Shown piece after piece: positions 1 through 58,514 of a stretch of DNA of 58,514 bases; positions within the stretch are counted from its first letter, which is position 1; each line of letters opens with the position of its first letter. This DNA comes from an uncultured Eubacteriales bacterium (GTDB lineage Bacteria; Bacillota; Clostridia; Christensenellales; CAG-1252): assembly GCA_902797685.1 (NCBI GenBank), contig CADBTQ010000079.1:1-58514 (forward strand), written 5' to 3'. The notes below the pieces were generated by a model, which saw only the letters and a program-made list of their open reading frames with translations, was not told where the DNA came from and ran no database searches. A program made the translations under genes and the position numbers.

Positions 1-300
1 GGACCGATGATATACACGATTTGCAATCGTGATGATATGCACCGCCAAGCGGTGATTCGGAAGGCGCCGAACGCGCCTTTTAGATGGCGTGGTACACAAA
101 ACACAATAGGTTGCCCCGAAACTTCGGGGCGATTTTTGTATCCGTTTGAAGTGGCCAAAACATCAAAAATGCTGCCACTTTCTTTGCTAAAGCAAAGGAA
201 ACATCACTATCGGCGCAAGCCGATAACATCATTTGCGCTTTGCGCAAGCATCATTTCGCCTTGAGGCGATACGTCACTTGCTCGCGCAGAGAGCAACTAT
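1..300. repeat. Hairpin array A1 with conserved scaffold
   Basis: The left part (1-58) has mini-hairpins separated by gatgatat-type words, for example cacgat-ttgc-aatcgtg and accgcc-aa-gcggt. A scaffold with a terminator-like stem follows (60-137), then a right part (about 190-300) with hairpins such as tatcggc-gcaa-gccgata separated by catcac/catcat words, the opposite orientation of the left words. Positions 1-121 are nearly identical to 16526-16647, and parts of the scaffold recur at about 48510-48690. I see no gene here; ORFs through it are by-products of the repeat. The region lies upstream of the VanW-like gene and may extend left of the window. Confidence 0.8.
113..137 (+). terminator. 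Terminator-like hairpin in array A1
   Basis: An 8-bp perfect stem, GCCCCGAA/TTCGGGGC, with a 2-nt loop is followed by GATTTTT. The equivalent scaffold position at 48571-48595 has a different loop but the same kind of GC stem and T-run. It probably ends transcripts entering from the left. Confidence 0.6.
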
Positions 301-354
301 CTCTCCCCATAGTGGGCGTGCATATCCGCCCGGTCTTTCCGCCATACTACCGAC

Positions 355-1545
355 GTGAAGCGGTTTTGTTTGCTACTACTTATCACGCTTGCGACGTGCG
401 TACTCGTTGCGCCGTCCCTTTCGCCCACCGCCGTAGCCCAAGAGGGTAAGACGGTCGTTTTGACGCTATCCGGCAAGATTTACCGCGCCAACGCTACCCC
501 TTTGCCCTTGCCCGTGGGCGAGACGAGTTATCTCGGCTACTTCGAGCGATTGTGGGGATACGGTCAGGATCTGACTCGGTGTCTCGACGCGCTGTCCCCA
601 AGGTTAGGCGAGGGCGTGGCGCACTTGATCGACTCGTTGGAGACCCCGCCCCAAGACGCTACCGTTGAGGTCACGCCCACGGGGGTCAAACTGAATGCGG
701 ACGTCAAGGGGTGGGGCTTCGACCGCTACCTGTTGGGCAAAGCGGTCGCCGTCTGTTTGGACGGGGGCGCGCCCGCCCCGCTCCAACTTGTCGAGACCCG
801 AGCGCCGGTGACCTTGACCGATCTCAAGAGACAAACGCAAACGATAGGTCGATTTACCACCCTCTACGACCAGGGCAACCGCAACCGATGCCGCAATCTG
901 CAACTGGCGTGCAAAGCGTTAAGCGGCGTCGTTTTGGCAAGCGGAGAGACCCTTAGTTTTAACCAAAAAGTGGGAGAACGCACGGAAAATCGAGGATTTT
1001 TGCCCGCCCCCGTCGTGCAGGACGGAGCCTATATCCAAGGGGTGGGCGGGGGCGTTTGCCAAGTCAGCACCACCCTCTACAACGCCGCCCTTCGAGCGGG
1101 GTTGGACGTGGTCGAATCCCATCCGCATACCTTGACCGCGCATTACGTCAAGGCGGGTTGGGACGCTATGGTGTCGGGGTGGAGCGACCTCGTTTTGTCC
1201 AATCCCTCTCCTTACCCCGTTTATATTTTCGCTTTCGCCCAAGGGGGGCAACTGACGGTCAAACTGCTGGGCTTGCCCCAAGGTAAAGTCAAATTGTGGA
1301 CGGGAGAGCCCACGGTGACCCCCTCTTGTGACTTGGACGAAGAAGGTGTGCGACTCGCTTCGACCGAGGGGTACGAGTTGGTCAAAAAAGGACAGGACGG
1401 GATCAGGATCGAAACCTATCGGGAGATCGACGGGATCAAGCAACGATTGCGCCTGTCGGTCTACCCCACCCTTCCCTCGGTGTGGCGAAAAGCCCCTGTC
1501 GACCAAGTCTCTTTGCCCCAAACGAACGAGGAGACGCACCCCTAA
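355..1545 (+). CDS. VanW family protein, secreted or anchored
   Basis: A 396-aa protein of the VanW family, whose members are exported and cell-envelope associated but of unknown biochemical role (the name comes from vancomycin-resistance clusters). Residues 1-29 look like a signal peptide: MKRF, a long leucine-rich stretch, then AVAQ. The VanW core spans about residues 160-290 and includes GETLSFNQKVGERT and, near residue 231, the diagnostic GGGVCQVSTTLYNA. The start is GTG; I chose it because it yields the signal peptide, although no good ribosome binding site precedes it. It stands alone, downstream of hairpin array A1, and about 140 bp upstream of a separate promoter. No van resistance genes are nearby. 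Confidence 0.85.
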   Translation: MKRFCLLLLITLATCVLVAPSLSPTAVAQEGKTVVLTLSGKIYRANATPLPLPVGETSYLGYFERLWGYGQDLTRCLDALSPRLGEGVAHLIDSLETPPQDATVEVTPTGVKLNADVKGWGFDRYLLGKAVAVCLDGGAPAPLQLVETRAPVTLTDLKRQTQTIGRFTTLYDQGNRNRCRNLQLACKALSGVVLASGETLSFNQKVGERTENRGFLPAPVVQDGAYIQGVGGGVCQVSTTLYNAALRAGLDVVESHPHTLTAHYVKAGWDAMVSGWSDLVLSNPSPYPVYIFAFAQGGQLTVKLLGLPQGKVKLWTGEPTVTPSCDLDEEGVRLASTEGYELVKKGQDGIRIETYREIDGIKQRLRLSVYPTLPSVWRKAPVDQVSLPQTNEETHP

Positions 1546-1651
1546 CCGCCTGTTTGCACGCTCTCTTTCCGCCCCGATCTTCTTTTTTTGAGGGTCAAAC
1601 GGGGTATTTTTGTGCCATAAGCAACCGATTTGCCCCGTTTGGCGAAAAAAT

Positions 1652-1668
1652 GTTAACAATGAGTTAAC
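1652..1668. promoter_or_regulatory. Paired GTTAAC sites, possible operator
   Basis: Two palindromic GTTAAC hexamers at 1652-1657 and 1663-1668 are centred 11 bp apart, just upstream of the -35 box at 1685. That is about one helical turn, as expected for a dimeric or cooperative DNA-binding protein controlling the ABC transporter operon. No regulator is identified. Confidence 0.35.
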
Positions 1669-1684
1669 AATCCCCCTCGTTTTG

Positions 1685-1714
1685 TTGACAGCGCCGAACG
1701 CGCTTTTGTATAAT
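1685..1714 (+). promoter_or_regulatory. Consensus sigma-A promoter for the ABC transporter operon
   Basis: TTGACA at 1685-1690 and TATAAT at 1709-1714 are perfect housekeeping hexamers separated by 18 bp, about 70 bp upstream of the ABC transporter start. Confidence 0.8.
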
Positions 1715-1785
1715 TATCGTGTTTTATACTATAACGCGTTACGCGGCGCGAGTCTTAAAGGGCTTGCGTCGTTTAGGAGGAAATA

Positions 1786-4700
1786 ATGCTCAAACTGCAA
1801 GGAATCACCAAAGAATATCCCCTGACCAACGACGAAAAGGTGTTGGCTTTGAAGGGGATCGATCTCGAGTTTCGCCGTTGCGAGTTCGTGTCCGTTTTGG
1901 GACAGTCGGGCTGCGGCAAAACCACTTTGCTCAATATCATCGGCGGACTGGATCATTATACGGACGGCGATCTGTTTATCAACGGCGTCAGTACCAAACA
2001 ATACAAGGACCACGATTGGGACACTTATCGCAACCACTCCATCGGCTTTATCTTTCAGACCTACAACCTCATCATGCACCTCTCGGTCATCGAGAACGTG
2101 GAATTGGCGCTGACGTTGAGCGGCGTGGACAAAAAAGAGCGTAGAGAAAGAGCCAAAGAAGCCCTAAAGAGCGTGGGATTGGAAGGGCAAGAGTTCAAAA
2201 ACCCCAACCAACTGTCGGGCGGACAAATGCAACGGGTCGCCATTGCGCGCGCCCTCATCAACGATCCCGAGATCCTGCTCGCCGACGAGCCCACGGGCGC
2301 ACTGGACAGCGAGACCAGCGTGCAGATCATGGAGATTCTCAAGGAGATCGCGGGAGAGAGGTTGATCATCATGGTCACCCACAACCCCGACCTCGCCTAC
2401 CAATACAGCACCCGTATCGTCAAGCTGATGGACGGCAAAGTCATCGACGACTCCAAGCCGTACGACAGCGAGACCGAACCCGAAGGGGAACTCAAACCCG
2501 AACCGGTAGAGGACGAGGAGCAACAAGAAGAGCAAGCCGAAGCCCCCGCCCAAGAGGGAGAGGGCGAGCAAGCGCCCAAAAAGCGCCGCAACCCCTTCCA
2601 CAAGTCGGGCAAGGGCGGCAAGACCAGCATGAATTACCTAAGCGCCCTCAACCTGTCGGGCAAAAACCTGTGGACGAAGAGAGCGCGCACCCTGTTGACT
2701 TCGGTCGCGGGCAGCATCGGTATCATCGGTATCGCCATCGTGTTGGCGCTGTCTTCGGGCTTTGGCTCGTACGTGCAAAACACCGCCGCCAACGCCTTGT
2801 CCCGCTACCCTTTGACCATCACGGGGTCGGATATGAACGTGAGTTCGGTGGCGTCCATCTTCCTCAACGCGACGTTAAACGGCAACAACGGACTGGAAGA
2901 ATATCCCACCGACGGAGAGATCGGTTACACCTCGGTGTTGGGCAGTATGTTGCAACATTTGGACGTCATCTTTGCCAAAAACGACCTGCCCACCCTCAAA
3001 GTGTATTTGGAGGAAAAGTTCGATCCCAAGTGGGGCTCGGTCAAGTACAACTACGACCTCGATCTGCACCTATACACCGACTACGCCTCGGACGACTCCA
3101 CGGGCAACACCTACTACAAGGTCAACCCCTACGCCGCCCGCGTGGTGGAGCAACTCAACAACGTGTTGGGCTCGTCCGACTCTCTCAAAAAGATGCTGTC
3201 GGGCACCGCTTCTTTCGATCAGGTCGTCGCCAATTTGGACTCGTACAGCTCGATGTTTGCCATTTGGGACGAATTGACCCAAGACCAAGAGCTGTTGGAG
3301 TCCCAATACGAACTGGTGGCGGGCGAGTGGCCCAAGGATAAGACCGACTTGGTCTTTGTCGTAGACAAATACAACCATATCGACGACTATATGGCGTTTG
3401 CCCTCGGCTTGGCCAACCCCAACGACGCGGGCAAAGTGGTCATGTCGGGCATCGGCACCCTTTTGGGCGACGACGAACCCGACGAGGAAAACCCCCTTTC
3501 CAAGAACGTGGCGGCTCAGACCATCTTGGACAATCTGCACTACCAGTTGATGTTGGAGAGCGACTACTATAGTTACGACGCCCCCAACAATGCTTGGGTG
3601 TCGGTGCCTTACGCGCACCTTGCCGACGACAAAACGCCCGAAGTGCGCAACCTCGTCGACCCCTATCTCGAAGACGGCGTCACTCCCAACCCCAACTACA
3701 TCGCCACCCAACTCAACGTGACGGGTATCGTCCGTCTCAAAAAAGGGGTTGGCTCGGGCGCGATCAACGGTTTGATCGCCTATCCGCACGAGTTGATCGA
3801 GTGGATGATCGAAGCGGCAAAGAGCCGCGAGCTGGTGGAGTCGCAACTTGCCGTCAAGACCACCTACCAAGGGCAGGGCGCCAAAAACAAAACCGACTAC
3901 GTGGAGTACGCCATAGCGGGAAGCGACATCGCCTCGCCTTATAGCGGCGCCAAAGTGATCGCCTACGAGCGCTATTACTACGACGGGGAGTATCACACCG
4001 AGCCCCGTTTGGAGCATGGCGCTTATTGGAACGAGGACACCTACCAACGCCTTGTCCAAAACGGCACCGGTATCACCGCCACCCGCACCTATTACCAAGG
4101 TTCTACCGCAGGTTATTATCGCACGCCCGCCCCCGGCGACTACGCTTATCGCAACGTGTTGACGGGCGAAGCGCTCAAAGACAGCATCGACTACGGCAAG
4201 ACTCTGACGAGTTTTGGCTACGCCGACTTGGATAGCCCCTCGTCCATCAGCATCTACTCGTCCGACTTCGACAACAAGGACAAGATCATCAAGTTGCTCG
4301 ACGACTTTGCTTCCTACAAGGTCGTAGACGAAGAGGGCGCGGTCATCCGCGAGGGGTCGGATCTGCAATACAGCGATATGGTGGGCACCATGTTGTCCGC
4401 CATCACCTTGATCATCCAAGCCATCACCTACGTGTTGATCGCCTTTTCGTCCATCTCGTTGGTGGTATCGTCCATCATGATCGGTATCATCACCTACACC
4501 TCGGTCATCGAGCGTACCAAGGAGATCGGCGTGCTGCGCTCTATCGGCGCGCGCAAAAAGGATATCACCCGCGTGTTCAACAGCGAGACCTTTATCGTGG
4601 GCACCATCAGCGGTCTTTTGGCGGTCTTTGTGACTTGGATACTCACCTTCCCCGCCAACGCCATCCTCAAGCACTATACCGACATCTCGGGTTTGGTGTC

Positions 4701-4824
4701 CATCGCTTGGTGGCATCCTCTCCTGTTGATCGGCTTGAGCATCTTCCTCACCGCCGTCGCCGGCTTTATCCCCAGCCGTATCGCCGCGCGCAAAGACCCC
4801 GTCACGGCTTTGCGTACCGAATAA
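1786..4824 (+). CDS. MacB/FtsX-type ABC transporter, fused ATPase and permease
   Basis: A 1,012-aa fusion of ATPase and permease. The ATPase domain (about 1-225) has Walker A GQSGCGKTT near residue 40, signature LSGGQMQR near 142, and a LADEPTGALDSET Walker B/D-loop typical of the LolD/MacB class. An acidic, Glu/Gln-rich linker (about 225-265) and a basic patch lead to an FtsX-like permease: one membrane segment near 300-325, a large extracytoplasmic domain to about 860, then three closing membrane segments with the VIERTKEIGVLRSIGA motif. Such mechanotransmission transporters export peptides or lipoproteins or act on the cell wall; the substrate is unknown. Start ATG with GGAGG 7 nt upstream. 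The next gene follows after 9 bp. Confidence 0.9.
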   Translation: MLKLQGITKEYPLTNDEKVLALKGIDLEFRRCEFVSVLGQSGCGKTTLLNIIGGLDHYTDGDLFINGVSTKQYKDHDWDTYRNHSIGFIFQTYNLIMHLSVIENVELALTLSGVDKKERRERAKEALKSVGLEGQEFKNPNQLSGGQMQRVAIARALINDPEILLADEPTGALDSETSVQIMEILKEIAGERLIIMVTHNPDLAYQYSTRIVKLMDGKVIDDSKPYDSETEPEGELKPEPVEDEEQQEEQAEAPAQEGEGEQAPKKRRNPFHKSGKGGKTSMNYLSALNLSGKNLWTKRARTLLTSVAGSIGIIGIAIVLALSSGFGSYVQNTAANALSRYPLTITGSDMNVSSVASIFLNATLNGNNGLEEYPTDGEIGYTSVLGSMLQHLDVIFAKNDLPTLKVYLEEKFDPKWGSVKYNYDLDLHLYTDYASDDSTGNTYYKVNPYAARVVEQLNNVLGSSDSLKKMLSGTASFDQVVANLDSYSSMFAIWDELTQDQELLESQYELVAGEWPKDKTDLVFVVDKYNHIDDYMAFALGLANPNDAGKVVMSGIGTLLGDDEPDEENPLSKNVAAQTILDNLHYQLMLESDYYSYDAPNNAWVSVPYAHLADDKTPEVRNLVDPYLEDGVTPNPNYIATQLNVTGIVRLKKGVGSGAINGLIAYPHELIEWMIEAAKSRELVESQLAVKTTYQGQGAKNKTDYVEYAIAGSDIASPYSGAKVIAYERYYYDGEYHTEPRLEHGAYWNEDTYQRLVQNGTGITATRTYYQGSTAGYYRTPAPGDYAYRNVLTGEALKDSIDYGKTLTSFGYADLDSPSSISIYSSDFDNKDKIIKLLDDFASYKVVDEEGAVIREGSDLQYSDMVGTMLSAITLIIQAITYVLIAFSSISLVVSSIMIGIITYTSVIERTKEIGVLRSIGARKKDITRVFNSETFIVGTISGLLAVFVTWILTFPANAILKHYTDISGLVSIAWWHPLLLIGLSIFLTAVAGFIPSRIAARKDPVTALRTE

Positions 4825-4833
4825 GGAGCGCCT

Positions 4834-5703
4834 ATGTCAAACGCCATTATCTACGTATTTTCGGGCTCGGGCAACACCAAACGCGTTGCCAAAGAGTTTG
4901 CCCGCCACTTTGAGGCGGACGGAGTGGAGACCACCTTGGTGGATATCAAGAAGGGGCAAAATTATCCTTCCCCCTTGCGCTACGACGTGGTGATCGTCGC
5001 CCACCCCGTGCACGGCTTCAACGCCCCCACCACCGTATTTGATTTTGTCAAACAACTCCCCCAAGGGGACGGACGTTTGGTGTATATCGTGGAGACCTCG
5101 GGCGAGCCGCTCAAACTCAACGACGGCGCGCACCTCGCCGTGCGCAATCGGCTCCGCCGCAAGGGGTACGGTTTCGGCGGGTATCTTAGGTACGTCATGC
5201 CCTACAACATCATCTTCCGTCATTCGGACGGTATGGCGGTGCGCTTGTGGCAAGCCGCCCAAAAGCAGATCTCGTTGGACTACCCCATGATCTTGGCGGG
5301 GGAAGAGTGGAAGACCTTTACCTCTCCTTGGACCAAATTGGTCAATGCGGTGGTGCGCATCGAGCATCCCGCCATGCCCGTGATCGGCAGGGGCTTTAAG
5401 TCCACCGACCAATGTATCGGGTGCGGCAAGTGCGAAAGGATCTGCCCCCAGCAAAACATCGTGATCAAAGACGGTCGTCCCGTTTTCGGCAAAAACTGCG
5501 TGGGCTGCATGGGGTGCGCTTTTTCCTGCCCCAAAGACGCTATCCGAACGGGTATTCTCAACTCGTGGCGGGTCAACGGCGCTTACCCCACCGAGGGCAC
5601 GCCCTGCACCGACGAGGAGATCTGCTCCTACTGGAAGGGGGTATATCGCCGCTACTTCCACGCCATCGAAGACCAAGACGTCCCGCCCGTGATGGACAAA
5701 TAA
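4834..5703 (+). CDS. EFR1 family ferredoxin with flavodoxin domain
   Basis: A 289-aa cytoplasmic electron carrier. The N-terminal flavodoxin-like domain starts with the FMN phosphate loop FSGSGNTKRVAKEF. The C-terminal half holds two [4Fe-4S] motifs, CIGCGKCERICP (about 194-205) and CVGCMGCAFSCP (about 222-233). This matches the EFR1 (EFR1 family ferrodoxin) architecture common in anaerobic Firmicutes. Partners are unknown. It follows the ABC transporter by 9 bp with AAGGAG before the ATG, so the two are probably co-transcribed, though the functional link is unclear. Array A2 begins directly after the stop. Confidence 0.88.
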   Translation: MSNAIIYVFSGSGNTKRVAKEFARHFEADGVETTLVDIKKGQNYPSPLRYDVVIVAHPVHGFNAPTTVFDFVKQLPQGDGRLVYIVETSGEPLKLNDGAHLAVRNRLRRKGYGFGGYLRYVMPYNIIFRHSDGMAVRLWQAAQKQISLDYPMILAGEEWKTFTSPWTKLVNAVVRIEHPAMPVIGRGFKSTDQCIGCGKCERICPQQNIVIKDGRPVFGKNCVGCMGCAFSCPKDAIRTGILNSWRVNGAYPTEGTPCTDEEICSYWKGVYRRYFHAIEDQDVPPVMDK

Positions 5704-6092
5704 TATTTGCTAAAGCAAACGCGAGATATACCCTGTGGGTATGCGATGAAAGGTTTGCTAAAGCAAACGCGATATATACCTACGGTATGCGATATATTTG
5801 CTATGCAAATGCGATATACCGCTAAAGGCGGTGCGATATACGATCGGGCGAGCCCAATCGTGTTGTGGAAACGATAGATGACAAACAAAAGAGTGTTCTT
5901 CCAAGCGGAATGGGGAACACTCTTTTTTATCCATTACATTGGCTTTAGCCAATATCTCGCAAGGCGTAGCCTTATCTCGCATTGCCAAGGGCAATATATC
6001 GCATACCCACAGGGTATATATCGCGTTTGCGTAGCAAACTCATACCGTAGGTATATATCGCGGGGTGGCAAGACTCGTCTTGCCACCCCACT
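5704..6092. repeat. Hairpin array A2 (gcgatat / atatcgc), mirror-organised
   Basis: Left half: gcgatat words separate different hairpins, for example ttgct-aaa-gcaa, tacc-tac-ggta, atttgc-tat-gcaaat, accgc-taaa-gcggt. Centre: a terminator at 5886-5928. Right half: the same word inverted (atatcgc) between hairpins such as ttggc-ttta-gccaa, aaggc-gta-gcctt and ttgcc-aag-ggcaa, ending in a long stem at 6063-6090. Some right-half units are reverse complements of left-half units (the taccgtaggta unit). The array lies exactly between two convergent genes. Confidence 0.85.
5886..5928. terminator. Central terminator of array A2
   Basis: The stem AAAAGAGTGTTC pairs with GAACACTCTTTT across a 16-nt loop and is followed by a T-run on the plus strand, with an A-run before it. 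It can act in both directions between the convergent genes. Confidence 0.75.
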
Positions 6093-6094
6093 TG

Positions 6095-6244
6095 TTACTT
6101 GCTCGCTTTCTTCTTTTTGGCGACTCGTTTGGCGCTCTCTTGGGGAGATTCTTTCCACTTGTTGGTCTGCTCCACCGACGCTTTGGTGCGGTTGACTTGA
6201 TCGCAGCCTCCGCAGTCTGTCGTACACGATTTGCTCTTACCCAT
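6095..6244 (-). CDS. Small Cys-motif protein, 49 aa, unknown
   Basis: A 49-aa ORF with an ideal GGAGG five bases before its ATG. It begins MGKSKSCTTDCGGCDQ and continues into a Lys/Ser-rich, charged tail ending KKKKASK. The C-x3-C-x2-C spacing recalls metal or Fe-S ligands, but the protein is too short to assign and lacks radical SAM features. It is divergent from the CitG-like operon, and its stop is followed by the long stem at 6063-6090 and then array A2. I do not recognise the family. The strong ribosome binding site and uninterrupted frame support it as a real gene. Confidence 0.6.
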   Translation of the reverse strand: MGKSKSCTTDCGGCDQVNRTKASVEQTNKWKESPQESAKRVAKKKKASK

Positions 6245-6264
6245 ATTACCTCCTTTGCCACGGG

Positions 6265-6293
6265 TTGACGAATTGTCGGATTTTTGGTATAAT
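6265..6293 (+). promoter_or_regulatory. Promoter of the CitG-like/helD operon
   Basis: TTGACG (6265-6270), a 17-bp spacer and TATAAT (6288-6293). The leader between it and the start codon at 6386 contains three small hairpins: acccc-ttt-ggggc, ctcccc-acccaagt-ggggag and ggagc-gtag-gctcc. Confidence 0.75.
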
Positions 6294-6385
6294 AACCCAA
6301 TGACTTATGTACCCCTTTGGGGCAAACTCCCCACCCAAGTGGGGAGGGACGGAGCGTAGGCTCCACCGATAGTATAGGAGGAATT

Positions 6386-7180
6386 ATGAATCCCAATTCT
6401 CTGGCGCAACTGGCAAATGATGCCATGAAAGAGCAACTCGCCGCCACGCCCAAACCCGGGTTGGTGGATCAAGAGTCGAGCGGGGCGCACTTAGACCTCG
6501 ATTATCCCTTGATGATAGACGCCATCGACGCGCTGACCCCCCACCTCGTCACCTTTGGGCAGACGGGGCTGTTTACGGCGGATCAAGCGGACGACAAAGT
6601 GTCCGACATCATGCAAAAGGTGGGGATCGCCGCCTTGGAAGAGGTGCGCGAAGTGTCCCAAGGCGCCAACGCCCTCAAAGGCACCGCCTTTTGTTTGGGG
6701 CTGTTTATCACCGCCTATTATAGGGTGTTCCGCCAACACACGGGCGAGGTCACGGTGGGGGAACTCATCGACCAGATCGCCCGTCTTGCCGCCCCTATCA
6801 AGCGGGAAAAGGACTCGCACGGCGCGTTCGTCGCCGAGAGTTACCACGTCGAGGGGGCTTTGGGCGAGGCGCAAGCGGGTTATCGCCAATGGCTGACCGA
6901 AGGACTGTGGCTGTACCGCCATATGCAAGGGGAACACCGAGAGGTGCGGCTGTTGCTGTATATCATGGCGCGGTTGGACGACTCGTGCGTGTATCACCGC
7001 GTGGGCGGGGGACTTGCCGAGGACGTCAAGACCATCGCCAACCACCTGTACGAGCATTTTAATATAGAAGACGTGCGCACGGCGTGCCGCTATTTCGAAC
7101 GCTGTCACATCTCCACCGGCGGATGCGGGGACATACTCACCCTCGTATTGCTGGCGGACAAAGTACTGCCAAAGGAGTAA
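6386..7180 (+). CDS. CitG-like triphosphoribosyl-dephospho-CoA synthase family protein
   Basis: A 264-aa protein resembling CitG/MdcB, which makes the 2'-(5''-triphosphoribosyl)-3'-dephospho-CoA precursor of the citrate or malonate lyase prosthetic group. Family signatures: ATPKPGLVD near residue 20 followed by SSGAHLDLDY, the GANALKGTAFCLGL helix, and SHG followed by EGALGEAQAGY. The start is the ATG after AGGAGGAATT; longer upstream starts lack a ribosome binding site. No citrate lyase or malonate decarboxylase genes occur in the window, so its true substrate may differ. It is followed 4 bp later by helD, within one operon. Confidence 0.8.
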   Translation: MNPNSLAQLANDAMKEQLAATPKPGLVDQESSGAHLDLDYPLMIDAIDALTPHLVTFGQTGLFTADQADDKVSDIMQKVGIAALEEVREVSQGANALKGTAFCLGLFITAYYRVFRQHTGEVTVGELIDQIARLAAPIKREKDSHGAFVAESYHVEGALGEAQAGYRQWLTEGLWLYRHMQGEHREVRLLLYIMARLDDSCVYHRVGGGLAEDVKTIANHLYEHFNIEDVRTACRYFERCHISTGGCGDILTLVLLADKVLPKE

Positions 7181-7184
7181 GGAT

Positions 7185-9239
7185 ATGGACGAAAAGATCT
7201 TGTCATCCGAAAAAGGGTATCTCGCCCGAGTGGAAAAGGTATTGGACGAGGAACTCGCCAAAGCCGACGCTCAAAAGGCGTCGTTGGGCGAGGATCTGGT
7301 CGCCAACCGCAAGGATATTTGGGACAACCTGTCCGACATGGACGACTACGAGCAGTCTTCCCGTCAGACCCAAGCGGAACTAAACAGCGACCGCTACGTC
7401 ATGCTCGCCAAACTGTTGGATCGACTGGGAAGGCAAAAGGACGCCCCCTATTTCGGCAAACTCGATTTCGGCTCTTCCCCCCAAAGTCGTATCAATTTGT
7501 ACTTGGGGCTGGGGCAGATCACCGACAAAGAGGGCAACACCTACGTGGTGGACTGGCGCGCCCCCGTGGCGGATCTGTATTACGACCACAATTTGGGCGA
7601 AGCGTCCTACCGCGCCCCCAAAGGGGAGATCAAATGCACCGTCTTCAACAAGTACCAGTTTGGCATCAAAGGGGGCGAGCTGCAATACGCGGTGGACACG
7701 TCCACCACCATTTTGGACGAGGTGCTCCTCAAGGAACTCAGCAAAAACGCCTCGCCCGTGATGCGTAACATCGTATCCACCATCCAAGCCGAGCAAAACA
7801 AGTTGATCCGCGCCTCGTTCGGGAGCGATCTTTTGGTGCAAGGTGTGGCGGGCAGCGGCAAAACGAGCATCGCTTTGCACCGCATCGCCTACATCCTCTA
7901 CCACAGCCGCAGTATCATCAAGCCCAAAGAGATTTGGATCGTCACCCCCAACAAGGCGTTTACCGCCTATATCGGCAACGTATTGCCCGAGTTGGGCGAG
8001 GAGATGGTGCCCCAATGCAGCATGGAAGAGTTGGCGGATCTGGAACTCAAAAAGGTGTGCGCGCGCGTTTCGCGCGAGGAACACTTGGAGAGGCTGTACA
8101 GCCAAGAGCCCTCGCCCGAGCGGGTAAAGAGTATGCAATACAAGTCGAGCGTGCAATTCGCCAAGGATATCGCCCGCTTTGCCCGCCGCGCCGATCAAGC
8201 GAGTTTTCGTCCCCGCGACGTGGTGGCGGGAGGCTACGTCTGTCCCAAAGGCACCTTGGAAGTGCTGTATTACCAACGCTTTGCCCACTACCCCGCCCAC
8301 GAGCGCATCGAATTGATCGCCGGGTACGTGGAGAGGGAATTGGCGGACTTTTTCCACGCCAAAGTCCCCTCGACTTTGCATTTCAAGATCCAAGAGATGG
8401 TGGGGAGTATGTACACCCGCTACGATATCTTTTCCCTCTATCGCCGTATGCTCAGGGAACTTGCCGAAAAGGGCGCGCCCGTACTGTTGCCCGACAAACA
8501 GATCGCTTTGGAAAAGGGATTTGCGGGGCAACCTCTCCCCTACGAGGACGTGTACGGATTGGCTCTACTCAAGACCTTGGTCGAAGGGAGCAAACTCGCC
8601 CGCAAAAACAAGGTCAAACACCTCGTGGTGGACGAAATGCAGGACTATACCCCGGTGCAATACGCCTACCTCAACCAACTGTTCCACTGTCCCAAGACGG
8701 TGTTGGGCGACATGGGACAAATGGCGGATCCCTACCTCAACGCGGGCACGTTGGACACCATCAAGAGTTATCTCGGCGAGGACTGCAGGGTGGAAAAACT
8801 GCCCACGTCCTACCGCTCGAGCTACGAGATCACCATGTTTGCCAACCGCTACGCCGAGGAGAGGATACTCCCCATCGACCGCCACGGCGAGGAGCCTTTG
8901 GTCAAGACCGTCGTTGGAGACGAGGTCGCCGAGATCCAAGCCCAGATCGACTACGCCTACGCCCACGGTTTGGAGAGCGTGGCGGTGATCTGCCGCGATC
9001 AGCAAGAGGCGCGCAAGGTGGCGGCGGCGCTTCAAGGCAAAGCCTTGCTGCTGTTGGACGGCAACACCCCCTATCGCGGGGGCACGGTGGTGACCACCGC
9101 CTTCCACGTCAAAGGCTTTGAGTTCGACCAAGTGATCCTTCCCCAAGCGGACGACGAGCATTACGCCGGCAAATGGGGCAAGCAACTGTTGTACATCAGC
9201 TGCACGAGAGCGCTGCACAGACTGGTACTGTTGAGATAG
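7185..9239 (+). CDS. helD: HelD-like RNA polymerase recycling helicase
   Basis: A 684-aa UvrD/Rep-type ATPase of the HelD group, which in Firmicutes binds RNA polymerase and frees stalled complexes. The N-terminus is a charged coiled coil (about 1-75) as expected for HelD, followed by the VDWRAPVADLYYD segment. Walker A GVAGSGKTSIALHR lies near residue 222, the Walker B/DExx equivalent VVDEMQDYTPVQ near 482, and the late helicase motif GFEFDQVILPQ near 645. It is slightly shorter than B. subtilis HelD. AAGGAG overlaps the end of the CitG-like gene, so translation is likely coupled. Array A3 follows. Confidence 0.85.
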   Translation: MDEKILSSEKGYLARVEKVLDEELAKADAQKASLGEDLVANRKDIWDNLSDMDDYEQSSRQTQAELNSDRYVMLAKLLDRLGRQKDAPYFGKLDFGSSPQSRINLYLGLGQITDKEGNTYVVDWRAPVADLYYDHNLGEASYRAPKGEIKCTVFNKYQFGIKGGELQYAVDTSTTILDEVLLKELSKNASPVMRNIVSTIQAEQNKLIRASFGSDLLVQGVAGSGKTSIALHRIAYILYHSRSIIKPKEIWIVTPNKAFTAYIGNVLPELGEEMVPQCSMEELADLELKKVCARVSREEHLERLYSQEPSPERVKSMQYKSSVQFAKDIARFARRADQASFRPRDVVAGGYVCPKGTLEVLYYQRFAHYPAHERIELIAGYVERELADFFHAKVPSTLHFKIQEMVGSMYTRYDIFSLYRRMLRELAEKGAPVLLPDKQIALEKGFAGQPLPYEDVYGLALLKTLVEGSKLARKNKVKHLVVDEMQDYTPVQYAYLNQLFHCPKTVLGDMGQMADPYLNAGTLDTIKSYLGEDCRVEKLPTSYRSSYEITMFANRYAEERILPIDRHGEEPLVKTVVGDEVAEIQAQIDYAYAHGLESVAVICRDQQEARKVAAALQGKALLLLDGNTPYRGGTVVTTAFHVKGFEFDQVILPQADDEHYAGKWGKQLLYISCTRALHRLVLLR

Positions 9240-9400
9240 CCGCGCTATCTCAAGCGATATAATTCCCAAAGGGATTTGCGATATACTTTCGCGAGGGTCT
9301 CCCCTTCGCGAAAGTGCGATATGCCGTCTCGGCGCGATATATCCCTTGCGGGATACCCAACGAGGTCAGATCGTTTTACCGGGGTTATTTGACGCGATAT
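9240..9400. repeat. Hairpin array A3 (gcgatat), half array
   Basis: Units separated by gcgatat words: attccc-aaa-gggat, a long actttcgcgagggtctccccttcgcgaaagt stem, gccg-tctc-ggc, and atccc-ttgc-gggat. It follows helD and leads to a terminator. Only the left orientation is present, so it looks like a one-sided version of A2 and A7. Confidence 0.75.
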
Positions 9401-9417
9401 TGTAAGGCTTTGATAAA

Positions 9418-9459
9418 ACAAAAAACGATGATCGGCGAGTCCCGTCATCGTTTTTTTTG
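9418..9459. terminator. Bidirectional terminator between helD and the zinc-ribbon gene
   Basis: AAAAAACGATGA pairs with TCATCGTTTTTT, with long A and T runs on either side, between convergent genes. Confidence 0.8.
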
Positions 9460-9461
9460 TC

Positions 9462-9812
9462 TCAATAATTATCTTCGTCCGCCCACTTATATGACGAGCA
9501 TTTTTCGGCACGTTTATACAAGAAGAATGTGTATTGCTCTTTGTGTAATTTGCAACCCGTTTTGTGCTCAAAGAGTTTGGGGTTGTCCGGGTTCTCGATG
9601 TACTCTTCCCAGTCGCCCCAATGAATACACTGTTCGCAGTTGGGGACGGGCGCGTGCTTCATGTGTTCCACTCTACGCCTCTCCCTTTCCTGCCGTTGTA
9701 CTTGCGCTTGTTGCTGCTCCCTAATTTTGGCAAACGGGTAGCCGCAATTGGGGCAAGTATCGGCAAAACTGCTCACGTCTTTCCCGCAGTCGGGACATTT
9801 AATCAAAGGCAT
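9462..9812 (-). CDS. Zinc-ribbon protein, 116 aa, unknown
   Basis: The start is the ATG after GGAGGTAGATAT; longer versions have no ribosome binding site. The N-terminus is a zinc ribbon, KCPDCGKDVSSFADTCPNCGYPF, followed by a Gln/Arg-rich, probably helical coiled segment. The C-terminal half has four more cysteines (PNCEQCIHWGDWEEY, TGCKLHKE, EKCSSYKW) that could form a second metal site. The zinc ribbon is of the zf-ribbon type found on many bacterial proteins; the C-terminal domain is not one I recognise. Probably cytoplasmic, function unknown. It has its own promoter. Confidence 0.75.
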   Translation of the reverse strand: MPLIKCPDCGKDVSSFADTCPNCGYPFAKIREQQQAQVQRQERERRRVEHMKHAPVPNCEQCIHWGDWEEYIENPDNPKLFEHKTGCKLHKEQYTFFLYKRAEKCSSYKWADEDNY

Positions 9813-9840
9813 ATATCTACCTCCGTCACGAGATGATCCC

Positions 9841-9869
9841 ATTTTAACATGGTTTGCGATATTCGTCAA
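9841..9869 (-). promoter_or_regulatory. Promoter of the zinc-ribbon gene
   Basis: Read on the minus strand: TTGACG (9869-9864), 17 bp, TAAAAT (9846-9841), ending about 28 bp before the start codon. Confidence 0.6.
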
Positions 9870-10139
9870 TAGCCCTGCCTTGTCACCCTGATGACCTTTT
9901 CGGAAAAACATCCACCGCATTTCTTAACGATTTTTCAAAAACCGTCCCCTCTCCGTGTATAGCGTTAAGTTTTTTCGCTCATAATACCATTAGCGCTTCC
10001 CAAGGTATTCCCTTCGTGGAAAGTGCAATGCTTCTTTTTCCTTTTTTGGGCTCTTACGCCACGAGGGGAGGGAAGCCTCACCCTCGATCCGCTTGCTTTA
10101 TGCAAAATACCAGACTCGGATATGGGGTGAGTACATAAT
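9870..10139. other. Intergenic region, nothing recognised
   Basis: About 270 bp with no supported gene or RNA. It holds a few short inverted repeats but no repeated separator word and no clear promoter. Confidence 0.5.
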
Positions 10140-10262
10140 GGCGGCGTTTCCCTCAAAGAAACGCCGCGGCGATATCAAGCCCCAAGGGGCTTCGCGATAT
10201 AACACAGCCCTCTTTCGACAAGAGGGCTGTTTTGCGATATATTCGGCGAGCCGAATGCGCAA
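10140..10262. repeat. Hairpin array A4 (gcgatat)
   Basis: Four stems separated by gcgatat: ggcggcgttt-ccctcaaag-aaacgccg, aagcccc-a-aggggctt, acagccctctt-tcgac-aagagggctgt and attcgg-cga-gccgaat. It lies beyond the end of the minus-strand ferredoxin gene. Here the word runs opposite to the direction of that transcript, an exception to the pattern in A2, A3 and A7. Confidence 0.7.
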
Positions 10263-10361
10263 TGTCCCTACGGAGCGTTGCGGTTTTATCATATAGAAAA
10301 CGATCGTACAAAAAATCGCGGTGCGCCGAGGCGACACCGCAAAACAGGGGTATATACAGGT

Positions 10362-10764
<403 letters not shown>

Positions 10765-10824
10765 AACAAGTTCCTCCTATTGGGATTTTGTGGGGACAAT
10801 CGCCTATCAATTGCGTCTTTCCCC

Positions 10825-10853
10825 TTGCTTTTTCGCTCACAGTATACTATAAT
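10825..10853 (+). promoter_or_regulatory. Promoter of the Crp/Fnr regulator
   Basis: TTGCTT (10825-10830), 17 bp, TATAAT (10848-10853). The palindrome at 10868-10883 lies just downstream of the expected start site. Confidence 0.6.
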
Positions 10854-10867
10854 GCAAACGGAAAATC

Positions 10868-10883
10868 TGTTGTTTTAACAACA
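10868..10883. promoter_or_regulatory. Palindromic operator, probable Crp/Fnr site
   Basis: TGTTGTT-TT-AACAACA, a perfect 7-bp inverted repeat with a 2-bp centre, sits in the divergent DUF1858/regulator region. Its size fits a Crp/Fnr-family dimer, and its position would give autorepression. It is not the classical FNR sequence. Confidence 0.5.
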
Positions 10884-10900
10884 AAATGTGAGGTTTTTGT

Positions 10901-11566
10901 ATGAATTACGACTTTTTGACGACCACCCCCCTCTTTGAGGGGATCCCCGTCTCCCGCCTTGCCGAACTGCTCAACTGCGTGGGCGCAAGGGAAAAGCGCT
11001 ACCAAAAGGGGGAAGTGATCTTTCACGCGGGCGACGTCACCGAGGTGATCGGGTTGGTCGAAACGGGCAGCGTCAACGTGGTGGTCAACTTCTATTGGGG
11101 GGACAGCAACATCTTTGCCCACGTGGGCAAAGGAGAGATCTTTGGGGAAAACTACGCCGCTTTGCCCAAGCGGGAATTGGTGTGCGACGTGGTCGCCCAA
11201 GAGGAGTGCGAGATCTTGTTCGTCAACATGGACAAACTGCTGACCACCTGCGGGGACGGGTGCGACTTCCACCACCGCCTTATCCACAATCTGCTCCGCA
11301 TTTCGGCGCAAAAAAATCTCGACCTCTCTACTCGTATGCTGCACACCGCCCCCAAGTCCATACGGGAGCGGCTGTTGTCCTACCTGTCCGAGATGGCGAT
11401 CAAGGCGGGGGCGTGCCACTTTACGATCCCCTTTTCCCGCCAACAACTCGCCGACTATTTGGGGGTGGATCGTAGCGCGATGAGCAACGAACTGTCCAAA
11501 ATGCAGCGGGACGGCTTGATCCTCTACCGCAAAAACAACTTTACTTTGCGCTATTGCCAAAAATAA
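10901..11566 (+). CDS. Crp/Fnr family transcriptional regulator
   Basis: A 221-aa regulator. Residues about 1-125 form the cyclic-nucleotide-like beta barrel, including FHAGDVTEVIGLVETGSVNVV and GEIFGENYAAL. The C-terminus is a winged helix with QQLADYLGVDRSAMSNELSKMQRDG as recognition helix. It lacks the N-terminal cysteine cluster of FNR, so it is not an Fe-S sensor of that type; heme or another ligand is possible. Divergent from DUF1858-ferredoxin, which it probably controls through the operator at 10868-10883. A terminator follows. Confidence 0.88.
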   Translation: MNYDFLTTTPLFEGIPVSRLAELLNCVGAREKRYQKGEVIFHAGDVTEVIGLVETGSVNVVVNFYWGDSNIFAHVGKGEIFGENYAALPKRELVCDVVAQEECEILFVNMDKLLTTCGDGCDFHHRLIHNLLRISAQKNLDLSTRMLHTAPKSIRERLLSYLSEMAIKAGACHFTIPFSRQQLADYLGVDRSAMSNELSKMQRDGLILYRKNNFTLRYCQK

Positions 11567-11583
11567 AATGCGACCCCTATTAT

Positions 11584-11622
11584 AAAAACGCGGCTCCCTT
11601 ACGGGAAAAGCCGCGTTTTTGT
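11584..11622. terminator. Terminator after the Crp/Fnr gene
   Basis: AAAAACGCGGCT pairs with AGCCGCGTTTTT around a 13-nt loop, with A and T runs on both sides. Confidence 0.8.
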
Positions 11623-11757
11623 TCCGTAATACGATTGGGCGGTCGCCCAGGGCGGATCCCCTCGCCGCCAAAGGCGGTCCCATCTCCCCTCTAACACTCG
11701 GCAAGCCGAGCACAAGGGGCGCTAAAGCTTTCCCGAAGTAACGGGAGTTGCGCTACG
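11623..11757. repeat. Cluster of mini-hairpins without a constant separator (A11)
   Basis: It contains gggcg-gt-cgccc, a cgccgccaaaggcgg stem and ctcgg-caag-ccgag between the convergent regulator and MscS genes. It resembles the other arrays but lacks the GATAT word. Confidence 0.45.
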
Positions 11758-11760
11758 GAA

Positions 11761-12732
11761 TTATTCGTCTTGGGTCGGCTCTTTTTCGGAAGAGGCGACC
11801 TCGGGAGCCCCCTCGTTGGCGATCGGCACGTTCATCGCCGCTCGCGCGGTATCGGGGTCGTCCACCACCGCTTGGGGTGGCAACAGTTGCCGATCCTCGC
11901 TCTCCACCACGTTGACGTAGTTGTGGGGGATCTCGATGCCGTTGGCGCGAAGCGCGTTACGCACGCGGGTATTGACGTCGTCGATGACCGTTTCGGTATT
12001 GACCACCGGCTCGTAGTAGGCGGTCACTTGCATCACGAACGCCCGCTCGTTGATGGACATAAACAGCACCGAGCCGTAGCGCTTGTCGCCGTGGCGATCG
12101 ACGTACCCCGCCGTGGTGTACTCGCTGTCTTCCACCGCTTGGGAGATCACCTTTTTGACAAACTCCAGATCGCTGGAGTACGCCACCGGGAATTGGAACA
12201 CCACCGAACGAATGGTGTTTTTGAAGCTGTAATTGTTGAGGCGCATGGCGTTGATGACGCTGTTGGGCACCACGTAGCGCAAGGATTCCACCCCGATCAA
12301 CACCACGTGGCGCAAAGTCATTTCCTCGACGATGCCCGCCGTGCCGTCCTGCAAACTGATGCGGTCGCCCACCTCGAAGGGACGGTGGATACTGAGCATC
12401 AATCCCGCCAACACGTCTTTGATGACGTCCTGCGCCGCAAAAGCGACCACCGCGCTGACGATGGCGGTACCGCCGAAAATGGTCGTCCATACCGACTTGA
12501 TGCCCGCAAACGAGGACACGACCAACACGATGGACCCCACCACGATAAAGACCGAAATGAGGTGTTGCAAAAACAGCAAATGCAGTCCGTCGTTTTTCTT
12601 TTGTATCCTTTTGAAGATCAGTTTGTTGAGACGGGTCAACAGCACCACCATCAAGAGGACAAAGACCACGATGCCTATCCACGCCAAGATATTCCAAGGT
12701 TTGTCAAGTTCGTTGATGTATTTGAGGATCAT
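11761..12732 (-). CDS. MscS family mechanosensitive channel
   Basis: A 323-aa small-conductance mechanosensitive channel that opens under membrane tension to release solutes. Three membrane helices occupy about residues 15-38, 58-82 and 88-115; the pore-lining helix TM3 merges into AFAAQDVIKDVLAGLMLSIH, followed by RPFEVGDRI and the beta domain. The C-terminus after about 270 is an acidic, Ala/Pro/Glu-rich tail. The ATG follows AGGAGC. Monocistronic, with its own promoter. Confidence 0.9.
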   Translation of the reverse strand: MILKYINELDKPWNILAWIGIVVFVLLMVVLLTRLNKLIFKRIQKKNDGLHLLFLQHLISVFIVVGSIVLVVSSFAGIKSVWTTIFGGTAIVSAVVAFAAQDVIKDVLAGLMLSIHRPFEVGDRISLQDGTAGIVEEMTLRHVVLIGVESLRYVVPNSVINAMRLNNYSFKNTIRSVVFQFPVAYSSDLEFVKKVISQAVEDSEYTTAGYVDRHGDKRYGSVLFMSINERAFVMQVTAYYEPVVNTETVIDDVNTRVRNALRANGIEIPHNYVNVVESEDRQLLPPQAVVDDPDTARAAMNVPIANEGAPEVASSEKEPTQDE

Positions 12733-12760
12733 ACCTTGCTCCTACTCGTAAGATACCTAT

Positions 12761-12790
12761 ATTATAAGGAAAACCCACCCAAAAACGCAA
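12761..12790 (-). promoter_or_regulatory. Promoter of the MscS gene
   Basis: On the minus strand: TTGCGT (12790-12785), 18 bp, TATAAT (12766-12761). Confidence 0.55.
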
Positions 12791-12895
12791 GTTGCGGAAG
12801 GGGAATTGATCAAGTGACACACAAGTTTTCGGCGCAAAACCGCCTTCTCCCCCAAGAGCCCGAAGATATAGAGTAAAAAACTTGCTCCGCCTTTG

Positions 12896-12924
12896 TTGAC
12901 TAAACGGCGGAAAGTTGATAATAT
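12896..12924 (+). promoter_or_regulatory. Promoter of tRNA-Pro
   Basis: TTGACT (12896-12901), 17 bp, TAATAT (12919-12924), ending 11 bp before the mature tRNA. Confidence 0.7.
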
Positions 12925-12935
12925 ATAGTAGCCGG

Positions 12936-13012
12936 CGAGGTGTAGCGCAGTTTGGTAGCGCGCTTGGTTCGGGACCAAGAGGCCGTGGGTTCAAGTCCCG
13001 TCACCTCGACCA
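12936..13012 (+). tRNA. tRNA-Pro (anticodon CGG)
   Basis: A complete 77-nt cloverleaf. The acceptor stem CGAGGTG pairs with CACCTCG, the anticodon arm is CTTGG-TTCGGGA-CCAAG with CGG at the anticodon, the T arm contains GTTCAAG, and ACCA is encoded at the 3' end. The last 21 bases are duplicated at 13289-13309. Confidence 0.95.
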
Positions 13013-13309
13013 CAAGCAAGAGTTGGTTGCGCACGCGCAGCCAACGGCAACAAATAAAGGCGACGGAGCAAACGGCACGCTTGCATACGTTGCCTTTTTT
13101 GGTGCCAAAGGTGACAGTATGGAACCGACTTGCGCCGTGGTATGGCGAGCAAAGCGAGCCTATACCAAACGATTCCGCTTCCCCACGTCCTACGGGGGCT
13201 ATCCGGCGCGCAAACCACTATCCTGTTTTGGTATTTTATTCATAGTCGCGCCTATTCCGTCGATGCTCCCTTCGGTCGTCTCTCCTTACAAGTCCCGTCA
13301 CCTCGACCA
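13013..13309. repeat. tRNA-end-bounded element downstream of tRNA-Pro
   Basis: This ~300-bp stretch is bracketed by the true tRNA-Pro 3' end and a 21-bp copy of it. Just before the copy lies a block (about 13253-13288) beginning cctattccgtcgatgctcc and ending tctccttac. The same block occurs in reverse orientation next to tRNA-Thr 3'-end copies at about 44937-44975, and also at 44284. It contains hairpins but no credible gene. It looks like a small non-coding element that uses tRNA ends. Confidence 0.6.
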
Positions 13310-13505
13310 TGAGTAAGAGTTGGCGACGCAGTCGCCGACCATAACAAAAAGGTGTTGGATTGCACTTGTGCAAAGACAACGCCTTTTTTGGTATGATAGG
13401 CGCCACTATGGCGCCGACTTACGAAATGGTATGGCATAGCCTATACCAATATCTTTTTTGGTGCCAAAGGTGACAGTATGGAACCGACTTGCGCCGTGGT
13501 ATGGC
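13094..13505. repeat. Two identical 53-bp repeats downstream of tRNA-Pro
   Basis: Positions 13094-13146 and 13453-13505 are identical (starting cttttttggtgccaaagg and ending ccgtggtatggc). A diverged third copy lies at about 13387-13435, where the inner stem becomes ggcgcc-actat-ggcgcc. Each is followed by a gcctatacc sequence pairing with ggtatggc, so each makes a larger hairpin. The rest of 13506-13690 shows a T-rich hairpin (ccctac-atttctt-gtaggg plus T-run) and no gene. Confidence 0.7.
13289..13309 (+). repeat. Duplicated 3' end of tRNA-Pro
   Basis: A 21-bp exact copy of 12992-13012 (caagtcccgtcacctcgacc plus a). The flank after it (gagtaagagttgg) resembles the flank after the true tRNA (caagcaagagttgg), so the similarity extends beyond the tRNA. 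It resembles an attachment-site repeat. Confidence 0.7.
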
Positions 13506-13696
13506 AAAATATCCTATACCAAACAGCCCTACATTTCTTGTAGGGTTTTTTGTTTTCTTTTGGGCTGTTTGTTCGAGCCGCCGGGACTTGGTGGCATTCT
13601 GCCACTGTGCCTTTGGCACAAACCCTCGTCCTACGGCCGTGCTGGACGGCGCGCAAACCTCTAGCCCTCTTTCTCCCCCTCGCCGCCTTCGCTCGT

Positions 13697-13726
13697 TTGA
13701 CTTTGTCAAAAATCGTATGGTAAGAT
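13697..13726 (+). promoter_or_regulatory. Promoter of the acyltransferase gene
   Basis: TTGACT (13697-13702), 18 bp, TAAGAT (13721-13726), 26 bp before the start codon. Confidence 0.65.
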
Positions 13727-13752
13727 AAAGGTATCAATCGACGAGGACTACT

Positions 13753-15057
13753 ATGAACGAAAACGAAACAATATCGGGTGCAAACAGAGCGGGAAAAGAC
13801 GGTTGGGAAAAGGTGTACGAATACCGCCTTTTGTACGCGTCTACTGCCCAAACACCCCTAACCATGCGTATGGAATTGACCATGCGGGACCAAGTCGCTC
13901 CCGAACACTTGCAACGAGCGACGGACGCGACCCTGTTGCGCTACCCTTACTTTGCCGTGACCTTGGAGAAGGTCGAGGGGGAATATTACTTTGCGCCGAA
14001 CCGTCAGCCCTTGACCGTCAAGCCCTCGGCGGACAAGTGCGCGTTGGGTTCAAAAGGCAACCGCCGCCATCTCGTCGCCGTCGACTACGAGGGCAAGACG
14101 ATCGGGGTGGACTTCGCCCACTTTTTGACCGACGGGGACGGGGCGTACCACTTTTTGCGAACGCTTATCCACTACTACGTTTCGTTTGCCTACCAAGTGA
14201 CCCTCGACCGCACGGGCATACGCCTGTTGGGCGACCCCATTCCCCAAGAGGAGTTGGCGCCCGTGCCCGAAGATATCCCCCTGCCCCCGCTCCATAGGGG
14301 CGACGGAGCGGCAAACGCGCTGCTATTGACGTCCGACCGCTACGAGCCGGTGCTACACCATTTCGTCCTGCCCGAACAGGAGTTTGTCGCTTACGCCAAG
14401 TCGCTTGGCGCAACGCCCAACGTACTGACCGCGATCTTTGCCGATAAGATACTGCGCAAGGTCACCGGGGACGACCAAACCCCCGTCCGTGTGGTGATAT
14501 GCGTCAACGAACGGCACGCTTTGGGGCTTGAAGCGGCGCACCAATGTTTGGTGGGCGGGGCGGTCTTGACCTTTGACAAAGACGGCGAGGATCTTCCCTT
14601 GCCCGAGTTGGCAAAGCGTATGCGCGCTTCCCTCAAAGAGCGCACCGCAAGCGAGGCGGTCTTGACCAACGTGACGGCGTTGCGCGGTCTCACCGCCAAA
14701 CTGTGTTCCTTCCCCGACGACAAGGAGAGGGCGGCGTTTTCGACCGAGATACGAGAGTATGCCGCCAAGACGCTTTCCGCCACGGTCAGTTACGTGGGCA
14801 AAGCCAACTTTGGGGCAGCCGAGGAATACGTCGAGGACTTCGTGACCGTGGCGATGGCGGCATCCCCCTTGCTGTTCGAGTTGTCTGCGGTGGACGGTAA
14901 GATCGCTTTGGACTTGATACGGCCCGACCCGAACGAGGAGTGCGCCGTCGAGTTGCAACGCATACTGCAAGAGATCGGCATCCCCTACGACTACAAGGGC
15001 GCCCGTCCTCTCGACTTGCCCCAAGTGGAACTCCCTTGGATCGAGAGCGAACGGTAA
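13753..15057 (+). CDS. Condensation-domain-like acyltransferase
   Basis: A 434-aa protein of the chloramphenicol-acetyltransferase/condensation-domain superfamily, in the group that also holds alcohol acetyltransferases. The catalytic HxxxDG motif is HFLTDG near residue 121, within VDFAHFLTDGDGAYHFLRTL. The N-terminus has the family-like LQRATDATLLRYPYFAV. Members of the superfamily transfer an acyl group to an alcohol or amine; the substrate cannot be told. It carries no carrier-protein or adenylation domain and is not an NRPS module. It lies just upstream of the VYAGP peptide and its radical SAM enzyme, so it may modify the same product. Confidence 0.7.
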   Translation: MNENETISGANRAGKDGWEKVYEYRLLYASTAQTPLTMRMELTMRDQVAPEHLQRATDATLLRYPYFAVTLEKVEGEYYFAPNRQPLTVKPSADKCALGSKGNRRHLVAVDYEGKTIGVDFAHFLTDGDGAYHFLRTLIHYYVSFAYQVTLDRTGIRLLGDPIPQEELAPVPEDIPLPPLHRGDGAANALLLTSDRYEPVLHHFVLPEQEFVAYAKSLGATPNVLTAIFADKILRKVTGDDQTPVRVVICVNERHALGLEAAHQCLVGGAVLTFDKDGEDLPLPELAKRMRASLKERTASEAVLTNVTALRGLTAKLCSFPDDKERAAFSTEIREYAAKTLSATVSYVGKANFGAAEEYVEDFVTVAMAASPLLFELSAVDGKIALDLIRPDPNEECAVELQRILQEIGIPYDYKGARPLDLPQVELPWIESER

Positions 15058-15069
15058 AGCCGCTCCGTA

Positions 15070-15098
15070 TTGACTGCCCTCAAGGGGTATGGTACAAT
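15070..15098 (+). promoter_or_regulatory. Promoter of the VYAGP peptide gene
   Basis: TTGACT (15070-15075), 17 bp, TACAAT (15093-15098), only 18 bp before the start codon, giving a very short leader. It gives the peptide and maturase their own promoter, separate from the acyltransferase. Confidence 0.7.
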
Positions 15099-15116
15099 TA
15101 AGCCGCGAGGTGACGT

Positions 15117-15377
15117 ATGAAAAAGAAACAGGACAAAAACTCTTATCCTTGGATCAAACGACTGTTCGGGCGCAAAGCCCCCATCGAAGGGGTCTACGCG
15201 GGACCCGAGCAAATGAACGGACGGTTTAACGAGGTCTACGCGGGGCCGCCCGCGGACAAAGAGAAGCCGCCTTTCCGTCCCGAGGATCAGCCCATGGCCT
15301 GCGTGTACGCGGGACCCGAGTATTTTGCGCCCAAGGAGCAAGAAACGGACGGCAGCGAACAAGAGGACAAAGCATGA
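15117..15377 (+). CDS. Candidate RiPP precursor with three VYAGP repeats
   Basis: An 86-aa, charged peptide. The N-terminal third (MKKKQDKNSYPWIKRLFGRK) is basic and could be a leader. The remainder has three evenly spaced repeats: GVYAGPEQM, EVYAGPPAD and CVYAGPEYF, with an acidic tail. A GAGGTGA ribosome binding site precedes the ATG. Its last four bases overlap the start of a radical SAM/SPASM gene (ATGA), the usual tight coupling of precursor and maturase. The repeated core suggests several identical modification sites, with Tyr, Pro or the Ala-Gly bond as candidates. This is inference; I do not recognise a characterised family. Confidence 0.65.
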   Translation: MKKKQDKNSYPWIKRLFGRKAPIEGVYAGPEQMNGRFNEVYAGPPADKEKPPFRPEDQPMACVYAGPEYFAPKEQETDGSEQEDKA

Positions 15378-16393
15378 TCGACTATCCGCTTCGCTCTTGC
15401 GTGTGGGAGATCACGCTATCCTGCTGCTTTCGGTGCCGCTACTGCGGCTCCAAAGGGGGCGTCGCCCGAGAGGGGGAACTGACCACCGCCGAATGCTTGG
15501 ACGTGGTAAAGCAACTCAAAGAGTTGGGTTGCCGCCGCGTATCCTTGATCGGCGGTGAAGTTTTTATGCGCCCCGACTGGGAGACGATCGTCCTATCCCT
15601 TACCGAGGCGGGGATACGCACGTGCATCATCACCAACGGTTTTGCCATGACCCCCGCTCTACTCGACAAACTCAAGCGGAACAGGGTCGAATCGGTGGCG
15701 GTATCGTTGGACGGACCCCAAAGGGTACACGACCCCTACCGCCAAGAGGGCAGTTACGAGCGCGCCCTCTTGAGCATTCGGGCGTTGACCGAGGCGGGGA
15801 TCCCCACGTCAGTCATCAGCGCGTTGCGAGCGGACAACGCTCCCCTGTTGCCCGAGTTGTACGAGACGTTGCGCCCTCTCCCCATCTTCGCTTGGCAGCT
15901 GCAAGCCTGCTCCCCTATGGGCAACGCCCGCGACAACGCGTTGGACGTGGCGTTTGACGTGGACGAAGTGATACGGTTTGTCTTATCTACCGCGCCGACC
16001 GCTCCCTTTGTCGTAGGCATCGCCGACAATATCGGCTACTACACCGAGGGCGAAACGCAAGGACTGTTGCGGGGCGGCAGAGGCGCGTTCTTTACGGGGT
16101 GCGGCGCGGGATTGACTTCCATCGGCATCGACTCGGTGGGCAACGTCCGCGGGTGCGAATCCATGTACGACCCCGCCTTTATCGAGGGCAATCTGCGCGA
16201 AAAAACGCTCAAAGAGATATGGCAAGACCCCCACGCTTTCGGGTACAATCGGGAATTTACTCCCGATCTTTTGGACGGCAAATGCGCCGACTGTCCACAC
16301 GGCAACGTGTGTGCGGGCGGGTGTCGGTCGTACAACTATTTTACCAATCCCGACCACCATTTGTACCGCTCGCCGGCGTGCGCAAGGCGCTAA
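15374..16393 (+). CDS. Radical SAM/SPASM peptide maturase
   Basis: A 339-aa radical SAM enzyme. C17-x3-C21-x2-C24 (CCFRCRYC) binds the SAM cluster and GGEVFMRPDW is the GGE motif. The C-terminal SPASM domain has GCGAGLTSIGIDSVGNVRGC and CADCPHGNVCAGGC for auxiliary clusters. Such enzymes typically form C-C or thioether crosslinks or epimerise residues in ribosomal peptides. The start overlaps the VYAGP peptide by 4 nt, making that peptide its likely substrate. No recognisable PqqD-like domain is fused at the N-terminus. No exporter or protease is adjacent. Confidence 0.85.
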   Translation: MIDYPLRSCVWEITLSCCFRCRYCGSKGGVAREGELTTAECLDVVKQLKELGCRRVSLIGGEVFMRPDWETIVLSLTEAGIRTCIITNGFAMTPALLDKLKRNRVESVAVSLDGPQRVHDPYRQEGSYERALLSIRALTEAGIPTSVISALRADNAPLLPELYETLRPLPIFAWQLQACSPMGNARDNALDVAFDVDEVIRFVLSTAPTAPFVVGIADNIGYYTEGETQGLLRGGRGAFFTGCGAGLTSIGIDSVGNVRGCESMYDPAFIEGNLREKTLKEIWQDPHAFGYNREFTPDLLDGKCADCPHGNVCAGGCRSYNYFTNPDHHLYRSPACARR

Positions 16394-16905
16394 TGATGTT
16401 GCGCCAAAGGCACAATGATGTTTGCGCTCAGCGCAAATGATGCGCCGCCTGAAAGCGGCATGATGCGTGCTACCGCACGTGAACGGTGCTATGCACGGCA
16501 AGCCGTGATGATATGCGGTCCAGAGGGACCGATGATATACACGATTTGCAATCGTGATGACATGCACCGCCAAGCGGTGATATCGGAAGGCGCCGCTTGC
16601 GCCTTTTAGATGGTGTAGTATACAAAACACAATAGGTTGCCCCGAAATTTCTCGCGTGGGCTAAGCTATCGAGAGATATATCATATCACGACGTGATATA
16701 TCATATTGACGCAAAAAGGATGCGCCGATTTCACCCGCCGCAGGCGGATCTATTCGGTTTCCACAACGTTGCCCGCATCGTCTTGGATGCGGGCAACATA
16801 TCACTTGCGAGTAAGGCGAGCAAATATCACTCTGCCGTCAGGCAGAATATCACACGCCTTTGGCGTATATCACCGCGCTTAGCGCTTGCGCGAAGCGCTA
16901 CATTT
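16394..16905. repeat. Hairpin array A5 with scaffold copy
   Basis: Left part (to about 16580): words of the type aatgatg, then gatgatat, separate stems such as ttgcgc-tca-gcgcaa, gccgc-ctgaaa-gcggc, gcggtcc-aga-gggaccg and acgat-ttgc-aatcgt. Positions 16526-16647 repeat 1-121. The right part (about 16675-16905) carries inverted words (atatcac) between cttgc-gagtaag-gcgag, ctgcc-gtca-ggcag, acgcc-tttg-gcgt and agcgctt-gcgcg-aagcgct. About 570 bp without a gene between two plus-strand genes. Confidence 0.8.
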
Positions 16906-16909
16906 CCCT

Positions 16910-16938
16910 TTGACTTTTTGCCTCAGGCGGGCTATACT
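16910..16938 (+). promoter_or_regulatory. Promoter of the membrane-protein/TPR operon
   Basis: TTGACT (16910-16915), 17 bp, TATACT (16933-16938). Confidence 0.75.
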
Positions 16939-16969
16939 ATGGATAGACTAATCATCAAGGAGAGTTTTT

Positions 16970-17563
16970 ATGGCTAACAAATCTAAAAAAAACGCCGACC
17001 CCACCACCGTGGAGAGCGCAAGCCAAACCGCCAAACACAACCCCTTCGGCAACACCGGTATCCGCCTGTACGGCACCCTGTTGGCGTTTGTGGGACTGCT
17101 TCTTTGCATCGTCCGCAACGCTTGGACGGGGCTGACCGTGGTCGTGTTGGGCATCGCTTTGGTGTTGGGCGGATTTTTCGTCGCAAGCACCAATATCCGC
17201 AACATGATCTCGACCAAAACCTCGGGACAACTGCTACTATATACCTTTTTGGGCTTCGTCGCCATCGCGTTGGGCATCCTTATGCTCATCTACCGCGGGC
17301 AGATCAGCAGTTGGTTCGTCATCATTTTGGGCTCGTTGATCGGCGCGTTCGCTTTGGCGCTGTTGATCAAGTTCCTCGTTCACAAACGCAGCAAACGTAT
17401 GTTCGTGTTTGACATCGTGATGTCCTCTTTGGCGATCGTGGCGGGCGTGTTGATCGCTTTGCTGTACGTGCCCGAAGTGGCTTCCGCTTGGGACGGCAAC
17501 CTCTACTACGTCTTTGGCGCGTACGCTTGCGCCGTGGGTGCGGTGGATATGATCATGTATTGA
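16970..17563 (+). CDS. Integral membrane protein, 197 aa, unknown
   Basis: After a polar N-terminus (about 1-28) there are six probable membrane helices (about 32-52, 56-78, 88-105, 110-132, 145-163, 170-190). The paired short-loop layout recalls HdeD/DUF308-type proteins but I cannot assign it firmly. AAGGAG lies seven bases before the ATG. Its stop is followed one base later by the TPR gene, so the two are co-translated. Confidence 0.7.
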   Translation: MANKSKKNADPTTVESASQTAKHNPFGNTGIRLYGTLLAFVGLLLCIVRNAWTGLTVVVLGIALVLGGFFVASTNIRNMISTKTSGQLLLYTFLGFVAIALGILMLIYRGQISSWFVIILGSLIGAFALALLIKFLVHKRSKRMFVFDIVMSSLAIVAGVLIALLYVPEVASAWDGNLYYVFGAYACAVGAVDMIMY

Positions 17564-17564
17564 T

Positions 17565-18323
17565 ATGGGTATCCCCATCGAGCGGATCATACAAAAATTA
17601 GAGTTTCATTTTGGGCAGGAGGATCTTCCTTCTGCCCGCTCTTTGCTCTCCTATTGGCGAGCCGAAGCGCAAGCCACCGGGGACGAGCGGGGATTGTTGG
17701 AGATGCTCAACGAGCAGCTGGGTCTGTATCGCCGTCTCGACGACAAGGACGCGTCCCAAGAGGTGATCGACACCCTATTGCCCCTACTCAAAGAGGGCGG
17801 TTGGGGAGAGACCCTGTCGGGGGCGACCATGTATCTCAATATCGCCACCAATTACTGCCATTTCGGCTCCCCCCAAAAGGCGCAACCCTTGTACCCCTTG
17901 GTCCAAGCGACGTTCGACCGTCTGCTCCCCCCTTACGACTATCACCGCGCGGGGTTGGACAACAACCGAGCCGCCAGTATGTGCGCCGTGGGCGACTACA
18001 AAACCGCCGCCGAGTTGTACACGAGGGCGCTTGACTGCCTGTTGCACTTGGGGACGTACACCCCCGAAGTGGCGGTGACGTTGGTCAACCGTGCGACCGC
18101 TTTGTACCAAGCCGACCCCTTGGACCCCCAAGTGGACGAGGATATGGAGAGGGCGTACGCCATCCTGACGGGGGATATCCCCCAAGACAGCGACTACGTG
18201 TTCGTGCTGGGCAAGTTGATCCCCATCTTCGACCATTTGGGCTACTTTGCCTATACCGCTGACCTCAAAGCGCGCAAAGAGCGCACGATGGAAAAACTGC
18301 GCAAAAACGTAGTGGGTACGTAA
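17565..18323 (+). CDS. TPR repeat protein
   Basis: A 252-aa, all-helical cytoplasmic protein. Tetratricopeptide-like units can be read from about 60 to 200: helix pairs with the small-residue/Tyr pattern, for example LDNNRAASMCAVGDYKTAAELYTRALDCL and VNRATALYQADPLDP. Such repeats bind other proteins. It overlaps nothing and starts one base after the membrane protein, suggesting the two work together. No catalytic domain is visible. Confidence 0.7.
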   Translation: MGIPIERIIQKLEFHFGQEDLPSARSLLSYWRAEAQATGDERGLLEMLNEQLGLYRRLDDKDASQEVIDTLLPLLKEGGWGETLSGATMYLNIATNYCHFGSPQKAQPLYPLVQATFDRLLPPYDYHRAGLDNNRAASMCAVGDYKTAAELYTRALDCLLHLGTYTPEVAVTLVNRATALYQADPLDPQVDEDMERAYAILTGDIPQDSDYVFVLGKLIPIFDHLGYFAYTADLKARKERTMEKLRKNVVGT

Positions 18324-18393
18324 GCAGCCCTTACTATCGAATTATGCAAGCAATGCAAAATAACGTCTTTGCTCTCCTAACGCTTCCAAAAAA

Positions 18394-20139
18394 CTATTCT
18401 TTTTTTGTTGCGAGTAAGGTTCGATAAAAGAGATTGCCGGATAGCATTTCCTCATGGTTGCCTTCCGCGATTATCCTGCCGCCATCCATCACGAGTACCC
18501 TGTCACTGTAAGATAGCGCCGATGGTCTATGTGCGATTTGTAATACAATCATATGTTCGGACAACGACCGAATGAGTTTGAAAATCTCGCTCTCGGTTAA
18601 GATGTCTAAGTGCGAAGAAAACTCATCTAAAATCAACAAATCCGGTTCTTTCATTATTTCTCGAATGATACAAAACCGTTGTTTTTGTCCTCCGGATATA
18701 GTCGTGGCGTCCGTCCCAAGCATGCTATCAATGCCATCGGGAAGTTCGCTTACAAGATTAGTCAAGCCAAATCGGTCGATATAATCCATCATCTTGTCTT
18801 GATTCGCAGCGGTTTTTTCCACGTAATAAAGAAGGTTTTCTTTGATAGTACGGTCAAACAAAAAACCATTTTGTCCTACATATCCTATCTTTCGTCTAAA
18901 TGCCACCAGTCGTTGCCGAGTTGCCGCTTTTTCATTCACCAAAATCCTACCGGAACACGGAACGTAATACCCCATTAATAAATTAACCAAAGTGCTTTTG
19001 CCACAGCCGCTATACCCGGTTATCGCCGTTATTTGACCTACTTGAAGACACAAGTCAAGTTCTTTGATCACGGGAAGAGGTTGTTGATATGAAAACGATA
19101 CTTTCTCCATGGCTATCGTCCGAATTTTCGGCAAAAAGGAAGAATCATCTTCGATGGGCTCTGTGGGAATATTCATAATTTCGACGAGTCGTTCACAACA
19201 TGTTTTGCCATAGCGATAAAGTGGGATGATGTTTTCTGCGGCAGCGGTGTTAATGTTTAATAACCCGTAAATACTCATCATCATCGCAAAGCCACCCACC
19301 GCAAGTTTATTGTTTGCAATAAGAACAGCGCTTAGGGTGATAATGCTTAAATACCCAATCTGTCGGCAAATAATCCCCGTTGACCGTTGCGCATAGCTCC
19401 ACATATTTTTTTTGAGCAGTAGTCTTAATCCATCGCCCACGAGGCAACCCGTCCGTAGTTGCTCGGATTTATAGGAGTTGGCGTTTTTTACAATCTTCAC
19501 ACCCGCAATTACATTGGTCAAATCGCTTCTCAATCTCGCATACGCCTCGTTCCAGTTGTGAAAAACGGCGGTCAAAGGCAGTTTCATGGAAATGATGTAA
19601 TCTAACACAATAAAACTCATTGCCGCCAACATGACAATATAGCTTGCGGTTGCCATTAAAGCAAGCAATCCAACACAGATAAGCAAGCTGATAATGCCGT
19701 CGATCCAATAATAGTCAATTACGCCATCTATACTCATCGGCTCATCTAAGATTCGAGAAACGAAGTATGAGGGAGAATGGGCTTCAAATGTGTCTATATT
19801 TGTCTGCGCTATGTGGTTGAGCATAAAGGAAACAATCAATCTGATCACACGATTGCGCTCCCTATACAACAGGTATGTCTTTAAAAACCCCAACGCAATA
19901 CGGACAGCAAAGAGAACTAAAACAACGGCTATCCAATAATAGCGTCCTGCTAAAATGCCACGGGAAGCACAATCAATTATATCAGACAAAATAAGCGGCT
20001 CTATTATTGTCAGTACCGCAATCGCAACGCATAGCGACGCAAATAGTACATCTCCCCAAAAACGGCGAGGAATCAATGCACGAATTTGCTTAACGGCGTT
20101 GGTTGACGTTCCCTCATTTTTCTTCGATAATAATGTCAT
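18394..20139 (-). CDS. ABC exporter of RiPP system 2
   Basis: A 581-aa fused permease and ATPase. The N-terminal half has about six membrane helices (about 35-320). The ATPase has Walker A GYSGCGKST near residue 383, signature TISGGQKQRF and Walker B LLILDEFSSHLD. There is no N-terminal C39 peptidase domain, so leader removal would need another protease. It is the last gene of the operon and overlaps the PqqD-like gene by 26 nt. AT-rich, in contrast to the GC-rich genes on both sides. It probably secretes the modified peptide or gives self-protection. Confidence 0.85.
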   Translation of the reverse strand: MTLLSKKNEGTSTNAVKQIRALIPRRFWGDVLFASLCVAIAVLTIIEPLILSDIIDCASRGILAGRYYWIAVVLVLFAVRIALGFLKTYLLYRERNRVIRLIVSFMLNHIAQTNIDTFEAHSPSYFVSRILDEPMSIDGVIDYYWIDGIISLLICVGLLALMATASYIVMLAAMSFIVLDYIISMKLPLTAVFHNWNEAYARLRSDLTNVIAGVKIVKNANSYKSEQLRTGCLVGDGLRLLLKKNMWSYAQRSTGIICRQIGYLSIITLSAVLIANNKLAVGGFAMMMSIYGLLNINTAAAENIIPLYRYGKTCCERLVEIMNIPTEPIEDDSSFLPKIRTIAMEKVSFSYQQPLPVIKELDLCLQVGQITAITGYSGCGKSTLVNLLMGYYVPCSGRILVNEKAATRQRLVAFRRKIGYVGQNGFLFDRTIKENLLYYVEKTAANQDKMMDYIDRFGLTNLVSELPDGIDSMLGTDATTISGGQKQRFCIIREIMKEPDLLILDEFSSHLDILTESEIFKLIRSLSEHMIVLQIAHRPSALSYSDRVLVMDGGRIIAEGNHEEMLSGNLFYRTLLATKKE

Positions 20140-20380
20140 GTTTGATCAATTCATCTATAAAGTTTTTTACATCATCTATAATGATTTCGGGAGTAACGTT
20201 GGTTTCCCGCGCTAAGACTTCCGTGAGCCGCTCCACAGAATCATATTTAATAACATTTTGAACAATCCACTGCCCGGTAGAGTTCAATAATATGATATGC
20301 GGTTTCTTTTCATTGCGGCGAGAAAGCACAATCTCTCCCTGCACATTGTTTACTATAATATTCGTGTTATATTTGAACAT
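20114..20380 (-). CDS. PqqD-like RiPP recognition protein
   Basis: An 88-aa protein with the layout of a PqqD-type RiPP recognition element: an N-terminal three-stranded sheet (VNNVQGEIVLSRRNEKKPHIILLNSTGQWIV) followed by helices ending ELIKHDIIIEEK. Such domains bind the precursor leader and bring it to the maturase. It lies 3 bp after the SPASM gene and overlaps the exporter. Identification is from fold-like sequence pattern and context. Confidence 0.75.
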   Translation of the reverse strand: MFKYNTNIIVNNVQGEIVLSRRNEKKPHIILLNSTGQWIVQNVIKYDSVERLTEVLARETNVTPEIIIDDVKNFIDELIKHDIIIEEK

Positions 20381-20383
20381 TTG

Positions 20384-21412
20384 TTATTCACCTAAAAGCG
20401 TTCGTAGGGTGTTATGAAACACACACTCTGGTATTGGCTTTTCGTTATAGCCATAATATTCCATAATCAACGTTGGCGCGCAAAGTCCACAGTGTGTATA
20501 ATTTTCACATTTACTACACGCTGTTTTAACTTCAATATATCGTAACCTTTGCTCATATAGTTTTGCCCATGCCACATCGAAATCACTTGTGAGAATATTG
20601 TAGCGTTCACCAGGAATGCTGTCACAAAGAAAACAATTGCCGTAGGGATCAACTGATAAATTGGTCAGTCCTGCATTGCAACTAGTAAATCCAACAACTC
20701 TATCATATTTGTTCAATAATTCTTTTTGAAACAATACTTTTCGTTCCGCTTCCGGTTGGACGTTGATTAGTTCACTCGGTGACAATTGTAAAGTCTGCGG
20801 AGATTTGTCACCATTAGTATAGGCGCGCATTCGGTAATACTGAGCAAACCCACAACCTTCTTGTTTTGCAAGGGAATATGCTCCGCGTAATTCATGAGCA
20901 TTATATTTGTTAGAAATAAACGTGATGGTTACATTGACGTCCTTCTTTCTTAACATCTTAATAGCCTTTAATACCGCACTAAAAGCAACTGCATTCCTGC
21001 AAAAGGTATCATATGTTTCCTGGGACATCCCATATAGCGTAATGTTTATTTTTTCAGGTTTTTTCTGACTAAACACTTTTATGATGTTTGGTCCAATTAG
21101 ACTACCATTGCTCATGATCGTAATCTTGTAACCCAAATCATAGGCGTAAAGATATAACTCAGTAAAATATGGACAACAAAAAACTTCTCCACCGGTAAAA
21201 GCAAGAAACATGCAACCTTTCTCTCTCAACAAAGATAAAACGTATTTCCATTCATTTAAAGAAAGGCCGGGTATTTTTTGCCCTTTTAATGGTGTTTCAT
21301 AACAGTGTAAGCATAAAAAATTACATCTGTACGTTAACTGTATGACAGCACGTATTGGTATATGCTTGGATTTTATGTAGGAACTAAAACTTTCTTTAAG
21401 ACTATTGCTCAT
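20384..21412 (-). CDS. Radical SAM/SPASM maturase of RiPP system 2
   Basis: A 342-aa radical SAM enzyme with C30-x3-C34-x2-C37 (CNFLCLHC) and GGEVFCCPYF. The C-terminal SPASM region has SCNAGLTNLSVDPYGNCFLC and CSKCENYTHCGLCAP, then C near PECVFH. It would crosslink or otherwise modify the 34-aa peptide encoded just upstream. There is no strong ribosome binding site before the ATG, so translation may depend on the preceding short gene. AT-rich. Confidence 0.85.
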   Translation of the reverse strand: MSNSLKESFSSYIKSKHIPIRAVIQLTYRCNFLCLHCYETPLKGQKIPGLSLNEWKYVLSLLREKGCMFLAFTGGEVFCCPYFTELYLYAYDLGYKITIMSNGSLIGPNIIKVFSQKKPEKINITLYGMSQETYDTFCRNAVAFSAVLKAIKMLRKKDVNVTITFISNKYNAHELRGAYSLAKQEGCGFAQYYRMRAYTNGDKSPQTLQLSPSELINVQPEAERKVLFQKELLNKYDRVVGFTSCNAGLTNLSVDPYGNCFLCDSIPGERYNILTSDFDVAWAKLYEQRLRYIEVKTACSKCENYTHCGLCAPTLIMEYYGYNEKPIPECVFHNTLRTLLGE

Positions 21413-21441
21413 TTGGAACTTGATAGTATGAAGGCGTTAAT

Positions 21442-21546
21442 TTAGCCTGTTACGTTGTATGGATTAGAATCGCTAGTTGTACAGGCGCACATCAAATCAA
21501 TACTATCCACATCTATTTCTTCCATTATAGGAACTTCATAATTCAC
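21442..21546 (-). CDS. Candidate RiPP precursor peptide, 34 aa
   Basis: A short ORF between the two radical SAM genes. It starts at GTG, which overlaps the stop of the upstream radical SAM gene, and has GGAGG seven bases upstream, an ideal spacing. The N-terminal part is acidic and hydrophobic (VPIMEEIDVDSIDLM), like a leader; the C-terminus is CACTTSDSNPYNVTG with a C-A-C pair, several Thr/Ser, Asn and one Tyr. There is no double-Gly site. Position, size, acidic leader and polar Cys/Thr/Asn core fit a radical-SAM-modified peptide such as a thioether- or C-C-crosslinked product. It is not similar to any peptide I can name. Confidence 0.7.
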   Translation of the reverse strand: MNYEVPIMEEIDVDSIDLMCACTTSDSNPYNVTG

Positions 21547-22400
21547 GGATCTTCCTCCTTTTTCATACTATCAAGTTCTTTTGCGTGCGTTATGCATTCA
21601 GCACAAAGTGTCGAGCCTTCGCGATTAGAGACACTAGGTAAATATGAGCATATCTCATTGTGGATGATATTGTCAGTTAGCCCATTAATGCTAGTAGTAA
21701 GTATGTTGCCTAATTGATAGGGTTTATACTCATAAACAATCGGTGGACCACAACATATAAAGCACTCGCCATCATATCGAACACATAGATTGCCGGCATT
21801 GTTGCATAATTTAGATTGCTGGACCAAGGAACTAATTTCAATCCCATTAATCTTTGCGCTTCCAAAGGGCGATACTGGTCTTAGTTTAATATCAATTCTA
21901 TCTTGAAACATTTTACGCAAACGAGAAACGGTTGCAAATTGTTTATTGTTTTTATCAAAACTGACAATAACTTTGACTTGAAGACACAAAGAAAGTGCTT
22001 CTTTTATAAGAGGGATGACGGACTGATCAAGAGAGATAAAGTGCTGATGATAAGAATCGGTGCTGATTATTAATGTATCAAAGTTGTTATCGCGCAATGC
22101 CGTTAATCGCTCTGATACGTCTATATCCGAGCCCCAAAAGCCGTTTGTGCACAAGGAGAACTTAATATTATCATCATAATTGAGTTCTTGTAAACTTGAT
22201 ATCAAACTAGTAAAATGGCACATGGGCTCTCCGCCGCTGAAAACAATCCTATGAATATGGCTATACGCCGCATACTGCAACGCAAGCGAACAAATATTTG
22301 TTGGCATTATCCTAATTCCAACTTTTTTTAGCGGCGAAATAAAGCAATGAGGACACTCTGCATTGCAATCATTAGTATAGAACAGAATAATTTCTCTCAT
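21543..22400 (-). CDS. Radical SAM enzyme of RiPP system 2
   Basis: A 285-aa radical SAM protein with C12-x3-C16-x2-C19 (CNAECPHC) and FSGGEPMCH. The C-terminus contains a shorter cysteine set (YDGECFICCGPP, LCAECITHA) that could hold an auxiliary cluster. It is the first gene of the AT-rich operon, preceded by its own promoter with almost no leader and no clear ribosome binding site. Its stop overlaps the precursor start. Two distinct radical SAM enzymes in one operon imply at least two modifications. Confidence 0.82.
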   Translation of the reverse strand: MREIILFYTNDCNAECPHCFISPLKKVGIRIMPTNICSLALQYAAYSHIHRIVFSGGEPMCHFTSLISSLQELNYDDNIKFSLCTNGFWGSDIDVSERLTALRDNNFDTLIISTDSYHQHFISLDQSVIPLIKEALSLCLQVKVIVSFDKNNKQFATVSRLRKMFQDRIDIKLRPVSPFGSAKINGIEISSLVQQSKLCNNAGNLCVRYDGECFICCGPPIVYEYKPYQLGNILTTSINGLTDNIIHNEICSYLPSVSNREGSTLCAECITHAKELDSMKKEEDP

Positions 22401-22402
22401 AC

Positions 22403-22495
22403 CGATTAAATATTAGCATGTTTTTTTATTATTTGTCAAGGTTATTTTCTATTTTTGCATTTTTTGTGAATATTTGATCTGCGCATATTTAATCG
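22403..22495. promoter_or_regulatory. 11-bp inverted repeat around the RiPP promoter
   Basis: CGATTAAATAT at 22403-22413 and its exact reverse complement ATATTTAATCG at 22485-22495. The first arm overlaps the -10 box and the second lies upstream of the -35. This could be a looping operator for the RiPP operon; the regulator is not in this cluster. Confidence 0.45.
22410..22439 (-). promoter_or_regulatory. Promoter of RiPP system 2
   Basis: Minus strand: TTGACA (22439-22434), 18 bp, TAATAT (22415-22410). It ends about 10 bp before the start codon, so the transcript is nearly leaderless. Confidence 0.75.
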
Positions 22496-22600
22496 AAATG
22501 TAAAATACTAAATGCTCATTGGATAGGTAAAGTAGCATTCCGGTTTCGCCCGCTCTTTGTCTTATCAACAAGCGCGAGGTGAAACGATAATTGCTTCCGG

Positions 22601-22629
22601 TTGACTTTGCCCTTCGTGTATGTTATTAT
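22601..22629 (+). promoter_or_regulatory. Promoter of the polysaccharide exporter operon
   Basis: TTGACT (22601-22606), 17 bp, TATTAT (22624-22629). Confidence 0.65.
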
Positions 22630-22680
22630 TATCATAAAGTGTTAGGTGGAACTTTTGTACCATACTACCTAAGAGGAACT

Positions 22681-23487
22681 ATGCCCAAACAACGCAGTAA
22701 AGCCAATTTAGTTTCCGTCCGCCGCGGACTGATCACCATGTGGTCCATGGTGGTCAAAAATATCAAAAACCAATACCGTCGCTCGGTGTTGGGTATTTTG
22801 TGGACGGTGCTCAACCCCTTGCTCACCATGTTGGTGATGGCTTTCGTGTTCAGTTCCATCTTCGGCAGAGGGAAGATCAACATGGACTACCCCGTATACG
22901 TGTTGACGGGCAACATCGTGTTCAACCTGTTGCGCACCGCCACCGATCAAGCCCTGCCCTCTATGGTCAACAACTACGACCTGCTCACCAAGACCCGCGT
23001 GCCCTACGCGGTGTTCCCCGCTTCGGCGGTGGCGTCCGCTCTGGTCAACTTCGGCTTTTCGTTGGTGGCGCTCATTGTGGTGATGCTCATTCGTATCCCC
23101 AAAGGCGTTACCTTCCATTGGACGATGCCCATGCTGTTGGTGCCTTGGCTGCCCGCTATGTTGATGTTTTGTTTGGGGCTGGCGTTTTTTCTTTGCACCA
23201 TCTACGTGCGCTTTCGGGACATCAAACACCTCTACACCGTCTTTTTGACCTTGTGGATGTACATGACCCCCGTGTTTTATTCCACGTCCATCTTGTCCGA
23301 CAAGGTGCAAGCCGTTCTCAAGTTCAACCCCATGGTGCATTACCTCGGCTACTTCCGCGACGTCGTCTCGGGCACCGTCCCCTCTTGGCAGACCCACCTC
23401 ATCATCTACGGCGTGGGGCTGGGCGCTTTGGGGATAGGGTACCTCGTGTTCCGCCTCTCTCGGCGTAAGTTTATTTTGTATATCTAG
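22681..23487 (+). CDS. ABC-2 type polysaccharide exporter permease
   Basis: A 268-aa permease of the TagG/Wzm (ABC-2) family with about six membrane helices. The start region has the typical amphipathic pre-helix VKNIKNQYRRSVLGILWTVLNPL. The chosen ATG follows AGAGGAAC; an upstream in-frame start lacks a ribosome binding site. With the ATPase 1 bp downstream it would move a lipid-linked glycan such as a teichoic acid or O-antigen-like polymer across the membrane. Confidence 0.88.
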   Translation: MPKQRSKANLVSVRRGLITMWSMVVKNIKNQYRRSVLGILWTVLNPLLTMLVMAFVFSSIFGRGKINMDYPVYVLTGNIVFNLLRTATDQALPSMVNNYDLLTKTRVPYAVFPASAVASALVNFGFSLVALIVVMLIRIPKGVTFHWTMPMLLVPWLPAMLMFCLGLAFFLCTIYVRFRDIKHLYTVFLTLWMYMTPVFYSTSILSDKVQAVLKFNPMVHYLGYFRDVVSGTVPSWQTHLIIYGVGLGALGIGYLVFRLSRRKFILYI

Positions 23488-23488
23488 T

Positions 23489-24256
23489 ATGGACAATTAT
23501 TCGATCGACCCCAACAAACCCCTTATCGACGTGCAAAACGTCTCCATGCGCTTTCGTATGCCCACCGAGAGGATCGACAACCTCAAAGAGTTTGTCATCA
23601 AGACCATCAAACGGCAGGTGCGGTACGAAGATTTTTGGGCGGTCAAGGACGTGTCGCTGACCGTCAACAAAGGGGAAAGTTTGGCTTTGATCGGTCGCAA
23701 CGGCGCGGGCAAAAGCACCCTTCTTAGGATGATCGCGGGCATTATGGAGCCCACAGAGGGGCAGATCGAAACGCAAGGCGTGATGGTGCCTTTGCTCAAA
23801 TTGGGCGCGGGTTTCGATATGAACGCCACGGGGCGGGAAAACGTATTCCTCAACGGCGCGATGATGGGATTCAGCCACCGCGAAATGAACGCCAAATACG
23901 ACAGTATCGTGGAGTTTTCGGAGTTGGGCAAGTTTATGAACGTCCCCCTCAAAAACTATTCGGCGGGTATGTTGACCCGACTCGGCTTTTCCATCGCCGC
24001 GGACGTCAACCCCGATATCCTGTTGATCGACGAAGTGTTGGCGGTGGGCGACGCCCCCTTCCAAAAGAAGTGCCGCGACAAGATCAACGAGCTCAAACGC
24101 AGCGGCGTGACTTTTATCGTGGTCTCTCACAGTATGCCCTCGATCAAATCCCTTTGCGAAAGGGCGGTGTGGCTCAAAGACGGCTCCATCGTGATGCAAG
24201 GGGACACCGCCTCGGTGGCGGACGCCTATCTCGCCGACTGCAATCTCAAATCATGA
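23489..24256 (+). CDS. Polysaccharide exporter ATPase (TagH/Wzt type)
   Basis: A 255-aa ATPase with Walker A GRNGAGKST near residue 71, signature YSAGMLTRLGF, which is the divergent form typical of Wzt/TagH, and Walker B DILLIDEVLAVGD. It lacks the long C-terminal carbohydrate-binding domain of some Wzt proteins. It partners with the upstream permease and overlaps the glycosyltransferase by 4 nt. Confidence 0.9.
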   Translation: MDNYSIDPNKPLIDVQNVSMRFRMPTERIDNLKEFVIKTIKRQVRYEDFWAVKDVSLTVNKGESLALIGRNGAGKSTLLRMIAGIMEPTEGQIETQGVMVPLLKLGAGFDMNATGRENVFLNGAMMGFSHREMNAKYDSIVEFSELGKFMNVPLKNYSAGMLTRLGFSIAADVNPDILLIDEVLAVGDAPFQKKCRDKINELKRSGVTFIVVSHSMPSIKSLCERAVWLKDGSIVMQGDTASVADAYLADCNLKS

Positions 24257-26091
24257 ACTTACTCTTCCCTCTGTCTTTCCCCACTTTGGTCGACCGACCC
24301 CTCCTCTACGTGCGGGGCGGCGCTACACGGGAAAACGGTTGGGAGATCAAAGCGGGCGAGTCCGCCTCTTTCAATACCTATTTCAACTGCTTTTCGTACG
24401 ACAAATACCGCCGCCTAACCCTTGTTGAGCGGGTGGTTTTGCGCTTGCTCCTTACCGGCAAAGGCAAGGTGATCTTGCGCCGTCAATTCGTGACGGACGA
24501 GTTCAACGCGGCGTTTGCCAAGGTGGATCTGTGGCAGGACGGCTTGAAAACCGACCCCGTACCCTACCCTTCGGTGGAGATCCCTTGCGAGGATCTCTAT
24601 TCGCTCGACTTCGACCACCCCGACGAGGCGTGGGTCGAGCTGCCTTTCGATCTATCCGCCCTCGAGGGCGTGGGTATGGTCTATCCCGTGGTGCAAGCCG
24701 AGACGGATTGCGCCATCGTCGAGGGAGGCTACTACACCGACCTCGATCCTTTGCGCTCTCCCAAGATCGGTATCGTCATCTGCACCTACCGCCGCGAGTC
24801 TTACGTAGAGGACAATTTGGCAAGGCTCAACGCCTTTTGGGCGACGCACCCCGAGACGAAAGACCACTTTGACGTCTTCGTCGTCGACAACGCCAAGACC
24901 CTGCCCCCTTTGACGGGCGCGACTTTGATCCCCAACCGCAACTTAGGCGGCAGCGGGGGCTTTACGCGCGGATTGATGGAGACCTATCGGCGAGGCTACA
25001 CCCACGCGCTTCTGATGGACGACGACATCGCCTTCGACCCCAACGTACTCGTCAAAACGTGCGGGCTGCTGTCTTACGCCGCCAGCCCCACCTTGTCGGT
25101 GGGCGGGGGAATGATGCGAAGGGAAGAGCCCGCTTTTCAGTACGAAATGGGAGCGGTTTGGACGGGCACCGGGTTGAGAGGGTTGCGCCGCGGCTACGAC
25201 CTCACACGGGAAGCGGACGTACTGCGCAACGAGCGAGACCAACACACCGACTACAACGCTTGGTGGTATATGTGCATGCCCTTGTCCTTCGTCCGCGACT
25301 ACGGACTGCCTCTCCCCCTCTTTATCAAAGGGGACGACGTGGAATACGGCTTGCGCTGCACCAAAGGAGAGATCGCGCTCCTCAACGGCGTGGGGGTGTG
25401 GCACGACAATTTCGACTTCAAATATTCGGGCGAATTGCCCTATTACGTCAAGCGCAACGAGTTGATCGTAAACGCTCTTAGGTCCCCCTCTCACTCGGCG
25501 CTGTCCGCCGCCAAAAAATTGGTCCGCGGGCTTGCCAAGGAATTGATCTTTCAGCACTACGCCACCGCGCGGTTGATCTTCGCCGCTTACGACGACTTCC
25601 TCAAAGGTCCCGACTATCTGCTCCATTTGGACGGGGAAGCGCTGCACCAAGCCTTGCGCAAAGACCAACAACAGTACTCCAAAGAGCAACTCGTATCCCA
25701 AGGCTACGACCTCGACCGCCCCTACTATCAAGGCAAAAAACGCTCCTTTGTACGGCTGGCGTTGACGTTGGACGGGTATTTGTTCCCCTCGTGCGCTTTT
25801 GACAAAAAGGAGAAGCAAAAAGGACGACTTTTGCACTTGGCGACCGCCACGCCGAGGGACTTTTACAAAGCCCCATGGACGATACAGTACAATCACGAGA
25901 CCGACCGCGGTTTCGTCACCCGCTTAAGCCGCAAGACCCTGTGGAGCATGGGGTGGAAATTGCTCCCACTCTTCTTCAAGACCCTTCGCCGCTACCGCAA
26001 AGTGTGCAGGCTGTATTGGGACAAGCAGGACGAATTGACGAGTTGGGACACTTGGGAAAGATTGTTGCAAAGCCCCAAGGCTTCGCAATGA
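24253..26091 (+). CDS. GlfT2-like glycosyltransferase (GT2, galactofuranosyl type)
   Basis: A 612-aa protein beginning at the ATG that overlaps the ATPase stop (ATGA). The N-terminal ~165 residues form a beta-rich region like that of GlfT2. The GT-A domain starts at IGIVICTYRRESYVEDNLARL, with NRNLGGSGGFTRG, the metal-binding LMDDDI and an acidic KGDDVEYGLR with a following W-H pair, all as in GlfT2. GlfT2 polymerises galactofuranose on a lipid acceptor. With the exporter this suggests a galactan-like surface polymer, though the donor sugar is inferred. Confidence 0.8.
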   Translation: MNLLFPLSFPTLVDRPLLYVRGGATRENGWEIKAGESASFNTYFNCFSYDKYRRLTLVERVVLRLLLTGKGKVILRRQFVTDEFNAAFAKVDLWQDGLKTDPVPYPSVEIPCEDLYSLDFDHPDEAWVELPFDLSALEGVGMVYPVVQAETDCAIVEGGYYTDLDPLRSPKIGIVICTYRRESYVEDNLARLNAFWATHPETKDHFDVFVVDNAKTLPPLTGATLIPNRNLGGSGGFTRGLMETYRRGYTHALLMDDDIAFDPNVLVKTCGLLSYAASPTLSVGGGMMRREEPAFQYEMGAVWTGTGLRGLRRGYDLTREADVLRNERDQHTDYNAWWYMCMPLSFVRDYGLPLPLFIKGDDVEYGLRCTKGEIALLNGVGVWHDNFDFKYSGELPYYVKRNELIVNALRSPSHSALSAAKKLVRGLAKELIFQHYATARLIFAAYDDFLKGPDYLLHLDGEALHQALRKDQQQYSKEQLVSQGYDLDRPYYQGKKRSFVRLALTLDGYLFPSCAFDKKEKQKGRLLHLATATPRDFYKAPWTIQYNHETDRGFVTRLSRKTLWSMGWKLLPLFFKTLRRYRKVCRLYWDKQDELTSWDTWERLLQSPKASQ

Positions 26092-26400
26092 GATAGGCTC
26101 ACGCCTATGATATAGACCCATGGTCAATGATATATCGGCTCTACCGATATGATATACGACCCGTGGTCGTATGGCGGATACTCAAATAGACCACCTCTTT
26201 CCCCTCAAGGGGAACGCTGTCATCGTTACAAATCAATCAAATATTCACCACAATATCCCTCGATGGACGAGTCCTCGAGGGATATATCCTTTTCGAGCCC
26301 CGCTCGAACAGATCATAACGCAGTGCGGTATATCATAGGCAACGCCTATCTCATTGCGCGGTAGCGCATTGCGCCGTTCCGTTCGGCAAATGTGAAATTG
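26092..26400. repeat. Hairpin array A6 (atgatata / atatcata)
   Basis: The left side has stems ataggc-tcac-gcctat, tcggc-tcta-ccgat and atacgac-ccgtg-gtcgtat separated by atgatata. The centre has cctc-gatggacgagtc-ctcgaggg and ctttcgag-ccccg-ctcga. The right side has inverted words between cgca-gtgc-ggt, ataggc-aac-gcctat and gcgc-ggta-gcgc. It occupies the gap between the GlfT2-like gene and the hydrogenase promoter; no gene is seen. Confidence 0.7.
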
Positions 26401-26440
26401 ATGTCATATATATCTTTGATATATAACCGTTTTTTTACTG

Positions 26441-26469
26441 TTGACTTGTGACGAAATATGGTGTATATT
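26441..26469 (+). promoter_or_regulatory. Promoter of the hydrogenase operon
   Basis: TTGACT (26441-26446), 17 bp, TATATT (26464-26469). Confidence 0.75.
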
Positions 26470-26506
26470 TAGTAATAGCAAATCTATTTACAAAAAGGAG
26501 GCTACT

Positions 26507-26992
26507 ATGGCTCATTTGCAAGAAGCGGCAGTCAAACAGATCAACGAGATCTGCGACAGGTACGCCAACGAGACGACCCCTTTGATGATGATCCTCTCGG
26601 ACATCCAAAAGGAATACGGCTATATTCCTTTGGAAGTGCAGGAGTTGGTATCCGCTCGCACCGGTATTTCGGTGGCGGAGATCTACGGCGTCGTGACGTT
26701 CTACTCGTTTTTCTCTCTCAAACCCAAAGGCAAATACGTGATCGGTTGCTGCTTGGGTACCGCGTGCTACGTCAAAGGCGCTCAACAAGTCATCGACAAG
26801 TTTTCGGACATCCTCAAGATCAAACCCGGTGAGACCACCGAGGACGGTCTGTTCACCTTGGACGCATTGCGTTGTATCGGCGCTTGCGGTATCGCTCCCG
26901 CCGTTCAGATCAACGGCAAAGTGTACCCCAAGATGACCGTGGACGCCGTGCCCAAACTCATCGACGAATACAAAGCGGGAGGGATTGCGTAA
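26507..26992 (+). CDS. hydC: HydC/NuoE-like [2Fe-2S] subunit
   Basis: A 161-aa thioredoxin-like [2Fe-2S] subunit (NuoE family). Cluster ligands sit in CCLGTACYVKGA and CIGACGIAP. Starts at the ATG after AGGAGG; an upstream in-frame start has none. It forms the small electron-transfer subunit of the NAD/ferredoxin-dependent bifurcating hydrogenase with the next two genes. Its stop overlaps the start of hydB (TAATG). Confidence 0.9.
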   Translation: MAHLQEAAVKQINEICDRYANETTPLMMILSDIQKEYGYIPLEVQELVSARTGISVAEIYGVVTFYSFFSLKPKGKYVIGCCLGTACYVKGAQQVIDKFSDILKIKPGETTEDGLFTLDALRCIGACGIAPAVQINGKVYPKMTVDAVPKLIDEYKAGGIA

Positions 26993-28875
26993 TGATCAAA
27001 GGCTACGAAGAATTTGACGCCAAATCGGCAAGTTGTACCCAATGTCTCGAAGACAAGTTTTCGGGTGCGGACGGCAAGCGCCACGTCGTGTTGTGCGGCG
27101 GTACCGGCTGTTTGTCCTCCAACTCCGCCGAGATCTTGGCTAAGTTTAGGGAAGTGATCCACGCCAAGGGGTTGGACGACAAAGTGACCGTCAACCAAGT
27201 CGGTTGCTTCGGCTTCTGCTCCCAAGGTCCCTTCGTCAAGATCTTCCCCGAAGATACTTTGTACCGCATGGTGCATCTGTCGGACGTGGACGAGATCGTG
27301 GAAAAGGATATCGAAGGCGGCGAGATCGTCGAGAGACTGTTGTACGTCGATCCCCAAACCAAGGAAAAGATCACCAAGCAAGACGATATCAATTTCTACA
27401 AAAAACAAGTGCGTATCGCTCTGCACGGCTGCGGCGCCATCAACCCCGAGGACATCAACGAGGCGTTGGGCGCGGGCGCGTTCAAAGGCTTGGAGAGAGC
27501 GCTCAAGATGGACCGCAAGGACGTGATCCAAGAAGTGTTGGATTCGGGTCTCAGAGGTCGTGGCGGCGGCGGTTTCCCCACCGGTAGGAAATGGCTGTTC
27601 GCTTATCAACAACCCGAAGGTCAAAAGTTTGTCGTCTGCAACGGCGACGAGGGCGACCCCGGCGCGTTTATGGATCGTAGTATCTTGGAAGGCAACCCCT
27701 TGGCTGTCATCGAAGGTATGATGATCGCAGGCTACGCCATCGGCGCTCAAAACGGCTACTTCTACGTGCGCGCCGAGTACCCCATCGCGGTCAACCGTCT
27801 GCGCATCGCCATCAAGCAAGCCGAAGAAATGGGCTTTTTGGGCGACCACATCTTGGGCACCGACTTCTCCTTCCGCGTACATATCCGTCTGGGTGCGGGT
27901 GCGTTCGTGTGCGGCGAAGAGACCGCTTTGCTCAACTCCATCGAGGGTCAACGCGGTATGCCCCGTCCCCGTCCTCCCTTCCCCGCCGTCAAAGGCTTGT
28001 GGGAGAGCCCCTCTATCATCAACAACGTGGAGACCTTGGCAACCGTGCCTTACATTCTCCGCGAAGGCGCTGCTAAGTTTGCCTCCATCGGCACCGAGCG
28101 CAGCAAAGGCACCAAAGTGTTCGCTTTGGGCGGCAAGATCAACAACGTCGGCTTGGTGGAAGTCCCCATGGGTACCACCTTGCGCGAATTGGTCTACGAC
28201 ATCGGCGGCGGCGTGCCCGGTGGCAAAGAGTTCAAAGCCATCCAAACGGGCGGTCCCTCGGGCGGCTGCTTGACCAAGGACGACTTGGACGCCGCGATCG
28301 ACTACGACAACCTCATCGCCAAAGGCTCCATGATGGGCTCGGGCGGCGCGATCGTCATGGACGAAGACAACTGTATGGTGGACGTCGCCAAGTTCTATAT
28401 GGAGTTTATCTGCGACGAGTCCTGCGGTAAGTGTTCGCCCTGCCGTATCGGCACCAAGCGTATGCTGGAACTCCTTACCAAGATCACGGACGGCAAGGGC
28501 ACCATGGAAGACCTCGACGCATTGGAAGAATTGGCGCAAAACGTGCGTTCCAACTCCCTGTGCGGCTTGGGTCAAACGGCTCCCAACCCCATCCTCTCCA
28601 CCTTGGCGCACTTCCGCGACGAGTACATCGCTCACATCGTGGACAAAAAGTGCCCCGCTCACGTTTGCAAGAACTTGATGCAATACCAAATCGACCGCGA
28701 AAAATGTATCGGCTGCGGTCTGTGCGAGCGTCAATGTCCCGTGGGCGCCATCTCCAAGACCGACTACGTTGCGCCCGGTCACAAGCTCCCCTCGAGGGTG
28801 ATCGACCAAAGCATGTGTATCAAGTGCGGTATGTGTATGGCAGGGTGTAAATTCAAAGCCATCAGCAAAAACTAA
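26992..28875 (+). CDS. hydB: HydB/NuoF-like flavoprotein, bifurcating hydrogenase beta subunit
   Basis: A 627-aa protein. The N-terminus is a thioredoxin-like [2Fe-2S] domain (CGGTGCLSSNS, VGCFGFCSQGP). The NuoF core has GRGGGGFPTGRKW for FMN/NAD(H) binding and GEETALLNSIEG. A [4Fe-4S] cluster follows (ESCGKCSPCRIG and later C). The C-terminus adds two ferredoxin clusters, CIGCGLCERQCP and CIKCGMCMAGC. This is the architecture of HydB/HndC flavin-based bifurcating subunits. Confidence 0.93.
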   Translation: MIKGYEEFDAKSASCTQCLEDKFSGADGKRHVVLCGGTGCLSSNSAEILAKFREVIHAKGLDDKVTVNQVGCFGFCSQGPFVKIFPEDTLYRMVHLSDVDEIVEKDIEGGEIVERLLYVDPQTKEKITKQDDINFYKKQVRIALHGCGAINPEDINEALGAGAFKGLERALKMDRKDVIQEVLDSGLRGRGGGGFPTGRKWLFAYQQPEGQKFVVCNGDEGDPGAFMDRSILEGNPLAVIEGMMIAGYAIGAQNGYFYVRAEYPIAVNRLRIAIKQAEEMGFLGDHILGTDFSFRVHIRLGAGAFVCGEETALLNSIEGQRGMPRPRPPFPAVKGLWESPSIINNVETLATVPYILREGAAKFASIGTERSKGTKVFALGGKINNVGLVEVPMGTTLRELVYDIGGGVPGGKEFKAIQTGGPSGGCLTKDDLDAAIDYDNLIAKGSMMGSGGAIVMDEDNCMVDVAKFYMEFICDESCGKCSPCRIGTKRMLELLTKITDGKGTMEDLDALEELAQNVRSNSLCGLGQTAPNPILSTLAHFRDEYIAHIVDKKCPAHVCKNLMQYQIDREKCIGCGLCERQCPVGAISKTDYVAPGHKLPSRVIDQSMCIKCGMCMAGCKFKAISKN

Positions 28876-28890
28876 TAGGAGGGTACGAAT

Positions 28891-30660
28891 ATGGCAAAAG
28901 TCAATATCAAAATCGAAGGAATCCCTTTCCAAGTAGAAGCCGGTTCTACCATCCTCGAGGCCGCCAAAGCCTGCGGATTTGAGATCCCGTCTTTGTGCGC
29001 CTACAATCACGGCGAGTGCAGCAAAGCGTCCTGCCGCGTGTGCTTGGTGGAAGCCACCGGCGCAAGAGGGTTGGTCGCCAGCTGCGTCTATCCCGTCGCC
29101 GAAGGTATGGAGATCACCATCTCCTCTCCCAAAGCGGTCGCCGCTCGCCGCACGTCGGTGGAATTATTGCTGTCCAACCACAACAAAAACTGCCAACAAT
29201 GCGACAAAAACGGTCAATGCGAACTGTTGCACGTGGCGCAACTGACGGGCGCTCGCGAGGGTATGTACGAGGGTGCCAAGACCCCCACTACCGTGGATCA
29301 ACTCACCCCCTCTATCAAGCGCGACACCAGCAAGTGTATCCTGTGCGGCCGTTGCGTGGAGCGTTGCAAAAACGCGCACGGACTGGGCATTTTGGGATTT
29401 GAAAAGCGTGGTTTCAACACCATCGTCGCTCCCGCCGAAAACCGCAGTTTTGCCAACAGCCCCTGCTTGCTGTGCGGTCAATGCGTGACGGTGTGCCCCA
29501 CCGGTGCTTTGATGGAAGTGAGCGAGCTTGACAAGATCGACGCCGCCATGAAAGCGGGCAAGTACGTCGTGGTGCAGACCGCTCCCGCCGTGCGTGCCGC
29601 CATCGGCGAAGAGTTCGGTATGCCCATCGGTACCCTTGCCACCGGCAAGATGGTCGCCGCGCTCAAGCGCTTGGGCTTCAAGAAAGTGTTCGACACCAAC
29701 TTCGGCGCCGACCTCACCATCATGGAAGAAGCCAACGAATTGCTATCGAGAGTCAAAGAGGGCGGCACCCTGCCCATGATCACCTCTTGCTCCCCCGGTT
29801 GGATCAACTACGCCGAGTACAACTATCCCGACCTGTTGCCCCACCTCTCCAGCTGCAAATCTCCTCACGAGATGTTCGGCGCTATCCTCAAGACTTACTA
29901 CGCCAAAAAGAACGGGATCGACCCCAAAGATATGTTCGTCGTGTCGGTCATGCCCTGCACCGCCAAGAAGTTTGAAAAGGATCGTCCCGAGCTGGTCAAC
30001 AAAGACGGCTTGAAGGATGTGGACTGCGTGATCACCACCCGCGAATTGGGCAAGTTGATCCGCCGTTCGGGTATCATCTTCAACAAACTGCCCGACGAAG
30101 AGTTCGACAACGACATCGTGGGCGAATACACGGGCGCGGGCGTCATCTTCGGCGTGACCGGCGGCGTGATGGAAGCGGCTTTGCGTACTGCCGCCGCGGT
30201 GTTGACCGGCAAAGAGCTGCAACCCGTGGAACTGCACGACGTGCGCGGCTTCGACGGCATCAAAGAGGCGACCTACGACTTTGCGGGCACCCAAGTCAAA
30301 GTGGCTGTGGCGCACGGTATGCGCAACGCCAAAGTCCTGTTGGATCAGATCCGCGAAGGCAAGAGCCCCTATCTCTTTATCGAGATCATGTGCTGCCCCG
30401 GCGGCTGTATCGCGGGCGGCGGTCAACCCTACGTCAAACCCTGCTTCCTGCCCAACGAAGGGGACGACATCCTCGATACCTTCCGCGCCAAACGGGCGGC
30501 GGCGCTGTATCAAGAGGACGAGCTCAAAGCCGAGCGCGTGTCTCACCGCAATCCTCAGATCATTCAGTTGTACGACGAGTTCTTGGGCAAACCCAACTCT
30601 CACTTGGCGCACGAGTTGTTGCACACCCACTACAACCCCAACCGCAAAAAGTTCGACTGA
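28891..30660 (+). CDS. hydA: [FeFe] hydrogenase catalytic subunit
   Basis: A 589-aa group A [FeFe] hydrogenase. It has an N-terminal [2Fe-2S] domain, a His-ligated cluster region HNKNCQQCDKNGQC, two [4Fe-4S] motifs CILCGRCVERC and CLLCGQCVTVC, then the three H-cluster signatures: TSCSPGWINY, MPCTAKKFE and EIMCCPGGCIAGGGQP. It oxidises or makes H2; with HydB and HydC it would couple NADH and ferredoxin to H2 production. AGGAGG precedes the ATG. Maturation genes hydEFG are not in the window. A terminator follows. Confidence 0.95.
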   Translation: MAKVNIKIEGIPFQVEAGSTILEAAKACGFEIPSLCAYNHGECSKASCRVCLVEATGARGLVASCVYPVAEGMEITISSPKAVAARRTSVELLLSNHNKNCQQCDKNGQCELLHVAQLTGAREGMYEGAKTPTTVDQLTPSIKRDTSKCILCGRCVERCKNAHGLGILGFEKRGFNTIVAPAENRSFANSPCLLCGQCVTVCPTGALMEVSELDKIDAAMKAGKYVVVQTAPAVRAAIGEEFGMPIGTLATGKMVAALKRLGFKKVFDTNFGADLTIMEEANELLSRVKEGGTLPMITSCSPGWINYAEYNYPDLLPHLSSCKSPHEMFGAILKTYYAKKNGIDPKDMFVVSVMPCTAKKFEKDRPELVNKDGLKDVDCVITTRELGKLIRRSGIIFNKLPDEEFDNDIVGEYTGAGVIFGVTGGVMEAALRTAAAVLTGKELQPVELHDVRGFDGIKEATYDFAGTQVKVAVAHGMRNAKVLLDQIREGKSPYLFIEIMCCPGGCIAGGGQPYVKPCFLPNEGDDILDTFRAKRAAALYQEDELKAERVSHRNPQIIQLYDEFLGKPNSHLAHELLHTHYNPNRKKFD

Positions 30661-30674
30661 TCGAAACGTTAAGC

Positions 30675-30707
30675 AAAAACCGCAAGGCGACCCCTTGCGG
30701 TTTTTAT
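30675..30707 (+). terminator. Terminator of the hydrogenase operon
   Basis: AAAAACCGCAAGG pairs with CCTTGCGGTTTTT around a 5-nt loop. Confidence 0.9.
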
Positions 30708-30733
30708 TATGTCGCGCGCCAAGCCCAACGCGG

Positions 30734-30762
30734 TTGACTATCCCCTCAAAAAGTGGCATAAT
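30734..30762 (+). promoter_or_regulatory. Promoter of the Nudix-like gene
   Basis: TTGACT (30734-30739), 17 bp, CATAAT (30757-30762). Confidence 0.6.
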
Positions 30763-30782
30763 GAAAGGGATAGGAGACCATT

Positions 30783-31385
30783 ATGAGAGAAAAAATACTG
30801 ACGATACCCCGCAAGACGGTGGACGAATTGATCGGAGACAGCCGCACCCAACTCCTGCCCATGACCGAGGAGAAGTTTGTGCAAGCGGTCCGAGGGCAGA
30901 TCGCCTATCGCTATCGGGACGAAGTGGAAAACGACCTTACCACCAAACAGTTGATCGCCTACGTCGTCGTGCGTAGCGAGGGCTGTATCTTTGGAATGCG
31001 CCGACTCAAAAAGCAGACCGAGGCGAGGTTGCACGACCGCCTCTCCATCGGGGTGGGCGGACACATCAACACCGAGGACCTTGCGGGAGACGAACTCGAG
31101 GTCATTCGCCACGGACTGTTGAGAGAGTTGCACGAGGAAGTGTGGATCGAGGATCATCTCCCCATGCGCTTGTTGGGCTTTATCAACGACAATTCCACCG
31201 AAGTGGGGCAAGTGCATACCGGCATTTGTTACTTGGTAGACGTACCCCACAAGGCGTGCTCGGTACGAGAGACGGACAAGATGGAAGGGGTGTGGATGAG
31301 CCCCACCGAACTAAGGCAAGACTACGATCGGTTGGAGACTTGGTCGCAGATCGCTTTGGACGCACTGGATAGCGAGCGTAAGTAG
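30783..31385 (+). CDS. Nudix-like phosphoesterase
   Basis: A 200-aa cytoplasmic protein. The central GVGGHIN and, about 20 residues later, RELHEEV correspond to a Nudix box with an altered spacing, as in the predicted phosphoesterases of the MutT family (COG4112-like). Substrates would be nucleoside diphosphates linked to another group; none is known for this group. The ATG is preceded by AGGAGACC. It stands alone and ends before a bidirectional terminator. Confidence 0.7.
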   Translation: MREKILTIPRKTVDELIGDSRTQLLPMTEEKFVQAVRGQIAYRYRDEVENDLTTKQLIAYVVVRSEGCIFGMRRLKKQTEARLHDRLSIGVGGHINTEDLAGDELEVIRHGLLRELHEEVWIEDHLPMRLLGFINDNSTEVGQVHTGICYLVDVPHKACSVRETDKMEGVWMSPTELRQDYDRLETWSQIALDALDSERK

Positions 31386-31409
31386 TCTACAAGCCACAGA
31401 CGGATAACA

Positions 31410-31446
31410 AAAATGGATTTGCGGAAGACCGCAAATCCATTTTGTT
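31410..31446. terminator. Bidirectional terminator
   Basis: A perfect 15-bp stem (AAAATGGATTTGCGG / CCGCAAATCCATTTT) with loop AAGA lies between the convergent Nudix and small membrane protein genes. Confidence 0.9.
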
Positions 31447-31458
31447 TGTTGTCCCTGA

Positions 31459-31701
31459 TCAGTCAGCCAAAATGAGGTGACCGGTGACGCACATATAGAT
31501 GACGTCGATGAGGTTGAGGAACCAGCCCCAGCCCACAAACACGAACAGCAAAAAGACCACGAGGCTCAGAGCGTCTTTCTTCTCCAAGAACTTGGACAGA
31601 CGGACCAACAACTCGATGACCCAACCCACGACGGGGATGAGCAACAGGATCAACTTGATCAACAAGCTTTGGCTGTTAAACCATTTGCAGAAGTTTTCCA
31701 T
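31459..31701 (-). CDS. Small membrane protein, 80 aa, unknown
   Basis: The start is the ATG after GGAGAATGAT; a longer reading has no ribosome binding site. Two or three hydrophobic helices are seen (about 14-34, 46-62, 62-76) with a Lys/Glu loop (SKFLEKKDA) between the first two. No family is recognised. Convergent with the Nudix gene. The next 185 bp upstream hold no gene. Confidence 0.65.
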   Translation of the reverse strand: MENFCKWFNSQSLLIKLILLLIPVVGWVIELLVRLSKFLEKKDALSLVVFLLFVFVGWGWFLNLIDVIYMCVTGHLILAD

Positions 31702-31886
31702 ATCATTCTCCTTTTTCAGTATTTTTGATTTCGTCCCCATTGTAGCATCTTTGGGGTAGAGGCGCAAGCGTTTTGTATCAAAATGCGTTGCCTACGCCTC
31801 TATTTTCGCAAATCGGCGGACTTTTTTCGCTCTTGCTCCCCTTTTTCAACAAAATGCGCGACCTTTGCGCTTGGTGTGCAATTCGC

Positions 31887-31916
31887 TTGACCGAAACGGC
31901 AGGCAAATGATATACT
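31887..31916 (+). promoter_or_regulatory. Promoter of the metNIQ leader
   Basis: TTGACC (31887-31892), 18 bp, TATACT (31911-31916). It is far (250 bp) upstream of metN, leaving room for a regulatory leader. Confidence 0.7.
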
Positions 31917-31945
31917 ATCGAAAGAAAACGACAAGGAGCCGAAAC

Positions 31946-32023
31946 ATGAAGCGTTTTGCCTATACCCATAGTATGCGAATGCAATCGTCCCGAGCGACAA
32001 GCGCGGGTCTTTTGCCATGCTAA
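31946..32023 (+). CDS. Leader peptide upstream of metNIQ, 25 aa
   Basis: A short ORF with AAGGAGCC six bases before its ATG, starting about 22 bp after the likely transcript start. It contains Met at 1, 10 and 12 (SMRMQ) and ends SSRATSAGLLPC. Its coding sequence forms the 5' arm of a perfect 10-bp stem with downstream RNA. The placement between promoter and a methionine transporter suggests translation-dependent attenuation, but this is inference. Confidence 0.55.
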   Translation: MKRFAYTHSMRMQSSRATSAGLLPC

Positions 32024-32072
32024 GAGGTAAGGATCGGTTTGTACGCTCGGGACTTGTTCTCGGGCGTTTTTT
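31987..32072 (+). promoter_or_regulatory. Attenuator-like structure in the metNIQ leader
   Basis: GTCCCGAGCG (31987-31996, inside the leader ORF) pairs exactly with CGCTCGGGAC (32044-32053). A second partner, CTCGGG at 32059-32064, is followed by a T-run at 32067-32072, so two alternative pairings can be drawn. I see no SAM-I, SAM-II or T-box signature. Confidence 0.4.
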
Positions 32073-32166
32073 GTTGCCCGAAACGGCTTGACTATCCTCC
32101 TCGGCAAGTAAACTCCTCGCCGCAAAAACACACCGCCGCCTATGGCGGTCTACTTAGGATATTATT

Positions 32167-33147
32167 ATGATACAACTACTCAACGTCAACAAAACCTACC
32201 CCTCGCGAGACGGGGACGTGGTCGCCCTCAAGGGGGTCAACTTGACCATACCCGACCGCGAGATCTACGGCATCATCGGCTTGTCGGGCGCGGGCAAAAG
32301 CACCTTGGTGCGCTGCATCAATCTGCTCGAAAAACCCACCTCGGGCAAGGTGCTGATCGACGGTGAAGACTTGACCCAAGTCAAGCCCAAGCGCCTTAGG
32401 GAGATCCGCAAGCAGATCGGCATGATCTTTCAGCACTTCAACCTGCTCGAACAGCGCACCGTGTTGGACAACGTGCGCTTTCCCCTGGAACTGACGCACA
32501 CCCCGAGACCCGAGCAAAAACGCCGCGCCGAGGAGTTGCTCGATCTCGTCGGACTATCCGACAAGGCGGGGGCGTACCCTTCCCAACTGTCGGGCGGACA
32601 ACAACAGCGGGTGGCGATCGCGCGCGCTTTGGCGACCGAGCCCAAGTACTTACTGTGCGACGAAGCGACAAGCGCTCTTGACCCCAACACCACCCAATCC
32701 ATCTTGCAGCTATTGCAAAAGATCAACCGCGAATTGGGGGTGACGGTGGTCGTCATCACCCACGAACTCAAGGTGGTGGAGAGCATTTGCACTTCGGTCG
32801 CGGTGTTGGACCACTCTACCGTGGTCGAGGCGGGCGATATGCGCACGGTGTTTGCCTCTCCCCGCTCGGACATCGCCAAACAACTGATTTTGCCCCACTT
32901 GGAGCCGTCCGCGCTCCCGAGGCTGAGGCTGGTGTTTGACGGCGCGTCCACCGACGTACCCGTCATTTCGGGACTTGCCAAGGACACGGGGGTGGCGGTC
33001 AACATTCTGTTTGCCGACACCAAGACCATCGAGGGCAACACCTTCGGACACATGGTCATCGAATTGCCCCAAGACGAGGCGGATCAAGCCGCCGTCAAAA
33101 CGTATTTGGACGACAAGGGCGTGCGGTACGAGGAGGACGCGGTATGA
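32167..33147 (+). CDS. metN: Methionine ABC transporter ATPase
   Basis: A 326-aa ATPase with Walker A GLSGAGKST near residue 38, signature LSGGQQQR near 140 and Walker B LLCDEATSALDP. The C-terminal ~75 residues form a NIL domain, the methionine-sensing regulatory domain of MetN that binds methionine and inhibits transport. Overlaps metI by 4 nt. Preceded by a weak AGGA site. Confidence 0.93.
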   Translation: MIQLLNVNKTYPSRDGDVVALKGVNLTIPDREIYGIIGLSGAGKSTLVRCINLLEKPTSGKVLIDGEDLTQVKPKRLREIRKQIGMIFQHFNLLEQRTVLDNVRFPLELTHTPRPEQKRRAEELLDLVGLSDKAGAYPSQLSGGQQQRVAIARALATEPKYLLCDEATSALDPNTTQSILQLLQKINRELGVTVVVITHELKVVESICTSVAVLDHSTVVEAGDMRTVFASPRSDIAKQLILPHLEPSALPRLRLVFDGASTDVPVISGLAKDTGVAVNILFADTKTIEGNTFGHMVIELPQDEADQAAVKTYLDDKGVRYEEDAV

Positions 33148-33896
33148 GCGATTTGCTAAGACAACTGTTTACGGACGGCAGCATCGGCACGGGCCTCTTG
33201 GAGACCGTGTATCTCACCCTCATTTCCACCGCGTTCGCCTACCTCTTGGGACTACCCTTGGGGCTATTGTTGTACGTCACCGACAGAGGGGGGCTCAAAC
33301 CCTGTCTGCCCCTCAACAAAACGATCGGGATCGTCGTCAACTTGTTGCGCTCTATCCCCTTCGTCATCCTGATGGTCGCCTTTTTGCCCGTCGCCAAAGC
33401 CATCGTGGGCACGAGCTTGGGCAACAAAGCCATGATCGTCATGTTGATCGTAGCGGCGGCGCCCTTTGTGGCGCGCATGGTGGAGTCCTCCGCCAAAGAG
33501 GTCAAGGGGGGCGTGATCGAGGCGGCGAAGTCGATGGGCGCGAGCAATATGCAGATATTGTTCAAAGTGATCCTGCCCGAAGCCAAACCCGCCCTCATCG
33601 TGGGCGCGATCATCACCACCGTCAACGTCATCGGCTACTCGGCGATGGCGGGTACCATCGGCGGGGGCGGATTGGGCGCGATCGCCATCACCTACGGCTA
33701 CCAACGCTTCAAAGACGACGTGATCTGGGTGTGCGTGGCGTTGATGGTGATACTGGTACAAGTGCTGCAAGAGGTGGGTATGTTCGTCGCCCGCCGCACC
33801 GACAAGCGGGTGCGCTCCGGCCATCGTCGCAAAACGGTCGCCGAAGAGCCCAAACCTTGTTTTTTGAACAAAACAGGATCATCCCAAAGGAGATAA
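33144..33896 (+). CDS. metI: Methionine ABC transporter permease
   Basis: A 250-aa permease with five membrane helices. The EAA loop is EAAKSMGASNMQILFKVILPEAKPAL, as in MetI. The C-terminus has an extra ~30-residue basic tail after the last helix. The metQ ribosome binding site lies in its last codons. Confidence 0.9.
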   Translation: MSDLLRQLFTDGSIGTGLLETVYLTLISTAFAYLLGLPLGLLLYVTDRGGLKPCLPLNKTIGIVVNLLRSIPFVILMVAFLPVAKAIVGTSLGNKAMIVMLIVAAAPFVARMVESSAKEVKGGVIEAAKSMGASNMQILFKVILPEAKPALIVGAIITTVNVIGYSAMAGTIGGGGLGAIAITYGYQRFKDDVIWVCVALMVILVQVLQEVGMFVARRTDKRVRSGHRRKTVAEEPKPCFLNKTGSSQRR

Positions 33897-33898
33897 TT

Positions 33899-34729
33899 AT
33901 GAAAAAATTGATCGCTATCCTCGCTATCCTCGCCATCGCCGCCGCCTCGGCGGTGGGGCTTGTCGCCTGCAAGGGAACGGACGAGCATACCATCGTGGTG
34001 GGCGCGAGTTCCACCCCGCACGCCGAGATCTTGGCGGTGGTCAAAGACGCGCTCCTTTCTCAGGGCTACACCCTCAAGATCGTCACTTACGACGACTACG
34101 TACTCCCCAATTTGGCGCTGGAAGAGGGCAGTTTGGACGCCAACTACTTCCAACACACCCCCTACCTCAATACCTTTAACGCCCAAAAAGGCACCCACTT
34201 GGTGGCGGTGGACAAGATCCACTACGAGCCCTTCGGCGTGTACGGCAAGGGCGTGACCCAAGCGGACTTCGATACCGTCAAGACGGGTCGAAAGATCCTC
34301 GTGCCCGACGACGGCAGCAACTGCACCCGCGCTTTGTTCGTGTTGCAGGAGCAAGGGTATATCACCCTCAACGCGGACGCCAAAGCCACCGACAACTTGT
34401 CGGACAAGGATATCCTCGACGGCAGGGGCAACACCGTGATCTTGATCAAAGCCGAAAACTTGGCGGCGCAACTGGGCAACGCGGATAGCGGCACTCTCGC
34501 CGTCATCAACGGCAACTATGCCTTAGCGGCGGGTCTCGACGTCCGCAACGCCCTCGCCATCGAAAACGCCACGGGCGAAGCGGCGAGTTTGTACGCCAAC
34601 GTGATCGCGGTCAAGCAAGGTCACCAAAACGACGCCAAGATCCAAGCGCTCATCACCGCGCTCAAATCGCAAGCCGTCGCGGACTACATCCAAAGCCATT
34701 ACGAGGGAGCGGTCAAGGTTGCGTTTTAG
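33899..34729 (+). CDS. metQ: Methionine-binding lipoprotein
   Basis: A 276-aa substrate-binding lipoprotein of the MetQ/NlpA family. The signal peptide ends in lipobox LVAC near residue 24. The family motifs GASSTPHAEILAVVK, YDDYVLPNLALEEGSLDANYFQHTPYL and INGNYALAAGL are present. It starts three bases after metI with AAGGAG upstream. It would carry D/L-methionine or a related compound to MetNI. Confidence 0.93.
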   Translation: MKKLIAILAILAIAAASAVGLVACKGTDEHTIVVGASSTPHAEILAVVKDALLSQGYTLKIVTYDDYVLPNLALEEGSLDANYFQHTPYLNTFNAQKGTHLVAVDKIHYEPFGVYGKGVTQADFDTVKTGRKILVPDDGSNCTRALFVLQEQGYITLNADAKATDNLSDKDILDGRGNTVILIKAENLAAQLGNADSGTLAVINGNYALAAGLDVRNALAIENATGEAASLYANVIAVKQGHQNDAKIQALITALKSQAVADYIQSHYEGAVKVAF

Positions 34730-34732
34730 CGC

Positions 34733-35015
34733 CTTGTAGCCAAGGCGACAAACGCAGTGATATTCATGCTGCGCATGAGTTATATTTATCCTTGCAGGAT
34801 AAGTGATATTCACGCTACCGCGTGAGTGATATTTGCGCCAATGGCGCAAGTTGAGGTTAAAAAAGATGGTTTGGGTACAAAACCTTGTTAAGTACCCCAA
34901 CCATCTGTTTTTTTACCATAACTTGCCGGTAAGGCAAATATCACTCGCACCCCGTGCGAATATCACTTTGCGTTAGCAAAATATAACTCACGCATAGCGT
35001 GAATATAACTCCGCA
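34733..35015. repeat. Hairpin array A7 (agtgatatt / aatatcact), mirror-organised
   Basis: Left units: tcatgc-tgc-gcatga, ttatcc-ttgca-ggataa, tcacgc-tacc-gcgtga, ttgcgcc-aat-ggcgcaa, separated by agtgatatt (one variant agttatatt). Centre: a terminator at 34860-34914. Right units: ttgcc-ggta-aggcaa, tcgcac-ccc-gtgcga, tttgc-gtta-gcaaa, tcacgc-ata-gcgtga, separated by the inverted word aatatcact (later aatataact). It lies exactly between the convergent metQ and the 70-aa gene. The cleanest example of the family here. Confidence 0.9.
34860..34914. terminator. Central terminator of array A7
   Basis: AGATGGTTTGGGTAC pairs with GTACCCCAACCATCT with one mismatch, with an A-run before and a T-run after. 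Confidence 0.8.
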
Positions 35016-35026
35016 CGTCGGGCGGC

Positions 35027-35239
35027 TCACTTCCATCTCTTCCACAATATCCCCAAGGTCACGCCTCCGCCTATGGCGACGAGCAGGGCGACGATACCCA
35101 AAGGCAGGGTGGCTTTGGGCAGGTTGCCGCTCCCCAAAAACATACCGAGCAAAACGGCGGTAGCGATTGCGAGTGCCACGGTCACGGCGGTCAAGGCGAT
35201 CGTCAATTCCAGTAGCCATTTATTCTTGTCCTTTTCCAT
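35027..35239 (-). CDS. Small membrane protein, 70 aa, unknown
   Basis: Two hydrophobic helices (about 10-34 and 45-65) with a short SGNLPKAT loop and a basic end (WKRWK). Its ATG lies inside the last codons of the GLUG protein gene and has GGAGGAAGAG upstream, so it is the last gene of that operon. No family is recognised; it may associate with the upstream surface protein. Confidence 0.65.
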   Translation of the reverse strand: MEKDKNKWLLELTIALTAVTVALAIATAVLLGMFLGSGNLPKATLPLGIVALLVAIGGGVTLGILWKRWK

Positions 35240-37136
35240 ACCAATACTCTTCCTCCAGTATCAAGGTCTGCGAGTAGGCGTAGGTCGTCACGCCCGTCAC
35301 CTCGCTCGCCTGCTTGTCTTCCGCTTCGCTTGCACGATCCAATCCCACCACGGGCAAGGTGGTGACCTCGGTACCCAAGGCGATTTGTTGCAACAAGCAC
35401 TTGTTGCCCGTATAGCGAGACGTCTCGGTCAAGGCGGTCACACCCGCCAACACGCCCATACCGCAGGACGAGCGGTTGTCTTGATTATAGTTATAGCTGA
35501 GCCGTCCCAAATAGACCGTGCGTTCGATCGCGCCGTAGTCGCTGCCGACCACCCCGCCGAGATAAATGACGAAGCCCACCGCCTGCACTTGTCCCACCAC
35601 GTTGCAGCGGGTAATGCTTGCCGACGAGTCCTCGTCGCTTCCGTTGTTGGCGGCGATACCGCCCACGTTGCCCACGGTCAGGCGTTCGCCCCCGCCGATC
35701 ACTTTGCCCGCAAAAGCACAATGGTCGATCGACCCCTCGTTGGTGCTGACGATACCCCCGACCGAGGCTTGGCTGACGATATAGTTGCCCTCGCCCGCGT
35801 CCTCGGGGACGTCGATATTTTGCTTGTAGCCTTGCACCGTGCCTTCCACCGTGCAGCCCTTGATCTCCCCTTCGTTTTGTCCGGCGATGCCGCCCACCAA
35901 GGGGGACCATTGGTACAAGGCCGAAGTTTGGGTTAATTCGCTCACCGACGCCACCGTGCAACCCTCGATCACGCCTTCGTTGCAATACGCCACCCCGCCC
36001 ATATCCACGTTTTGGCTGAGGACGTACAACCCCAATAGGGCGTTGTCGATCCTGCCGAAGTTGTCGCAAGCAAACGTGCCGAAGCGGCTATCCACCCCGG
36101 CCGTGCCCGTAAGCGACACGCTCGTCTCCCAGTTGATACCGAAAAAGGTTTGGGTATAGTAACCCTCCGCGACCAGGTCTTTCAAAACCCCGTAATTGCG
36201 CACCGCCAGTAGAGAAGTACGCAAAGCGCCTTCCTCGTCCTTTTGGGCGGCGGGGTCGACCGTAAGATTCAAATTGCCCTTAAGGCGCAAGGTCACGTCC
36301 GTCCACTCTCCGTAGTTGTCCCCGACTATCGCCGCCCAATCCCCTTTGACGGCGACGTCCCCCTCGAGTTCGATCACGGCATGGCTGAGTTTGCCCTCGA
36401 ATCGGCTCCACAAAGGAGCGTCGCCCAAAGTCAAAGACAAGGTGTGCCCCCCTGCGTCAATATCGCACTTGACTACGTCGCCCGAAGGGAGCGCCATATC
36501 TTCGGTCAGTTTGTATTTGCCCTCTTTGGACAGGACTTTTTGCAAGTCGTTTTCCGCCGCAATCGCGATACGATAATCCCACCCGCCCATCGACATGGCG
36601 GACAAGGTCGTCCCCGCCAAGGACAGCAGCAAGGCGATCACCAGTAGCGCGGCGACCGCCCCTATCGTCAGGCGGCGGGACAAACGCATACGGGGCTTGG
36701 GCAAATACAGTTTGCCCTTCTTTTCGTAAGGCTCCAAGTCGAAAGCGTGTTGATAGATGGCGGTAAGGCGTTTTTTGTCCTCTTTGCTCGCGTCCACCCA
36801 AGCCGACTTGAGATCGGGCGAGCCCACCACCGCCATCATCTCGACGGGGGTGACGATCTTGTCCGTCCCCGCCCAATAGCGCAAGGCTTTGCCCGCGCAA
36901 GAGGCAAAGCGGCGGTACAGCCACCAAGGCTCCTCCGCTATCTCGTAGCGGGTCTCTTTGATCAATTCCTCCCGATGAGCCGAAAGAAGCTTGCGACTGC
37001 CGTACAAATACAGCACGCCAAGCAGCGGAAAACGCCCGTAACACACGTTACGGGTCTTGCGGTCGTACACCTCGTCAAATGCCTTGACGTCGTCTTTGAC
37101 CGCCGCGTCTAACAGTCGGCTCAACGTTTCGTTCAT
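35220..37136 (-). CDS. Membrane-anchored GLUG-motif surface protein
   Basis: A 638-aa protein. The N-terminal ~150 residues are cytoplasmic, helical and of unknown family. One membrane helix follows at about 155-177. The exterior part starts with a lipid-free stalk and is built of repeated short beta strands, including several GLUG-like units (VGGIAGQNEGEIKGCTVEGTV, VGGIVSTNEGSIDHCAFAGKV, VGGIAANNGS, LGGVVGSDYGAIE). GLUG repeats form beta-helix-like exported domains, often adhesive. Its start overlaps the stop of the coiled-coil gene. Confidence 0.7.
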   Translation of the reverse strand: MNETLSRLLDAAVKDDVKAFDEVYDRKTRNVCYGRFPLLGVLYLYGSRKLLSAHREELIKETRYEIAEEPWWLYRRFASCAGKALRYWAGTDKIVTPVEMMAVVGSPDLKSAWVDASKEDKKRLTAIYQHAFDLEPYEKKGKLYLPKPRMRLSRRLTIGAVAALLVIALLLSLAGTTLSAMSMGGWDYRIAIAAENDLQKVLSKEGKYKLTEDMALPSGDVVKCDIDAGGHTLSLTLGDAPLWSRFEGKLSHAVIELEGDVAVKGDWAAIVGDNYGEWTDVTLRLKGNLNLTVDPAAQKDEEGALRTSLLAVRNYGVLKDLVAEGYYTQTFFGINWETSVSLTGTAGVDSRFGTFACDNFGRIDNALLGLYVLSQNVDMGGVAYCNEGVIEGCTVASVSELTQTSALYQWSPLVGGIAGQNEGEIKGCTVEGTVQGYKQNIDVPEDAGEGNYIVSQASVGGIVSTNEGSIDHCAFAGKVIGGGERLTVGNVGGIAANNGSDEDSSASITRCNVVGQVQAVGFVIYLGGVVGSDYGAIERTVYLGRLSYNYNQDNRSSCGMGVLAGVTALTETSRYTGNKCLLQQIALGTEVTTLPVVGLDRASEAEDKQASEVTGVTTYAYSQTLILEEEYWYGKGQE

Positions 37137-37852
37137 TACTTTTTGGTTTTGACCCCTCTATCCTTCGCCCAACGGTCCAAAGCGTCGAAGAGGTACGCCT
37201 CGTCCACGTCCTTTTGCTCCACCAACTTTTTGAGGAGCGCATTGTTGGCGCGATATTCGCCAAGGAGCGCCTCGATGTCCTCTCCCTGCTTGCCCAACTC
37301 CTTGACGATATTGTCGCTTTGCGAGCGGATGCCGTCTAAGCGGCTGGTGGAATCCGCCAACCCCTTGGACACGTCCTTGTTGACGAAATCGCTCACCTTT
37401 TGCACGTTGGCGTTGTAGTTTTCGAGCGAGCGCTGCAACTCCTTGACGTTGTAGTTGTTGCGCTTTTCTTCCACGATGGCGTCCAGTTTGGACAACTGCT
37501 CGTCCACTCGCTTTTCCATATCCCCTACTTTGTCCAACCCTTCCTGCATCTTGCCCATGGCGGCGGACAACTTGCCCACCTCTTCCACGTAGCGCGCGCC
37601 CATACTGACGAAGCGGTCGATCTGGGCGGACAGGTCGGCGCTACGCGCCGCTTGCTTGGATAGGTCTTGATAGATCCTCTCCAATTTGCCCGCCACGTCC
37701 CCCTCGAAAGCGTTGTTGAGGGTGCCGATGTCCTCGCGCAACCCCTGGTAGGTGTCCACAAACTGGGTCAGGCTGTCCAATACGGGCGCCAGCATGTCGC
37801 GGTACCCCAAAAACGCGTTGATCAACTCTTGGATATTGGCGATTTCCATCAT
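37136..37852 (-). CDS. Coiled-coil protein, 238 aa, unknown
   Basis: It is almost entirely heptad-like helix from about residue 40 to 215, with few aromatic residues and no membrane segment (VEEVGKLSAAMGKMQEGLDKVGDMEKRVDEQ is part of it). The N-terminus starts MMEIANIQELINAFLGYRD. It lies between a UvrD-like helicase and a membrane surface protein, overlapping both neighbours by 1-4 nt. A structural or adaptor role is inferred; no family assigned. Confidence 0.65.
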   Translation of the reverse strand: MMEIANIQELINAFLGYRDMLAPVLDSLTQFVDTYQGLREDIGTLNNAFEGDVAGKLERIYQDLSKQAARSADLSAQIDRFVSMGARYVEEVGKLSAAMGKMQEGLDKVGDMEKRVDEQLSKLDAIVEEKRNNYNVKELQRSLENYNANVQKVSDFVNKDVSKGLADSTSRLDGIRSQSDNIVKELGKQGEDIEALLGEYRANNALLKKLVEQKDVDEAYLFDALDRWAKDRGVKTKK

Positions 37853-40206
37853 CTATTCTCCTTTTTGTATTGCTTCATTTTGTTTACCAACTCACGCCTA
37901 CTCTCCCGCAACTCGTCCAAATCCCTACGGGTGACCTCGCTAAGCAAGCGCACCACGGACGGATTGTCGGTAAGATGGGGCAGGTAGCGGAGCATATTGA
38001 CGTCCAATTTGCCCTCGCCCTCTCCCGAAGTGGCGTCAAGCAGGCGGATCAGATCCTCGTCGCCCGAGGCGACAAAACACTTGCGCGCGTCGGATAGCGC
38101 CCCCATCTGCCAAAAGGACACGCCGGCAGAAAGAGAGTCGCCCTCTTCGTAAAGTCGGGCGTACACGTCAATACGCGCGATCTCCCACCCCGCGTTGGAT
38201 AGCCGCAAAGCCGCCGTCTTGGCGTTGGCGAATTGCCCGAGGGAGATAAACTGCTCGATACGAGATCGCTGTTCCCCTTCGTCCAATCGCTTGCCCGCCA
38301 CCTTTTCGAGGTCGGTCAACGCCAAGGAAGCGTCTTTGGTCTCGAAGTGCTTGGCGACCAATTCGCTCCAAAGGGGCGGTATGCTCCCTTCCACCAAGTA
38401 CAAATGACGGCGCGCGCGGCTGGCGCCCACGTAAAACAGGTTGAAATAGTAGCGATAGACCGAGTTTTCGTCCGCCGTCTTGCGGCTGATCCGCTTGCGG
38501 GACAGGGTATCCCACTCTTTGTTGTAGCTATCGAGCAGATGGTACAGCACCACCACGTCCCGCTCCAAGCCCTTGACCTCGCTGACGGTGAGGATCTCTT
38601 GGGTGGGGAGAGCGTGCCGCAACTTCTCTTTGAGGGCGCGGTCGGGCACCACGATCGTGGCTTCCTGCTCCCGTTTTGCCAACCCCTCGACGAAGTTTTT
38701 GTCCTTGACCGAGGTGGCGGTCACCGTCTGTCCGTCGTCCACCGCGCTCCCCGCCAATACGAAAGAGTGGGTGCCGAAGGTGGCGGCGTTGAGGGCGCCC
38801 ACCTCGTCCAATATCTCCTGTATCTTGCGCCCCGAGCGATAGTTGGCTCTAAGGGTCGCCACCCGCGCCGTCTCGGCGTCGAACAACAGCCTCTTGAGGT
38901 AAGCGAAGCGGAAAAAGGCGGGGTTGATCATCTGCAATGCGTCGCCCACGCAAAAGAGCTTGCGCCCCAAGCGAGATAGCAACACCAAAGTGACCTCGGC
39001 GTAGTCTTGCACCTCGTCCGCGATCACCAAACTGTAAGTGGGCAACTCCAAGGCGAGCAGCTTGCGGGAGAGGGTGTTGTTGTCCTCTCTCCCCTCTTTG
39101 GCAAGATAGCGGGCGTAGTCTTCGCCGAGGGCGTAGATCTCCTCGCACGCTCCTTTGCCAAAACTCTCCTCCCGCATGGCGACGTAGCTCGCCTTGTCCA
39201 ACGTTTTATCGGGGTTGGCGGGGTCGCACCACCCCTCGATCAAACCGAATATCTCTTTGTAGACGATCTCCGCGCCCAGCGAGCGCAGTTTGTCAAGCCG
39301 CCCCTTGCCGCGAGAGTCTTTGGCGTAGCGGGACGCAAAATACTCCTCGTCCGCCATTCTGACGCTTTTGCCGGTGAGGTCGGTGTAGAAATCCGCCACC
39401 AACTTGTAGTCCACCTTGTGCCCGACGTAATCCGCCACCCCTTCCAAAAAGGCGGGGATATCTTTGACGTCGCCCACTTGAGGGTACAACCCCAACCTGA
39501 GGGCGACCGCGCCTTGCTTGTCCTCGTCCGCAAAAAGGGCGTCGCCATCGCGTATGGCGGCGGACAAAGACAGCACCTCTTGGCGCCACACGTCCACTTT
39601 GGCGGCGGTGTCAAGGAGCAATCCGCGCGAGTAGGTGGTGTACAACACCTTGCCCTTGTAACCTCGGGAAGCGCAATAGATGATCTTGTCGATACAGATA
39701 TTGGTCTTGCCGCTCCCCGCGACCCCTTGCGCCAACACGTTGACGTCGTCCGAAGTGACGAGGGCGTTTTGTTCGTCGGTCAGGGCGGGGAAATACACCC
39801 CCTCTCCCTCGCTTAGGCGATAGCGTTTGGCAAGATCCGCCTTGGGCACTTCTACCTTGCGCCGCTCCAACCTCATCTCGAAGGTGGGATGCTCGGCAAG
39901 GTACGCCACGAAGCGGGTGTCCTCTTTGACGTCCCCGCCGACCGAGGAGTCGTACCCCACGAAGACCAAGTCTTTGCCGAGATCCAGCCAAAACGTGTGT
40001 TCGCCCAAAGTCGCCGTCCACAGTTCCCCTCTATCGAGTGGGGGCAATTCGGCAAGGTGCAATATCACCCCGCCCGCCACTTTGTCCAACAGGCGGTCGA
40101 CTTGGCGAAAACGAGCGGTCTCCTTGAGAAGTCGCTCGGTTTTGAGTACTCTCACGCGGGAACTCAACACGGTATATCGGCAATCTACCTTGACGGTGAT
40201 ACTCAT
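37849..40206 (-). CDS. UvrD-like helicase/ATPase with extra C-terminal domain
   Basis: A 785-aa protein. The first ~150 residues resemble a nuclease-like or HelD-like N-terminal region without clear catalytic residues. Walker A is QGVAGSGKTNICIDK near 157, Walker B/DExx is SLVIADEVQDYAEVTL near 395, and SVYRYYFNLFYVGASRARRHLYLVEG gives the late superfamily 1 motif. The C-terminal ~190 residues are helical and lack known motifs. It differs from HelD at 7185. The start overlaps the stop of the release-factor-like gene (ATGA), so the two are coupled. Confidence 0.78.
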   Translation of the reverse strand: MSITVKVDCRYTVLSSRVRVLKTERLLKETARFRQVDRLLDKVAGGVILHLAELPPLDRGELWTATLGEHTFWLDLGKDLVFVGYDSSVGGDVKEDTRFVAYLAEHPTFEMRLERRKVEVPKADLAKRYRLSEGEGVYFPALTDEQNALVTSDDVNVLAQGVAGSGKTNICIDKIIYCASRGYKGKVLYTTYSRGLLLDTAAKVDVWRQEVLSLSAAIRDGDALFADEDKQGAVALRLGLYPQVGDVKDIPAFLEGVADYVGHKVDYKLVADFYTDLTGKSVRMADEEYFASRYAKDSRGKGRLDKLRSLGAEIVYKEIFGLIEGWCDPANPDKTLDKASYVAMREESFGKGACEEIYALGEDYARYLAKEGREDNNTLSRKLLALELPTYSLVIADEVQDYAEVTLVLLSRLGRKLFCVGDALQMINPAFFRFAYLKRLLFDAETARVATLRANYRSGRKIQEILDEVGALNAATFGTHSFVLAGSAVDDGQTVTATSVKDKNFVEGLAKREQEATIVVPDRALKEKLRHALPTQEILTVSEVKGLERDVVVLYHLLDSYNKEWDTLSRKRISRKTADENSVYRYYFNLFYVGASRARRHLYLVEGSIPPLWSELVAKHFETKDASLALTDLEKVAGKRLDEGEQRSRIEQFISLGQFANAKTAALRLSNAGWEIARIDVYARLYEEGDSLSAGVSFWQMGALSDARKCFVASGDEDLIRLLDATSGEGEGKLDVNMLRYLPHLTDNPSVVRLLSEVTRRDLDELRESRRELVNKMKQYKKENR

Positions 40207-41189
40207 ACTTTGTCCTTGATCGCGGCGATCACCAAGCGGTGAATATCCCCCCGCTCGGCGTCTTTGAGGGGGATCGCCACCCCCGTGCGCTTGTCGGTGA
40301 CCTTGCCCTTTTGCTCGTCCCACACCCTAACGGGATTGCTGCGATCTTTGATCTGCTCCTCCCGCTCGGCGACGTAGCGCATACGGTACAGGCGGTCGTG
40401 CTCGGCTTGCAATTTGGCGAGCAAATGCTCCATCGCCCGCCGCTTGTTGGCGAGTTGGGACCTTTCGTCCTGACAGGTCACCACCGTGCCCGTGGGCAGG
40501 TGGGTCAAGCGAACGGCCGTCTCCACCTTGTTGATATTTTGTCCCCCTTTGCCCGACGAGCAGTAGATATCCACTCGCACGTCCTCGGGGTCTATTTGCA
40601 CTTTGACGTCCTCGACTACGGGCATCACCGCCACGGTGGCGGCGCCCCCTTGCGTCCGCTTTTGCAAGCCGCTCTCTCGTTGCAGTAGTCCGTAGCCGCC
40701 CTCGCCCACCGTCAAACGGTATTGCTTGTCGGCAAAGACCACGTCGCACCCGATCCCTCGTCCGTCCAAATACCGCTTGTAGCTGTCCGCCACCGTTTTG
40801 GCAAAAGAGGGGTCGCTGAGATAGGGTCGGACGGTCATCACGCAAGCTACGTCCCCGCCCGTGGCGCCGACCGCCAGTAACGCCTCCGTCTCCTCCGCTC
40901 GCTCGAGTAGGGCGCGGTCATACTTCTCCACTTCCTCTTGATACAAAGGTTTGAGAATGGGATCGCCCTTTTGCATCTCGGCAAGGGTGCGCTCGTACGC
41001 TTCTTGCGCCTCTTGGAGCCCAAGGTGAGCGCTATAGAGCGCGCGCAAAGAGCGCGCCTTTCTCTCCAAATGGCGGTACAGGCGACCGTCTCCCGCGACC
41101 TCGGGGAGAGACAGTTGCTCGTCGATCTCCCTATAGCGATCGTAAGCGGGCTTGGTTTGGGCAAGTAACTCGGCGATATAGTCGTCCAT
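40203..41189 (-). CDS. Release-factor-like protein lacking the codon-recognition loop
   Basis: A 328-aa protein of the RF1/RF2 family. It has the catalytic GGQ loop SSGKGGQNINKVETAVRLTHLPTG and the following QDERSQLANKRRAMEHLLAKL. The region where RF1 carries HRVQRVPxTExxGRxHTS is much shorter: LQRESGLQKRTQGGAATVAVMP follows directly, so the PxT or SPF tripeptide that reads stop codons is absent. It probably does not decode stop codons by the usual tripeptide and may act in ribosome rescue or in a special termination. First gene of an operon with the helicase. The start chosen gives the normal RF N-terminus. Confidence 0.8.
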   Translation of the reverse strand: MDDYIAELLAQTKPAYDRYREIDEQLSLPEVAGDGRLYRHLERKARSLRALYSAHLGLQEAQEAYERTLAEMQKGDPILKPLYQEEVEKYDRALLERAEETEALLAVGATGGDVACVMTVRPYLSDPSFAKTVADSYKRYLDGRGIGCDVVFADKQYRLTVGEGGYGLLQRESGLQKRTQGGAATVAVMPVVEDVKVQIDPEDVRVDIYCSSGKGGQNINKVETAVRLTHLPTGTVVTCQDERSQLANKRRAMEHLLAKLQAEHDRLYRMRYVAEREEQIKDRSNPVRVWDEQKGKVTDKRTGVAIPLKDAERGDIHRLVIAAIKDKV

Positions 41190-41298
41190 ACGCCTATTGT
41201 ACCGCATTCGGGGGCGTTTTAGCAAGCCCTGTTTGCTTTTAGCAAACGCCGACGGGCAAAGTCCCCCCATTTTGCAAGCCTAACCCTCAAATTGCGTC

Positions 41299-41327
41299 TT
41301 GCGCAAGCGGTCGGGGTGTGGTATAAT
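41299..41327 (+). promoter_or_regulatory. Promoter of the alpha/beta hydrolase gene
   Basis: TTGCGC (41299-41304), 17 bp, TATAAT (41322-41327). Confidence 0.6.
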
Positions 41328-41354
41328 CAATGTAGAATCTATGGGAGGATAGTT

Positions 41355-42275
41355 ATGTACACCAAGAGCGAGTTTACCTTTGAATCGGTCAGCAAATTGG
41401 CGCCCATCCATGCGGCGCAATACATTCCCCAAGGGGAAGTCAAAGCGGTGTTGCAAATAGCGCACGGCATGGCGGAGCATTTGGAGCGTTACGAGGGCTT
41501 TATCGACGCCCTCACCGACCAAGGTGTGGCGGTATTTATCAACGACCATATCGGACACGGCGGCAGCGTCAAGAGCGAAGAGGACAAGGGCTTCTTTGGG
41601 GACAAGGGCTGGGAGACCATGGTACTGGACTGCCGCAGCCTGTTCAACATCGCCCACGGCAAATATCCCGACCTTCCCTACTTCTTCTTTGGGCACAGCA
41701 TGGGCTCGTTTGTGGCGAGAGAGTTTATCCGCCGTTATGGCAACGACATCAACGGCGCCATCATCTGCGGCACTGGCGGCAGCAACCCCGGCGCGCCCAT
41801 CGGCGTCAAATTGGCCAAGATGATCGCCAAGTCCAAAGGGGAACGTTATCGCAGCAAGTTTATCGACGGCATGGCGTTCGGCTCGTACAACAAAAAGTTC
41901 GAGGGGCGCACCAATTTCGATTGGCTCACCCGCGACCAAGATATCGTGGATCAATACATCGCCGACCCCGATTGCGGCTACCTCTTTACCCTCAACGGCT
42001 ATATCGGGTTGTTTAGCGCATTAGCTACCGTCAGCAAAAAGGATTGGTACGAGGGCGTGCCCAAGGAGTTGCCCATCCTTTTGATCTCGGGCAGCATGGA
42101 CCCCGTGGGCAACTACGGCAAAGGCCCCGCCGAAGTGTGCGACAAGCTCAAGGACACGGGTCACGACGCCCAACTCATCCTCTACGCCGACTGCCGCCAC
42201 GAGATCCTCAACGAGTCCGCCGTCAAAGACCAAGTCGCCAAAGACGTATTGGCTTTTATGGAAGAACACAAATAA
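41355..42275 (+). CDS. Alpha/beta hydrolase, monoacylglycerol lipase-like
   Basis: A 306-aa serine hydrolase of the lysophospholipase/monoacylglycerol lipase group. The nucleophile elbow GHSMGS lies near residue 115, the oxyanion HGMAEH near 38, and the catalytic Asp and His are likely in SGSMDPVG and YADCRHEILNE. GGGAGGATAG precedes the ATG. Cytoplasmic, with no signal peptide. It would hydrolyse acylglycerols or lysophospholipids. A terminator follows. Confidence 0.85.
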   Translation: MYTKSEFTFESVSKLAPIHAAQYIPQGEVKAVLQIAHGMAEHLERYEGFIDALTDQGVAVFINDHIGHGGSVKSEEDKGFFGDKGWETMVLDCRSLFNIAHGKYPDLPYFFFGHSMGSFVAREFIRRYGNDINGAIICGTGGSNPGAPIGVKLAKMIAKSKGERYRSKFIDGMAFGSYNKKFEGRTNFDWLTRDQDIVDQYIADPDCGYLFTLNGYIGLFSALATVSKKDWYEGVPKELPILLISGSMDPVGNYGKGPAEVCDKLKDTGHDAQLILYADCRHEILNESAVKDQVAKDVLAFMEEHK

Positions 42276-42300
42276 TCGGGCGCTTAGCGCTATGATCCAA

Positions 42301-42330
42301 AAGAGCCTCCTCGTCGCGGAGGCTTTTTTG
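42301..42330 (+). terminator. Terminator after the hydrolase gene
   Basis: AGCCTCC (42304-42310) pairs with GGAGGCT (42318-42324), followed by a T-run. Confidence 0.85.
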
Positions 42331-42396
42331 GTATATCCATTGTCCTCTCGGTCTATTGACCTTTAGGCGCGGAAGGCGCGACGGTGGTGAGATAGA

Positions 42397-42770
42397 GCCG
42401 TCATTCTGAGGGGATTTACTCCCCGAAGAATCTCTATGGTTGTGCTTACTTGAGTGCCTCTACCCAAGGCAGTGCTGTCCTTGAGATTCGCTCGACTTCG
42501 GACTTCGTCCTACGCTCGGAATGACATTGGAAACAACAATCTATCCCACCGCAATGGAGCGAAGCGAGAATTCATGGGACGGAGTCCCGATTCATGGCCG
42601 TGAGGTCAATTCATGTCGCTATGCGACAATTCATGCACCTTGTGCCTCTACCCCTCTTGGGTGGTGTCTTTGAGATTCTTCGACTTCACACCTGTGGTGT
42701 TTCGCTCAGAATGACGGTCACTCTATCCACTGTCATCTCGAGCGACCAAGCGAAGTCGAGAGATCTATGC
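42397..42770. repeat. REP-like repeats (GTCATTCTGAG type)
   Basis: Four related copies: gtcattctgagg...gaagaatctc (42397-42438, plus), gagattcgctcgacttcgg...cggaatgac (42483-42525, minus), gagattcttcgactt...ctcagaatgac (42671-42714, minus) and gtcatctcgagcg...gagagatct (42732-42770, plus). Such motifs are dispersed repeats in many bacterial genomes. They surround array A8. Confidence 0.65.
42553..42640. repeat. Hairpin array A8 (aattcatg separators)
   Basis: Stems gggac-gga-gtccc, a weaker ggccgtgaggtc and gtcgc-tat-gcgac, separated by aattcatg or gattcatg. Same principle as the other arrays but with a different constant word. Confidence 0.65.
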
Positions 42771-42795
42771 CTGTGCCGGTGAAAGAATCACTTTT

Positions 42796-43125
42796 TCTGC
42801 TGTACGTTTTGTATTATACTGTACAATTTGTATATTATCATACATTTTGTACAGCCACCCACGCCCCACAAGACAGCCTCGACTATACGTTTCGTATTGC
42901 ATCAAACAACGATACGCGCTTTATTTTGCTGTACATTTCGTACTATATTATACTTTTTGTATATTATCGTACATTTTGTATAGTAACCGATCGTTGTTTC
43001 CCAACATCTGCTTGCGGGATCTTGACAAAACCGCGCCGGGCGGCGCGGTTTGACGATCCTAATACAAACTATACGAATTGTATAATATTGTACGATATGT
43101 ATTATATTATACTTTTTGTACAGTC
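42796..43125. repeat. 19-bp iterons, left cluster
   Basis: Three groups of TACnTTTTGTA-type dyads (TACA-ttt-TGTA), each followed by a TATwnTAT-like linker, at a 19-bp period: 42799-42852, 42933-42982 and 43070-43122, plus a single copy near 42884. A repeat-derived ORF through here is not credible. The ~900-bp region from 42332 to 43221 has no gene. Confidence 0.75.
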
Positions 43126-43221
43126 AATCAAAAGGACGGTCGCGGTAAATTGACTGTTGCGTTTGACCATCACGCCCCGCTGTAGAGGGCTTGCAAATCG
43201 AAAAATCTGCTCCATATCCGC

Positions 43222-43764
43222 CTATTCAAACCGACTTCCGTCCAGATATTTGATGACTTTGGCGGGGTTGCCCACCGCCACGGCGTTGTCGGGGATATCC
43301 TTCGTCACGACCGCGCCCGCGCCCACGATGGCGTTTTGTCCGATGGTCACACCGGGCAAGATGGTCACGTTGACCCCGAGCCATGCGTTTCGCTTGATGA
43401 CCACCCGCTTGCAAAGCAAAATATCCCTGTCGTAGGGGTCGTGATTGTTGGTGGCGATGGTGCAGTTGAGGGAGATGCGCACGTCGTCCTCGATGGTCAG
43501 CCCGCCCGCCGCCATCACTTGCAATCCGTTCATGATGACCACGTTGCGACCGATATGCACGTCGTCCGCCACGTTGAGCATGACGGGAGCAAAAATGTGG
43601 GTGTCGTCCGCCAATTCCCCGTGCAACAGTTCGTTGAGTATCGCCCGACCCTCCGCCGTCATGGGCGGGGTGCGGTTGTATTCGTAGCACAAGCGCGCAC
43701 AACGAGCGCTCTCCGCTATTCTCTCTTGGGATTGCTCTCTCAAATCCAATCTGACTTCTTCCAT
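43222..43764 (-). CDS. Maltose O-acetyltransferase-like sugar acetyltransferase
   Basis: A 180-aa left-handed beta-helix acetyltransferase (hexapeptide repeats) of the Maa/NodL group. It has NNHDPYDRDI, WLGVNVTILPGVTIGQNAIVGAGAVVTKDIP and the terminal GNPAKVIKYL. It moves acetyl from acetyl-CoA to sugar hydroxyls. It is flanked on both sides by the 19-bp iterons, which lie in its promoter region and beyond its end. Confidence 0.88.
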   Translation of the reverse strand: MEEVRLDLREQSQERIAESARCARLCYEYNRTPPMTAEGRAILNELLHGELADDTHIFAPVMLNVADDVHIGRNVVIMNGLQVMAAGGLTIEDDVRISLNCTIATNNHDPYDRDILLCKRVVIKRNAWLGVNVTILPGVTIGQNAIVGAGAVVTKDIPDNAVAVGNPAKVIKYLDGSRFE

Positions 43765-43804
43765 CCTGTTCTCCTTATTTGTCTTGGTCTATTCTTTGGA
43801 TAAG

Positions 43805-43935
43805 TTTTCTGTACGTTTTGTATGGATATTAACTATACACTTTGTATTATATCGTATGTTTTGTATAGTATAGTACATTTTGTATAGCATTTGACCGATT
43901 TTCAACCGCTAATCACTATACGTTTTGTATTGTCA
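43805..43935. repeat. 19-bp iterons, right cluster
   Basis: Units tacactttgtattatatcg, tatgttttgtatagtatag and tacattttgtatagc follow one another at 19-bp spacing (about 43832-43890), with single copies near 43811 and 43919. They lie upstream of the acetyltransferase start and at the end of the TfoX-like gene. Confidence 0.75.
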
Positions 43936-44223
43936 TTTGCCCTTTCGCAGCGCCTTGACGGTACCCATTACCAGCGCCGCCGCTTCGTCGGGGTCGTCGG
44001 TATCTACCAAGAGCATGGGCTTGGCGCCCTCGTAGGGGATCGCCTCGTTGAGCCCCTTACCGTAAGGGGTCGCCTTGATCAAGAAGCGGTCGTCGTACAC
44101 CCCGCCGAACAGCACCCCGTCCGCGTACAATAGGTACTCGCCCATCATCTTTTTGTAGCCGATCCCGTCCACTTGGCGCAAAAGGTCCAACACGTATACC
44201 AAATACTCTTTGCTACTCGCCAT
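43933..44223 (-). CDS. TfoX N-terminal domain protein
   Basis: A 96-aa protein that matches the TfoX/Sxy N-terminal family along its whole length: MMGEYLLYADGVLFGGVYDDRFLIKAT and PYEGAKPMLLVDTDD. The C-terminal domain of full TfoX is absent, as is common in Firmicutes. The family includes competence regulators, but short versions are uncharacterised. The start follows a weak AGAGGTAA site. Confidence 0.85.
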   Translation of the reverse strand: MASSKEYLVYVLDLLRQVDGIGYKKMMGEYLLYADGVLFGGVYDDRFLIKATPYGKGLNEAIPYEGAKPMLLVDTDDPDEAAALVMGTVKALRKGK

Positions 44224-44283
44224 AGTTTACCTCTTAGTCATTGTACCACGTCGATAGACAAAAAACAATCCTACGGATTGCGC

Positions 44284-44445
44284 AAGGAGACTCGACGAAG
44301 GAGCGTCGACGGAATAGGCGGGACGAAATAAGGGGCACTGCCATTTGTTAGTGGTGTGCCCGCCGTCTAGGGCGACCCGGGTCGCCGGTGAGAAGACGGA
44401 CACAGCGAAGGGCTCCGCCACTGGTGGCCGGATGAGCCTTGCGCT
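44284..44445. repeat. 162-bp direct repeat, copy 1
   Basis: Nearly identical to 44937-45098: three mismatches and no gap by my reading. It begins aaggagactcgacgaaggag, includes the stem gtctagggcgacc-cg-ggtcgccgg, and ends with ccactggtggccgga and gatgagccttgcgct. The first part, reversed, recurs before the tRNA-Pro end copy at about 13253-13288. ORFs across both copies share a protein-like string only because the DNA is repeated. Confidence 0.85.
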
Positions 44446-44665
44446 CTATCACGCGAATGCGTGCATATCATCAACACGGCGTGAAACAAAGTGTTGCATA
44501 TCATCAGTGTCGAAGACGCTGTATATCATCAAACCGAAGCGGATTGTTTATACACGGCTATCGCCGTGATGATATACAGGCGTAAACGCCCGATGATATA
44601 CAAGCGCAACGCGCTTGATGATATACAAAGGCTTGCAGCCTTTGATGATATGCCAAACCTCACTT
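44446..44665. repeat. Hairpin array A9 (catatcatc / gatgatata)
   Basis: The left words are catatcatc or tatatcatc around stems such as cacg-gcgtg-like and agtgtc-ga-agacgct. The right words are gatgatata around ggcg-taaa-cgcc, aagcgc-aac-gcgctt, aaaggc-ttgca-gccttt and ccaaacc-tcacttcgcttc-ggtttgg. Unlike A2, A5 and A7, the words point outward here. Confidence 0.7.
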
Positions 44666-44680
44666 CGCTTCGGTTTGGAT

Positions 44681-44716
44681 AAAAAATCTCGCCGAACGTT
44701 GTCGACGAGATTTTTT
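44681..44716. terminator. Terminator-like stem next to a tRNA-Thr end copy
   Basis: AAAAAATCTCG pairs with CGAGATTTTTT around a 14-nt loop, then directly abuts the tRNA-Thr 3'-end copy at 44716. Confidence 0.6.
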
Positions 44717-44730
44717 GGAGCTAGTGGCCG
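44716..44730 (-). repeat. Short copy of the tRNA-Thr 3' end
   Basis: 15 bp (tggagctagtggccg) identical to 45254-45268, the 3' end of tRNA-Thr including CCA. Confidence 0.65.
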
Positions 44731-44784
44731 TGTAAGCCTTTGCCTATGGCAAAGACTATCGGGCCCCTACCCCAGTGGGGAGCC

Positions 44785-44919
44785 CTCCAAAAGAAACAAT
44801 CTTGCGCGTGCTTTGCACTTTGCTTTTTTGCGCACGCATATTCGCTTGTGCAAGCACAGACTCGTTGCGTGTGCAAAAAAAGCAATCCTACGGATTGCGC
44901 AAGATTGCTTCTTTTGGAG
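44785..44919. repeat. Nested long hairpin ending at a tRNA-Thr end copy
   Basis: 44785-44807 and 44897-44919 are inverted arms of 23 bp with one mismatch (ctccaaaagaaacaatcttg and its partner). Inside is a second stem (gcttttttgcgcacgc with gcgtgtgcaaaaaaagc). It has the same plan as 45139-45258, with different stem sequences. It is preceded by gcccctaccccagtgggg, also shared. Confidence 0.7.
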
Positions 44920-44935
44920 CTAGTGGCCGGATTCG
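44915..44935 (-). repeat. Copy of the tRNA-Thr 3' end
   Basis: 21 bp identical to 45254-45274 (tggagctagtggccggattc plus g). Its distal edge abuts the second 162-bp repeat at 44937. Confidence 0.75.
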
Positions 44936-44936
44936 T

Positions 44937-45098
44937 AAGGAGACTCGACGAAGGAGCGTCGACGGAATAGGCGGGACTAAATAAGGGGCACTGCCATTCG
45001 TTAGTGGTGTGCCCGCCGTCTAGGGCGACCCGGGTCGCCGGTGAGAAGTCGGACACAGCGAAGGGCTCCGCCACTGGTGGCCGGATGAGCCTTGCGCT
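44937..45098. repeat. 162-bp direct repeat, copy 2
   Basis: Matches 44284-44445 with no gap. It starts immediately at the tRNA-Thr end copy, so here the element and the tRNA end are joined as they are at tRNA-Pro (13253-13309). Confidence 0.85.
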
Positions 45099-45138
45099 TT
45101 GCGCAAGACTATCAGGCCCCTACCCCAGTGGGGGAGCC

Positions 45139-45258
45139 CTCCAGTTAAGCGACCTTCGCGCTATCGCGCTTTGCTTTTCTTTTGCGCATCCGTCCAACCT
45201 TTGGTTGCCCGTTTGCGCAAAAGAAAAGCGACCTCTAGTCAAGGTCGCTTAACTGGAG
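45139..45258. repeat. Nested long hairpin abutting true tRNA-Thr
   Basis: 45139-45156 and 45241-45258 are exact 18-bp inverted arms (ctccagttaagcgacctt). The right arm includes the encoded CCA and discriminator of tRNA-Thr. A second stem (gcttttcttttgcgca with tgcgcaaaagaaaagc) lies inside. It could serve as the tRNA terminator; its stem sequence differs from the sister at 44785-44919 but the plan is the same. Confidence 0.75.
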
Positions 45259-45329
45259 CTAGTGGCCGGATTCGAACCGGCGACCTGCTGATTACGAATC
45301 AGCTGCTCTACCGACTGAGCCACACTAGC
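45254..45329 (-). tRNA. tRNA-Thr (anticodon CGT)
   Basis: A 76-nt cloverleaf on the minus strand. The acceptor GCTAGTG pairs with CACTAGC, the anticodon arm is CTGAT-TTCGTAA-like with CGT at the anticodon, the T arm has GGTTCGAATCC, and CCA is encoded. Two partial copies of its 3' end lie downstream. Confidence 0.95.
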
Positions 45330-45340
45330 AACGTAAGACA

Positions 45341-45369
45341 ATAGTAGCACACCTTGACGATTTTGGCAA
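45341..45369 (-). promoter_or_regulatory. Promoter of tRNA-Thr
   Basis: Minus strand: TTGCCA (45369-45364), 17 bp, TACTAT (45346-45341), 11 bp before the mature tRNA. Confidence 0.6.
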
Positions 45370-45464
45370 GACTTTTTGCGGAGTTAAAGCGAGATTGCTC
45401 CAAAACTTTGTCGCATTTTGGATCTTGCAGCCCACTTTGTATCATCGAGATCGGGTTTGCGCTC

Positions 45465-45494
45465 TTGCGCGCTTTTGCCTTTATATGATATAAT
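45465..45494 (+). promoter_or_regulatory. Promoter of the metallo-beta-lactamase/rubredoxin gene
   Basis: TTGCGC (45465-45470), 18 bp, TATAAT (45489-45494). Confidence 0.6.
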
Positions 45495-45539
45495 GGACGA
45501 TGCGGGCAACGCTCGCAAGTTTGTAATAAGGAGTTTTTT

Positions 45540-46481
45540 ATGGTCATCAAAGCAGTCAAGTTCAGAAAAGACGGTTTTTACGGACAACCTTTCGCCTTTG
45601 GCGGCGAGGAGGGTCCGGATAAGTTCGATCCCTCGGTGCGCTACCGCGGCAGTTTGCAAAACTATCTCATCGACACGGGCAGCGAGGTCATTTTGGTGGA
45701 CACGGGTCTACCCAAAGGCACTCCCGAAGAAGCGCCCAACGAGCAAAGCCCCGCCTATACGGGCAAAGACATTTGCAGCTATATGGACGCATTGGCGGCT
45801 TTGGGCTATCGTCCCGAACAGATCACCGCTATTTTGCTCACCCACAAGCACGCCGACCACTCGGGCGAGCTGCGCTCCTTCCCCAACGCCAAGATCTACG
45901 TCAACCGAGAGGAACTGTCCGCCGCCGAACTGCAAGGGCTGCCCAACTTGGTGCCCGTATCCTTTACCGACGGGGCGTACTACAATTTCCCCGCCTGCCA
46001 ACGCATCGCCAAGGGCGTGACCTTTATCCAAGCCAAAGGACACACCAAGGGCAATAGCATCGTGATAGTCGAAAAGGACGGATTGTTTTATATGATCCAC
46101 GGGGATATCACCTACGTGGACGAGGCGCTGTACCAAAACAAACTGTCGGTGGTCTTCGAGGACAAACAGGCGGCGAGGGAGACGTTGGACCGAGTGCGCG
46201 AGTTTATCCGCAACCATCCCACCGTATATCTATCCACGCACACCCCCCAAGGGTACGAAAATCTGGAAGCCAACCGCGTGATGGACTTGGATCACCCCGT
46301 GCCCACCGTGTTGGCGGACGTGCATTTTGAGGACAAACAGGCGAGCGGCAAATACGTTTGCTCCATCTGCGGCTACGTATACGACCCCGCCGAGCACGAC
46401 GGCGTGGCGTTTGAGGACCTGCCCGAAGACTGGGTCTGCCCCCGCTGCCGTCAACCCAAATCCAAGTTTAATCCGGCATAA
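45540..46481 (+). CDS. Metallo-beta-lactamase fold hydrolase fused to rubredoxin
   Basis: A 313-aa fusion. The N-terminal ~260 residues are a metallo-beta-lactamase fold with THKHADHSG (HxHxDH) and further metal ligands in AKGHTKGNS and HGDITYVDE, like lactonases or glyoxalase-like enzymes. The C-terminal ~50 residues are a complete rubredoxin ([12 protein letters not shown]...[14 protein letters not shown]) binding one Fe. Flavodiiron proteins also join the two folds, but the flavodoxin part is absent. AAGGAG precedes the ATG. The redox role is unknown. Confidence 0.85.
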
Positions 46482-46483
46482 CT

Positions 46484-47137
46484 ATGCGCAAATTGATGAG
46501 CCAAAAGGAGATAGACGCGCTTGCCTATTCTCCCGATATCTACGACCCCATGGTGCCCGAGATCGCGTTGTATCAAGAGAAGCAAAAGCGATTGATCGAG
46601 CGCTACAACCGCTTGGGCACCAGCCTCGTCGCTACCCGCCGCAAGCAGCGCCTGTTGCCCCGCATTTTCGGCGCGATCGGCGAAGGCAGTTGGGTGGAAG
46701 CGCCCTTCCACTCCAATTTCGGCGCCAAGCACGTGTTTGCGGGCAAGGGGTTTTATGCCAACAGCAACCTGACCTTGGTGGACGACGGCAAGATCACCAT
46801 CGGCGATTACGTGTTGTTGGGACCCAACGTCACCTTGGTGACCGCGTCCCACCCCATTTCGCCCACCTTGCGCGCCAAAGGTTTGCAGTATAACAAACCC
46901 GTCACCATCGGCAACAACGTGTGGATGGGCGCGGGCGTGATCGTGCTGCCCGGCGTGACCATCGGCGACGACGTTGTCATCGGCGCCGGCTCGGTCGTGA
47001 CCAGGGATATCCCTTCGGGCGTGGTGGCGTACGGCAACCCCTGCCGAGTGGCGCGCCAAGTGACCCCCCAAGACTACGTCACCTACGACCATACGCGGGA
47101 GATACCCCGGGCGATATTGGATAAATATTCATATTAG
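46484..47137 (+). CDS. Sugar O-acetyltransferase (maltose acetyltransferase-like)
   Basis: A 217-aa hexapeptide-repeat acetyltransferase. It has the N-terminal Mac-like helices (YQEKQKRLIERYNRLGTS), VTLVTASHPISPTLRAKGLQYNKPVTIGNNVWMGAGVIVLPGVTIGDDVVIGAGSVV and GNPCRVARQV. It is longer than the one at 43222 and distinct from it. It begins two bases after the previous stop, with no separate ribosome binding site, so it is probably translationally coupled; M5 is an alternative start. Confidence 0.88.
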   Translation: MRKLMSQKEIDALAYSPDIYDPMVPEIALYQEKQKRLIERYNRLGTSLVATRRKQRLLPRIFGAIGEGSWVEAPFHSNFGAKHVFAGKGFYANSNLTLVDDGKITIGDYVLLGPNVTLVTASHPISPTLRAKGLQYNKPVTIGNNVWMGAGVIVLPGVTIGDDVVIGAGSVVTRDIPSGVVAYGNPCRVARQVTPQDYVTYDHTREIPRAILDKYSY

Positions 47138-47147
47138 GAGGACAATT

Positions 47148-47711
47148 ATGAGCAAACAAATTAACAAAAAAGTCAAAACACCAAATTCCCTTCCCGTCGC
47201 CGAAGACGAACAAATACTCTACACCGCCAAAGTCGGGCGCAAGATCATAGGTGGCTTTGCCGCCATCGTCGTTTTGTGCTTGGGACTGGCGGGATTGATC
47301 CTGTTTTTGGGCTTTCAAGCCGTGAGCAAGCATATCCACAACGCTTGGCTCATTTTCGTCGCAGGCGGGCTATTGGCGGTCATAGGCTTCTGCCTTCCCT
47401 TCTATTGCCGCAGCGTACTCAACCGCAAGTATATCATCACCAACCGCCGCTTAGTCGTCGAGCAAGGGGGTAAGATGCTCCGCGGCAGACGTATGCTGTC
47501 TTTGGACAATATCAACGGTATCGACGTGTCCAACAACTTATTGATGTCCATCTTCGACGCTTGCTCGATCGACTTCTATTCCCCGGGCGTGCAATCGAGA
47601 GTGACCACCTTTTTGATCTTCTCCTTTGCCAAAACGACCTTCAAGTTTCATTGGATCGCAAGAGAGGACGGGGAAGCCATCTACAAACTGTTTCAACAGA
47701 TCATCAAGTAA
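47148..47711 (+). CDS. PH-domain (bPH2-like) membrane protein
   Basis: A 187-aa protein with two membrane helices (about 33-56 and 66-88) followed by a bacterial PH-like domain: RKYIITNRRLVVEQGGKMLRGRRMLSLDNINGIDVSNNLLMSIFDACSIDF, ending FKFHWIAREDGEAIYKLFQQII. This is the DUF304/bPH2 layout. Cytoplasmic PH face, function unknown. AGGAGG precedes the ATG; third gene of a likely operon. Confidence 0.82.
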   Translation: MSKQINKKVKTPNSLPVAEDEQILYTAKVGRKIIGGFAAIVVLCLGLAGLILFLGFQAVSKHIHNAWLIFVAGGLLAVIGFCLPFYCRSVLNRKYIITNRRLVVEQGGKMLRGRRMLSLDNINGIDVSNNLLMSIFDACSIDFYSPGVQSRVTTFLIFSFAKTTFKFHWIAREDGEAIYKLFQQIIK

Positions 47712-47714
47712 CCG

Positions 47715-47741
47715 AAGCGGGGATATTTCCCCCGCTTTTTT
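47715..47741 (+). terminator. Terminator after the PH-domain gene
   Basis: AAGCGGGG (47715-47722) and CCCCGCTT (47730-47737) around ATATTTC, followed by a T-run. Confidence 0.85.
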
Positions 47742-47792
47742 GCGGCGTTTTCGTTGTCTTGTCGCACACGCAACATTTGCATGGCAAAAAGT

Positions 47793-47822
47793 TTGACAAC
47801 TTTGGTCGCGTATCCTTATAAT
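47793..47822 (+). promoter_or_regulatory. Consensus promoter of the small membrane protein gene
   Basis: TTGACA (47793-47798), 18 bp, TATAAT (47817-47822), as strong as the promoter at 1685. Confidence 0.75.
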
Positions 47823-47854
47823 CTATGCGAACAAAACTTTATGGAGGCATTATT

Positions 47855-48352
47855 ATGAAAAAGAACTTACCTTTGAGTGCATTGGGCGTCAGCTTGGTGC
47901 TCGTCGTCATCATGCTCGCTCTGTTGGCGACCCCCGGTTTGACCGCCAAAGTCGGCAACAGCGTCAGTAATACGACCTTGGTCGACCTCATCAACCCCTC
48001 TAACGGCAACGGTTTGGGCGGTACCATCGCCGCGTTGATCTTTACCGTATTGGCGGCGGCGATCGTACTCGCTCTGTGCGTGCTCGCTCTTGTCAAAAAG
48101 AATATCAAAATCGCTCCTTTGTGCGCGCTTTGCGGTGCATTGTTGCTGTTTGTTGCGGCGATTTTGTTCTTCTGCACCCGTAGCTTCTACTTCGGCGCGG
48201 TTGCCAAAGAAACGGGTATCTCCGTATCTTCCGTCAAGGATACTTTCGGCGATTCCGTCAAATTGGGCGCGGGTGCCGCCGTCAACGGTATCTTCGGATT
48301 GTTGGCCGCTTTCGGCTTGGGCTGCTACGGCGTGCTGACTTGGAAGAAATAG
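47855..48352 (+). CDS. Integral membrane protein, 165 aa, unknown
   Basis: Four membrane helices: about 8-28, 58-82, 88-108 and 142-160. The loop between helix 1 and 2 (about 30-55) is polar and Asn/Ser-rich, and probably outside. Start at the ATG after GGAGGC. No family recognised. Strong promoter and terminator frame it as a single gene, so it is probably well expressed. Confidence 0.7.
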   Translation: MKKNLPLSALGVSLVLVVIMLALLATPGLTAKVGNSVSNTTLVDLINPSNGNGLGGTIAALIFTVLAAAIVLALCVLALVKKNIKIAPLCALCGALLLFVAAILFFCTRSFYFGAVAKETGISVSSVKDTFGDSVKLGAGAAVNGIFGLLAAFGLGCYGVLTWKK

Positions 48353-48364
48353 TCCCCATACGGC

Positions 48365-48400
48365 AAAAAGACCTTCGGCACGTCCGAAGGTCTTTTTTTT
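48365..48400 (+). terminator. Terminator before array A10
   Basis: AAAAAGACCTTCGG pairs with CCGAAGGTCTTTTT around a 5-nt loop, followed by a T-run. Confidence 0.9.
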
Positions 48401-48765
48401 AGTGATATTTTTGCAAAAGCAAGAGTGATATTCTGCCCTTGGGCAGAGTTATATTCCGTCCGATGACGGAGTGATATTCGCTCCGCGAGTTGGCTTCGCT
48501 TTGCTCCGCATGGAAGGCTCCGCTATCGTCTTGTAGATGGTATATAGCGCTTTGCACAATAGGATGCCCCGAGGTTACGGGGCGTTTTTTTGAAGTATGC
48601 AAAACAAAAAACCTCACATCGTGCGGCTCGCAACTTTCTTTGCGGCTCGCAAAGAAAACATCACTATCGGCACAAGCCGATAACATCATGCCGTCCTCGG
48701 ACGGTGCATCATTTGGCAAAGCCAAACATCATTTCGCCATCAGGCGAAACATCGCTTGCGAGCAC
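48401..48765. repeat. Hairpin array A10 with a diverged scaffold
   Basis: The left part has agtgatatt words with ttgc-aaaa-gcaa, ctgccc-ttg-ggcag and ccgtc-cgat-gacgg. The scaffold (about 48510-48660) parallels A1: ggaaggc...agatgg...cacaataggntgcccc, with a different inner stem, then aactttctttgc and a new stem. The right part has catcac/catcat words with tatcggc-aca-agccgata, gccgtcc-tc-ggacggt, ttggc-aaa-gccaa, ttcgcc-atca-ggcgaa. It lies between convergent genes. Confidence 0.8.
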
Positions 48766-48781
48766 AGCGAGCCGGCGTTAC

Positions 48782-49480
48782 TCACCATCCCTTTTGTAGG
48801 GTCGCGCCGCTTTCGTCTCTCTCCATCGCTTCGATCACTACGTCCGCCGCGTCGGCGGGGGTAAGCGGGTACATGGCGGGGTTTTGGACGAAAAAGTCCG
48901 CCCTCTCCTTTGGGCTGAACCGTGCGTTCATGGGGGTGTCTACCCACCCCAAGGACGCCACGTTGATCTTGACTTGAGGGTACTCTTTGGCTAGCGATCT
49001 GCTCAACGCTTCCAACCCGCCTTTGGACGCTGAGTAAGCCGCTTCGCAACTGGCGCCCAAGCTTCCCCACATACTGGAGACGTTGACGATCACGCCCCCC
49101 TCGCGCATGGCGGGCAACACCGCTTTGCAGGCGACGAACGCACCCGTCAAATTGACGGAGATCACCTCGTTCCACTCCTCGATACTCGTCTCCTCAAGGG
49201 GTTTGACCAACGAGACGGCGGCGTTGTTGACGAGTACGCCGATCCTACCCATCGTGCGGGACAAATCCTCGATCTGCGCTTGCAAAAGGTGCGGATCCTG
49301 TAGATCCAATTTGATCGCCACCGCCCAAACGCCGAAGCGCTCGCCAAGCTCCTCGGCAAGACGAACGGCTTGCTCTCTGTGGCGATGATACCCCAACGCC
49401 AACTTGTACCCTTTTTGCGCCAAACGGACGGCGATCTCTTTGCCGATAGCGCCCGAAGCGCCCGTGATCAGTGCGACCAT
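48782..49480 (-). CDS. SDR family oxidoreductase
   Basis: A 232-aa short-chain dehydrogenase/reductase. The nucleotide-binding TGASGAIG is near residue 6, NNAAVS near 84, catalytic Ser in NVSSMWGS and the YSASK motif (Tyr/Lys) near 147. It is FabG-like in length, but the operon gives no pathway, so the substrate is unknown. The ATG follows AGGTGGAGT. Confidence 0.88.
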   Translation of the reverse strand: MVALITGASGAIGKEIAVRLAQKGYKLALGYHRHREQAVRLAEELGERFGVWAVAIKLDLQDPHLLQAQIEDLSRTMGRIGVLVNNAAVSLVKPLEETSIEEWNEVISVNLTGAFVACKAVLPAMREGGVIVNVSSMWGSLGASCEAAYSASKGGLEALSRSLAKEYPQVKINVASLGWVDTPMNARFSPKERADFFVQNPAMYPLTPADAADVVIEAMERDESGATLQKGW

Positions 49481-49590
49481 ACTCCACCTCTTTTTGCGTG
49501 TTACACGGCTATTGTATCACCCATTCCCCTCTCCCGTCAACGGCGCGTTGCCAACATTTGGAAGGGGCTTCGCGCCCTCTTGAACGGGAC

Positions 49591-49706
49591 TTTTCCACCG
49601 ATTTTTCCACCCAAAACCACTTATCCACCCCCGTTTGTGGATAAAATGTGGATATTTTCGGCGATTTTGGGGCGTTTTGCTGACCTTTTTGTACACTTGT
49701 GGAAAA
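49591..49706. other. oriC cluster 1: DnaA boxes upstream of the dnaA operon
   Basis: Six DnaA-box-like sequences (TTATCCACA consensus): 49591-49599, 49603-49611, 49621-49629, 49636-49644 (perfect, minus strand), 49647-49655 and 49698-49706. They lie in about 115 bp just upstream of the promoter for the large gene that precedes dnaA. A typical origin subregion, probably also regulating that promoter. Confidence 0.8.
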
Positions 49707-49721
49707 CTTGCCGCCCGACCC

Positions 49722-49751
49722 TTGCAACTTTGCGCGCGTGTGTGATATAAT
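49722..49751 (+). promoter_or_regulatory. Promoter downstream of oriC cluster 1
   Basis: TTGCAA (49722-49727), 18 bp, TATAAT (49746-49751). It directs transcription into the 1,891-aa gene and possibly dnaA; the adjacent DnaA boxes suggest control by DnaA. Confidence 0.6.
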
Positions 49752-49843
49752 GTAAGGGATTATAGACGCGCATACGCATACGTGCGCGCTTCGGGCGCAA
49801 GCCCCACGATATCAAAAGAGCCGTCGGCTCGAGGAGTTAGATT

Positions 49844-52800
49844 ATGAACAAAGCCGTACAACAATCCGAAGGAGCAAGTCCCAAAAAGAGGAGTAAGTGC
49901 CTGACTTGCTGTATTGTCTGTTTGGTCGTACTGGTCGTATTGACTGCCGCTGTCATCGCAGGCAGCGCCATCGCATTCAACAAATTCGTGTCCCCCATGA
50001 TCGGGGGCGTCAAGTTCGGCGCGGCACTCAGCCTGTTGTCGGGCACTTTGCATTCCAAGGAGAGCAAGATCGTCACCGATCCTTACGACGAGCAGGACTT
50101 GGACGATCTGTACGCCTCGCTCAACACCGCGACCTATCAGACCGTCAAATCGGACACCGAGTTGGAGCAAGAGTACAACGCCCTCTCCCAAGAGGAGCAG
50201 GCGAAGATCTCTTTGACCGAGTACAAGGAGCAAAACCGCTACACCATCACCGTCGCCAAGTTGATGGACGCTTTGGACGTGGACGAATTGATCAACGGCG
50301 AGCAAAAAGAGGAGCAACCATCTCAAGACGAGGAGACCGCCACCGCCGAGGACGTGGAAGAGGGACAAGAGCAACAGACCGACAACAAGGATAGCGAAAT
50401 GCTCAACAAGTTGCTCGGGGAACTCCACTTCGATTTCAGTCCCCTCAAACGGTATAACTACCTCTCGGAACAAGAGGACGAGGCGTACACCACCTTTAAG
50501 ATCACAGGCAATCAGATCGCCGCTTTGGTGGGCGAAGTCATGCGCCAAGTGCTCAAAAAGATGGATATCGCAAAAATGGCGGGCGACTTCGGCAAAAATA
50601 TCGACTTTAGCAATTTCGATCTGACCAAATACGTCGGCATCCCTCAAGTGCTGTTTGCCTACACCGGGCAAAAACCCGCCGAGGGAGCGAGCGACGAGGA
50701 GATCGAGGCGTACCGCAAGAGCGTGTGCGTGACCGCCACCGTCAAGATGGACTTTAAGGGTCTGCTCAAGACGGACGAGATCGCCGCGATGGTCAAGGGC
50801 GTGGCGATGGATACCGTCGGCAACGAGTTCGTGGGCAACTTGGCGCTGGGTGCGCTCAAGACCTTTTTGCCCAAGCGCCTGTTTGTGACCGCCTCCATCT
50901 ATCCTTTGGACGAACAAAAGGATATGGTGGTCAAGATCAACAACTATTCGGACAAAAACGCCGCCACGTTGGCGACCATTATCGACCACTTTGCGGTGGA
51001 AGAAGAGGACGGCACCAAAAAGGACGTGTTTGGCACGGGGGCCCAAGATCGCAGCATGATGGGTCAACTCAACGCCTACGTCGTCAAGTCTTTGCAAGGG
51101 ATCGACGACACGGTGCCTTTGGAGTTTGTGGACAGCGACACGGGCGCGCAACTGAGACTGGCGCACATTCAGATGCTGCTGTCTTTGATGAAGTTGTACA
51201 ATCCCGAAGATTTGGAACACAGCGTCACTCCGCACATGTTCCTCACCACGTTGCGCTGTCTTATCGACGAAGCCGAGGCGGTCAAGGTGCAAGCCGATCT
51301 CGCCCCCTTCTATAGCGAATTGGAAGCCAAGTACGGCATCGACAGCGCTTATTGGGAAGATCATTCCTTGCTCGATACGTCCACCATGGACGACCTCGTC
51401 AATCAGATCGACGTCAATCAAGTGGACTTCGATACCAACGAAAGGATGAAAGTGTCCGTCTATCAAGACCAACTCACCACTTTGATCGCCGACGCATTGA
51501 GCAAAGGTTTGCTTACCGGCGACTCCGCCGCGGCGGAAGAGGAAGGGGCGGAAGAGGACAAAAACGAATTGTTGTCCCACCTGTCCTTCGACAGTTTGGT
51601 CATCTCCGAGGTGCTCAAGACCGCCGATCATACCGACTATTGTCTAAGTGCCAACGCTTCGATCGACTTGGCGGGGTTGCTCGGCGAATATATCAAAGAG
51701 GAATCCGCCATCGTCAACTCGCTGACCGAAGCGTTGCCCAAGGCGTTGTGCTTTGGTCTCAACGTGTACGTGCGCGATACCTTGGACGAGGAAGGCAACG
51801 TACAACACGCGGTGGGCGCTATCGAAGTATCGAGCGATCGTTTCGTCAACGAGACGGGTATCACCATCAACAAGTTCAATGAGGAATACACCGACAAGGT
51901 GCTCCATACCATCGCTTTGATGATCTCCACTTTGGGCGGCTCGGACGACTTCAACGTGGATAGCGTGTCCTCTATGATCGAGGACGCTTTCCGTCAAGTG
52001 TTTGACGCCATCGAGGACAACCTCTACTGCTCCATCAACATCGGCGAAGACGACGTGGACGGGGCGAAAAAGGGCAAATTGCTCCTGCCTTCCCTCTACG
52101 AGATCGTGAGAGGGTTGAGCATCAAGCAAGTCAACGAAAGCGACACCCTCTCCATGGCCGACGTGTTGTCCTTGGGAGAGATCCGCGAGGTCTTCCGCAC
52201 CCTCTACAACTACAAGGGCGAACCCGCCGCATACCAACAGGGCGCGGCGGACGACTTCCTCGACGACATCAAAGTCAAATACTATCTCACCGAGGATTGG
52301 ACCATCGACGACGTGATGAACGGCAACGTGGCGGACAAACTCTCCGCCGACTCCATCGACTTCGGCTCGATGTACGCCGACCACACCGCGGTGGGTTCTC
52401 TCAACGTGCCTTTGTCCGGGGACGCTTTGGCGGATCTGATCAAGCAAAGCGGCAAGTTGGACGACTTGGATATGGGCGGCGACGAGGACAGCGTGATCAA
52501 AGGGATAGAGGTCGTCAACTGCTCGTACACACTCCTAAACGGCGGGCTGTACCTCAACTTCGTGTGCCAAGCCAGCATGCAAGCCGAAGAGAGCGCGGCG
52601 GCGGAAGACAAGGACGGATTCGACTTCGGTAAACTGTTGCCCAACAAGATCTTCGTCACGGGCAGCACCCTCATCAACAACCAAGCGGGCTACCACGTGG
52701 ACGGGGTGGAAGACGATCTGCCTTCCCGCTTCGATTCGAGCGTGATGCTCAACGAAAGCGCCGAAGTGGTGACCTATATCAGCAAACTGCTCAAAGTCTT

Positions 52801-55519
52801 CGGCAACTCGTCCATCGATACGGACAGTTTTGCGGGAAACATCGCCACCTCGATGGAAAACACTTTCTCGGGCATAGAGAGCAACATCAACTTGGTGTAC
52901 GGCACGACCGAAGGGAAGGAATTGTCCCTAGCTAATATCTACAACACCATCAACAAGCGTTCGCACGACGGGGACGACTCTTACAACCTATTGACCCCCG
53001 CCCAAAAAGCCGCTGACGACCAACGCTTGGCGGATCTGATGCGGGAAGTGGGACGCAATCCCCAAGCCACTTACAAAACGGGCGACGACAGCGATATCAT
53101 CGCCACTTTGGACGTGGATAGCTTCGATACCGCCAACGTCTATTCCCACGCGGACGAGACCGCATTCTTTAACGACGTCAACCGTAACTACTACGTGGAC
53201 GACGACAAAAAGATCACCGCCGACAAGATCAACGATCCCACCTTCTCCATCGGCAACGACGTGGTGGACTTTCGCAAGATCTACGGCGACACCCGCGCGT
53301 ACAGCGAATTGGTCACCGTCGTGACCGAAAAGAGGTTTGCCGCCTTGTCCAACAGTCTTTACAAAGACGGTATCACCGTAGACAACATGGGTACGGCGAC
53401 CATCTTGCAAGTGAATATCACTCCCACCTTGCTGCAACTGTTGATCCAAGTGCACAACACCCAAGAAAACGACACGGGCAAGATCATGCCCGCTTATCTC
53501 TACGTGACCAGCGTGACTTCCTTGGTCGATGGAGACGACTACCTTACGACTTGCGCTATCAACGATCTCGGCAAAGCGGATACCGACGAGTTTATCGACC
53601 GTCTCAATTTGCTCAAACACGCCTTCGAGTTCGATTTCGATATCGATACCGATACCATCAGTAAGCCCATCCAAGACAGCGTAAGAGAGTTGTTTAACGA
53701 CAAGATCAACACGTTCGGCTCTATCGAAATACTGGACGGCTCCATCAATCTGCCCACCATGTTCCGCTTTTTGGTGGACGGCTCGTACGCGGATAAGGAA
53801 GTGCGCGACACCTACGTGATGTACGACGTCAACGAAGAGGGTCTGTATATCGACAAAGACGGCAACGTGGTAGGCGAGAGCGAGAGAGTAAGACTCGACC
53901 CCGAGACCTTGATGAACCGTATGCGCGAGTTCGGCCGCGCCGACTCGGATGCGTATGCCTTGACTCACGACTACGCCGCCAATATCTACGTGTGGGACGA
54001 TCATCGCCCCTCGACCACCAACGGCAAATACAACACCAACCTCATCTCGTCCGACGAAGAGACCGCCTTCTATCAACGCTTGCAAGGGTACTACTTCTTC
54101 AAAAACACCCCCGACCAAACTTGGTTTGACGGCAGCAGCAATATGTTCGACGACCTCACGGGCAGCAAACTCAAAGAGACCTTCAACCTGTACGGCTCGA
54201 CGGTATCGCTACCCTATGACGACGACTATATCGGACTTGCCGAGCAGAGCGTCCTCAACACCCATATCGCCAACGGTTTGTACAACTACCGCAACAACCA
54301 ATACGGGGTCAATCTCAAGGACAGCGCCATGGGTTCTTTGGTCAACTCGCAGGGCGTGATGAACAAGGAAGGCAACCTCTCAGACGCGGTCGAGCGCATG
54401 GACATCACCGCGTTTAGTATCAAGAACGTGTCCGGCACCACCTTGACCATCGAGATCACCACCAAGGTCACCAGCAAGAGCGAAGGAAGCGCCGCAGGCT
54501 CCATGCCCACCGAGTTCTACATCACCACCGTTACTACCCGCGACAGCGCGGTGACGGGGGACGGCAGGTATCACACCACCGTTTCTCTTAACGGTATGCA
54601 ACCTTCGGACGTCAAGCGTTTGCTCAAAAATATCGACGTACTGCAAAGCTTTGACATCAGCAGCCAGTTGGATATGGATAAGATATCCAAAAACGTCGAG
54701 GACGCCCTCAAAGAGTTGTTGGACGACAAGTTGGAAAAATACGTCGACCACTACGAGGACGGCGGTATGCAATTCCACTCGGTGTACTATCATATCGTGG
54801 AGAATCTGACCATCGACTCTTCCAAGTACGCTTACTCGCACCAAATCGCCGAATTGGACGTGCAACAAATGATGGTCAAACTGCACACGCCCGTATCCGC
54901 ATTGACTTCTAATCCCCAAGGCGGAGAGGTGATCCACGACGGACTCAACGTCACCATGACCGACCGTGCGTTCGGCGCTAAGGTGTCCAATTTGATCGAA
55001 GCGGATATCGACGTCAAAGACTACGTGGACGTCAAACAATCCGTCTTCTTTACGGGGACCAAAGCCACCCGCGGTTGGGACGACGATATGTGGGATACTT
55101 GGCAGAATATCATCGCCTCGCGCAAAGACGACTTCGCCTTCGCCACGGGCAAAAACTATATCACCGTGACCTCTATGGTCACCTTTAGCGCCACCTCGTC
55201 CGTGTCCTTCCTGCCCGACTACGAGGGCGATCCCACCAAGCAGTACGTGTACGCCACCGTCGTGATCGACTCGGATAAGGCGTTGGGGACCGACCCGTTG
55301 GTCTTCGACGACTTTGCCGTCAACGACCTGACCGAGAGGGAGCAACAACTACTGATGGCGTCCGTCACCTTCAACGACAGCAAGTTGACGACCGCCAAGA
55401 CCAAGATGGTCGAAAAGATCAACGAATTGTTTGCGGCGTACGCCCTGTTCGATATCACCTATTCGCAAGGCACGCAAAGCGACGAGTATATCGGCAAGTT
55501 TGTCGCATCTACGCATTAA
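49844..55519 (+). CDS. Giant membrane-anchored repeat protein, 1,891 aa
   Basis: A 1,891-aa protein of unknown family. After a basic, Cys-containing start (KKRSKCLTC) there is one membrane helix (about 22-46), then a very long acidic extracytoplasmic region. It seems to consist of about five or six diverged units of 250-300 residues. Each has a segment resembling LPKRLFVTASIYPLD, LPNKIFVTGSTL, MPAYLYVTSVTSL or MPTEFYITTVTTR, then a hydrophobic/acidic helical part with LLxD. No enzyme motif is visible. GAGGAG precedes the ATG. It ends 10 bp before dnaA, so dnaA may be co-transcribed with it. Confidence 0.75.
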   Translation: MNKAVQQSEGASPKKRSKCLTCCIVCLVVLVVLTAAVIAGSAIAFNKFVSPMIGGVKFGAALSLLSGTLHSKESKIVTDPYDEQDLDDLYASLNTATYQTVKSDTELEQEYNALSQEEQAKISLTEYKEQNRYTITVAKLMDALDVDELINGEQKEEQPSQDEETATAEDVEEGQEQQTDNKDSEMLNKLLGELHFDFSPLKRYNYLSEQEDEAYTTFKITGNQIAALVGEVMRQVLKKMDIAKMAGDFGKNIDFSNFDLTKYVGIPQVLFAYTGQKPAEGASDEEIEAYRKSVCVTATVKMDFKGLLKTDEIAAMVKGVAMDTVGNEFVGNLALGALKTFLPKRLFVTASIYPLDEQKDMVVKINNYSDKNAATLATIIDHFAVEEEDGTKKDVFGTGAQDRSMMGQLNAYVVKSLQGIDDTVPLEFVDSDTGAQLRLAHIQMLLSLMKLYNPEDLEHSVTPHMFLTTLRCLIDEAEAVKVQADLAPFYSELEAKYGIDSAYWEDHSLLDTSTMDDLVNQIDVNQVDFDTNERMKVSVYQDQLTTLIADALSKGLLTGDSAAAEEEGAEEDKNELLSHLSFDSLVISEVLKTADHTDYCLSANASIDLAGLLGEYIKEESAIVNSLTEALPKALCFGLNVYVRDTLDEEGNVQHAVGAIEVSSDRFVNETGITINKFNEEYTDKVLHTIALMISTLGGSDDFNVDSVSSMIEDAFRQVFDAIEDNLYCSINIGEDDVDGAKKGKLLLPSLYEIVRGLSIKQVNESDTLSMADVLSLGEIREVFRTLYNYKGEPAAYQQGAADDFLDDIKVKYYLTEDWTIDDVMNGNVADKLSADSIDFGSMYADHTAVGSLNVPLSGDALADLIKQSGKLDDLDMGGDEDSVIKGIEVVNCSYTLLNGGLYLNFVCQASMQAEESAAAEDKDGFDFGKLLPNKIFVTGSTLINNQAGYHVDGVEDDLPSRFDSSVMLNESAEVVTYISKLLKVFGNSSIDTDSFAGNIATSMENTFSGIESNINLVYGTTEGKELSLANIYNTINKRSHDGDDSYNLLTPAQKAADDQRLADLMREVGRNPQATYKTGDDSDIIATLDVDSFDTANVYSHADETAFFNDVNRNYYVDDDKKITADKINDPTFSIGNDVVDFRKIYGDTRAYSELVTVVTEKRFAALSNSLYKDGITVDNMGTATILQVNITPTLLQLLIQVHNTQENDTGKIMPAYLYVTSVTSLVDGDDYLTTCAINDLGKADTDEFIDRLNLLKHAFEFDFDIDTDTISKPIQDSVRELFNDKINTFGSIEILDGSINLPTMFRFLVDGSYADKEVRDTYVMYDVNEEGLYIDKDGNVVGESERVRLDPETLMNRMREFGRADSDAYALTHDYAANIYVWDDHRPSTTNGKYNTNLISSDEETAFYQRLQGYYFFKNTPDQTWFDGSSNMFDDLTGSKLKETFNLYGSTVSLPYDDDYIGLAEQSVLNTHIANGLYNYRNNQYGVNLKDSAMGSLVNSQGVMNKEGNLSDAVERMDITAFSIKNVSGTTLTIEITTKVTSKSEGSAAGSMPTEFYITTVTTRDSAVTGDGRYHTTVSLNGMQPSDVKRLLKNIDVLQSFDISSQLDMDKISKNVEDALKELLDDKLEKYVDHYEDGGMQFHSVYYHIVENLTIDSSKYAYSHQIAELDVQQMMVKLHTPVSALTSNPQGGEVIHDGLNVTMTDRAFGAKVSNLIEADIDVKDYVDVKQSVFFTGTKATRGWDDDMWDTWQNIIASRKDDFAFATGKNYITVTSMVTFSATSSVSFLPDYEGDPTKQYVYATVVIDSDKALGTDPLVFDDFAVNDLTEREQQLLMASVTFNDSKLTTAKTKMVEKINELFAAYALFDITYSQGTQSDEYIGKFVASTH

Positions 55520-55529
55520 GAGGCATACT

Positions 55530-56876
55530 ATGGATATCAATACGGCTTGGAACGACATATTGGATAAGATCATCTCCACCTCGTCGGTGTCGTCGGTGGC
55601 GTTTTCCATCTATTTTGAAAAACTGACCCCCTACGTGGAGCAAGGGCGCACTTTGATCTTGTCTACTCCCAAAGTTTCGGTCAAAAAAATGGTGGACGAA
55701 CACTATCGCCATATTATCTTGAAAGCCATCAAAGAGTCGGGAACTCCTTACGACGACTTCGGGGTGATATTGGAGAGCGAGATCAAGGAGTTCAGCCGCG
55801 AAAACTTGGCGACTCCCCAAGAGAGGCAGGACAGCGGCAATTTGTCCTTTATTCCCGAATACACCTTCGACAACTTCGTGGTGGGCGCCTACAACCGCAT
55901 CGCCTACGAAGCGTCCATGGCGGTGGTCGAAAACCCGGGCACCATGTACAACCCCATGTTCATCTATTCCCGTCCGGGACTGGGCAAAACGCACTTGCTC
56001 AACGCGGTGGGCAACGAGCTCAAAAAGACCCGTCCCGAACTCAAGGTGCTGTACATCACCGCCGAAAACTTTACCAACGACTACATCTTTTCCATCCGCA
56101 ACAGCAAAAATGCGGACGTGATGCAAAACTTCAACAACAAGTATCGTTCGCAAGACGTGTTGTTGATCGACGACGTGCAGTTTTTCGAAAAGGCGGAAAA
56201 GACGCAGGAAGCCTTGTTCCACATCTTCAACGACCTGTACGACCGCCACAAGCAGATCATTCTGTCTTCCGACCGTCCCGTCAAAAATCTGACCTTTTTG
56301 GAAGAGAGACTGGCGAGCCGCTTTGCCGCGGGTATCACGGTAGACATCGGCTTCCCCTCGCTGGAAGACCGTATCGCGATATTGCAAAAGAAGGCGCAAA
56401 ATCTCAAAATGAACGTATCCCAAGAGGTGCTGTACTACTTGGCGGACGCCGAGCGTAACAATATCCGTATTTTGGAAGGTATGCTCAAGACGGTGCATCT
56501 ATTCTCCAAACTCAACAAGCACGACGCCGACTCGGTGGCGTTTGCCAAAGAGGCGTTGAGGGATTCAGTCATCACCGCGGACGACAATATCACCGTGCAG
56601 ACGGTGGCGGACGTGTGCTGCAACTACTTCCACATCAAACCCGAGGACCTAACGGGCAAGCGGCGCAACAAAGAGTTCGTCGTCCCCCGCCAATACGCCA
56701 TGTATATCGTGACCTTGGTCCTGCCTTCCACTCCCCTTACCGCCATAGGCGAGTACTTCAACCGTGACCACTCCACCGTGATCTCGGCAAGGGACAAGAT
56801 CGGTAGAATGTACCAGACGGATAGCGAGACCAAACGCATCGTGGAAGACATCAAAAACCTGGTCCTCAACCAGTGA
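55530..56876 (+). CDS. dnaA: Chromosomal replication initiator DnaA
   Basis: A 448-aa DnaA. The AAA+ domain starts at YTFDNFVVGAYNRIAYEAS. The P-loop reads SRPGLGKTHLL near residue 147, where most DnaA proteins have GGVGLGKTHLL; the Lys and Thr are kept. Walker B LLIDDVQFF follows near 211. Domain IV has the DNA-binding signature RDHSTV and the upstream VPRQYAMYI basic loop. The ATG giving MDINTAWNDIL is chosen; upstream readings lie in the giant gene. It assembles on the two DnaA-box clusters. Confidence 0.95.
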   Translation: MDINTAWNDILDKIISTSSVSSVAFSIYFEKLTPYVEQGRTLILSTPKVSVKKMVDEHYRHIILKAIKESGTPYDDFGVILESEIKEFSRENLATPQERQDSGNLSFIPEYTFDNFVVGAYNRIAYEASMAVVENPGTMYNPMFIYSRPGLGKTHLLNAVGNELKKTRPELKVLYITAENFTNDYIFSIRNSKNADVMQNFNNKYRSQDVLLIDDVQFFEKAEKTQEALFHIFNDLYDRHKQIILSSDRPVKNLTFLEERLASRFAAGITVDIGFPSLEDRIAILQKKAQNLKMNVSQEVLYYLADAERNNIRILEGMLKTVHLFSKLNKHDADSVAFAKEALRDSVITADDNITVQTVADVCCNYFHIKPEDLTGKRRNKEFVVPRQYAMYIVTLVLPSTPLTAIGEYFNRDHSTVISARDKIGRMYQTDSETKRIVEDIKNLVLNQ

Positions 56877-56897
56877 TCGGCGCCCTTTTGGGGTAAC

Positions 56898-57100
56898 TGT
56901 GGAAAAGAGAGGAGTTGTCCACTCGGTATCCACCTTTGTTCCACAAAGTAGTCCACAATACCCACACCCGCAAATTGTGGTCGACGACGCCGTTCGACAC
57001 CAAAACCAACTAAATATGGGAGATGGGACAAGTTATACACTTTTCCACCCCCGTTATGACAAATCCTTACGATTTGACTGAACAAAATAAAAGATATAAA
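56898..57100. other. oriC cluster 2 between dnaA and dnaN
   Basis: Box-like sequences include 56898-56906 (minus), about 56937-56944 (TGTTCCACA-like), 57033-57041 (TTATACACT) and 57041-57049 (TTTTCCACC), with several weaker ones between. They are followed by an AT-rich stretch (57056-57100) that could be the unwinding site or the dnaN promoter (TTGACT 57074, TATAAA 57095, short 15-bp spacer). With cluster 1 this gives a bipartite origin. Confidence 0.7.
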
Positions 57101-57110
57101 GGAGCGAAGT

Positions 57111-58214
57111 ATGAAACTCAAATGCGACGGACTGGCACTATCCGAAGCCGTGCTCAAAGTCAGCAAGGCTATGCCCATCAAACGTAACAACAGTATATTG
57201 GAAGGGATCAAACTGCAAGCTAAAGACGGTTTTTTGACCCTGACCGCCACCGACTTGGAATTGTCCATCATCAAAAAGATCCCCGCCGAAGTGTCCATCG
57301 AGGGCGAGGTGTTGGTCATCGGTCGGTATTTTGCCGATTTCGTCAAGAGTTTGACCGACGACACTATCACCTTGGAATCCACCGGCGGACAAAATATCAC
57401 CATCAAATACGGGGATAACGAGGGCTTTATCAAGTGCATGGAAGTGGACGAGTATCCGTCCGTCGACCGCATCGACGAAAAGAGCGCCGTCGTGTTGGCG
57501 AAAGAGGACCTCAAAGACGCCATCAACAAAGTGGCGTTCGCCGCCTCGCAAGAGGACAGCCGCCCCATCCTTAAGGGCGTGTTGTTCGAGATCCAAAACG
57601 GTTTGCTTACCGCGGTGGCTTTGGATGGTTACAGGCTCGCTCTCTGCAAAAAACGCGTGATCAACGAGGTGGAAGACAGCAAAGTGATCATCCCCGCTCG
57701 TACCTTGACCGAGGTCTTGCGCGTGATCGACGAGGGAGAGGACGAAGTCAGATTGATCTTCGGCGAAGGCAAGTTGATGGTGGAGATCAACAATACCCAG
57801 TTGATCAGCCGTTTGATCGGCGGCGATTATATCAATTATCGCAACATCATTTCCACCGGCTTCGCCACCACCGCCGTGTTTAGCCGCGCGCAATTCGCGG
57901 ACAGTATCGGTCGTGCGTCCATCATCTCCCGCACCGACAAAAACAACACCATTCGCTTGGAAGTCAAGGAAGGGTTGATCATGATCGACTCCCGTTCGGA
58001 ATACGGCAACGTGCACGAGTCCATCGTCGCCGAGGTCGAAGGCAAGGACGTGGTGATCTCCTTCAACTGCAAGTATCTGCAAGACGTGCTGGGCGCGGTG
58101 GCGGACGAGTTTATCAAGATGAATATCAAGACGGGCAATTCTCCCTGTATTTTTGACCAAGTGGACGGCGAAGATTACCTGTTTTTGGTGTTGCCCATGC
58201 GTGCGGGCAACTAA
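57111..58214 (+). CDS. dnaN: DNA polymerase III sliding clamp (beta subunit)
   Basis: A 367-aa beta clamp of normal length, made of three similar domains. It begins MKLKCDGLALSEAVLKVSKAM and ends FLVLPMRAGN, close to the usual clamp C-terminus. DGYRLALCKK is the conserved domain 2 segment. AAGGAG precedes the ATG. It follows dnaA in the classic dnaA-dnaN order. Confidence 0.96.
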   Translation: MKLKCDGLALSEAVLKVSKAMPIKRNNSILEGIKLQAKDGFLTLTATDLELSIIKKIPAEVSIEGEVLVIGRYFADFVKSLTDDTITLESTGGQNITIKYGDNEGFIKCMEVDEYPSVDRIDEKSAVVLAKEDLKDAINKVAFAASQEDSRPILKGVLFEIQNGLLTAVALDGYRLALCKKRVINEVEDSKVIIPARTLTEVLRVIDEGEDEVRLIFGEGKLMVEINNTQLISRLIGGDYINYRNIISTGFATTAVFSRAQFADSIGRASIISRTDKNNTIRLEVKEGLIMIDSRSEYGNVHESIVAEVEGKDVVISFNCKYLQDVLGAVADEFIKMNIKTGNSPCIFDQVDGEDYLFLVLPMRAGN

Positions 58215-58223
58215 GGAGGGGGT

Positions 58224-58412
58224 ATGAAAGTCCAAATCGATCGAGATTCGTGCATTGGATGCGGTTTTTGCGCCAATACCTGTCCCAAGGTGTTTGCGGT
58301 GGAAGAAGGGGTGGAAAAAGCCTATATCAAGTGCGATCCCGCCCCCGAGGACGAGCCCAAGGTGGAAGACGCCATGGGCGGCTGTCCGGTGATGGCGATT
58401 TACGAAGAGTAA
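58224..58412 (+). CDS. Small [4Fe-4S] ferredoxin
   Basis: A 62-aa ferredoxin with CIGCGFCANTCPKVF and a distant GGCPVMAI, one [4Fe-4S] cluster. The rest is acidic. GGAGGGGG precedes the ATG; it lies 9 bp after dnaN, so it is probably co-transcribed with it, an unusual neighbour in a replication operon. Its role is general electron transfer; no dedicated partner is visible. Confidence 0.9.
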   Translation: MKVQIDRDSCIGCGFCANTCPKVFAVEEGVEKAYIKCDPAPEDEPKVEDAMGGCPVMAIYEE

Positions 58413-58433
58413 AAAAAGGCGACCCATCTGAAG

Positions 58434-58514
58434 TGAACCCCATTTAGGACACTCAATAAAAAAGGCCCTACGAATACTTCCTATGGTACAATTGCCATAG
58501 GAGGTATTTTTATA
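58434..58514 (+). mobile_element. Possible left end of an IS3-family insertion sequence
   Basis: The stretch starting tgaagtgaaccccattt and continuing taggacac resembles inverted-repeat ends of IS3/IS150-type elements, and a promoter-like TACAAT plus a GGAGG at 58499-58503 suggest that a gene begins just beyond the window. No transposase is visible, so this stays tentative. Confidence 0.35.

Follow-up and report, generated by a model that had tools for sequence, protein, structure and literature searches.

Intergenic arrays of mini-hairpins joined by the constant word GATAT recur throughout the genome of an uncultured Eubacteriales bacterium, and they probably constitute a dispersed mosaic family of tagged mini-hairpin units that resembles REPs and BIMEs and that acts or spreads as hairpin DNA. 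The window analysed here covers 58,514 nucleotides, counted from the first base of contig C79 in this genome (G000; 1.78 Mb, 98%-complete). An earlier note on the window had listed eight such arrays, all of which were found where it had placed them when the sequence was read; a ninth, at about 44430-44660, was absent from that note. With these arrays, tagged palindromic repeats are also seen in a major group of gut bacteria, in a form that keeps the structure and not the stem sequence. Their loops bear a signature that points to the DNA form of the hairpin as the one that matters. The arrays could lead to a new structure-specific DNA enzyme, and they warn against taking every hairpin with compensated stems at a gene end for an RNA element.

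Anatomy of the units and elements

Each unit consists of the GATAT word and a perfect stem of 4-8 bp with arbitrary sequence, capped by a C-G-closed loop of mostly 3-4 nt. A 422 kb sample of the window genome, made of stretches picked around matches, contained 157 GATAT-hairpin-GATAT units, against 1-13 for each control word without overlap with the motif. The word also emerged de novo from this sample, with no word chosen beforehand: TATAT, GATAT, AGTGA and TGATA were the 5-mers that most often had a hairpin within 0-3 nt, and a hairpin followed them in 14-15% of cases compared with 3.8% overall. The genome and its relatives were searched for GATAT-separated hairpins, as the earlier note had proposed; the pattern GATATN{13,27}GATATN{13,27}GATAT gave 136 matches genome-wide in G000 and its reversed control none, and the plan was also present in other orders of Clostridia. 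The constant word is therefore real, but its description needed correction, as it falls into at least five classes: GCGATATA, AGTGATATT, TATGATATA, GATGATATRCA and TCGATAT, the last of which was found in other genomes than that of the window. Dozens of different stems coexist within one genome.

All units of an arm share one orientation and reversal takes place only at the core, with the arms normally pointing inward (>>> core <<<). Inward junctions outnumbered outward ones by 35 to 2 in five genomes, which agrees with the earlier description of a word that is inverted beyond a central block. The GATGATAT class is the exception, being mostly outward (5:1), for example at 44465-44651. Both arms had the same word class in 24 of 30 classed pairs; there are also many single-arm arrays (e.g. 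in genome G290), and the arms of composite elements carry differing words. The central block reads as a terminator in some elements and not in others: a GC-rich hairpin with a T run behind it is seen at 5885-5932, about 34863-34908 and 102-135 and is missing from other cores. The likeness to intrinsic or bidirectional terminators lies in the many cores that contain one; the terminator is confined to the core, and the arms are separate from it and were also found without any terminator.

A complete element of the GCGATATA class fills the convergent gap at 5704-6092; its first base adjoins the stop codon of the gene to its left (4834-5703), and inward hairpin arms flank a terminator core. Its left arm (5706-5846, plus strand) has GCGATATA/GCGAGATAT words between hairpins at 5706-5719, 5728-5742, 5753-5768, 5776-5788, 5796-5810 and 5818-5832. 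The core (5885-5932), as read from the sequence, contains a bidirectional terminator-like hairpin (AAAAGAGTGTTC...GAACACTCTTTTTT), and the right arm (5938-6089, minus strand) carries the inverted words TATATCGC/TATCTCGC, with hairpins at 5938-5953, 5961-5973, 5981-5995, 6003-6017, 6025-6039, 6042-6054 and 6062-6089. A AGTGATATT-class element fills another convergent gap, after a metQ-like gene (34733-35015), and is 72% identical over 273 nt to its own reverse complement. This and other whole elements can fold into a tree whose trunk is made of paired words and whose branches are the hairpins. Compared with shuffles, z was -15.1 for 5704-6092 as RNA and, for 34730-35020, -11.5 as DNA and -14.0 as RNA.

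Directly after the stop codon of a helicase-like gene (7185-9239) lies a GCGATATA-class array on the plus strand (9240-9400). Another array of this class (10140-10262, plus strand), with the hairpins AAGCCC, ACAGCCCTCTT and ATTCGG, has about 76-81% identity to several genomic copies. The element at 26092-26400 belongs to the TATGATATA class, of which eight aligned members keep their stems and vary freely in their loops. Composite elements are found at 1-300, where the contig start truncates a GATGATAT left arm that is followed by a terminator core and an ATCATT/ATCACT right arm; at 48401-48765, with a AGTGATATT left arm, a terminator core and a AACATCAT-type right arm; and at 16394-16905, 3' of the stop of a radical-SAM gene, where the right arm of the mosaic matches locus L090 (504-653) with 96% identity along 150 nt. 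Nearby, the minus strand at 18394-22400 encodes an ABC transporter and two radical-SAM genes with a codon usage that the genome-trained gene finder missed; this cluster looks horizontally acquired and is possibly a peptide-modification cluster. The ninth array (44430-44660) is of the GATGATATRCA class and outward (<<>>>), and it resembles copies in further genera of the family. There too the words point outward, and this layout may represent a separate element family.

Copying, distribution and placement

Nearly every sampled array resembles others at unlinked loci in the genome, with 70-96% identity, including 87-88% over about 700 nt. Contigs C6, C9 and C52, as well as that of the window, start within elements. 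These alignments indicate that most arrays are dispersed mosaic repeats, related to each other rather than independent inventions. The earlier note had argued for selection on structure rather than simple duplication, and this was half right: the stems are constrained, as seen from compensated changes and divergent loops, but the elements have clearly been copied across the genome. As it had described, stems vary while their pairing is kept. Between copies, 132 double changes preserved Watson-Crick pairing versus 18 that broke it, a count that includes some whole-unit swaps and in which related pairs are non-independent. Aligned copies have, for example, TAGGC/GCCTA versus TAGCC/GGCTA and ACGACC/GGTCGT versus ACGACT/AGTCGT. 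Pairwise divergence in G000, compared over non-independent sequence pairs, was 28-34% in loops, 11-14% at other positions, 5-9% in stems and 3-4.5% in words, which makes loops two to three times as divergent as other positions. Inverted repeats of bacteria in general have more polymorphism in loops than in arms (PMC13155455), so this feature alone is not special to the GATAT arrays.

The number of triple-pattern matches varied strongly within the genus, with 136 (G000), 0 (G001), 5 (G002), 24, 10 and 13 in genomes that differ in completeness. Such a spread is what a mobile repeat would show, and not what a core part of the chromosome would. The plan is abundant in G047, from the same order, and in G234, G292, G290, G417 and G222, from other orders of the class, in each case with few or no control matches; AT-rich genomes had high counts for pattern and control alike, which is background. 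Judged by these matches, the distribution across Clostridia is patchy and covers several orders. One of these genomes contains a long one-directional tandem array (G290, contig C68, 3265-3575) that shows growth through the duplication of whole blocks of hairpins.

The arrays of the window genome are intergenic and strongly concentrated at gene 3' ends. Based on crude codon-usage gene calls, by which single placement cases are uncertain, gaps of 100 nt or more in G000 contained an array in 16 of 27 convergent cases, 10 of 67 tandem cases and 2 of 39 divergent cases (chi-square p 2e-7), and the arrays often began at a stop codon. This bias was weak and not significant in G047 (p 0.28). No arrays were found downstream of the helicase homologue in relatives of the genus (47-58% protein identity), nor downstream of five MetQ relatives. 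Different hairpin repeats follow the metQ homologue in relatives (GTCATTTCGACC...GAGAAATC and CATTCTGAG...GAAGGATC; L111 900-1150, L112 4580-4900), and other tagged hairpin families thus seem present in related Clostridia.

Hairpins as DNA or as RNA

It is apparently as DNA, and not as messenger RNA, that the hairpins matter. The strand of the word sets the polarity of the loop (150:29, p 7e-21), and the same is true of each word class and of five genomes taken one by one. Among C-G-closed loops, C(TNC)G made up 59 of 156 triloops (38%) and C(TNNC)G 45 of 74 tetraloops (61%), compared with 8% in both cases for control hairpins of the same genomes (Fisher 1e-18 and 2e-23, respectively). On the ATATC strand the complements of these loops are cGNAg and cGNNAg. 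The cGNNAg loops form an extra-stable class of DNA mini-hairpins. GNA loops likewise give extraordinarily stable DNA mini-hairpins (Yoshizawa 1997, as cited in PMC6479982). Loop energies from ViennaRNA slightly preferred the ATATC strand, to a similar extent with DNA and RNA parameters, and are not decisive between the two; DNA is therefore the probable rather than the established molecule.

DNA-type loops would also be expected if the inverted arms extruded as tree-like cruciforms that absorb supercoiling, or bind gyrase or nucleoid proteins, between convergent genes. The word-word trunk in the folds of whole elements (z -11.5 as DNA), the matching word classes of most paired arms (24 of 30) and the convergent placement in G000 are consistent with such a role in chromosome topology. 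Still, it seems unlikely, given the many one-armed arrays (as in G290), the composite elements with different words in each arm and the near absence of arrays from some congeners.

The earlier note had also considered roles in RNA such as 3'-end protection, with RNA from either side meeting the same words. Hairpins between stop codon and terminator would then protect transcripts or bind an RNA-binding protein, and mirrored arms would serve two convergent genes, which suits the arrays of G000 that start at stop codons and are most frequent in convergent gaps, their strong folding as RNA and the many cores that are terminators. However, three tests argue against selection on mRNA. Firstly, 81 units in tandem gaps were sense and 99 antisense to the genes, and loop polarity (T-first versus A-last) was nearly equal for both, with 62:7 in sense and 71:10 in antisense units; loop polarity therefore goes with the strand of the word, whichever strand is transcribed. 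Secondly, the 1440 stem pairs included 3 G-T, 6 A-C and 11 other mismatches, with the rest being Watson-Crick. RNA stems would tolerate G-U, so the few G-T pairs, which are no better tolerated than A-C, speak against selection on mRNA. Lastly, the loops are neither UNCG nor preferentially GNRA, as T..G tetraloops were 5 of 74 and about 13 of the 44 listed TNNC loops complement to GNRA. Some congeners almost without arrays and the placement in G047 (p 0.28) also disagree with 3'-end elements, and the RNA roles proposed earlier are not supported; we consider them quite improbable. An orientation that follows transcription looked strong at first and was dropped after tandem gaps and other genomes were counted. 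Rfam 15 returned only two tRNAs above gathering score in the window, with no described structured RNA family at the arrays. The strong predicted folding of whole elements as RNA leaves room for an RNA role of an element that is itself transcribed.

Mutation alone, by which hairpin-templated repair and slippage at GATAT words would make and homogenise perfect palindromes with no function or mobility, accords with the perfect stems, hypervariable loops and block-wise tandem duplication in C68 of G290, but is very unlikely to be the explanation as word, inward layout and loop motif are common to several families and orders and as elements of 500-700 nt were copied to unlinked sites.

Related repeats and a possible mechanism

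The earlier note knew of no described family with this plan. This mostly stands, as no GATAT-tagged repeat family was found in the open-licence PMC literature searched, except that REPs tagged with GTAG or CGTC likewise join a tag to a palindrome and are placed alike (PMC3733652); together with BIMEs, they are the closest known systems. Tagged REPs are intergenic, lie near the 3' ends of convergent and tandem genes and reach high copy numbers, and CGTC REPs lack a RAYT (Y1_Tnp) transposase (PMC3733652); the words Firmicutes and Clostridia are absent from the text of that paper on REPs. Like these REPs, GATAT arrays have a short unpaired tag beside a small palindrome, strand polarity and units of opposite orientation that can fold into larger structures (PMC3733652), and they are high in copy number, intergenic, placed at 3' ends and rare between divergent genes (in G000; not significant in G047). 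REPs have the tag GTAG or CGTC at one palindrome end and one conserved stem per family, whereas the tag found de novo here is GATAT with class-specific prefixes and dozens of unrelated stems are mixed per genome. GATAT units also form long arms of one orientation, and the host range differs. Furthermore, no Y1 transposase was found in the window genome, unlike what is expected for RAYT-associated REPs.

Similar to BIMEs, the arrays are dispersed extragenic mosaics of palindromes and short linkers with recombining modules, but BIMEs have one palindrome sequence in alternating orientation, whereas GATAT stems vary from unit to unit and orientation is uniform within an arm. The BOX elements of the Firmicute Streptococcus pneumoniae are mobile mosaic repeats with a modular boxA-boxB-boxC structure and a variable number of internal units. 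By this general description, rather than by sequence, GATAT elements are a comparable modular mosaic, but BOX lacks the plan of constant word and variable hairpin as well as the inward symmetry. MITEs are likewise small, non-coding and dispersed with overall inverted symmetry; they are marked by transposon-derived terminal inverted repeats and target-site duplication, and for the GATAT elements no sharp ends, defined terminal inverted repeat, target duplication or parent transposon were found with distant relatives for comparison.

For a REP/BIME-like family that acts or spreads as hairpin DNA, we infer that the unit takes the form of folded single-stranded DNA when it is recognised or generated, i.e. 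of the ATATC-strand hairpin with cGNAg/cGNNAg loops, so that the stem sequence can drift while its pairing stays perfect. The folded strand may be handled by an endonuclease or recombinase with strand specificity, or it may be copied at replication with the hairpin as template. Such an enzyme or replication-linked copying would see tag and loop and leave the stem free, resulting in perfect stems and free loops. The elements would spread and recombine by exchanging modules at the constant words and would survive where they are harmless, mainly directly 3' of stop codons; the terminator cores in many of them could insulate neighbouring genes. We tentatively suggest, as a possibility that falls somewhat short of even, an undescribed superfamily of Clostridia DNA elements, with machinery that reads tag and loop (GATAT, with cGNAg/cGNNAg opposite), ignores the stem and is not HUH Y1 (RAYT), and that may act via folded single-stranded DNA or tree-like cruciforms.

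Several candidate mobilisers were rejected. The RAYT/Y1 transposase (PF01797) had no match in G000 and G016 and, where present in other genomes, showed no clear correlation with the arrays. Neither an IS110 transposase domain nor a reverse transcriptase domain, as for a retron origin, was found in the 98%-complete G000. Carriage by phages was considered from 80 viral-contig loci with a GCGATATA pair, which gave six hairpin-bearing pairs, a number consistent with chance in a large collection.

Three composite elements of the window have a common core, GAAGGCGCC...TAGATGGTNTRGTATA...CACAATAGGTTGCCCCG (60-140, 16590-16650 and 48530-48590), which may be a binding site or RNA start. Besides GATAT, composite elements have (G)GTGAAATC as another constant word that separates hairpins in the same manner (L107 15000-15130, L097 8960-9060 and L104 1370-1470). 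Lastly, TTGTGGA(N), which is like part of a DnaA box, occurs in element cores of different genomes (window 5856-5866, L106 13158-13170, L107 15183-15194 and G047 elements).
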